Assembly (NCBI GenBank): GCA_018003315.1
Contig: JAGNEJ010000047.1
Span: 1 to 37,017 of the forward strand
DNA length: 37,017 nt
Source: Verrucomicrobiales bacterium
GTDB taxonomy: Bacteria > Verrucomicrobiota > Verrucomicrobiia > Verrucomicrobiales > V1-33
Direction of reading: 5' to 3'
Made by a program: the position numbers and the translations under genes. Under the pieces are notes generated by a model that did not search any database, had not been told where the DNA came from, and was given only the letters and a program-made list of their open reading frames with translations. Shown piece by piece: positions 1-37,017 of this stretch. Numbering within the stretch: the first letter of the stretch is position 1; each line of letters begins with the position of its first letter.

Positions 1-1237
1 CGGCATGGAGCAGGGGCTGGCGGGCGAAGCCGAAGAGGCGGGCGATCCATCCGTCCGGGACGATTTCCAGGCGGGTGTTGTAGGCCGTGGCGATGTCGTT
101 GAAATAGGTGCGGGCAAGGGCGATGCGCTGTTCGGTTTCCACCAGTTGGGCCTGCAACTGGCGAAAGGCACCGTCCGCCATGAGCTGCGGGCATTTTTCG
201 GAAACCAGCCTCACTTTGCGCGCCACGCCGTGGAAAACACGACCGGATGGGGCATCCGCCCCGGGTGCCATTTCCGCCCGCAGGGCTGCCAGTCCTTCCT
301 GCGCTTCGCGTTCATGGGAGCGCAGCCCGTCCACCACGACCGCCAGTTGTGGAATCAGATCATGACGGCGTTTCAACTGCACTTCCACTGCTGACCACCC
401 TTGGCGCATCCGGTTGCGAACGTCCACCAAGGCATTGAACACCAGGAAAAACCAGGTGACAAACCACGCTCCCAGATAAATGCCGGAAGCGGCCAGCACC
501 CACGCCAGGTCGCCTTTGCCCAGGAGCCAGCCACCCAGTCCGGCAAACAGCAGGCCCAGCACATTGAGCAGGTGGGTGGACCATCCCATGCGGGAGAGCA
601 CGCCCTCTTCGCTTTCGACCGTCACCAGGAACAGGGGTGCCTCATTTTCGTGGGCCAATTCCGCCGCGACCACGTCGGGGCGTTCCCTGGCCTGCCCGAC
701 CACAAAAAGCGCGTGGTGCAGGGGAATGCCGGTTTCTGTGAAACTGCGCACCCCGGCAGAGTGGGCCACCATGCCGGGCGGTCCCTTGGCGTGGTAGAGC
801 GGGTCGTCGGGGCCGCAGGTCTGGGAAAACAGCGTTAGCGGACGGATTTCTGCTCCTTCAGGGCGCACCAGCACGACTCCGGTGTCGTCGTGAAGGTAGA
901 ACGGAGTGTCCTCGCCGCCCTGCAGCACCGTGGTCCAGCCCGATTCGGTGCGCAGGCGGGTTTGCCGCCGTCCCTGCTGGTCCACATATTCCTCGGTGAC
1001 CTGGCGTTGCCATTTTTCGGAAACGAAGAACCGGTAAAGCACGCATTCTTGTTCCGCGAGAAAGCTGCGCAGGGGCGATTCGCTTTCGGCGGTGCCCTTC
1101 AATTCCACCAAGCCAACGAAGACTCCCTGCGCTTTTGAAGTGGGCAGGTTTCCGATCAGCCGCCGCCGTGCATTGCTCTTGTGGCTGCGCCAAAGGCACA
1201 GGGCGGCAAGCAGTGGCAGCAGAATGGCGAAAAGCAC
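1..1237 (-). CDS. GIDE-LemA fusion membrane protein (partial, runs off the window start)
   Basis: The reading frame is open from a GTG at 1237 to the window edge (412 codons visible), so the C-terminus is missing. I see an N-terminal hydrophobic segment (about residues 1-15). A region around residues 33-135 resembles the GIDE domain of E3-ligase-like membrane proteins (ESPLRSFLAEQECVLYRFFV, then an acidic 'TPFYLHDDTG' stretch). Two more membrane segments follow (about 223-268), and then a LemA domain (about 270-412) with the hallmark 'LKRRHDLIPQL', 'ETEQRIALARTYFND' and 'YNTRLEIVP'. The start is inferred: an in-frame TGA lies 7 codons upstream, and that TGA is also the stop of the upstream coiled-coil gene. 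The two genes are therefore adjacent (19 nt apart) and probably co-transcribed. LemA proteins are membrane proteins of poorly known function. The GIDE fold in bacteria has no firmly assigned activity, so no enzymatic role is claimed. Confidence 0.8.
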   Translation of the reverse strand, partial: MLFAILLPLLAALCLWRSHKSNARRRLIGNLPTSKAQGVFVGLVELKGTAESESPLRSFLAEQECVLYRFFVSEKWQRQVTEEYVDQQGRRQTRLRTESGWTTVLQGGEDTPFYLHDDTGVVLVRPEGAEIRPLTLFSQTCGPDDPLYHAKGPPGMVAHSAGVRSFTETGIPLHHALFVVGQARERPDVVAAELAHENEAPLFLVTVESEEGVLSRMGWSTHLLNVLGLLFAGLGGWLLGKGDLAWVLAASGIYLGAWFVTWFFLVFNALVDVRNRMRQGWSAVEVQLKRRHDLIPQLAVVVDGLRSHEREAQEGLAALRAEMAPGADAPSGRVFHGVARKVRLVSEKCPQLMADGAFRQLQAQLVETEQRIALARTYFNDIATAYNTRLEIVPDGWIARLFGFARQPLLHA

Positions 1238-1255
1238 CGGCAGGGATACGGCGGG

Positions 1256-2140
1256 TCAGGCCCTGGTTCTTCGGGCCAGGCGCTGGTTGTACTGGATGGA
1301 CTTCCGCAACTGCTTGATCTGGGCTACGATGGGACGATAGGGGCGCAGAATATCGTGGATTTGACGGTTTCCGCCATCAAGGTGGGTGCTCAGATACTGC
1401 CCTACCCGGAAAGAAAGCTCCGCCTTTTCATTTTCCAGGGATCCAATGGTCGCGGAAATTTCAGCCACCTGTTTTGAGAGCCGCCCGATTTCAGCCACCA
1501 GTTCAGCCGTTTCCGCGCGCATCTTTTCCCGCTGTTCGGCAATCTCCGCATCCACTTTTTGCACGGCGTTTTCCACCATCTGCACGTCGGCTTCCTTGGC
1601 CTCGATTTTTTTCTTGTTCTCCTCGTGGCTCTCCTTGAGCTGCTGCAGCGCCGTGCGGGTTTTTTGAATTTCAGCTTCCAGGCTGGGGTCTGACTGCTTT
1701 TTCAACACATCCAGCTTGCCTTTGAGGCTGGCAAAGCGCTGGCGGGTGGCCTGGTCTTCCCCGCGAATCTCCTCGATGTCGTCGTGCAGCACCGCGGCAT
1801 CCTCCATGATCCGGTCCTTTTTCGTGCGCAGCCCGCCCACCTGTTCTTCGTTCCGCTGTTCGATGCCGTCGAGCTTCTCTTTGAGCGCATCCACCTTGTC
1901 CAGAAGCTCCTCGCTCCGCACGCGGAGCTTGGCCTGTTCATCGTCCTTGCCCTTGATCTGCCAGTATTCGCCGGTGAGGTCGTCCACTCCGTCCACGGCC
2001 GGCCAGGAAAGCCGCCCCAGCAAATCCTGGGCCTCGCTCAAAATCTGGGTTTCCCGCGTCACCGCACTCCACCGGGCTCGTTCCCGGCGGATGCCGAATT
2101 GCCAGGCAAGGCGGTGCATGAAAAATCCGAGTGCGTTCAT
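1256..2140 (-). CDS. Coiled-coil protein of unknown function
   Basis: This gene encodes 294 residues, of which roughly 75-250 are almost purely charged heptad-type coiled coil (for example KVDALKEKLDGIEQRNEEQV and QKVDAEIAEQREKMRAETAE). The N-terminus has a mildly hydrophobic, basic start (MNALGFFMHRLAWQF) that may associate with the membrane, but it is not a clear signal peptide. The C-terminus is basic (LRKSIQYNQRLARRTRA). I do not recognise a family. The next gene in the same direction, the GIDE-LemA protein, begins 19 nt after the stop, so the two are probably one transcription unit. A role as a structural or scaffold partner of that membrane protein is possible but is inference only. Confidence 0.75.
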   Translation of the reverse strand: MNALGFFMHRLAWQFGIRRERARWSAVTRETQILSEAQDLLGRLSWPAVDGVDDLTGEYWQIKGKDDEQAKLRVRSEELLDKVDALKEKLDGIEQRNEEQVGGLRTKKDRIMEDAAVLHDDIEEIRGEDQATRQRFASLKGKLDVLKKQSDPSLEAEIQKTRTALQQLKESHEENKKKIEAKEADVQMVENAVQKVDAEIAEQREKMRAETAELVAEIGRLSKQVAEISATIGSLENEKAELSFRVGQYLSTHLDGGNRQIHDILRPYRPIVAQIKQLRKSIQYNQRLARRTRA

Positions 2141-2240
2141 TGATGCAAAAAAAATTCCTGGGGATGAAAGGGCGCAAAAATTAGCGCGGGTCTTTCATGC
2201 TGCAATCGCAAAACTCCCGCTGGGCGGGACCGCGGCGGGT

Positions 2241-3056
2241 TTATTTCCTGGCTCGGGTTTCGACGAAGGCCTCGAATTGTTCACGGTTGATCCGGTAAAC
2301 GGCTCCGCAGCGGGGGCAGCCGACCCGGAGCAGGGGTTCTCCTTCAAAGAGTCCGTCCACTCCGTCCGTGCAGTGCGGAAGGAGCACCTCCCAGATGCGC
2401 GTCACGTCGCAGCCGCACTCGAAGTGATAGTGGCGGGTTTCCAGCAGGCTGAGTTCCTCGGTCTGGTCCAGGGTGCGGACGGCATCCGCGCTCAGGCTTT
2501 CCAGCCACGGCACGTCACACTGCGGCTGGGCGGAAATGAAGACGTAATCCTCCGGACTGTGTTCAAAGAAACGGGCCGGACGCTGTTCGCTTTGATGGTA
2601 AAAGCGCTCCACCGCGCGGAAAATGTTCGGGTCTTCAAAGTCGATGGTGCTGGAGCGAGGTTCGGGCATGCCGGTTTTCTGCATCCGGGAAAAGAACAGG
2701 TTGCGCTCGGTGTCCTTGACCATCTGGTCGAAGACGCGTCCAGCAATGCGCGCGGTGGTGTTGTCGCCGCAGACGAACAGATTCATGAGCGGACGCTGGA
2801 AATGCACGGTCCAGGCGTGGTGTTCATTCCAGGGTTTGGAAGCCAGATGCAGGGTGAGTGCGGCCAGCGCTTCCTTGAAGGTGGCATCCTGAAATGGGTT
2901 CATCTGCAACTGGTGCTGCGCCAGGTGCAGATAGTAGTCCACAAAGAGCGGTTCAAACTGGCCGCGGACCAGCAGGGCGTTGCGTCCGCGTACAAAGTAG
3001 CAGCGCACTTCCACCGGGGAAAAGGTTTCGGAATTTTCAGAGTTTTCGGGATCCAC
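2241..3056 (-). CDS. hslO: Hsp33 family redox-regulated chaperone (divergent)
   Basis: The product is about 271 residues from a GTG at 3056. The frame is open much further upstream, but that part runs antisense to pta and does not look like protein, so GTG was chosen. The N-terminal Hsp33 fold is visible as 'CYFVRGRNALLVRG' and 'LMNLFVCGDNTTARIAGR'. The C-terminal redox-switch zinc site is CGC at about 214-216 plus CPRC at 247-250, followed by 'GAVYRINREQFEAF', which matches the Hsp33 C-x-C / C-x-x-C arrangement. Hsp33 is a cytosolic holdase that releases zinc and unfolds on oxidation to bind unfolding proteins. Length is close to the usual 290. The middle of the protein is divergent. The gene is transcribed divergently from pta across about 115 bp. 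Confidence 0.85.
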   Translation of the reverse strand: MDPENSENSETFSPVEVRCYFVRGRNALLVRGQFEPLFVDYYLHLAQHQLQMNPFQDATFKEALAALTLHLASKPWNEHHAWTVHFQRPLMNLFVCGDNTTARIAGRVFDQMVKDTERNLFFSRMQKTGMPEPRSSTIDFEDPNIFRAVERFYHQSEQRPARFFEHSPEDYVFISAQPQCDVPWLESLSADAVRTLDQTEELSLLETRHYHFECGCDVTRIWEVLLPHCTDGVDGLFEGEPLLRVGCPRCGAVYRINREQFEAFVETRARK

Positions 3057-3170
3057 GCCGGGGAGTTTACCGCGCCGCGGCGGGACGGAAACTGGAAATG
3101 CGGCCAGGTGGCCCCGGGCATTTGCACTGGCAATGCGCGGGCGCACTGGCATGGTCCCCGGCCTGCATTC

Positions 3171-4259
3171 ATGAGCACTGGCATTTACGATCCAGAGAAT
3201 TCCTTCCTGCGTCCCCTGGTGGAAACCCTGCGCCGCCATCCCAAGCGCGTGGTCTTCCCCGAGGGGCGGGACCTCCGCGTCCTGCGTGTGGCGGCGGAGC
3301 TGGCGCGGCTGGAATGCGTGTCCCCGATCCTGCTGGGCCGCCGCCGGGAGATCGAGGCCGCGGCGCGTGAAGCCGGCGTGCCCATGGACTTGATCGGCGT
3401 GGTGCAGCCGGAAGACAGCAGCGATTTCCAGGCCTACTGCGAACGCTACCGGCGCATGGAAAAAATCCGCCGCCGGTTCATCAAGGCACCCGGCGAAACC
3501 ATGTCGATGCCGCCCTATTTCGCGGCGATGATGCTGCACTATGGCGCGGTGGATGCGATGGTGGGCGGAAATCAATCGCTTCCTGCCGCATTTTTCCGCG
3601 CCCTGTTCCACATCATCGGCCGCATGCCCGCCCTGGACAGTGCCGCCAGTTGCACGGCGGTGCGCCTGCCGCACCGCCCGGATCTGGGAAAGGACGGGGC
3701 GCTGATTTTGGCGGACTGCGCCGTCATCCCCACGCCCACTTTCAGCCAGCTTGCGATGATTGCCGTGGAAACGGCAAAGGTCGCCGGAGCCTTGCTGCAG
3801 GACCGCCCGCGCGTGGCGATGCTCAGTTTTTCCACCAAGGGAAGCGCCCGCAATCTGACCACTGAAAAAGTGCTAGCCGCCACGCATCTGGCCCGCCACC
3901 TCGCCCTGCAGGAACGGGTGGCAATGGATGTCGATGGCGAGCTGCAGTTGGATGCCGCGCTCATTCCCGGAGCCGCGGCGCGCAAGGCGCCGATGAGTTT
4001 TGTCGCCGGGCGGGCCAATGTCCTGATATTTCCCGATCTGAACGCCAGCAACATCGCTTGCAAGCTGCTGGAACAGATCGGCGGAGCGGAGTCCTGCGGG
4101 CACATGATTCTGGGGCTGAAACGTCCGGCTGCCCACGTGAGCCGAGTGGCAAACGAAGCCACGCTTTTCGGCGCAGCGGTGTGTGCCGCCTACCGGTCCA
4201 TCGGCTACCGCGAATTGATCCAGAGCGAGAATTGGGAGGATGGGGCGGCTGGCGTCTGA
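3171..4259 (+). CDS. pta: Phosphate acetyltransferase (Pta/PTB family)
   Basis: The product has 362 residues starting at ATG 3171 (MSTGIYDPENSF). It belongs to the phosphate acetyl/butyryl transferase family, which interconverts acetyl-CoA plus phosphate with acetyl-phosphate plus CoA. Family landmarks are the N-terminal 'RVVFPEGRDLRVLRVAAEL', the central 'MLSFSTKGSA', then 'VDGELQLDAALIP', 'VLIFPDLNASNIACKLLEQ', and a C-terminal 'ILGLKRPAAHVSR'. Length fits the short form, which has only the catalytic domain and lacks the N-terminal DRTGG regulatory part of long Pta. The same frame continues upstream antisense to the Hsp33 gene. I chose this ATG because the family's N-terminus starts here. 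No acetate kinase gene is adjacent, so the pathway partner must be elsewhere. Confidence 0.92.
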   Translation: MSTGIYDPENSFLRPLVETLRRHPKRVVFPEGRDLRVLRVAAELARLECVSPILLGRRREIEAAAREAGVPMDLIGVVQPEDSSDFQAYCERYRRMEKIRRRFIKAPGETMSMPPYFAAMMLHYGAVDAMVGGNQSLPAAFFRALFHIIGRMPALDSAASCTAVRLPHRPDLGKDGALILADCAVIPTPTFSQLAMIAVETAKVAGALLQDRPRVAMLSFSTKGSARNLTTEKVLAATHLARHLALQERVAMDVDGELQLDAALIPGAAARKAPMSFVAGRANVLIFPDLNASNIACKLLEQIGGAESCGHMILGLKRPAAHVSRVANEATLFGAAVCAAYRSIGYRELIQSENWEDGAAGV

Positions 4260-4370
4260 AACGGCCGGGTGCCTTGCGCTGCGCATTTGCGCCCTTGCAA
4301 ATGCCGGGCGGCCATGCCTTCCATTGACCAGCGGAAAACGGGTTCCGCCAATCATGACATCCCTCTCATT

Positions 4371-6737
4371 ATGAAGCCATTTCATCGCTCTCCCCTCCAT
4401 CGGATTTCACCGGCTCTGGCCGCGGCGCTGCTGGCGCTTCCGTTTTCCGCCCCAGCTCAGAAGGCGGACTCAGCTGCGGCGTCTGACAACTGGTATTCGT
4501 GGCGCGGACCCGACCAGAACGGGACCAGCACCGAGAAATATGCCCGCAATGCCTTCAACGAAAAACCCCTGTGGATCAAGGATCTGGGCGGGCGCGGTGC
4601 CCCGGTCGTTGCCGCCGGACGGGTCTATGTTTTCGGCTGCCGCGGCACCGGTCAGGACGTGTTTGAGACCCTGACGTGTTTCGATGCCGCCAGCGGCAAG
4701 CAGCTCTGGGAACGCACGTATTCGGATTTTCTGTCGGACAATGCCTACAACCGCTACGCCATCGGCAGCCCCACGGTGGATCCGGAAACCGGCCACATTT
4801 TCCTGCTCACCACGCCCGGCATCATGGTGGCCGTGGATCAGGAAGGGAAAACGCTCTGGCAGCGCAGCATGATGGAGGAGGCCGGGCGGCTGAGTTTCCC
4901 CAATGGCCGGACGGGAGCGCCGGTCATCGTGAACGACCTGGTGATTGTCCGCGGCATTACGGCCAATTGGGGCGGCGACGGCCCCGCCCGGGACCGGCTC
5001 TATGCCTATCAAAAAACCACCGGCGATCTCGTCTGGGCATCCACTCCGGGCGTGCAGCCGCAGGACAGCTCGTTTGGCACTCCGCTGCTCAACTGGCGGG
5101 CCGATGGCAGCGGCGTGCTCTACATCGGCACCGGGTGCGGGAATCTCTGCGCAGTCAATGCACTGACCGGGAAACCGCTCTGGCGGTGGAAGGTGGCGAA
5201 AGGCGGCGTCAACTCCAGCATTGTCAAATACCACGACCTGCTCATCTGCATTCACGACAAGGAATGCGTGGACGTGGCCGAATTCGGCCGCATGGCCGCG
5301 GTGAAAATCCCCGCGGCACCACCCGCCGCGCCACCCATGCCCACGGACCCGGCCCACGTCACGCCAGGCTGGGACGTTCCGGTTCTGGAACCTTCAGCGG
5401 AAGTGTGGCGGCTGCCGCTCATTGCGGAAAGCTCTTCGCCCGTCATCGCCGGAGACCTTCTTTTTCAAGTGGACCAAAGCGGCAACCTGCACTGCCTGGA
5501 ACCGGAAACCGGCAAAAGGCACTGGGAGCTGAAGCTGGGGCCTGGCAACACCCATGCCTCGCCGCTTTTCGTCAACGGACTGCTTTACTGCCCGCTGCAA
5601 AATGATGTCTCCTCGCAGGACGGGCTGCTCTATGTCATCAAACCCACTCCGGAGAAGGGCGAAATCCTGCACAAGGTCAAGCTTGAGGGCTATGCGCTGG
5701 GCGCTCCCTCCGCCGCCAATGGCCGCCTCTACCTGACCACCGCCAAAAAGTTTTACTGCTTCCAGATTGGCGAAGGCAAGATCGAATCCGGAAATCCCGC
5801 CTGGCCCGGCCGGCCTCCCGGCAAACCGGGACCGGCAGTGGCCCTGCAAGTCATTCCGCAGGAGGTGATCCTGACATCCGGCGGAAGCAGGGAGTTTTCC
5901 CTTCGCGCCATCGACGCCAAAGGCTATCCCACCGGCGACAAGCTCGATCCCGTCAAATGGGAAAGCTTCATTCCGCCAACCGCCAAGGTGAAAAGCACGA
6001 TGGATGCCGCATTCGACCCGTCCGGGCGGCTGGTGGCCAAACCGGCCGCCCACCAGAGCGCCGGCGCCTTCAAGGCAACCGCCGGGAAATTGTCAGGACT
6101 GATCCGCGGGCGGGTGCTTCCCTCGCTGCCCCTGCGGCAGGATTTCGAGCAGTTCGAACTCGCCGCCGATCCGTTAGTCAATGCTGACGGCGTCAAATTC
6201 GCCTATCCGCCGCTGCCCTGGATCGGAGCCCGCATGAAATGGGAAGTGCGGGAAATGGACGGAAACAAGGTTCTCTACAAAACCATGCAGCCGGTCTTCG
6301 CTCAGCGCGGCACTTCCTTTTTCGGCAGCCCGGAGTGGAGCAATTACACGGTGGAAGCGGATGTCATGACCGACAAGATTGGGCGGACCAAGGGCGAAGT
6401 CGGCATCATCAACCAGCGGTATGTCATCATGCTCAATGGCAACGGCGGAGGCATCGAGGTGAACTCCAACCACGAGCGGCTCAAGGTCACCCATCCTTTC
6501 ACGATCACGCCGCGGCAATGGTACCGCCTGAAAAGCCGCGTCGATGTCGCCGAGGACGGCTCGGGCACCATCCGCGCCAAAGCCTGGAAAAAGGGCGAAG
6601 CGGAGCCTGAGGCCTGGACCCTCGAAGTGCCTCATGCCCATGCGCACACTTCTGGTGCGCCGGGCATTTTCGGATTCGCCCTCCAGGGCAAAGTGCCGGT
6701 TTACATCGACAACATTCTGGTGTCGCCGAACAAGTAG
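4371..6737 (+). CDS. Secreted PQQ-like beta-propeller protein with C-terminal LamG/DUF1080-like domain
   Basis: The product has 788 residues. ATG 4371 is chosen because it is followed at once by a Sec signal peptide (MKPFHRSPLHRISPALAAAL, cleavage near APAQK). Residues about 40-480 contain repeated propeller blades with the PQQ/BamB-type pattern of 'LTCFDAASGKQLWER', 'MVAVDQEGKTLWQR' and 'LHCLEPETGKRHWELK'. A linker around 500-590 has an Ig-like feel (VALQVIPQEVILTSGGSREF). The C-terminal 150 residues resemble a concanavalin/LamG or 3-keto-disaccharide hydrolase-type sandwich ('SPEWSNYTVEADVM', 'PRQWYRLKSRVDVAEDG'). Such proteins are abundant in Verrucomicrobia and Planctomycetes. The exact substrate is unknown, and whether PQQ is bound cannot be judged. 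It lies 111 bp after pta in the same direction and convergent to mnmA. Confidence 0.85.
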   Translation: MKPFHRSPLHRISPALAAALLALPFSAPAQKADSAAASDNWYSWRGPDQNGTSTEKYARNAFNEKPLWIKDLGGRGAPVVAAGRVYVFGCRGTGQDVFETLTCFDAASGKQLWERTYSDFLSDNAYNRYAIGSPTVDPETGHIFLLTTPGIMVAVDQEGKTLWQRSMMEEAGRLSFPNGRTGAPVIVNDLVIVRGITANWGGDGPARDRLYAYQKTTGDLVWASTPGVQPQDSSFGTPLLNWRADGSGVLYIGTGCGNLCAVNALTGKPLWRWKVAKGGVNSSIVKYHDLLICIHDKECVDVAEFGRMAAVKIPAAPPAAPPMPTDPAHVTPGWDVPVLEPSAEVWRLPLIAESSSPVIAGDLLFQVDQSGNLHCLEPETGKRHWELKLGPGNTHASPLFVNGLLYCPLQNDVSSQDGLLYVIKPTPEKGEILHKVKLEGYALGAPSAANGRLYLTTAKKFYCFQIGEGKIESGNPAWPGRPPGKPGPAVALQVIPQEVILTSGGSREFSLRAIDAKGYPTGDKLDPVKWESFIPPTAKVKSTMDAAFDPSGRLVAKPAAHQSAGAFKATAGKLSGLIRGRVLPSLPLRQDFEQFELAADPLVNADGVKFAYPPLPWIGARMKWEVREMDGNKVLYKTMQPVFAQRGTSFFGSPEWSNYTVEADVMTDKIGRTKGEVGIINQRYVIMLNGNGGGIEVNSNHERLKVTHPFTITPRQWYRLKSRVDVAEDGSGTIRAKAWKKGEAEPEAWTLEVPHAHAHTSGAPGIFGFALQGKVPVYIDNILVSPNK

Positions 6738-6798
6738 CGGCGGAACCGCAGGCGGAAAACGCGAACAAAATGGGCGGCACGGCTGAAGGCGTTGCCGT

Positions 6799-7887
6799 TC
6801 AGGCAGGGTGGAAAATTTCCTCGAAAATTCCGCCACCCAGCAGCATCTCGCCGTCGTAGAGCGCACAAATCTGCCCAGGCGCCAGGGCGCGCTGCGGGCG
6901 GTGGAATTCCAGATGGAATTTGCCGGCACCCAGCGGGTCGAGCGTGGCGGGTGCGGCAGCCGACCGGTAGCGCGGCATCGCCTGCAAATCCCGTTTGGAG
7001 TCAATGGACTGATTCACAAAACTCACGGAACCAATCCGGCAGCGGGATGCATAAAGCCGCGGCGTGTCCGGGTGGTCGAAGGCGACCACGATTTCCTTCC
7101 GTTCCGGCCGTTTTTCCACAATGACATACGGCTCCCGAAACACCGGTGAGGCAATGCCCAGCCCCTTGCGCTGCCCCAGCGTGTAGAGGTGCAGACCGCG
7201 GTGGCGGCCCAGCTTTTTCCCCTGCTGGTCCACGACGTCTCCCGGGTCGTCCGGAACAAAGGCGCGGAGGAAGTCGGACATCCTGACATTTCCGATGAAG
7301 CAGATGCCCTGGCTGTCCTTCTTGGCTGCGGTGGGCAGGTCCAGTCGGGCCGCGGCTGCGCGAACTTCCGGCTTCAGCAGGTGGCCGATGGGAAACAGGG
7401 CGTGCCGTGCCTGAGACTGCCGCAGGAGCGCCAGAAAATAGGTCTGGTCCTTGTTCGGATCCCTGCCACGCAGCAGGTCGGTGGAGTTGTCGGCGTTGAG
7501 TCGCGTCCGGGCGTAGTGTCCGGTGGCCACCTGGCTGAACCCTTCCTCCCTGGCATAGTTCAGAAAAACGCCAAATTTGATTTCCCGGTTGCACATGACA
7601 TCGGGGTTCGGCGTCACCCCGCCGCGGTAGCCCTCCAGCAGATAGTTCACCACGCGGCTGCGGTAGTCCTGCATGAGGTTGACGACGCGGAACTCAATGC
7701 CCAGCCGCGTGGCCACCGCCCGGGCATCTTCGATGTCCTGCTGCCACGGGCAGTCGCCGAGGATGTTTTCCTCGTTGATCCAGTTTTTCATGTAGGCGCC
7801 GGTGACATCGTGCCCTTGCTCGACCAGCAGGGCCGTGGCCAGACTGCTGTCCACCCCGCCGGACATGGCTGAAAGTATCCGTGACAT
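6799..7887 (-). CDS. mnmA: tRNA-specific 2-thiouridylase MnmA
   Basis: This is the 362-residue enzyme that adds sulfur to U34 of tRNA-Lys, tRNA-Glu and tRNA-Gln. ATG 7887 is chosen because MSRILSAMSGGVDSS is the family N-terminus; the frame is open 40 codons further but that extension is not conserved in style. The PP-loop SGGVDSS is at residues 9-15. The catalytic cysteine is C99 in NPDVMCNREIKF and the second is C196 in DSQGICFIG. 'DPNKDQTYFL' and the C-terminal beta-barrel 'GGGIFEEIF' are also present. All key residues are intact, so the protein should be functional. The gene is divergent from the epimerase gene that starts at 8052 and convergent with the beta-propeller gene. Confidence 0.96.
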   Translation of the reverse strand: MSRILSAMSGGVDSSLATALLVEQGHDVTGAYMKNWINEENILGDCPWQQDIEDARAVATRLGIEFRVVNLMQDYRSRVVNYLLEGYRGGVTPNPDVMCNREIKFGVFLNYAREEGFSQVATGHYARTRLNADNSTDLLRGRDPNKDQTYFLALLRQSQARHALFPIGHLLKPEVRAAAARLDLPTAAKKDSQGICFIGNVRMSDFLRAFVPDDPGDVVDQQGKKLGRHRGLHLYTLGQRKGLGIASPVFREPYVIVEKRPERKEIVVAFDHPDTPRLYASRCRIGSVSFVNQSIDSKRDLQAMPRYRSAAAPATLDPLGAGKFHLEFHRPQRALAPGQICALYDGEMLLGGGIFEEIFHPA

Positions 7888-8051
7888 GCAAGCGCACGGA
7901 TGTCGCAGGGCAGTGCGCCGCGCAACCGGCCACTTCCGGCAAAACCCACCGCGCATCGGATGCCATTTTCTGAATGCAGGGTGCTGATTCCGGGATTGAT
8001 TTTGCACGGGGGGCCGGCATCTGGTGCCGTTGCACTTCCCGCCAGCCAGCC

Positions 8052-8978
8052 ATGCACATCGGACTCACCGGAGCCAGCGGATTCATCGGTCGGGCCTTCA
8101 CCGCGGCAGCCACTGCCGCGGGCCACATGGTCACGGGTTTTTCCCGCCACCCGCAGGCGGGCTGGCGAAGATTGGCCGAGACGGATTTTTCCGGACTGGA
8201 CGCCGTGGTGCATCTGGCGGGAGAAAATGTCTTCGGCCTGTGGACCCGCGGGAGAAAACGGAACATCCGGGAAAGCCGCGTGGACCTGACACGCCGGCTG
8301 GTGGAGGCGATGACAACGCTCCCGAAACCACCTCGCATTTTGGTGGCAGCATCCGGCGTGGCCTGGTATGGAGATCGCGGAGATGAGGAACTCGACGAAT
8401 CTTCCGGCCTGGGCGCTGGCTTTCTGGCGGAAGTGGTGCGGGACTGGGAAATGGAAACCGCACGGGCTGCATCCTTCGCCCGCTGTGTTTCGGTGCGCTT
8501 CGGAATGGTGCTGGGGGCAGGCGGCGGCGGCTGGCCAAAATTGCAGCGCATCTTTCATAGCGGATTGGGCGGACGACTCGGTGCCGGACGGCAGTGGATG
8601 GCCTGGATTCACCTGACCGATGCCGCCCGCCTCCTGCTGCACTGCATCGAAAGCGAACTTTCCGGCCCGGTGAACGGAGTGGCTCCGGAACAACTGCGCA
8701 ATGCCGACTTCACCAAACTCCTGGCCAGGATGCTGCACCGCCCGGCCTGCCTGCCCGCGCCGACCTGGGCTCTGAAACTCCTCCCCGGCGGCATGGGTCG
8801 GCTCTTTCTGGACAGCACCCGTGTTCACCCGCGCAGAGCCCTGGAGGATGGATTCCAGTTCACGTTTCCAACCCTGTCCGCAGCAGTTCACGCCCTCCTG
8901 AACCCTTCCCCCTCACGCAGCGCATCCTCCGCAAATGCTGACGCCCGTGAGACCGATGGCGCTGACAAGCAGGAGTGA
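8052..8978 (+). CDS. TIGR01777-type NAD(P)-binding epimerase (YfcH-like)
   Basis: The 308-residue product is an extended short-chain dehydrogenase. The start (MHIGLTGASGFIGRAF) carries the Rossmann glycine motif TGASGFIG at residues 5-12. The family signature 'DAVVHLAGENVFGLWTRGRK' and the 'SGVAWYGDRGDEELDE' stretch with the catalytic-type Tyr are present, as are 'SVRFGMVLG' and 'MAWIHLTDAARLL'. The C-terminal DUF1731-type end contains 'LDSTRVHPRRALEDGFQF'. The reaction of this family is not established. The last 25 residues are low-complexity (NPSPSRSASSANADARETDG). The gene is divergent from mnmA across about 160 bp and convergent with the DUF1501 gene. Confidence 0.9.
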   Translation: MHIGLTGASGFIGRAFTAAATAAGHMVTGFSRHPQAGWRRLAETDFSGLDAVVHLAGENVFGLWTRGRKRNIRESRVDLTRRLVEAMTTLPKPPRILVAASGVAWYGDRGDEELDESSGLGAGFLAEVVRDWEMETARAASFARCVSVRFGMVLGAGGGGWPKLQRIFHSGLGGRLGAGRQWMAWIHLTDAARLLLHCIESELSGPVNGVAPEQLRNADFTKLLARMLHRPACLPAPTWALKLLPGGMGRLFLDSTRVHPRRALEDGFQFTFPTLSAAVHALLNPSPSRSASSANADARETDGADKQE

Positions 8979-9057
8979 GCAGCCCCTGCCTATTCCTGCA
9001 CTCTCGTTCCGGCGGGCCACAGGGGTTGGTGCGCTGACCCCATTGCGGAGGATGCAG

Positions 9058-9087
9058 GCATGGCGGCTCCTGAGGGAGCTGCCATGC
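9058..9087. terminator. Strong hairpin between convergent genes
   Basis: A 12 bp stem (GCATGGCGGCTC / GAGCTGCCATGC, one G-T type mismatch) with a 6 nt loop sits between the convergent epimerase gene (ends 8978) and the DUF1501 gene (ends 9118). Neither strand has a run of T after the stem, so it is not a textbook intrinsic terminator. Its position suggests a bidirectional transcription-end or mRNA-stabilising hairpin. Confidence 0.55.
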
Positions 9088-9117
9088 GTGTGAAATATGC
9101 TGGAATGGATGCGTCCG

Positions 9118-10437
9118 TCAGGCGAACACATCCATGGCGGGCTTGCCCTTGTCCGCCACGGTGAAGGGACGTTTGGACGGGCTGTAGATGATTTCATCCA
9201 GCGGAAGTCCCAGACCGTAGGCAACGGTGGCATTGAAATCCGGAACGCCCATTTTCCCATCCACGACTTCCATGCCGCGTTCATCGCTTTTGCCATACGC
9301 GCCGGGTTTGACGCTGCCGCCGCAAATGAGCCCACTGAAGGCTTTTGGCCAATGGTCGCGTCCGTCCGTTTCGTTGATGTGCGGCGTGCGCCCAAATTCC
9401 GTGGTCAGAACCACGAGGGTTTCTTCGAGCATGCCGCGGCGTTCGAGATCGCGCAGCAGCGTGGAAAGCGCCTGGTCAAGGCTTTTGGCCATGTTCTGGA
9501 CGGCGGTGAAATTGTTGTTGTGCGTGTCCCATCCGCCCAGGGTCACCTCGACATGGCGGACGTCGTTTTCCACCAGGCGGCGTGCCAGCAGGCAACCCTG
9601 ACCAAAGCCGTTCTGGCCGTATTCTTCGCGAACCTTGCCGTCCTCCATGGAGAGATTGAACGCTTTGAGGTCTTCGGAGCGCATCAGGCGCACCGCATCG
9701 TCATACATGTCCTTGTAGGCGCGGACTTTTTTGTTGTCGTAGCGGCCGTGGAAGGCTTCATCGAATTTCCGGGCAAGGCTCAGCCGGTTGTCAAACTGGC
9801 TCATGCCGACCATGGCTCGACTGTTGGGGACGCCATCGTTGGGGTTGTTGATGTGCAGGGGGGCGTATTTCGACTCCATGAAACCGGCACCGCCGCCCAC
9901 GGCACCGCCGCCGATGAGCACCGAACCGGGCAGCGTGCGGTTGGTTTTCCCTTCCAAACGCTGCAGCCAGGCACCGATGCCGGGGTGGGTGATGGTGCCC
10001 CGCATGGTATAGCTGGAGTGCATGAAGTAGTTCCCCTGCTCATGGGCTCCCTGGGTGGTCGCCAGACTGCGAATGGCGCACACCTTGTCCCATTCCTTAG
10101 CCAGGAGCGGGAAATACTCGCTCACCTGGACGCCGTCCACCGCGGTGGGAATGGCCTTCACGCCGCCGTGGTAGTCATCGCCCGCGCCGGGCTTCGGATC
10201 AAACGTGTCGAGGTGGGTCATTCCCCCTGACATGTAAAGATAGATGATGTTCCGCGCGGTGGGCTTTTTGCCGCTGGGCACTGGGGCGGCGGCGGTCTTG
10301 GGGCCTTTGTTCCCCGTGTCCACGCCGAAGGAGGACAGGGTGATGCCGGGCAGAATGCTGACCCCGAGCAGCGCCTTGCTGGTAAAACTCATGAAGCGGC
10401 GGCGGGTCAGGTCATCGGAATGCAGAATGGTGTCCAT
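9118..10437 (-). CDS. DUF1501 protein with twin-arginine signal
   Basis: The product has 439 residues from ATG 10437. It starts with a Tat-type signal (DDLTRRRFMSFTSKALLGVS, twin arginines near residues 12-13 followed by a hydrophobic segment), implying export in a folded state. The body shows the DUF1501 pattern, a relative of the alkaline phosphatase/sulfatase fold: 'NIIYLYMSGGMTHLDTFDPK', 'VEVTLGGWDTHNNNF', 'VVLTTEFGRTPHIN' and 'GRDHWPKAFSGLI'. The His/Asp clusters would fit metal binding. The gene follows the DUF1549/DUF1553 gene by 61 nt on the same strand, the classic pairing in Planctomycetes and Verrucomicrobia. The pair's biochemical role is undefined; links to polysaccharide degradation have been proposed from genome context. 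Confidence 0.93.
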   Translation of the reverse strand: MDTILHSDDLTRRRFMSFTSKALLGVSILPGITLSSFGVDTGNKGPKTAAAPVPSGKKPTARNIIYLYMSGGMTHLDTFDPKPGAGDDYHGGVKAIPTAVDGVQVSEYFPLLAKEWDKVCAIRSLATTQGAHEQGNYFMHSSYTMRGTITHPGIGAWLQRLEGKTNRTLPGSVLIGGGAVGGGAGFMESKYAPLHINNPNDGVPNSRAMVGMSQFDNRLSLARKFDEAFHGRYDNKKVRAYKDMYDDAVRLMRSEDLKAFNLSMEDGKVREEYGQNGFGQGCLLARRLVENDVRHVEVTLGGWDTHNNNFTAVQNMAKSLDQALSTLLRDLERRGMLEETLVVLTTEFGRTPHINETDGRDHWPKAFSGLICGGSVKPGAYGKSDERGMEVVDGKMGVPDFNATVAYGLGLPLDEIIYSPSKRPFTVADKGKPAMDVFA

Positions 10438-10498
10438 GGTGGTTGGCTGGTTGGTGAATCCGTTTTCGGTCAGGATGGGCTGGGGTTTGGGGAAATGG

Positions 10499-12637
10499 CT
10501 ACTGGATGAACAGGAATTCGCGGCCATTGAGCAGGGCCCAGAAAATGTCTTTCCAGGAGTCCTTGGATTTGCCGGAAAATTCGGTGACGAGTTTTTGTTC
10601 CTCGGCGCTGGGCATGCGGCCCAGCACGGCCAGCCAGAGGTTGCGGGCTTTTTCCGTCGGGGTCAGCGCATATTCCATGGTTTTGGCCAGAATGCTCTTC
10701 TGGGAAGTGAGTTCCTCGAAGATCTTGCCGTTCATCAGGGAGAGCGCCTGGGTGACGGAGGCATCGTTCCAGGAATTCTCAATCACGTTGCGGTCCGCCT
10801 GTCCGAATTCCCGCAGGAAATGCCCGCTGGGAGCGGGGGAAGGCAGTTCCGATGCGCGGAAGTAGGCATCGCCATACGGGCTGTAATCAATGGCGGTCTT
10901 CCCGGCCAGCGGGTCCGCTTTCTGGTCCATTCGGTTGACCGGTGTGCTTTCCTTGCGGGCCGTCATGGCCATCGGCTTGTCCCCAAAGAGGTCATCGCTG
11001 GCTTTTTCATCGATTGCCTTCTCGGCCATGGCCTGTGCCTTATAAACGGCTGTCATCCGCTCCTGGTTCTTCTTGCGCAGTTCCGCCTGCAATTCCTTTA
11101 CCTTGGGTTCATCCTTCTTCTCCCGGGCTTCGGTGAGTTTCCGCTGCACCACGGCCACTTGCGCGTCATAACTGGCGCTTTCCTGAGCCATCCGGGTTGC
11201 AATGGTGATCAGCTCCCGGGCTCCTTTGGTGCCGGATTCCCTGCCGAAGCGCTGCTTGAGTTCCTCCGCGGCGGACTTCATCTTGCCAAGCCGCTCGGCG
11301 CCGCCGGACGCCCTGCGACGCAGATCGGGTTCCGGCATCATCAGGGTCACGATGGAATCCCAGATTTGTTCCGCGCTCATGCGACGCAGCACCGGTCCGG
11401 GAAAATAATAGGGGGCCTCCATGGAAACGTCCGTCGTGGTGCATTCCCGCTGGTAGGTGCGGGTGTTGAACAGCATCCGCTGGAATTTCTTGATGTCGTA
11501 TTTCTGGCGGGCGAATTCCTCGGTGAGGAATTTCATCAACGGCTGGTTGGATGCCACCGTGTCGTCCTTGAAGTCATCCACCGGCTCGATGAGTCCGATG
11601 CCGAAGGCCCGCTTCCACAGCCGGTTGGCCATGACCATGGTGAAGCGCGGATTTTGTTTGTCGCACAGCCACTTTGCCAGGTCCTCGCGCATGTCGCCAT
11701 CCACCTTGATGGCCTGGCCGTCCTTGTCGATGCGGTCCGGTGCAAACAGCGCCTTGGCCTTCATGATCGGGTCGTTGGGCTTGGCATCATCGTATTTGTA
11801 GTCGCCAGGCAGCTTGAGTTCCCGCTTCTGTTCGCTCACGCCGAAGCTCAGCGGTTCGAGGATTTCGTCGATCATTTCCTCCACTTTGCGGACATCCGCC
11901 TTGACGTTCTTGCCCTTGCCCCGGCCTTTTCTGCCTTCCTTGCCGTAGAGTTCCTCGGCGATTTTTGGATTGATCGCATCCCGCCGCATCTCCGTGTCCA
12001 CGCCGAACGTAAAGGCGGCCATTTCGTAATAGTCTTTCTGCTTCCACTTGTCGAAGGGGTGGTTGTGGCATTGGGCGCAGACCACCCGGGTGCCCAGGAA
12101 CACCTGCGCGGTGTTCGACATGTTGTCGAGCGGCATCCCGGCATCCCGCATGTAGTAGCCCACCGCACCGTTCTCCCAAATGTAGCCTTTCGCGGTCACC
12201 AGATCCCTGACAAACTGGTCGTAGGGCTTGTTGGAGCGGATGGAGTCCTTGATCCAGTCGGCATAGGCCGCACCGGCTTCGTTGCGCATGTCGGACTGCA
12301 CCCGCAAGATGTCCGCCCACCAGTTGTAGGTGTGGCTGAGGTAGCCTTCTGAATCCAGCAGGTGGTCGATCAACTTTGCCCGCTTGCCGGGCTCCCGATT
12401 GTTCAGGAATTGGTCGAGTTCCTCCTTGTTCGGAATGCGTCCGATGATGTCGAGATAGGCCCGGCGGCAGAATGTTTCGTCGCTGGCCGGCTTGTTTGGA
12501 GTCACCTTGTGCGCTTTGTAGCCGGCCTCCACCAGGGCGTCGATGCGCTGCGAGGGGCTGTCCTGTGCCTGCGCAAGGTTGGCAGGCAGCGCCGCTGCCA
12601 GCAGGACAATCCAAGGGAAAACGAAAATCTTCTTCAT
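10499..12637 (-). CDS. Secreted DUF1549 / DUF1553 protein
   Basis: The product has 712 residues from ATG 12637 (MKKIFVFPWIVLLAAALPAN, signal peptide cleaved near AQAQ). The DUF1549 part is about 30-240 with the family hallmarks 'FCRRAYLDIIGRIPN' and a CAQCHNHPFDKW motif at about 187-198. The DUF1553 part is about 280-700 with 'NPRFTMVMANRLWKRAFGIG', 'FNTRTYQRE' and 'PSAEEQKLVTEFSGKS'. A charged coiled-coil insert (about 450-560, rich in K/E/R) interrupts the second part. The single CxxCH looks like a heme motif, but it is a constant element of this family and is not evidence for a cytochrome. It forms an operon with the DUF1501 gene downstream. Confidence 0.93.
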   Translation of the reverse strand: MKKIFVFPWIVLLAAALPANLAQAQDSPSQRIDALVEAGYKAHKVTPNKPASDETFCRRAYLDIIGRIPNKEELDQFLNNREPGKRAKLIDHLLDSEGYLSHTYNWWADILRVQSDMRNEAGAAYADWIKDSIRSNKPYDQFVRDLVTAKGYIWENGAVGYYMRDAGMPLDNMSNTAQVFLGTRVVCAQCHNHPFDKWKQKDYYEMAAFTFGVDTEMRRDAINPKIAEELYGKEGRKGRGKGKNVKADVRKVEEMIDEILEPLSFGVSEQKRELKLPGDYKYDDAKPNDPIMKAKALFAPDRIDKDGQAIKVDGDMREDLAKWLCDKQNPRFTMVMANRLWKRAFGIGLIEPVDDFKDDTVASNQPLMKFLTEEFARQKYDIKKFQRMLFNTRTYQRECTTTDVSMEAPYYFPGPVLRRMSAEQIWDSIVTLMMPEPDLRRRASGGAERLGKMKSAAEELKQRFGRESGTKGARELITIATRMAQESASYDAQVAVVQRKLTEAREKKDEPKVKELQAELRKKNQERMTAVYKAQAMAEKAIDEKASDDLFGDKPMAMTARKESTPVNRMDQKADPLAGKTAIDYSPYGDAYFRASELPSPAPSGHFLREFGQADRNVIENSWNDASVTQALSLMNGKIFEELTSQKSILAKTMEYALTPTEKARNLWLAVLGRMPSAEEQKLVTEFSGKSKDSWKDIFWALLNGREFLFIQ

Positions 12638-12794
12638 GGGGACGGGTAGTGGCGGCAAAAAATCGCGAAACCTTGACTTGGAGCAATTCTGCCACGGACC
12701 GCCGTCGCTGTAAAGCCTTTCACCCTTAGGGAAACGCCTGATATTTCAAAAAATTCCGGGCTTCTGAAATGGGAAGCGACCTGTGTTTTGGAAT

Positions 12795-13802
12795 TCAGCC
12801 TGAGAGCGACTGCAGCGGCAGATTGGGATCCACATCTGCCTCGAGCGGGGAGCATTCGCCTTTCAGCCACCGCTGGACGGCGGCATAGGCGATCATGGCC
12901 GCGTTGTCGGTGGTGTGCACTGGTTCGGCCAGGAGCAGTTCAAGCCCAGCGGCCTGGCAGCGCTGCCGGAAAACCTCGCGCAACCGGCGGTTGCAACTGA
13001 CGCCGCCGCTGACCGCGACAAGCGCCGCACTGCATTTCTTGGCGGCCCGCAGGGTTTTGGCGGTCAGCACGTCCACGATCGCTTCCTGGAACGAAGCGCA
13101 AAGATCCGGCAGGCGCTCGGCCACTGCCCCGCTGAGCCTTGGCAGCAGGTAGAGCAGGCTGGTTTTCAAGCCGCTGAAACTGAAGGCGAAACCGCCGCTG
13201 TCGAGCATGCTGCGGGGAAACTCAAAGGCCGCTCGGTCTCCCACTGCCGCCAGGCGGTCAATCTGTGGACCGCCGGGATACGGTAGACCCAGCATTTTCG
13301 CCGCCTTGTCGAAGGCCTCGCCGGCGGCGTCATCCCGGGTTTTGCCCAGCACGCAGTAGTTGCCCGCACCCTTCACCTGCACGAGGCTGGTGTGTCCGCC
13401 GCTGACAATCAGCGCCACATGGGGCCGAATTTCCGGGGAACCGATGAACGGGGAAAGCAGGTGGCCTTCCAGATGATTCACCGCGAGAAACGGACGTCCG
13501 CAGGCCAGGGCGAGGGATTTCGCCACCGTGCTGCCAATCAGCAGCGAACTGGCCAGCCCCGGGCCGACCGTGGCCGCAAAGGCTCCGATTTCCCGCAGCG
13601 TCACCCCGCTTTGCCGCAGCACTTGTTCCACCAGCGGACGGATCCGCTGAATGTGGCTGCGCGAGGCCAGTTCCGGCACCACGCCCCCAAAGGGTCGGTG
13701 TGCCTCAATTTGCGAGGACACTTCACTCGCCAAAATGCCCCCGTCCCTGGTGCAAATGGCCACGGCGGTTTCATCGCAGCTTGTTTCAAAGGCCAGAAGC
13801 AT
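12795..13802 (-). CDS. tsaD: tRNA N6-threonylcarbamoyladenosine transferase TsaD
   Basis: The 335-residue product transfers threonylcarbamoyl to A37 of ANN-decoding tRNAs together with TsaB and TsaE. The start MLLAFETSCDETAVAI is the family N-terminus. Metal ligands are visible: H110 and H114 in NHLEGH, and D299 in TTDNAAMIAYA. N271 lies in SGGVSCNRRLR. 'PELASRSHIQRI', 'GPGLASSLLIG' and 'LIVSGGHTSLV' are also typical. Length is the usual 335-345 and nothing is missing. It lies on the same strand as the upstream TatD-like gene (94 bp gap) and the downstream DUF1549 gene (157 bp gap). Confidence 0.97.
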   Translation of the reverse strand: MLLAFETSCDETAVAICTRDGGILASEVSSQIEAHRPFGGVVPELASRSHIQRIRPLVEQVLRQSGVTLREIGAFAATVGPGLASSLLIGSTVAKSLALACGRPFLAVNHLEGHLLSPFIGSPEIRPHVALIVSGGHTSLVQVKGAGNYCVLGKTRDDAAGEAFDKAAKMLGLPYPGGPQIDRLAAVGDRAAFEFPRSMLDSGGFAFSFSGLKTSLLYLLPRLSGAVAERLPDLCASFQEAIVDVLTAKTLRAAKKCSAALVAVSGGVSCNRRLREVFRQRCQAAGLELLLAEPVHTTDNAAMIAYAAVQRWLKGECSPLEADVDPNLPLQSLSG

Positions 13803-13896
13803 GAGCGAAATTCAGGAAGATTTTCTCTGCGGCACCCTCAGCCAGGCGCTCCGGTTCGGCGGGTAACGTCGCCGCGGGGCGGGACCCTGTAGCCGC

Positions 13897-14700
13897 CTAC
13901 GGAATGTGGAATTTTGGGCACTGGCTGAGAAATGTCAGGGGATTTTGATAGAGCAGCCGGTCAATCCATGCGTCGGAATACCCCCGGCGGCGCATTTCCA
14001 GGGCGGTCTTGGGCACGGCCAGCGGGTCGCTGTGGCCCCAGTCGCAGGCGCTGTTGAGCCACAGGCGCTCGGTGCCGTGCATTTCAATGATGTCCACCGC
14101 CCGGGCCGGGGTGCATTTGGATTCCGGGTAAAGGGTCATCCCCGCCCAGAATCCGCGCTCCAGCACCAGGCGGACGGTGTGCTCTTCGACATGGTCGATG
14201 ATGACCCGTTCCGGTGCCAGCGCGGGGAAGTTTTTTAGGGTATCGAGAATCAACCGCGTGCCTTTGAGTTTGTCCTCCAGATGCGGCGTGTGCACCAGCA
14301 CCAGTTGGCCGTGGTCCGCGGCCAGTTGGAGGTGCATTTCCAGCACGCGCAGCTCATTGCGGCTGTTCTTGTTCAATCCGATCTCGCCGATGCCCAGCAC
14401 GTTTGGTCGATCCAGCAATTCGGGAATCAGCGCAATGACCTCCCCGGCAAGTTTCACATCCTCGCTCTCCTTGGGGTTGATGCACAGCCAGCAAAAGTGC
14501 GGCATCAAAAACTTCCGCGCCCGGCGCGGTTCGTATTCGGTGAGCTGCAGGAAATAGTCGTGAAACCCCTCGGCGGTTCGGCGGTCGAATCCCGCCCAAA
14601 ACGCCGGTTCGCATACCGCCTGGCAGCCAGCCACGGCCATGGCGGTATAATCGTCGGTCACCCGGCTGACCATGTGGGCATGAGGTTCAATATAACGCAT
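13897..14700 (-). CDS. TatD-related metal-dependent hydrolase (ebo-cluster type)
   Basis: The product has 267 residues. ATG 14700 is chosen because MRYIEPHAHMVSR places the metal-binding H-x-H right at the N-terminus as in TatD proteins. Other likely metal or active-site residues are E in GIGEIGLNK, H in LVLVHTPHLEDK, H in VIIDHVEEHT, and D in SACDWGHSDPLAV. From memory, the sequence is closer to the TatD-like hydrolase of ebo/edb gene clusters than to the DNase TatD itself ('CQAVCEPAFWAGFDRRTAEG', 'WAGMTLYPESKCTPARA'). The other ebo genes (UbiA-type prenyltransferase, dehydroquinate synthase-like) are not in this window. Substrate unknown. Confidence 0.8.
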   Translation of the reverse strand: MRYIEPHAHMVSRVTDDYTAMAVAGCQAVCEPAFWAGFDRRTAEGFHDYFLQLTEYEPRRARKFLMPHFCWLCINPKESEDVKLAGEVIALIPELLDRPNVLGIGEIGLNKNSRNELRVLEMHLQLAADHGQLVLVHTPHLEDKLKGTRLILDTLKNFPALAPERVIIDHVEEHTVRLVLERGFWAGMTLYPESKCTPARAVDIIEMHGTERLWLNSACDWGHSDPLAVPKTALEMRRRGYSDAWIDRLLYQNPLTFLSQCPKFHIP

Positions 14701-14771
14701 GGCAGGGAGGGGAATGGGGATCGGGGAAGGGGAGGCGCGGTGGGAACTGGAACCGGAAAATACCGGGACGC

Positions 14772-15107
14772 TCAGGGTTTCCAAGCTCCCGCCGCGCCCT
14801 GGATGGTGGCGGCGGGGATGGGTTCTGTCGTCGGATCGCTCAATGCCAGCAGCACCCGTTCCGCCCGGCCCGGTTCCTCGGACAATAGATCCTGCAACGC
14901 CCGGCGCAGCGCCAGAATGCGGTAGTCATCGAACTGTCCGTGGCGCTGCACCCGGTCGAGAAACGCCGCCACGTCGATGACCCTGGCCCTGGCGTCAACG
15001 AAGGCCTGGTCAACCAGCGGAGGGGAAATGGTTGGGAGATTCATCATGAGGGAAAAATCGGGGTGCGGCACCAACCGCCGTGAAAATGACTTCGCCACAG
15101 CGGCCAT
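14772..15107 (-). CDS. Small hypothetical protein upstream of the TatD-like gene
   Basis: The product has up to 111 residues from ATG 15107. ATG codons at 15047 and 15044 would give a 91 or 90 residue protein beginning M(M)NLPTISPPLV, which may be the true start, since the first 20 residues are basic and atypical. It appears largely helical: 'DVAAFLDRVQRHGQFDDYRI', 'LALRRALQDLLSEE', 'GRAERVLLALSDPT'. No signal peptide or membrane segment is seen, and I do not recognise the family. It lies 71 bp before the TatD-like gene on the same strand, so co-transcription is likely. EboA is the protein expected beside an ebo-type TatD, but I cannot match this sequence to EboA. Confidence 0.55.
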   Translation of the reverse strand: MAAVAKSFSRRLVPHPDFSLMMNLPTISPPLVDQAFVDARARVIDVAAFLDRVQRHGQFDDYRILALRRALQDLLSEEPGRAERVLLALSDPTTEPIPAATIQGAAGAWKP

Positions 15108-15146
15108 GGGTTCTTGAGTTGTGATTCAGCGGCCAAGCTCGACTAC

Positions 15147-15243
15147 GCCCACCCCAGGCGCGCTACCTGCACGGGAGCGAAGCGACCAGCAGGCAGCGTG
15201 ACGCGGGAAGGCGTTAGGTGTACCACCTTGTTTGGGGTTGGGC
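15147..15243. repeat. Imperfect nested palindrome next to the restriction-modification operon
   Basis: The outer arms are 15147-15155 (GCCCACCCC) and 15234-15243 (GGGGTTGGGC), complementary apart from one extra base. The inner arms are 15161-15170 (CGCTACCTGC) and 15189-15198 (GCAGGCAGCG), matching 9 of 10. The outer arm begins 2 nt beyond the stop of the endonuclease gene. The layout resembles an integron attC-like or other cassette-end palindrome, but one outer arm lacks the conserved AAC/GTT core, so I only call it a palindrome. It could equally act as the transcription end of the operon. Confidence 0.5.
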
Positions 15244-15244
15244 A

Positions 15245-15970
15245 TTATTTCTTTTTGAGGTCGGTTGTAATACCAAGTTCAGTAATTCTCTGTGCGGCGA
15301 GCCGCTCCAATCGTCGAGCTTGGGTTAGCAGTGTGCGGCGCAGACCTGATGAAACATCCCGTTCGCTGATGACCCTCGCAAGGTTCGCTATCGTGGTGGC
15401 TCTCCGGGCAATGCGGACATCGGGATGACGGCGTTGCGAATAGATGGAATCCGGGATAATCCGTCCCTTGTGAGAAACAGGAAGTTGGATCTCATCCTTC
15501 GGTGCCATCTCCTTCTCGTTGAGAACAGCACCAAGGGTCGATTCGCGCAAAACCTTCTGAAACACCGTATATTCCGCCCGATCAAGAAAATGCTTCTTCT
15601 CCTGCTTCGACAATCCTTGAACAAGGTGGTCGAGTGGCCACACTTCGATATATGCGACTTCAAACGGATCGAGAACATTCATCGCCACCGCATCCGTTCT
15701 TTGATTCGTCAAGTGACGGCTAACTCTACCGCTAATTTTCTCTTCCGTCTGACCAACGTAAATCGGTTCGGAATCATAATCGTAGAAAGCATAAACTCCA
15801 TGCTTGTAGCTGCCGATACGATGGCCTTGCACGTCCTTTGTGGCGAAGAAAGAACGAATTTCGGCGCGAATGGCGGCTACATCTTCCGGCAGACCGATAA
15901 TATCCTGCTCAAGTGGTGTATCGGGTGAGTCTTCGGGTTCCATACTTGGGCAAAGAGTCCAGTTCGTCAA
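15245..15970 (-). CDS. GIY-YIG type II restriction endonuclease (Eco29kI-like)
   Basis: The product has 241 residues. The GIY-YIG nuclease core is clear: GVY at 58-60, YVG at 71-73 (EPIYVGQTEEK), an arginine in GRVSRHL at 82-85, a catalytic-type glutamate at about 133 (DRAEYTVF) and an asparagine at about 151 (AVLNEKE). This order matches the catalytic set of the family. The C-terminal half (about 165-241) is basic and probably contacts DNA. It follows the C5 methyltransferase gene on the same strand and overlaps it by up to 62 nt (35 nt if M10 at 15943 is the start), so translation is probably coupled. Type II enzymes of this fold such as Eco29kI pair with C5 methyltransferases. The recognition sequence cannot be read from the protein. 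Codon use is more AT-rich than in the flanking genes. Confidence 0.83.
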   Translation of the reverse strand: MTNWTLCPSMEPEDSPDTPLEQDIIGLPEDVAAIRAEIRSFFATKDVQGHRIGSYKHGVYAFYDYDSEPIYVGQTEEKISGRVSRHLTNQRTDAVAMNVLDPFEVAYIEVWPLDHLVQGLSKQEKKHFLDRAEYTVFQKVLRESTLGAVLNEKEMAPKDEIQLPVSHKGRIIPDSIYSQRRHPDVRIARRATTIANLARVISERDVSSGLRRTLLTQARRLERLAAQRITELGITTDLKKK

Positions 15971-17063
15971 AAACAGGGTTCAAATAGTGTGTGGCAATCC
16001 ACTCGATCACATCGACGCAAACAGCGTCGCCAAAGCCGAAAAGAGCCTGATTCAGATTAAGCGTCTTAGGAAGGGTGTAGTCATCCGCTCCCATCAGCCT
16101 CGCGCACTCTCTCGGCGTCAAAAGCCGCACACGATACTTTCCTCTGCCACCCGCGAAAAGAATCTGCCGTCCGCTTCCGCCGCGAGGCGTTCGCAGGCAG
16201 CCAGCGATGCCGTCCGTCCTTAGTTCTGCCATGGAACGGCCATTGCGAACTCGGCGAAAAACGGTTCCGTAGGTCGTGGTTCTGCCAGAAATCATCCCGT
16301 CGGCAATATCACGATGACGAGGACTCATCTGGTTCAAAAGGTAACTCGCTCTCTCGTCGCTCCACCAATAAGATGAGTTGTGTGGTAAATCCTCAAGGAT
16401 GTCCGAAAGAGAGGTGGCTCGATCGGGTAATCGTGGAACATCCCGAATGTTCCATTTGATGTCTGGATTCCACAAGATGAAATCCGCCAAGGCCGCAGGC
16501 CGGGCGGAATTTTCCAAAAATGAGGGCGTCTCTCTGACGCATGAAGATTGGGGCAAGCCCTTGGTGCCAATAATGAAAAGCCGTTGTCTGCTCTGGGGAA
16601 CAAAATGCGCGGCGTCGATCATCAGGGTATCAAGGGCGTAGCCCAAGCGATTGAGGGCAACACATGCGTCTCGGAAATCATTGCCGTTGTGCGAGGTGAG
16701 GAATCCCGGCACATTTTCGAGGAGAACGATGGGAGGCCGTCGGCCTCCTATCGTTTCAAGAACCTTGATGAAACCCCAAAATGCGCTGGAATGAGTCCCA
16801 GCGAGGCCCTTTCTGGCTCCTGCAAGCGACAGGTCGTTGCAGGGGAATGAGGCGGTGGCAAGCGTGACATCGGGAAAATCCACGGCATCGACCTTGTGAA
16901 CGTCTCCCAAGACAAAGTGCTCGCTGGCGTCCGCGAAGTGCCCCAGGTAAATCTCCAGCTTGTCTTCGTCGATGTCGTTCGCCCAAACTGTTGCCCATCC
17001 AGCCCGTTCCAAGCCGAGCCGCACGAGGCCGATTCCGGCGAAAAATTCAGCCACGGTTTTCAT
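15909..17063 (-). CDS. DNA (cytosine-5-)-methyltransferase, type II
   Basis: The product has 384 residues from ATG 17063. C5-methyltransferase motifs appear in order: motif I FAGIGLVRLGLERAG (7-22), motif IV SFPCNDLSLAG with the catalytic Cys at 75, motif VI ENVPGF (116-121), motif VIII QSRQRLFIIG (157-166), and motif X GFGDAVCVDVIEW near the C-terminus. Motif IV reads PCND rather than the commoner PCQ, a tolerated variant. The target-recognition region lies at about 185-310. It methylates the same site the neighbouring GIY-YIG enzyme cuts, protecting the host. The gene comes first in the operon, so the methylase is made before the nuclease. Its AT-richer codon use compared with tsaD or dnaJ suggests horizontal acquisition. 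Confidence 0.93.
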   Translation of the reverse strand: MKTVAEFFAGIGLVRLGLERAGWATVWANDIDEDKLEIYLGHFADASEHFVLGDVHKVDAVDFPDVTLATASFPCNDLSLAGARKGLAGTHSSAFWGFIKVLETIGGRRPPIVLLENVPGFLTSHNGNDFRDACVALNRLGYALDTLMIDAAHFVPQSRQRLFIIGTKGLPQSSCVRETPSFLENSARPAALADFILWNPDIKWNIRDVPRLPDRATSLSDILEDLPHNSSYWWSDERASYLLNQMSPRHRDIADGMISGRTTTYGTVFRRVRNGRSMAELRTDGIAGCLRTPRGGSGRQILFAGGRGKYRVRLLTPRECARLMGADDYTLPKTLNLNQALFGFGDAVCVDVIEWIATHYLNPVFDELDSLPKYGTRRLTRYTT

Positions 17064-17141
17064 TGCGGGAGATTATGGCACGCTGTGGGAACGACGCGAT
17101 TCTTATTTTGCCCAGCGTGAAGGTTCGCACATCCGGATTGA

Positions 17142-17336
17142 ATTGGCCCGCAGCCGGTGTGGCTGGTGGTGACGATTGGGGTGGATGTGCGGGATGGATT
17201 GACGGGCAATTTTACGGCGTTGGCGGGCAGTTTCGAGCGATTTATCACGGGCGGGGTGGATTTCGCCGTGCCGCAGGCAAACGGAGACCGTGTGAACGGC
17301 GGCCTTCACCGATGCCGCGCTGTATTTGCGTTGTAG
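17142..17336 (+). pseudogene. Relic resembling an MCE/PqiB-type domain
   Basis: The 371 bp between the methyltransferase start and the dnaJ stop holds no intact gene. One frame has a 64-codon stretch with protein-like composition: VTIGVDVRDGLTGNFTALAG followed by SFERFITGGVDFAVPQ. The pattern '...SFE-x-x-ITGGVDFAVP' recalls the MCE (mammalian cell entry/MlaD/PqiB) domain, where a '(S/L)x(x)LxxGGxxFxxP' element is common. It has no start and no continuation on either side. It looks like the remains of a gene broken when the restriction-modification module arrived. The assignment rests on a short pattern only. Confidence 0.3.
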
Positions 17337-17434
17337 AACGGAAAGCCGGTCATCCCGCCGGGCACGGGGCATCAAGTGCGAAACGGATGCTGCGCAACCG
17401 CTGGTTGGACGGCTCGGCCAGCGCTTGATGGTGA

Positions 17435-18595
17435 TCAGCCCTTGCCGAAAAAGCGCTTGGCTTTTTGCAGAAAGCCCTCGGTCAGCGGCGTATTCTGCTG
17501 GCCGACGGATTCAGCGAAATGGCGGAGTTTCTCCTTCTGGTCCGCATTCAGATTGGTCGGCACCTCGACGCTGACCCGCACGAGGAGATCGCCGTGGGAC
17601 GAGCGATTCAGCACCGGCATGCCCTTTCCCCGCAGCCGGAACAGCGCTCCGCTCTGGGTGCCGACAGGAATTTTGACCGCTGCTTTTCCGCCCAGCGTGG
17701 GCACGGAAAGCTCCCCTCCGAGCGCCGCGGTGACAAACGGCAGCGGCGCTTCGCAGTAGAGGTCGTTGTCATGGCGTTCGAAGACATCGTGCTCCCGCAG
17801 ATGGATGATCACATACAGATCCCCGGCCGCTCCGCCGCGGAAGCCAGCCTCGCCGTTGCCAGTGGAGCGCAGCCGGGCTCCCTCACTGATGCCGGGGGGA
17901 ATGCGCAGAGTGATGCGGGTGGTTTTTTCCGTTCGCCCGTCCCCATGACAGTCGGGACAGGGGTCGGAAATGATCTGTCCGGTGCCCTGGCAGTCGGGAC
18001 AGGCCTGCTGTACCTGAAAAATTCCGCGGGTGCTGATGACTTGCCCGTGCCCCCGGCAGGTGGGGCATTTTTTCATGCCGTGCCCCTTTGCGGAACCGGT
18101 GCCGTGGCAGCGTTCGCATTCCGCAGCCCGTTCCAGTTCCAGTTTTTTTTCCGCACCACCGGCTGCGTCTTCCAGGCTTATTTCCAGGTCATAACGCAGG
18201 TCGCTGCCGCGCATGCGGCCGCTGCTGTCACGCTGTCGTCCTCCCAGAAATTCCTCGAAAATGCTGGACATGCCTCCGCCGCCCATGGCCCCGCCAAACA
18301 CCTGCCGGAACATGTCGAACGGATCCACCACCGTGCCGCCCTGCGCAGCTCCGCCCCCCGCCCCTGGGGCAAAAGCAGCATGTCCATAACGGTCATACGC
18401 GGCACGCTTCTGTTCGTCACTCAGGATGCCGAACGCCTCCCCGACTTCCTTGAATTTCTCCTCCGCCTCTTTGTTGTCCGGATTGCGGTCCGGGTGGTAC
18501 TTCAGAGCCATTTTCCGATAGGCCTTCTTGATGTCCTCCTGGCTGGCACCCTTGTCCACGCCCAGAACCTCGTAAAAATCGCGTTTTTTGGCCAT
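17435..18595 (-). CDS. dnaJ: Chaperone DnaJ
   Basis: The product has 386 residues. The J domain carries HPD at residues 34-36 ([12 protein letters not shown]). A Gly/Phe-rich linker follows (about 75-125), then four zinc-finger repeats: CERCHGTG (about 160), CPTCRGHG (177), CPDCQGTG (199) and CPDCHGDG (213). The C-terminal substrate-binding domain begins at about 225 ('[20 protein letters not shown]'). It is a full-length type I Hsp40 that stimulates DnaK ATPase and delivers unfolded proteins. It sits 11 nt downstream of grpE, forming a grpE-dnaJ operon. dnaK itself is not in the window. Confidence 0.97.
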
Positions 18596-18606
18596 GTGAA
18601 TAATTG

Positions 18607-19185
18607 CTAGGCAGAGGCGGAGGTGGTGGCCACGACCACGGAAGCGGGGCGCAGCAGGCGGTCGCGCAGCCGGTAACCGCGGCGTTTCTGGGAAAGGATG
18701 ATTCCCTCCGGTGTGTCGGCGGAAGGTTCCTGGGAAACGGCATCGTGCACATTGGGATCGAACGGAAGGCCCACCGCAGGAATCTCCTCCACGCCCTGCT
18801 CCCGCAGAAAGTCCTGCAGTTGTTTATGGACCATGCTCATTCCAATAAATACGCTGGAAGTCTCGCTTTCCGCGCGGGCCGCCTGCAGTCCGAACTCAAA
18901 ATTGTCGAGCACCGGCAGCAGCGTTTCCAGCAGGGCACTGTTGGCAAAACGCACGGCTTCCTGACGTTCTCTGGCCACCCGCTTGCGGAAATTGTCCAGT
19001 TCTGCGGCAGCGCGCAGCGCCACTTCCTTCCAGTTTGCTGCCTCCAGCCGCGCCTCCTCCAGTTCAGACATCCCGGTTTTGTTGGCGGTGGCGGGCGGTT
19101 CGCCGGACTCGGGTGCGGTGGTTTCCGGTGACGGTTCCTTCGCGGGATCCAAGTCTCCAAAAACGGATGAGGGGTCGTTCTCCAT
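18607..19185 (-). CDS. grpE: Nucleotide exchange factor GrpE
   Basis: The product has 192 residues from ATG 19185. The acidic, Pro/Glu-rich N-terminal 45 residues are probably disordered. A long helix follows ('[20 protein letters not shown]', '[20 protein letters not shown]'). The compact C-terminal beta domain contains the family pattern '[18 protein letters not shown]' and '[20 protein letters not shown]'. It exchanges ADP for ATP on DnaK. It precedes dnaJ by 11 nt. No CIRCE-type inverted repeat is visible in the 177 bp upstream, so HrcA control is not indicated. Confidence 0.95.
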
Positions 19186-19362
19186 GGTGGTCGATTTGCA
19201 GTTCTGGGGGGTTTAATCAGGGGCGACACTTTACCCCATCTGCCCAGCATTCAAGTGGGCACATTCCGTGACATTTTGACGCCATTTTCACAGGCGGATT
19301 CCACCGCAATCGCACGCGGGAGTTCCCCATGCAGGCCCTCGCTTTTAACCGCGGCAGTCGGC

Positions 19363-21570
19363 TCAGCGCCCGACCGCCAGGCGCACGCTGATGTTCGCCA
19401 CGGAAACCCGTCCGGCATCATCCATCGCCTGCAATTCATAGTCGCCAACCAGGGGAAGCCAGGGCAGCGGTTCGGCAGGGGGACTGGCGCCGAGGTATCG
19501 GCTGTCGGCAAACCAGTGAATCTGCCGGGTACCGGGGGCGGCGTTGGCCTGGAGCAGGAGGCGGTTTTGCTGGGGAGCGTTGGATTGCACGTAATATGTG
19601 AGGGCCGACTGTGGACTGAGAATTCTGGGTGGCGGGCCGTTGGAGGCAACGGGAGGCAGCGCCAATCCGCTGACGGCAGCGGGAGGGGCGGCTCTGGGAA
19701 AGCCGGCTTTGCGAAACTGAACCAAGCGGTCCGCAGACCAGACTTCCACCACCTTGCCTTCCACCAGTTGGTGCACCTGGCAGGAGGTGATCGGAGAAAC
19801 CCCGCCGACAAACCATCCACCGCGGCAGTGCGGACAATGTTTTCCTGCGAGATCCCCGGACACCGCGCAGACAGAGACTTGAACCACATCCGGAGGACGC
19901 GATTCGGCCAAGGGGCGGGCCGAAAGTCTGAGTTGGGCAGCCGTTTGCCAGAGCAGGGGAGCCGCGGTTTCACGGGCGAAAAGCCCGGGCATGCCGTGGC
20001 CGTCGAAATGACCAACCCACACGCAAAGCACCCATTCGCCCAGGATGCCGCAAGCCCAGGCATCGCGAAAACCGTTGGACGTTCCAGTCTTGCAGACCAA
20101 TTCCGGCGGGGCTCCTGGTTCCGTGCTGCGCAGCGCATTCATGACCAGCCAGCAGGCCGCAGGCGAGAGCCGCCCGCTCCCGGGCGAGGCGAGTTCCGCA
20201 TAGAGCCGGGCCAATTCTTCCAGACTCATCTCCGTCGCTCCGATGGCCAGCGCCAGGCCGGAGCTGCGCTGCGGCAAATCCACTCCGGCAGACCGCAGAA
20301 ATGCCTCCAGTCCCCCGTTCGGCAAACGCCAGGCGAGGTCCACCGCCGGCACGTTGCGGCTCAGCCGCAATGCCTCGCTCGCGGCAACGGGGCCGAGAAA
20401 ATCCCGATCGCTGTTTTCCGGATTGTAGCCGGAAAATCGCTTGGGGGCGTCATCCAGCAAGGTTTGCGGCTGGATGAGTCCGGCATCCAGCGCCAGGGCG
20501 TAAATGAACGGCTTGAGCGTGGATCCCGGCGAACGCCGCGCCCTGACGCCGTCAACCTGACCGGAAATCGCTCCGTCATGAAATCGAGCCGATCCCACGC
20601 TGGCGCGAATTTCCCCGCTCGGAGCGTGCAGCAGAATGGCGGCGGCATTGCGCAGTCCACGGGCCTGCCAGCGGTTCAGAAAATCACGGATCGAGTGCTC
20701 AACGAGGTGCTGCTGCGTCAGGTTGATGGTCGTTGCAACCGTCAGCGCCCCGGCATTTTCCCGCAGGCGACGGCGCGCCAGATGCGGAATTTCACGGGGA
20801 ATCGCCGTCGGTTCCAGATGGAATTCCGCATCCAGTTCGTTGGGCGGCTCGCCGCGCACGGCCCGCAGCCGGGTCATGAGCCGAGCCTGCGCTGCCGCCA
20901 GCAGTGCGTTGCCGCCCGGCTTGGGCCGACGGGTCCCGGGGCTTTGCGGAATGGCGCTGAGGCTGGCCGCCTCCCGCAGCGTGAGTTCCTTCGCAGATTT
21001 CCCGCACCACCGAAAACTCGCCGCCCTGGCACCTTCCACATTCCCCCCGTAAGGTGCCAGCGTAAAGTAGGCGGCGGCGATTTCCTGTTTGGAATAGTGA
21101 CGCTCCAATTGAATGGCCCGGAACATCTGCGTCAGTTTTCCTGGAATGGACCGGGTATTCAGGCGCCAGCGCAGTCGGCTCAGTTGCATGGTCAGCGTGG
21201 AGGCACCGCCCAGCTTTTGTCCAGACACCACGCCCCAAACCGCCCGCAGCAGCGCCTTCGCATCCACCCCGCGGTGGCTGAAAAACCGCCGATCCTCCAT
21301 TTCCATGGTGGCCTCCAGCAGTTCGGGTGCGATCTGATCCATGCTGGTCGGCAGCCGCAGCATGCCGTCGCTGGTGGTGGTGAGGAACACCACGCTGCCG
21401 TCGCGGTCCAGCACCGTCCGTGAATACTCCAGATCCGGCGGCAGCAAATCCGGCTTGGGCAGCCACCCATAGGCCAGTGCCAGCACTGCGCACAGCACAC
21501 CGAGCCGTTTCAGCCAGCGTAGGGAGAAACCGGTTAGGCGCTGGCGCCTGGATTGAGCAGATGCGGGCAT
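19363..21570 (-). CDS. pbpC: Penicillin-binding protein 1C
   Basis: The product has 735 residues. An N-terminal basic stretch is followed by one membrane anchor (about 23-37). The glycosyltransferase (GT51) domain at about 50-230 has catalytic E92 in EMEDRRFFSHRGVD, 'GGASTLTMQLSR' and 'KQEIAAAYFTLAPYGGNVEG'. The transpeptidase domain has SxxK at S350-TLK353 (GSTLKPFIY), SRN at 404-406 and KTG at 494-496 (CKTGTSNGFRDAW). The C-terminal part (about 650-735) is the PBP1C-specific beta domain ('IHWFADSRYLGASPP', 'LPWLPLVGDYELQAMDDAGR'). All catalytic residues are present. It acts in the periplasm on peptidoglycan. It lies 3 nt after the alpha-2-macroglobulin gene; this pair is conserved in many bacteria and thought to join wall repair with trapping of proteases. 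Confidence 0.95.
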   Translation of the reverse strand: MPASAQSRRQRLTGFSLRWLKRLGVLCAVLALAYGWLPKPDLLPPDLEYSRTVLDRDGSVVFLTTTSDGMLRLPTSMDQIAPELLEATMEMEDRRFFSHRGVDAKALLRAVWGVVSGQKLGGASTLTMQLSRLRWRLNTRSIPGKLTQMFRAIQLERHYSKQEIAAAYFTLAPYGGNVEGARAASFRWCGKSAKELTLREAASLSAIPQSPGTRRPKPGGNALLAAAQARLMTRLRAVRGEPPNELDAEFHLEPTAIPREIPHLARRRLRENAGALTVATTINLTQQHLVEHSIRDFLNRWQARGLRNAAAILLHAPSGEIRASVGSARFHDGAISGQVDGVRARRSPGSTLKPFIYALALDAGLIQPQTLLDDAPKRFSGYNPENSDRDFLGPVAASEALRLSRNVPAVDLAWRLPNGGLEAFLRSAGVDLPQRSSGLALAIGATEMSLEELARLYAELASPGSGRLSPAACWLVMNALRSTEPGAPPELVCKTGTSNGFRDAWACGILGEWVLCVWVGHFDGHGMPGLFARETAAPLLWQTAAQLRLSARPLAESRPPDVVQVSVCAVSGDLAGKHCPHCRGGWFVGGVSPITSCQVHQLVEGKVVEVWSADRLVQFRKAGFPRAAPPAAVSGLALPPVASNGPPPRILSPQSALTYYVQSNAPQQNRLLLQANAAPGTRQIHWFADSRYLGASPPAEPLPWLPLVGDYELQAMDDAGRVSVANISVRLAVGR

Positions 21571-21573
21571 CGC

Positions 21574-24500
21574 TTATTCCCTGGGCAGGATGATCAGTTT
21601 CCCCGCGGCTCCGTTGGCCCTGACTTTGGCATCGTACATGTCCTCGGCATACGGGGGCGGGACCACGAACGTGCCGGCACAGGTGGGGCGCATCGCGTAT
21701 TTCAGTTCCAGTGAAGCCTCGGGTTGCAGGCCGAAATAGATCAGCGCCCGGTCCTCCCTGACATCGATGTAGTCGGTCCCCACGCGGGAGGCCAACCCGG
21801 GGCGCAGGGAATCCGGCTCTCCCGGCGGAGCGAATTCACCCCCCCCGGTCAGCATTTCCGTCAGGGCCAGGTTCGGCAGGCTGGTCCGGGTCAGATTGCG
21901 AATCTTCAATTTCGCAAACAGCGTTTCGCCCAGCTTGCCCTGGGTGGCCGGCTTGTCCTCGGCATCCACCACTTCACGCAGCACCTCGATGTGCATTGAG
22001 ATCGGTTTGTCAGGAAGCTGGCGGGCGAAGCCGGTTTCGATGGTCTGATACCAGGCGCCCAGCCCCGGTGGTGCGTCGGCAGGAAAGAAGAACCGGGCCA
22101 TGCCTTCCGGCAGCCTGACCTTCAGTTGACCCGTCGCCGGTTCCGCCAGCACCTTGACTTCCTGGCCGGTCACCGCCGCAATGCCCGCCTTCACGCCGCT
22201 GTCCGCCGCGAGATGCGCATAGGCCTTCAGGGCCTGGATGCTCCATGCCGCCGAAAGCGTGTGAAAGTCCGCCTGTTCAATCATCTCCGTGAGCGGCTTC
22301 AGGTCTTCATAGCTGAGCGTTCTCGCAATTTCCGGAAAATGGCGGCACAGAATGGTGAAAGCGGTGGCTTCGCAGGTGAGTTTGCTCGTGTAATACCAGG
22401 ATTCGGCGGCATCCTGGAATGGCTGCGCCAATGGTTGTTTGAGCGCGGCACGGTGCGCCTGGATCAGCGGCGTGGCGGCGCTTTCCTTCTTCAGAAGCCG
22501 CCAGATGGAAGCCAGCCAGGCAGCGGTGGTATCGCGATGCCACAACTCCTTTGGAACTTTCGCATCCAGAAAATCCTGGAGCTTGAGCGCATAATTGGTC
22601 GTTACCTCCTCATGGCGCGTCAGGAGATAGATGGACGCCGCCCGCATTTCCGCCTGCCAGCGGGTTGTCCAGTAGTGTTTGCGGCCCTGGCTGTCCGTCC
22701 ATGGCTCCGCCACCTTGGCGTCCGCCATGAAGCGCAGCCGGCGCAGCGTGGCCTGGTGCAGCCGGGCGGGCACGGGCAGGCCGCTCGCCTGTGCTTCCGT
22801 TAGGAAATGCCCCACATAAACGGTGAGGTAGTCGAACCCCTCCTGCTCATCGGTGGCACCCCAGTAGCCAAAGCCTCCATTGGCCCCCTGGCGACGGGCG
22901 AGCTGATCCATGGTGCTGGCAATTGCCTTGGCGGCTTCCGCCTTGTCCAGACCGAAGTTGGCATCGTCCTTCAAAACCAGCCACGGCCAGGCCCGGCTGG
23001 TGATTTGTTCCGTGCAGCCGTGGGGAAATTCCCTGAGGTAGGCGGACAAGCCATGAGCCAGCCCCAGCGGCGTGGTCGAAACAATCGCCTGCCGTTCCGC
23101 GAATTCCTGAAACATCGGATGCTGCACCGCAACATCATGCGAACCGTTGCGGAACCATCCGCTCTGCACGTTCGCCGCCCTAGCCACACCGGGCCGCACG
23201 CTGAAAGAACTGCGCGACTCCTGTCGGCCGGTGCCGCTGGAGGCGGTGAATTTCAGCTCCGCATTGCCCAAGGCTTGGCTGGCGCGGCAGCGGTAGCGAA
23301 GGGTGCCTTCCTTGCCCACGGCGATGGTTTGCGCTTCCGGTGCCGCCTCCAGGATTTCCACTCCGCCCTGCGGCTCCGCCCGCACGCTGACCTGATCCGT
23401 GGCAGCGGCTCCTTCCAACTGATTGGCCACAGTCACGGAAGCAGTGAATTCATCCCCCGGCACCACAAACAGCGGCGCGGTTGCGGTCAGAACAAAATCG
23501 CCCTTCACCGTGGATTGTTTCTGCCCCACTCCCACGGAGTCCGGCGTCACCGCCACGGCCATGATTTTCAACCGGCCCGCGAAGTGTTCCGGCACGTTGT
23601 AAAACACCTCCTTGCGCTCCGGCCCGCAGGGCACAAATCCGCTCCAGTAAACCACGGGAGCATCGCGGCGGCGCTTGAAGGGGTTCAAGCCAAGCTGCAG
23701 CGTTGGAATTCCCGAACCATCCCCGCCGATGGCCAGGGACTTGCGCAGCAGCGTAAACTCCGGCAGCAGCACGTCCAATAATTGATAGGTCGTGGTTTCA
23801 AGGGCCGCCGCGGGCAGGAGTTGCTGCAGCGGATCCGGCGCCTGGTATTTGCTGACGAGGTGGATCCCCTCATCGACCGCCCAGATCACGACCTGGCCGG
23901 GCTTGGGCGCGGCGTAGCCAATGGCGAGCCGCTCGCCGGGCCTCACCCGTTCGGGGGAATCCAGCGTCACGCTCATTTCCCGCGCCCCCCGGGCAGCAGG
24001 CACAAACGCCACGCCGCTGGCCAGGGGATTGAAAAACACATCCGGGGAATCCAGTGCCCGCGCCATCACCACATGCACATAGGCGCCGCCCTCCAGATTT
24101 GCCGGCAGCTTGATCCGCTGCACGGAAGACTTGGTGTCGCACTGGAACCACGCTTCAGCCAGCACCGCATCCCGCTCCACGGTGATGAGGCCCGCGCCAG
24201 TGAACGGCGTTGTCAGGGAAAATTCCAGCACCTCGCCGGCCAGCCATTTCTTTTCGGGAAACTTGATCTCCAGTTCTCCGCTGCGCTCCAGATCCCGGGA
24301 GGCATCCCCTTTTGCCGCAACGAAGAATGGAATGGCACAGAGCGGCTGCCCGGCGGCATTGCGGAATTCGTAGCGGAATCTTCCGGGCTTGTCCAATGGC
24401 AGGGCCAGCGGCGACTCTGCAGCCGGAAGGCTGATCCTCACCGATTCCAAAACCTCATCGCGCAGCTGTGATTCATAGGCCAGGCTTCCGTTGCCTTGTT

Positions 24501-27500
24501 TGGTCAGGACTGACTGGTGCTTGGTATGAATCAGCACCCTCGTCAAATCCGGCACTGCGACCGGCTGGGCAGCGGGATCAATGGCCAGCAGACTTACGGC
24601 AACGGGCTCCCGGGCATTCAGGTAATTCAAATTCCGGTCCGCTTTGTGGCCGATCAGATAGGTCTGTCGGGAGACCAGGGTGCTCAGCTCGGTCCGCACG
24701 CCCCGGCCGCCGTCTGCTTCAAAACCCTCCAGTTCCACGCTGGCCAGCAGCATGGGTGCGGTGTGCGCCTCCAGGCCCGGCATGATTTTCGCCTGGCCGT
24801 GTTCATTGGTTTCAGCGGATTCGAGTTCCACTTCCTTGGGCTCGCGGTATTTCTCATCCGCCATGCCGAACTGCCAGCCCGGCCACCCGGAAAAGCTGGG
24901 AGTTGCCGGAACCAATTTCATTTTGGCGGCGACGCGGCGTTTGGCGGCTGGAATGCCAAACAGCGTGTCCAATTGCACGGCAACAAAAAGGCCGTCGGGC
25001 GAGCGCCAGCCTCCCCTTTCGCCTGGCTGAAACTGGGCGGTGATCTTCAAGCGGTCCGGCTGGAATTCCTCCACCCGAACGGTGGTGCCCCCCAGATAGA
25101 GCGTTCCCTCATTCGCTGGCGCATTGGCTGGCTTCGGACGCTCCACTTGAACCCGCCATCGACCGGTGGGGGCGGTTTCGGACGTGGGGATCGTTTGTGA
25201 AAACACTCCGTCGGAGGCCAGATTCAGCGGGTAGCGGCCCGCAACGTCCTGTTTCGCATTGATCACCACGACTTCCAGCGGCAGACCGGTCAAATCGCCC
25301 CGCCAGTCGCGCTGGCGCACGATGCCGCCAAGGTAAATCGATTCCCCCGGACGGTAAATCCCGCGCTCGGTGAAAAGCGCCGCGGTCAGGGCCGATTTTT
25401 CACTGTAGGCAACCCCGCCGACATCGAACCGGCTAACATCAAGCTGCCGCTCGCTTTTTGCCCAGGGAATGAAGGCCAGATCATCCCCTTTTTTCGCAAC
25501 CAGGACCACCGGCGCTTTTTCCCGCGCCAAGCCCCGGAGAGAGGGCAGCTCCGCCTTTCCACTGGCATTCGTTTTGGCGGTCTTCAGCACGGATCCATTC
25601 ATGGATAGCACGGAAACCTCCACTTCGCCCACCGGACCACGGTGGCTGAATGACTGCACGTAAATCATCCGCTGGCCGTCCGCCGCCTCCTTCATGATGA
25701 GGCCGAGGTCCGTCACCAGAATGAACCGGCGGTCACGCGTGCGGTCACCCTGTGGATACATTTGGTCTTCCCCGGACGACGCTTCGTATGCTTCCTCCTC
25801 CTCGTCGGAACGGTAATCAGGGGTGGTTCCGGCGAGGGGGATCCAGTCCCTGTCTGGCGATCCTTCCTGCGCGGCACCATCCGCAGGCGTCCTGGGCCGC
25901 ACGCCTTCCACCGTCAGGTAAAACAATCCGTTGCCGGGCTCCGCGCCAGGCTGTCCGCGGGACAGCAACTGGCCAAAATCGCAGGAGGAATAGTTCACGG
26001 CATATTCCCCGTTTCGAACGATCGGCTGCACGAACTGTTCGAAACTGGAAATGTTTTCAAAACCAAAACTCCCGCGGAATACGGGGGATTCAAAACTGCC
26101 CCGGGTTTGACTAGCCAGATGGTTGATCTGCCCCGGCTGCACCCGGGCGATTGTGTAGCGCAGGTGATCCAGGCCCCGCGATTGCACGCTGATTTTTCGT
26201 TCTCCGTTCAGGGCCAGCAACCCGCCCCGGCCCAGCAGTTTGGCTTCCTTCGGAATGTCAGGCAAAACCACAACCGCCATGAAATCCTCCGCGGTCAGGA
26301 ACCCCCCGGGACCAGCGGTGTTCTTGACAACTTTCAGGAACACCTTGCCGCCTTTCTGCTGCGGCACCCGCAGCGCCACCCCCGCTTCCATGGGAGGAGC
26401 GTCCGCCACGGCGATTCGTTCCAGCGGGAGTTTTTCGGATTTTGTCAAGATTTCATCGGTCACGTTTTCCCTGCTCCAGGCAATCGGTCGCTGGTATTTG
26501 TCCCTGAGTTCCGGCGGAAGTTTCCACGCCTCGACTGTTTTCGAAAATGCCGCGGTCTGGGCCGGGATGCTCAGGCTCAGCAGGATCACCTGTTCAGGAT
26601 CGCCCTCGGGGGTTTTTCTCAGCCTGGCATCGGCAGCATCCACAAAGAAATTGGAATGCTTGCTGTAGGCGGTGAGTTTCGTCTCCCAGGGTTTTCCGGA
26701 AGCTTGTCCGCCGGTCTTCGCCGTTAGCCCTGCGCTGAAACTGAACAGAACCAGATCTTCCTTCTCCAAGGGCTGCATCACCGGTGAGCGAAGAAAAAAG
26801 CGAAGCGGATTTTTCGGATCCGCAAGCACCTGAGGCTGGCTGCCAGGCTGGAAAATCTGACTGCCGGTGACGCTGGTCACCGAAAAATGCCGCTGCACTT
26901 CCTCCAGGGAAACGGGTTGGTAAAAGATGGCGGTGGTAACGAGCTGTTGCAGGGTGGGCGCAGCCGGATCAATGTAAAAATTCCTTTCCTGAAATTGGAC
27001 GCCGAGTCCTGGCGCGGCGATGGATTTTCCGAAATCGGAATCCGCCGCCACCTGGCAATCCGCCGCCAGCAGCCCGGTGCCGACTTCGAAGCGGCAGTCC
27101 CCCGGAGGCAGCCACCCGGCCGCTGGAAAAAACAGCAGACGGTCCGCTTTTTCCCATTTCCATGCTCCCGCCACTTCGGGAGTCATGCGCACGGAACCGG
27201 CCGGGACGGATTTTCCCACTTTGTCCAATGGAGCAGCCGGGCCGGAAAACTGAATCAAGACCGCGGGGCCGCGGACCTGCTGCGTCGCCTCATTCCAGTC
27301 CGGGTTTGGCAAATGAATCTTCGCCTGTACCGTGCGCACCGGTGCCTGGGAAAGGTCCCGCACTTCAGGTTTTGCGTTCGGTGCGGCCGCTGGTGGCGTC
27401 TGTCCAGACCCGGCTGCCGTCAGCGAGAACAGTGCCGCTGTGATTGCGGCGAGAAAGATTCCGCCCGGAAATCCAGCGGACGATGAACAATGGATTGGAA

Positions 27501-27507
27501 TGGCCAT
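21574..27507 (-). CDS. Bacterial alpha-2-macroglobulin (thioester type, YfhM-like)
   Basis: The product is 1977 residues, longer than the roughly 1650 of E. coli YfhM. It begins with a signal sequence (hydrophobic about 16-34, GGIFLAAITAALFSLTAAGS) but has no lipobox cysteine, so it is probably soluble in the periplasm rather than a lipoprotein. The macroglobulin domains run through the first 1300 residues. 'YRPGESIYLGGIVR' and 'DRLKITAQF' are typical MG3/MG4 elements. The reactive thioester CTEQ is at C1498 (EFPHGCTEQITSRAW), inside the TED helical domain (NGGFGYWGATDEQEGFDYLT). These proteins trap proteases covalently after bait-region cleavage. An acidic insert (SDEEEEAYEASSGEDQ) lies at about 565-580. 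The gene is followed directly by pbpC. Upstream it faces rearranged accessory DNA. Confidence 0.94.
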   Translation of the reverse strand: MAIPIHCSSSAGFPGGIFLAAITAALFSLTAAGSGQTPPAAAPNAKPEVRDLSQAPVRTVQAKIHLPNPDWNEATQQVRGPAVLIQFSGPAAPLDKVGKSVPAGSVRMTPEVAGAWKWEKADRLLFFPAAGWLPPGDCRFEVGTGLLAADCQVAADSDFGKSIAAPGLGVQFQERNFYIDPAAPTLQQLVTTAIFYQPVSLEEVQRHFSVTSVTGSQIFQPGSQPQVLADPKNPLRFFLRSPVMQPLEKEDLVLFSFSAGLTAKTGGQASGKPWETKLTAYSKHSNFFVDAADARLRKTPEGDPEQVILLSLSIPAQTAAFSKTVEAWKLPPELRDKYQRPIAWSRENVTDEILTKSEKLPLERIAVADAPPMEAGVALRVPQQKGGKVFLKVVKNTAGPGGFLTAEDFMAVVVLPDIPKEAKLLGRGGLLALNGERKISVQSRGLDHLRYTIARVQPGQINHLASQTRGSFESPVFRGSFGFENISSFEQFVQPIVRNGEYAVNYSSCDFGQLLSRGQPGAEPGNGLFYLTVEGVRPRTPADGAAQEGSPDRDWIPLAGTTPDYRSDEEEEAYEASSGEDQMYPQGDRTRDRRFILVTDLGLIMKEAADGQRMIYVQSFSHRGPVGEVEVSVLSMNGSVLKTAKTNASGKAELPSLRGLAREKAPVVLVAKKGDDLAFIPWAKSERQLDVSRFDVGGVAYSEKSALTAALFTERGIYRPGESIYLGGIVRQRDWRGDLTGLPLEVVVINAKQDVAGRYPLNLASDGVFSQTIPTSETAPTGRWRVQVERPKPANAPANEGTLYLGGTTVRVEEFQPDRLKITAQFQPGERGGWRSPDGLFVAVQLDTLFGIPAAKRRVAAKMKLVPATPSFSGWPGWQFGMADEKYREPKEVELESAETNEHGQAKIMPGLEAHTAPMLLASVELEGFEADGGRGVRTELSTLVSRQTYLIGHKADRNLNYLNAREPVAVSLLAIDPAAQPVAVPDLTRVLIHTKHQSVLTKQGNGSLAYESQLRDEVLESVRISLPAAESPLALPLDKPGRFRYEFRNAAGQPLCAIPFFVAAKGDASRDLERSGELEIKFPEKKWLAGEVLEFSLTTPFTGAGLITVERDAVLAEAWFQCDTKSSVQRIKLPANLEGGAYVHVVMARALDSPDVFFNPLASGVAFVPAARGAREMSVTLDSPERVRPGERLAIGYAAPKPGQVVIWAVDEGIHLVSKYQAPDPLQQLLPAAALETTTYQLLDVLLPEFTLLRKSLAIGGDGSGIPTLQLGLNPFKRRRDAPVVYWSGFVPCGPERKEVFYNVPEHFAGRLKIMAVAVTPDSVGVGQKQSTVKGDFVLTATAPLFVVPGDEFTASVTVANQLEGAAATDQVSVRAEPQGGVEILEAAPEAQTIAVGKEGTLRYRCRASQALGNAELKFTASSGTGRQESRSSFSVRPGVARAANVQSGWFRNGSHDVAVQHPMFQEFAERQAIVSTTPLGLAHGLSAYLREFPHGCTEQITSRAWPWLVLKDDANFGLDKAEAAKAIASTMDQLARRQGANGGFGYWGATDEQEGFDYLTVYVGHFLTEAQASGLPVPARLHQATLRRLRFMADAKVAEPWTDSQGRKHYWTTRWQAEMRAASIYLLTRHEEVTTNYALKLQDFLDAKVPKELWHRDTTAAWLASIWRLLKKESAATPLIQAHRAALKQPLAQPFQDAAESWYYTSKLTCEATAFTILCRHFPEIARTLSYEDLKPLTEMIEQADFHTLSAAWSIQALKAYAHLAADSGVKAGIAAVTGQEVKVLAEPATGQLKVRLPEGMARFFFPADAPPGLGAWYQTIETGFARQLPDKPISMHIEVLREVVDAEDKPATQGKLGETLFAKLKIRNLTRTSLPNLALTEMLTGGGEFAPPGEPDSLRPGLASRVGTDYIDVREDRALIYFGLQPEASLELKYAMRPTCAGTFVVPPPYAEDMYDAKVRANGAAGKLIILPRE

Positions 27508-27676
27508 GAGAACCTTAACGATGCCGCAGCGGTGGTTCTTTCAGTTTTCGATTGTTTCCTGCAAAATTTCCCCGTCCAATTGCCTCGTTCAGTGCGTGGC
27601 GGCGTAGCGCAGGAGCATGAGCGACTGGCACGCACAGCGGGCACGGAATTCGTCTGGAAAGCCGGTTGTTCGAATC

Positions 27677-27883
27677 TCACAGCGTCTCCAGATGGATTGC
27701 GAGGCCCGCAGGCGAGTGAATCACTACGCCCCCGATGGTTTGGCCGAAGAACGTGCCGGAACGCACCGCGTCGCCCGTGAACAAAAGGTCGCACCGATGC
27801 TGGATGGCCGCGGCCAGCACAGGCCGGTCTTTGGTCGGCAGCCCCGGGCGAGTTCTGTCCGCATTGGGCCGCTGGCTTTGCCG
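27677..27883 (-). pseudogene. C-terminal fragment of a PIN-domain protein
   Basis: About 69 codons on the minus strand end at a proper stop and read GLPTKDRPVLAAAIQHRCDL, then LFTGDAVRSGTFFGQTIGGV and VIHSPAGLAIHLE. The pattern 'KDRPVLAAAI...(D)LLxTGD...FG...GV.I.(S/T)PA' is the C-terminal half of PIN-domain ribonucleases (VapC-like). The N-terminal half with the first catalytic aspartates is gone. The frame continues upstream into the repeat unit that begins at 27887, so the gene appears to have been cut exactly where the duplicated unit starts. It is most likely non-functional. Confidence 0.6.
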
Positions 27884-27886
27884 GAT

Positions 27887-29648
<1,762 letters not shown>

Positions 29649-31081
29649 ATTGAGTTTAAGAAACTCTGGGAAACCAAAAACAAGGCTAACCAGATCGTCG
29701 TAAAGGCCAAACGTGACGATCCCAAGGACGACAAACAGACCGCCGATGCGGATGGCAATCTTTACGGAACGCCACGCTATCTGCTCTACGTCACCGCCGA
29801 TCCGACCGACAGCAAGTATCACGTTTCGCTGGATTGCGACCTTGGCGGCATGAGAGACCAATTTGTGTGTGCTGCATACAGCGGAGGCAGCAAAATCAGC
29901 GGCACCGACAAGGCTTTCCCCGCTGCTGCAGATCAGCCAGCAGACATGTTGATTCCAGCCACTGGCTCAGCACAGAGCGGCCAAGACTTTGTGATCAAAT
30001 TGGCATTTGATACGAACAAGAACGGTCTCATCGACGGGAGCGAGACGACGATTGACCTTACGGCGGCGAAGAGCGAAACGGGATCGCCAGCGCCGCCGAT
30101 GGTTCGCGGATTCAGTGTTGCCGCGGTCAATGCGGCGAAGGCAACAATCGAAGGCCAAGCCAACGGTTCAGGGTTCACTGGTTGGAAACCGAACTTCCTG
30201 GGCGCTTGGTTTGTGCCAAATGCTCAGGCTTTGGAGAAGCTGTTCTACGATGGAGCCACTGGCGGTATGGTGCAAGACTACCAGCCCACAACCACGCTCG
30301 GTGCAGCGAGTCTGAATGCTTTTGGGCCACCCGGCGACTTCAACGAATGGTTAACCCATCACGCAGGCTCCAACTTCAACGCAGACGGCGTGACCACTGT
30401 GCAGCACTACAAGTGGAACGATCAAACGCGCATCTCTAACCTGATCGCGAACTCATCACCACTGAGTCTGTTAAAGAGCAACAGCACCATCACAGCACAA
30501 ATGACGACTGTGACGGATGCGACAGTAGAGAACTTTAAGCAGTCCAGTGTTCCAGTCGGCCAGTCGCAAACTTTCCCATCAGGCACCGCTGGTTACGAGT
30601 TGCAGCCAGTGTTAGCAGGCTTGGGAGCGCCACATTCATCACCAGCGTGGGTTCCCAAGCAAACCTTGCTTGTTGGCGATCAAGATGGCTATGCGGGTGC
30701 AATACCAGATGATGCTTTCGGCACCGTCGGACGGTCACGGTTCATCAACGGCGAGTATCGGTTCATCGTGAAGAAAGAAGCTCGAACCCAAACAATCTCC
30801 CACATGGTTGCGCCAGATTGGTGGGAATATGAATACGTCCCATACACCGCAGTTGTTGTTTACCTGCGGGTTAGCGGTAGCTCATTAGACCTCTACGACT
30901 TTAATCACAACTCTCCGGGTCTGAGCGTTCCTGCTGCCATCACTCAACTGAGCTACGGCAACGGCGGTTATGGCCGCACGAACGGAGTCATTTTCAGGGC
31001 TACCGTTGACATCCTCAAGGATTACGAAGTGAAGGAAATACGCCTGCCCTGAAGCCAACTGCCAACATTTAATTTTAATTC

Positions 31082-32140
31082 ATGAAACCACACACCATCT
31101 TTCTGAGAGTGCTTTTCTTCCTGATGACCGTTCTTCTCAGCCCGGTCGTCCAAGCGAAGATTGCCGAGGAAAACCAGCGGAAGCTCGACGTGTTGAGCGA
31201 AATGACGGACACTCTGAAAACGAAGGGAATCCCCGGGTTGCTTGCCGACAGCGGCGAACGTCATTGGGTGGCCCCCAAGATGTTTTCAGCCTGGTTCATC
31301 GCCAAGCTGCCGGATGATCCCGACGGCAACAAGCTCGTCGAACAGGCCAAAAGCGCTTTTGGTCACGAAATGGCGAGACAATTGACCCCATTGGCAAAGG
31401 TTGTGAGAGGGACGAAGGAGGCCGCCATCCTGGAAAAGCAAAGCGACATCCTCTTTGCTGTGCTCGCATGGCTGGGGACAGAAACCGCATATGCTAACAT
31501 GCTTCTGCAACAGCGCGCCGACGACATAGCCAGCATCGCGGCGACCAAGTTGATGTGCGACATCAACTACCCGCTGGAGAAGGCAAGCAAGGCCATGAAG
31601 CGGTTCGATAGTCAAAACTGGGGAAGTCCGGAGCGGAGTCGCCAAGTGCTCTTTGAGGAATCTGGAGGAAAGCACTTCTTAGCCGATGGTGCCGCCACCA
31701 CTGAGGAGAAGTTGGACCGCGAGTTCCGAGAAGGCGTTGATTTGGTGATCAAACTCGGATCCATCGCAGGCCGCCTTGATCTCGAAATCTTCACTCGCGA
31801 GGACTTTGCCCAAGGAGAGTCGGTGATGGACTTGGAGAGAACATGGAGCAAACGGGCACATATCAATTTTGCTGAGAGAGGGTTCGGGTCAGTGAATCTG
31901 AGGAACCTTGCTACCATGCATGAGTTTCGAACACGTTATGGCAAGCTTCCAACTCAGCCTGTGAGCTATCAACCCAAGCCAGGGGAAAGCAAAATTGCGG
32001 CAGCATTCAAGGAACTGAGTTGGGAGAACCCATACGGAATCGGTGGTGCTGCCGACACCTTCGAAGCCTATCTTGACGGTCGCCTCGTGGATGAAGTATT
32101 CCGAGCGACAGATCGCCGCTTCAACCCAAACGCCAAGTGA
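31082..32140 (+). CDS. Secreted protein of unknown function, partner of tail A
   Basis: The product has 352 residues from ATG 31082. It has a clear signal peptide (MKPHTIFLRVLFFLMTVLLS, cleavage near VVQA) and then a soluble, mostly helical, charged protein ('EENQRKLDVLSEMTDTLKTK', 'KSAFGHEMARQLTPLAKVV', 'ATTEEKLDREFREGVDLVIK'). No recognised catalytic motif is present. It starts 29 bp after the tail-A protein with no terminator between, so the two are probably co-transcribed. By analogy with head-tail-partner loci it could be a protective or accessory partner, but that is inference. Codon use is more AT-rich than in the housekeeping genes of the window. Confidence 0.75.
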   Translation: MKPHTIFLRVLFFLMTVLLSPVVQAKIAEENQRKLDVLSEMTDTLKTKGIPGLLADSGERHWVAPKMFSAWFIAKLPDDPDGNKLVEQAKSAFGHEMARQLTPLAKVVRGTKEAAILEKQSDILFAVLAWLGTETAYANMLLQQRADDIASIAATKLMCDINYPLEKASKAMKRFDSQNWGSPERSRQVLFEESGGKHFLADGAATTEEKLDREFREGVDLVIKLGSIAGRLDLEIFTREDFAQGESVMDLERTWSKRAHINFAERGFGSVNLRNLATMHEFRTRYGKLPTQPVSYQPKPGESKIAAAFKELSWENPYGIGGAADTFEAYLDGRLVDEVFRATDRRFNPNAK

Positions 32141-32156
32141 AACCACCGGGTCCCCT

Positions 32157-32203
32157 GCCTGCAACGCCTCTCCCCACCCCTGCCCGTGCCTGAGCTTGGC
32201 ATT
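32157..32203 (+). repeat. Junction element, copy A (47 bp)
   Basis: This segment begins 16 bp after the stop of the secreted partner gene and matches 36448-36494 at 40 of 47 positions. The core reads CGTGCCTGAGCT. In copy B the same element leads directly into a headless tail-like coding stretch. A shared sequence at the ends of two cassettes suggests a recombination junction or the remains of a common ancestor. Confidence 0.65.
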
Positions 32204-32293
32204 ATGCGGCTGAGCGTTGCGGCCTTCGTGAGTCGTTCGCTTCGATGATGCGTTGAGGACTGCGAGAGTCGTTCATGGTCAGGCCGCATAATG
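32200..32293. repeat. Inverted repeat with internal direct repeats
   Basis: Perfect 11 bp inverted arms, CATTATGCGGC (32200-32210) and GCCGCATAATG (32283-32293), enclose about 72 bp. Inside are two similar direct repeats of roughly 27 bp, each starting GCGTTG(C/A)GG and ending GAGTCGTTC. The element lies directly against junction element A. It could be a small non-autonomous mobile element, but no target duplication was recognised. The rest of the 516 bp gap (32294-32656) holds no protein-like frame. Confidence 0.6.
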
Positions 32294-32656
32294 AAACGCA
32301 GCAGGCAACAGGCCCCCGTTCGGCTCTGTGTCGTCTGTCATTCTGGCAATGTCTAGGGTTCGCCCCACAAGCCGGGCTCGTCCCTCGCGTCCCACCCCCC
32401 TGCGGCCTGTGGCTGGCGGCAAGGGCCGCCTCCCCGGCCTCGTGCTGCGCACTACCGCCAGCCACCAGCCGCAGCCAATCCATTGTTTTTGAAGCTCCGC
32501 ACCCACGGGTCGCCACGCTTCGCGTAACGGCCCGTTCTCCTGCCTCCTGCTCGCGACCGCCTCCCGTATCGACCTCGATTGCGGCGCACCATTCGGTGAG
32601 GTTTCTGCCGTGTCTTTGGCATAGACTACCCTCAAACATGGTTTGGTCATCCATTC

Positions 32657-33262
32657 ATGCCAGAGATCGACGGCAGGACCCTGGATCACGGGACAAGCGA
32701 ACAGGTCCGGATTTCGGCCGTGCGCAGGGTGCGGGAGGACGGGTAGAAACGGAGCGCAGTCATGAAGTCGCTCGGCCTGTGCCGCACCACCATTTGCCGC
32801 TGGACGGCTTGGCTGCGAGCCTATGAAAAAGGCGGAGTCGATGGGCTCAAATCAAGCATGGCAGAGGGCGCGCAACCCAAATTCACCGACAAACAAAAGC
32901 AGAAGGTGCGGAGGTGGATCGTGGGGAAGGACCCACGCCAGGACGGATTTGATTTCGCACTCTGGACGCGAGCGATCGTAGCCGAAATGATCGGGAAGAA
33001 ATTCGGCATCGCACTGGGACTCACGGAAGTCGGCAAACAGCGGGCCAGTCTGGACATCACTGCGCAGAAACCGTTGCGCCGGGCTGATGAGCGCGACCCG
33101 CAGGCGGTGGACGAATGGCGCAGCAGGGCCGATCCAAAACTCAGAAAACGGGCCAAACGCCTCGGAGCGTCGATCATTTTCCCGGATGAGGCCGGGTTCA
33201 CCTCGGAGCCGAGCCTGAAGCGATGGGATGGCTCTGATGCTGAAAAACGATTCCACGATTGA
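32657..33262 (+). pseudogene. IS630-type transposase relic (nonsense codon and truncated)
   Basis: From ATG 32657 one frame reads 29 codons (MPEIDGRTLDHGTSEQVRIS...VREDG), then an in-frame TAG at 32744, then continues KRSAVMKSLGLCRTTICRWT. This is the helix-turn-helix start of IS630-type transposases. 'GGVDGLKSSMAEGAQPKFTD' and 'SIIFPDEAGFTSE' follow, the latter being the region of the second catalytic acid (xxDExG). The normal continuation after DEAG is missing. Instead the frame enters the repeat unit at about 33182 and ends with EPSLKRWDGSDAEKRFHD. The element is therefore dead twice over. An ATG at 32762 could express a 166-residue fragment. Confidence 0.75.
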
Positions 33263-34867
33263 GGCAATGCGCAGCCACTTGCTTTCCCCCGCCTTCCGTG
33301 CTATCTCATAACAAAATCCCGCCGCCACCTATGCTCGCCGTTCTCCGTTCTCCGTTCGATCACGGGCGTTTTGACACTGGCTGCGGGTGGGTGCCACCTG
33401 CCAGCGGACGATTCCTTTTCTGCGCAGTTGGTGCAGGAGCCGGATGGCCGCCACTTCCTGACATTTCCCACCGTGCGGGGCCAGTTTTATACCGTTGAAC
33501 AATCGCCAGACGGCGCGGTTTTTGCCCCGGCTCCGGGGGGATTTTTCTACGGAATCGGTGAGGAACTGCGTTACTGTTTTCTCCACGGCCAGCCGCCTCC
33601 GCCGCCTCCACAGCCACCGGGCGGAACTCCGCCGCCCAACTGGGGGAACCCGCAGACAAAACCCTCCCGCTTTGTCAGTGCCGACTTGTATTTTTCCGCC
33701 GCAGGCGGCGGAACAACATCCGTCAACCGCAACGATGCCGCCGCAACTCCGGATCACTGGCGCAAGTTGCTGGAGGGGACGTTCCCCCCGGCCCCGGCCG
33801 GGCAATCGCGCCTGCTGGGGTTTTCCGTGGAGGACCCGGACGCCCGCTACGATTTCCTGCTCAATCTGCTCCACGTTCCCGCGGAGCAATTCCCGGGCGA
33901 CCTGTCCGATCCGCCCGTCCTGCCGCGCCATCTGCGCGAGGCGCAGTTGTTGGAGGAAAACCTGCCGCGCATCGTGGGCGAACTGACCCGCCCCGCAGGC
34001 ACCTCTGCGTCCCAGGCGCTTTCCAGCCCCAAGCGCCTGCTGCGGGTGCGCCGCCAGCAGATCGACACCAACGGCAACGGGTTGTTCGATGATTTTGAGC
34101 TCGTCCACGGCTTTAGCGCCTTTGCCGCGGAAGGCCAAAGCGGCTACGCAGCCCCCAGTGCCGACCCTGACCACGACGGTCTGACCAACACCGAGGAACA
34201 GAGCCTCGGCACCAGCCCGCAGAACTCGGACACCGATTTCGATGGTTCACCCGACGGCGAAGAAGCGCGTGAGGGAACCGATCCGAAGTCTAACCAGTCT
34301 TTTCCACCGCGGCTGGTGATGGTGACCAACGGACTCATGTATGATTTCTACGGCGTTTGTCAGGAGGCAACATTTGCGGGTTACGGTTCATTGGACGCCT
34401 GGGGATCTTGGGCTGGCGCAGGCACCACATGGTTGCCTCTCGCCGCACCACTCGCCTATACCGGCTTAAGCAGTCTCTTGGAAACGGAGATCACCCTCCC
34501 TGCCGCCCCCCCAGCCGGTGCTGAGCGGGTCACTGCCGATTGTTCGGATCTCATAGCCTACGGCAGGGCATCCACCTCCCTTCTTAATGGAATTCATCCC
34601 TATACATCCGCAAATTTGCAGCACTTGGCTATCTGGCTCCAAATCGCACCCGTCCCCGCTGCCCCCATCACCAGAACATTCCTGCGCATTACCGAGCGAG
34701 CCACTTCCGCTGCACCGGAACCCACCGTCTCGGCCGAAGCCGTTACCGCCACCTTTCCGACCGATGCTCCCTCCACACATTCCAACCGAATCGACCTCCT
34801 GCCCGCGATTTCAGCCGACGGTCCAGAGGATGATTACTGGGAACAGGTGTCCGTCCGCCTCCTCCCG
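33182..34867 (+). repeat. Copy 2 of the 1.7 kb duplicated unit
   Basis: Counterpart of 27887-29648. The offset is 5295 bases at the left and 5219 at the right; the difference is explained by 11 fewer heptamer units and one extra base before the tract. Its left boundary lies inside the transposase relic, and its right boundary at 34867 is where tail B begins. Confidence 0.9.
33340..33353 (+). repeat. Heptanucleotide tract, copy 2: (GTTCTCC)2
   Basis: Two units lie between ATG 33331 and the long frame. With one unit (or four) the ATG would read MLAVLRSITGVLTLAAGGC, a compact lipoprotein signal peptide. With two it is out of frame. This position shows that the tract lies inside what should be the signal-peptide coding region. 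Confidence 0.8.
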
Positions 34868-35950
34868 GTGGAGATTATCCTCGACAGCAACAACATCGCC
34901 TACAAACCCGACATCGAAGCACTCGGCGTCAGCAACTACGTCACGAACAACGAGCTGCCTGCTACGAGCCAGTTCAACGACACCAATCCCGACCCTGAAA
35001 ACTTCCGGCTGCAAGCCAGACTGCCGAACGCAACGACGAACTCGATTGTGATGAAGTTGGAGGTGAAACGTGATGGTGCAGTCGTCTCCACCACCAACCA
35101 TACGCTCGACAAGAAGGACGGCGACTTTGTGCGCGGCCAGTTCTTGCGCCTTGTGACCGATACCGACGATGATGCTGTCTCTGGCGATCAAACCATCCTG
35201 GTGAAGCTCGGCGACAAAATCAAAGCCAGCTACGACCTGGGAGGTGGCAAGGTCGAACAAGAAATCCAAGTGGGACGTCCATCAAGCGAGGACAACAACG
35301 AGGCGGATAAACCGTGGAAGCACGACATCCGTGAAGTTAAAATGCGCTTCGTAGTGTTCCAGAACGCCGCAGGCCAGCCCTGCGTAAATCAAGCGAGCAT
35401 AAACAAAGATATAGATGACGCTAATGAGCGGCTTGCTCAGGCCGGGCTTCGAATCAAAGCCACATTTGATCTTGGAAATGGAGGGTATCCAATCCCCCAG
35501 TCGTTGCAGGATGGTTATGATGGATCACCCAGCGTGATCAACTTGCCCACGGCTGATGAACGTGCAGTCACTGAGAAGAAGGATGGAGATGCAAACACAG
35601 TGGATGTGTTTTATGTCGAGAAAATGAACACTAACGGGGGGCGAGGAACATCGTTTCCGGCCGCCCGCAACAGCACAGGCGATCAACGGTATAGCAACTG
35701 GATGGTGATCTCTGCAACAGCATCGGGTGGGGGCGATCCCTTCAACATGGTGCATGAGCTTCTGCACGTATTGCTCAATAGCCCTCACCGAAACGGTGAA
35801 CCTGCAACAGCAGTGTTCAAAGGTGGAACCTCACTCAACAAGGCTGTGGGCGGGACAAAGCGGATCGGCCCATATCCCGATGCTTCTACATCAGGGGTTG
35901 GACAGAGCGACACCACCACCATTCGGCAAAACGCGGAGACACTGCCATGA
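33371..35950 (+). CDS. Secreted modular protein, copy 2: constant head with HELLH peptidase-like tail B
   Basis: The product has 859 residues from TTG 33371; the natural start is probably ATG 33331, out of frame as sequenced. The head (about 1-498) is nearly identical to copy 1, including the proline run and three calcium-type loops. Upstream of the head, 'GVLTLAAGGC' resembles a lipobox. Tail B (about 499-859) shares nothing obvious with tail A. It contains HELLHVLLNSPH at about 795-806, a zinc-metallopeptidase HExxH motif with a further His 6 residues after the second; strict metzincins have 5. It is preceded by 'VDVFYVEKMN' and 'NWMVISATASGGGDPFNMV', a context that fits metallopeptidases. 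The stop overlaps the ATG of the next gene (ATGA), so translation is coupled. A surface-anchored or released peptidase is my best guess. Confidence 0.75.
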   Translation: MTLAAGGCHLPADDSFSAQLVQEPDGRHFLTFPTVRGQFYTVEQSPDGAVFAPAPGGFFYGIGEELRYCFLHGQPPPPPPQPPGGTPPPNWGNPQTKPSRFVSADLYFSAAGGGTTSVNRNDAAATPDHWRKLLEGTFPPAPAGQSRLLGFSVEDPDARYDFLLNLLHVPAEQFPGDLSDPPVLPRHLREAQLLEENLPRIVGELTRPAGTSASQALSSPKRLLRVRRQQIDTNGNGLFDDFELVHGFSAFAAEGQSGYAAPSADPDHDGLTNTEEQSLGTSPQNSDTDFDGSPDGEEAREGTDPKSNQSFPPRLVMVTNGLMYDFYGVCQEATFAGYGSLDAWGSWAGAGTTWLPLAAPLAYTGLSSLLETEITLPAAPPAGAERVTADCSDLIAYGRASTSLLNGIHPYTSANLQHLAIWLQIAPVPAAPITRTFLRITERATSAAPEPTVSAEAVTATFPTDAPSTHSNRIDLLPAISADGPEDDYWEQVSVRLLPVEIILDSNNIAYKPDIEALGVSNYVTNNELPATSQFNDTNPDPENFRLQARLPNATTNSIVMKLEVKRDGAVVSTTNHTLDKKDGDFVRGQFLRLVTDTDDDAVSGDQTILVKLGDKIKASYDLGGGKVEQEIQVGRPSSEDNNEADKPWKHDIREVKMRFVVFQNAAGQPCVNQASINKDIDDANERLAQAGLRIKATFDLGNGGYPIPQSLQDGYDGSPSVINLPTADERAVTEKKDGDANTVDVFYVEKMNTNGGRGTSFPAARNSTGDQRYSNWMVISATASGGGDPFNMVHELLHVLLNSPHRNGEPATAVFKGGTSLNKAVGGTKRIGPYPDASTSGVGQSDTTTIRQNAETLP

Positions 35951-36402
35951 AAACATCAACTTCGATTCAAGCCATTGTGTTGATTTGCTTGTCTTCATGC
36001 GGCCCTGAAGATGCGAATGATCGCAAGACAAGCACGCCAACACCTTCCAAGTCTGTGGAAGTGGCACAGAAGCCCACAGTCATCACGCCAAAGCCTGCGA
36101 CAGAAATCCCCAGGGTTGAGGTGCCGTCGTCTCCGAGTTCAATCGAGAAGCCGGAGAGCATTATGAAGAAACGAAAATCCTCCGACTTCGAGTCAGCGAG
36201 CAAACAGTTTGGAGAGCTTTTGCAGCAGAGCAGTATAGTAGGCAAACCCATCACAGAAGTGAAGGCGCTGTTGGGGCGGCCAGATGCGGAAACCGAAACC
36301 TCAATCTCATATCGGTTCGAGGCTGGTTATGGCGGCTGGGATTGGGTCTTAGATCACGACGGCAGGAATGTCCTTGGCTTCACCCGCAAAGGCGTCAACT
36401 AG
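35947..36402 (+). CDS. Small lipoprotein with BamE/SmpA-like domain, coupled to tail B
   Basis: The product has 151 residues. The start ATG overlaps the stop of the copy 2 gene by ATGA. A lipoprotein signal ends in the lipobox LSSC (MKTSTSIQAIVLICLSSC). A Pro/Lys/Glu/Thr-rich linker follows (about 20-70). The C-terminal part, 'SIVGKPITEVKALLGRPDAE' and 'TSISYRFEAGYGGWDWVLDH', fits the BamE/SmpA-type fold ('G(x)T(x)(x)EVxxLLGxPD'), a fold also found in protease-inhibitory and outer-membrane proteins. Coupling to a HELLH protein suggests it could restrain or chaperone that peptidase; this is inference. Confidence 0.8.
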   Translation: MKTSTSIQAIVLICLSSCGPEDANDRKTSTPTPSKSVEVAQKPTVITPKPATEIPRVEVPSSPSSIEKPESIMKKRKSSDFESASKQFGELLQQSSIVGKPITEVKALLGRPDAETETSISYRFEAGYGGWDWVLDHDGRNVLGFTRKGVN

Positions 36403-36447
36403 CTCAAGCGGCGTTCGTGAGCGTGGGGCGAGTGCAACGTCTCTCCG

Positions 36448-36494
36448 GCCTGCAACGGTTCTCCCCACCCCGCCGCGTGCCTGAGCTGGGCAAT
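36448..36494 (+). repeat. Junction element, copy B (47 bp)
   Basis: Matches 32157-32203 at 40 of 47 positions. It begins 45 bp after the lipoprotein stop. Its last bases already form the first codons of the headless tail (GTGCCTGAGCTGGGCAATGG). Confidence 0.65.
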
Positions 36495-36899
36495 GGACAG
36501 ATCGAATTTGGCAAGGACACGATCACTGCCGAGAAGCCCTATGAGTTTTGGGTCAATCATGATCGAGACATTGGGCACACAGTGGATGGAGATGATTGGG
36601 AGGAAGACGACGTGCAGGGAAATGAAACCTCTGAAACCTGGGACATCTTCGAGCCTGGTCTAAAGTGGCGGCGCGACTTAGAGGATGTCACACGAGTCTG
36701 GATTGACCTCAGTGGTTTTGGATCAGCGTTGAATACGCATGACGCAAACATCAAGCTGTATGCTCGCATGGAGCCAAGTGATGGCGATCCGCAGGTGACG
36801 CTTTACCAAGCAGTCGAAGCAGACGGTGGCCGCAAATATCTGACTGATAGTGATACCGGATACAGCCAGACGCAGATTTATTATGGCGAAGGTAACTGA
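36477..36899 (+). pseudogene. Headless tail-like fragment (orphan tail C)
   Basis: A frame of 140 codons from GTG 36477 has protein-like composition: PELGNGQIEFGKDTITAEKP, then 'YEFWVNHDRDIGHTVDGDDW', 'VTRVWIDLSGFG', 'NIKLYARMEPSDGDPQVTLY'. There is no signal peptide and no head region. The frame is open upstream to 36342 but that part overlaps the lipoprotein gene in another frame. It resembles the inside of a secreted, acidic modular protein of the same style as tails A and B, and it begins in the junction element. I read it as a displaced tail cassette without its own head, comparable to orphan tips in Rhs loci. It might instead be a small independent gene. Confidence 0.45.
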
Positions 36900-37017
36900 T
36901 TAGCACCCATTGGGCACCGGACGCTGGTCGTTGAAAAGTTCCGCGATGCCGGTGATGAGGCTTTCCGTTCGCAGTTTCATCGTTTCGGTCAGGCTCTTGA
37001 AGATCGCGAACATGGTC
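36900..37017 (-). CDS. C-terminal end of an unidentified gene (partial)
   Basis: On the minus strand the frame is open from the window edge to TAA at 36902-36900, about 38 codons: MFAIFKSLTETMKLRTESLI followed by TGIAELFNDQRPVPNGC. The composition is protein-like and the stop lies 1 nt beyond the orphan tail stop, so the two converge tightly. There is too little sequence to assign a family. Confidence 0.45.
   Translation of the reverse strand, partial: TMFAIFKSLTETMKLRTESLITGIAELFNDQRPVPNGC

Follow-up and report, generated by a model that had tools for sequence, protein, structure and literature searches.

The 37,017-nucleotide stretch of Verrucomicrobiales DNA analysed here (the window) holds a GIY-YIG nuclease gene and a C5 cytosine methylase gene, followed by a palindrome that we read as an attC recombination site. 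We consider it likely that this pair is a solitary integron gene cassette, with no integrase nearby, carrying a Type II restriction-modification (R-M) system. The initial annotation had proposed a mobile R-M cassette at this place; that proposal is supported, and the attC site gives it a likely mechanism, namely movement as an integron cassette. The features of the locus, together with two related sites from the same genome, are collected in Table 1.

Table 1. Features of the window and related sites elsewhere in the same genome
Feature	Position	Strand	Evidence
orf111	14772-15107	minus	tblastn match in relatives' tatD loci
attC recombination site of an integron gene cassette, as read here	15124-15236	minus	alignment A3, covariation, model R2
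GIY-YIG nuclease, 232 aa, presumed restriction enzyme	15943 (ATG)-15245	minus	PF01541
C5 cytosine DNA methyltransferase, 384 aa	17063-15909	minus	PF00145, TIGR00675, PADLOC
Candidate 5' cassette end	17064-17092	minus	sequence only; expected from G^TT cleavage point
IS transposase C-terminus remnant (most likely)	17113-17375	minus	likeness to own contig C78
dnaJ	17435-18595	minus	PF01556, PF00226, PF00684
Second R-M pair with its own attC	L003 224-1599 (own contig C71, about 104652-106027)		PF09195, PF05063
Third attC-like site	L242 1501-1599 (own contig C74:4370-4468)		R2, E 9.6e-9

The gene pair and the nuclease family

The methylase and nuclease genes are adjacent, open and overlapping, and domain matches uphold the pair as first described. 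The methylase matched PF00145 (E 7.6e-49), TIGR00675 and the PADLOC model MTase_II PDLC03243 (E 1.8e-123), and the nuclease, for which a TTG start at 15970 would give 241 aa, matched PF01541 (E 5.6e-7). The pair was also said to be richer in AT than its flanks, and measurement bears this out: GC is 0.548 and GC3 0.599 in the methylase gene, 0.505 and 0.513 in the nuclease gene, against a GC3 of 0.70-0.79 in eight flanking genes, and the island (GC 0.532) lies below all segments of the same size taken in 50-base steps over the whole 37 kb. Two more low-GC stretches, of about 0.52-0.57, occupy 29500-32000 and 35000-37000 of the window. The methylase would place m5C in a short recognition site, which the nuclease would cut where it is unmethylated, as in phage DNA.

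Relatives of the nuclease were confirmed at 158 places, and the best 80 of these, at 51-84% identity, come from many phyla going by their record titles. Among 38 aligned sequences G49, Y51, Y62, G64, R73, R76, H77, E124 and N142 are invariant, and we take them to include the catalytic residues. At E 0.001 Pfam gave only the general PF01541 model and no match to the model of the Eco29kI family (RE_Eco29kI). Sequence searches of Pfam, PADLOC, NCBIfam and the PDB provided no finer name: the nuclease had no PADLOC match and no sequence relative in the PDB, even with a profile. Among solved folds, that of the GIY-YIG domain of UvrC comes nearest to its AlphaFold model (mean pLDDT 86.7), with Z 8.5 and 2.6 A over 92 residues. 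Most of the VIA-align rows after UvrC resemble the C-terminal part in its helices only, and a family missing from these rows may still be related. Foldseek gave no match at E 0.001, with UvrC first (E 0.13) and Eco29kI at E 3.0.

The nuclease has the GIY-YIG catalytic domain in common with Eco29kI, Cfr42I and Hpy188I, going by the accessible part of PMC4081073; unlike them, it matches the general Pfam model only and ends, in its predicted structure, in a long helical C-terminal part. The comparative rarity initially claimed for GIY-YIG Type II enzymes stands for described enzymes, which are few in that part of PMC4081073, but not for the present family, which is common, with its 158 confirmed places. 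The nuclease appears to belong to an unnamed, widespread and little-studied GIY-YIG family. This family seems to include a metagenome-assembled genome (MAG) labelled Verrucomicrobiaceae (L063), since the integrase in its genome has the same place and score as that of G008.

The methylase is a near-constant partner. Of the best 80 of the 158 places, 72 have it upstream on the same strand (no more than 140 nt away in 61 of these, by match coordinates), three have it downstream and one has it opposite, and in four it was not found. At least 53 of the same 80 loci have a vsr gene, whose product repairs deaminated m5C, in the neighbourhood of the pair, upstream in the closest relatives (matching PF03852 in L048); this count drops L083, whose query was wrong-frame and self-matching, and 26 of the 80 gave no hit, some of them at contig ends. 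C5 methylase operons with vsr are among the nearest known systems. The relatives resemble them in often having vsr beside the pair; beside the window pair none was found (lowest E in the window 0.034), and a search of the whole genome, in which 4 of 14 controls gave a signal, found none either. Before motif IX, the methylase is 72-88% identical to 14 relatives; behind motif VIII the identity is 54-55%, about the same as that of the relatives among themselves. A recognition site shared with these relatives is plausible.

These partnerships also bear on a different reading, in which the GIY-YIG protein would not be a restriction enzyme; it would serve in repair or be a nuclease of the homing type, with an orphan methylase as its neighbour. 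The modelled likeness to the UvrC domain and the missing PDB and PADLOC matches are compatible with such a role. A methylase kept upstream on the same strand across many phyla, and a vsr gene so often nearby, argue for an R-M system instead, and we hold the repair or homing role to be improbable.

Site avoidance was counted in 425 kb of the genome, window included. GTMKAC is nearly absent, with GTCGAC found 2 times against 98.5 expected and GTATAC 0 times against 7.2; GTAGAC was found 7 times against 38.8 expected, both strands counted, and GAGCTC 4 times against 50.6. A genome of the same genus (G001) is less depleted (GTCGAC 30 against 78.9 expected, GAGCTC 20 against 52). Neither GTMKAC nor GAGCTC was assigned to the pair as its recognition site, as both are far less depleted in other hosts of the pair; their depletion may stem from restriction systems other than this one, whether still present or lost. 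CCGCGG is not avoided (798 found, 783.7 expected).

Flanks and genomic setting of the island

On its downstream side, the island is bordered by orf111, whose start codon lies 16 nt from the attC site. By tblastn, orf111 adjoins a tatD-like gene in 10 of 14 relatives' loci and is missing from the tatD locus of a same-genus genome (L176). DNA similarity to relatives ends at about 15024 on this side and at about 17445 on the dnaJ side. Comparison of the dnaJ-tatD interval in relatives, which the initial annotation had suggested, yielded no empty site: the two genes are apart in all 32 relatives with both placed, on different contigs in 27 and at least 45 kb apart in five. The island therefore sits at the junction of two blocks. 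In 29 relatives neither tatD nor orf111 occurs in the 1.5 kb next to dnaJ, which is weak evidence, since flanks of this length would miss them even at the window's own locus. Synteny breaks on either side of the island, at 15024-15124 and 17064-17445 of the window, and these breaks may reflect a rearrangement or a contig misjoin.

Upstream of the methylase, the segment 17113-17263 has a counterpart on another contig of the genome, C78, with 76% identity, and 22 of 31 residues agree between the window piece and the C78 tail. The C78 copy reads as the end of an rve-type transposase, itself broken, with matches to PF00665 (rve, E 3e-4) and PF13683 (rve_3, E 6e-4), both under the gathering cut-off. 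The window segment is most likely a decayed transposase tail of an insertion sequence (IS). It occupies the side where the closest relatives carry vsr, and a search for it in plasmids gave no match.

With such a remnant just upstream of the methylase, and with the dnaJ and tatD blocks joined here and not in relatives, the island could have been carried here by a transposon or insertion sequence, of which the transposase remnant would be what is left. We give this possibility only a small chance, given that just one IS end is visible and that inspection of the ORF list for 3.2 kb around the C78 copy recognised no R-M gene. Cargo of this kind would moreover leave the attC site on the other side of the island unexplained.

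The attC site and its relatives

The palindrome noted at the nuclease side is there, and at its full extent we read it as an attC site, placed 8 nt past the stop codon of the nuclease gene and in the same orientation. Its R'' box, CCCAAAC (15236-15230), is in register with other sites, and an imperfect inverted-repeat stem separates it from the R' box, GCTGAAT (15130-15124). The heptamer GCCCAAC (15243-15237), 7 nt outside CCCAAAC, fits RYYYAAC and is an alternative R'' candidate. ACCTAAC (15219) was rejected in this role, since other sites place the start of the full site 17 nt further upstream.

The conserved attC core is 5'-GNT-3', extendable to GTTRRRY and lax at its second position, according to the accessible part of PMC10127599. 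The window core, GCT and not GTT, keeps GNT and RRRY and deviates in the middle base. Given this core the site may be decayed; the deviating base may have arisen by point decay, or it may show that the cassette went into a secondary site. Pairing of the outer R boxes is poor, and by itself the attC strand folds with an unremarkable energy (z -1.0 and -1.5). Strict-consensus attC scans missed the site because the outer boxes deviate, and it was recognised only through two cousin palindromes, one on contig C71 of the same genome (84% over 43 bases) and one in another genome of the order, G026 (81%, E 1.7e-7).

The three palindromes align with a mean column identity of 83%, and at three stem pairs both partners differ. 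Of 112 genomes of the order, at least 13, the genome of the window and G026 included, were matched by a covariance model built from the three (R1); this is a lower bound, obtained with stricter filters and at most 37 scored candidates per genome. In one genome (G038) two copies lie 0.7 kb apart, and in another (G103) an integrase shares the contig with the site, at a distance of 4.2 kb. By crude ORF calls, one ORF stops just before the site and the next starts after it in most R1 loci inspected. The 3' ends of R1 matches coincide with R' ends called by an independent scanner in L142, L153 and L173.

Alignment A3 comprises 17 full sites, the window site and 16 others, three of which are in integrase-holding loci (L142, L153, L229). 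In it, 83.2% of cells are paired and 104 cells change on both sides. Covariation reaches 0.449, compared with 0.149 in shuffled alignments (0 of 500 reach the score) and at most 0.097 with slid partners, a control in which the structure is favoured by having been drawn from the same sequences. As a set, the 17 sites show the attC structure, with paired R and L boxes, an unpaired spacer, an extrahelical base and a variable end; the inner helices are paired in 82.6% and 93.1% of cells and the R-box helix in 67.2%.

Model R2 scores the window site, which is among its training sites, at 88.4 bits (E 3.2e-25 in its own genome). Over 58 loci it gave 64 matches at E 0.1, 48 of them outside training. 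Once the 16 training sites are left out, together with 11 matches whose loci have no placed integrase (two of these are reverse-strand matches of training sites), 37 matches remain, three of which are repeated places in overlapping loci; 35 of the 37 have the expected strand and lie on the attI side, the exceptions being L143 and contig C112 of the window's genome. Throughout that genome (5.09 Mb, E 1), R2 has three matches: the window, C71 and C74.

A palindrome just behind a stop codon that folds on either strand could also be a terminator or a REP-like repeat. No terminator-like site was called here, however, and the whole genome has just three matches. The choice by R2 of correctly oriented sites beside integrases and the agreement of R1 ends with an independent scan likewise point away from a terminator or repeat, which we regard as very unlikely, and towards an attC site.

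Two of the three attC sites of this genome follow R-M gene pairs. The C71 site comes immediately after genes for a BglII-type endonuclease (PF09195, E 2.7e-43) and an MT-A70 methylase (PF05063, E 1.9e-30), which together make another apparent lone cassette, upstream of an unrelated long gene; the C74 site has no clear cassette gene ahead of it. Of 189 genomes of the order, 75 have integron integrases at E 1e-60, this one included, and 69 are above the cut-off. The integrase gene of the window's genome, on contig C112, matched above the cut-off and is frameshifted. A YoeB/YefM-type toxin-antitoxin pair (PF06769, PF02604) lies about 0.8 kb from it; the stretches concerned are 1165-2116 and 2942-3588 of locus L013.

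At the other end of the island, the sole GTT within 47 nt upstream of the methylase has its G at 17092, 28 nt before the start codon, and would be the 5' cassette end. Beyond it runs the open, start-less plus-strand frame 17163-17333, which had been taken for an MCE/PqiB-like gene, interrupted by the island and since decayed; this frame has no MCE domain and no Pfam match at E 1, reads on the opposite strand as the transposase tail and leaves no interrupted gene in sight, so that we give such an insertion practically no credence.

A probable lone cassette and its significance

The cassette would have been moved through the bottom strand of its attC site, perhaps into a secondary site, by an integron integrase that belonged either to this lineage or to a donor. 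The cassette is now probably fixed or weakly mobile, because GCT fits the relaxed GNT and not GTT and because the outer boxes pair poorly. Model R2 found no further attC and an integrase family search of the genome found no integrase on the window contig, and with neither of them near the pair it does not amount to a complete integron or array.

A distant relative of the pair speaks for the cassette reading. A Synechococcus MAG (L082), the sole locus with a convincing R2 attC among the best 80 of the 158 places, has attC sites at 4812-4897 (E 1.3e-5) and 7415-7541 (E 2.6e-7) flanking its R-M genes, in the order integrase gene, attC, nuclease, methylase, vsr pieces, attC. Its integrase gene (3828-2934) and its vsr pieces are frameshifted. 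Identity to the window pair is 63% for the nuclease and only 40% for the methylase, and the gene order, nuclease then methylase then vsr, differs from that of the window. These differences weigh against the cassette reading, as do the frameshifts in the integrase genes of L082 and of the window's genome. The same is true of most of the best 80 copies, which are without attC sites detectable by R2. At another locus (L049), the nuclease is followed by a shorter palindrome that looks like attC to the scanner and is not matched by R2. When genomes of R-M loci were searched for integrases, two of seven were positive.

R-M or methylase genes in integron cassettes are known from Xanthomonas integrons (accessible part of PMC12444791), and methylase ORFs from a phage CALIN (accessible part of PMC9892861); since R-M cassettes are already on record in the former, the pair is not a new kind of cassette. 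As far as these sources go, the cassettes described there likewise consist of genes followed by attC, with a defence role assigned by homology; unlike them, the window cassette is single, lies outside any array and carries a GIY-YIG/C5 pair.

A wider picture, which we regard as possible rather than probable, is that of an unnamed GIY-YIG Type II family (methylase, nuclease and often Vsr) spread over many phyla, for which integrons would serve as vehicles in this order and in cyanobacteria, with scattered single cassettes perhaps a main route of R-M acquisition in such bacteria. Little was found in the open-access literature on the integrons of this bacterial group, and an attC model specific to the group can spot a cassette that stands alone, at a great distance from an integrase. 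For the family, the finding points to an unnamed group of GIY-YIG restriction enzymes with a near-constant methylase and a frequent vsr partner; for the integrons, it would widen the range of defence functions that their cassettes bear by one R-M pair.
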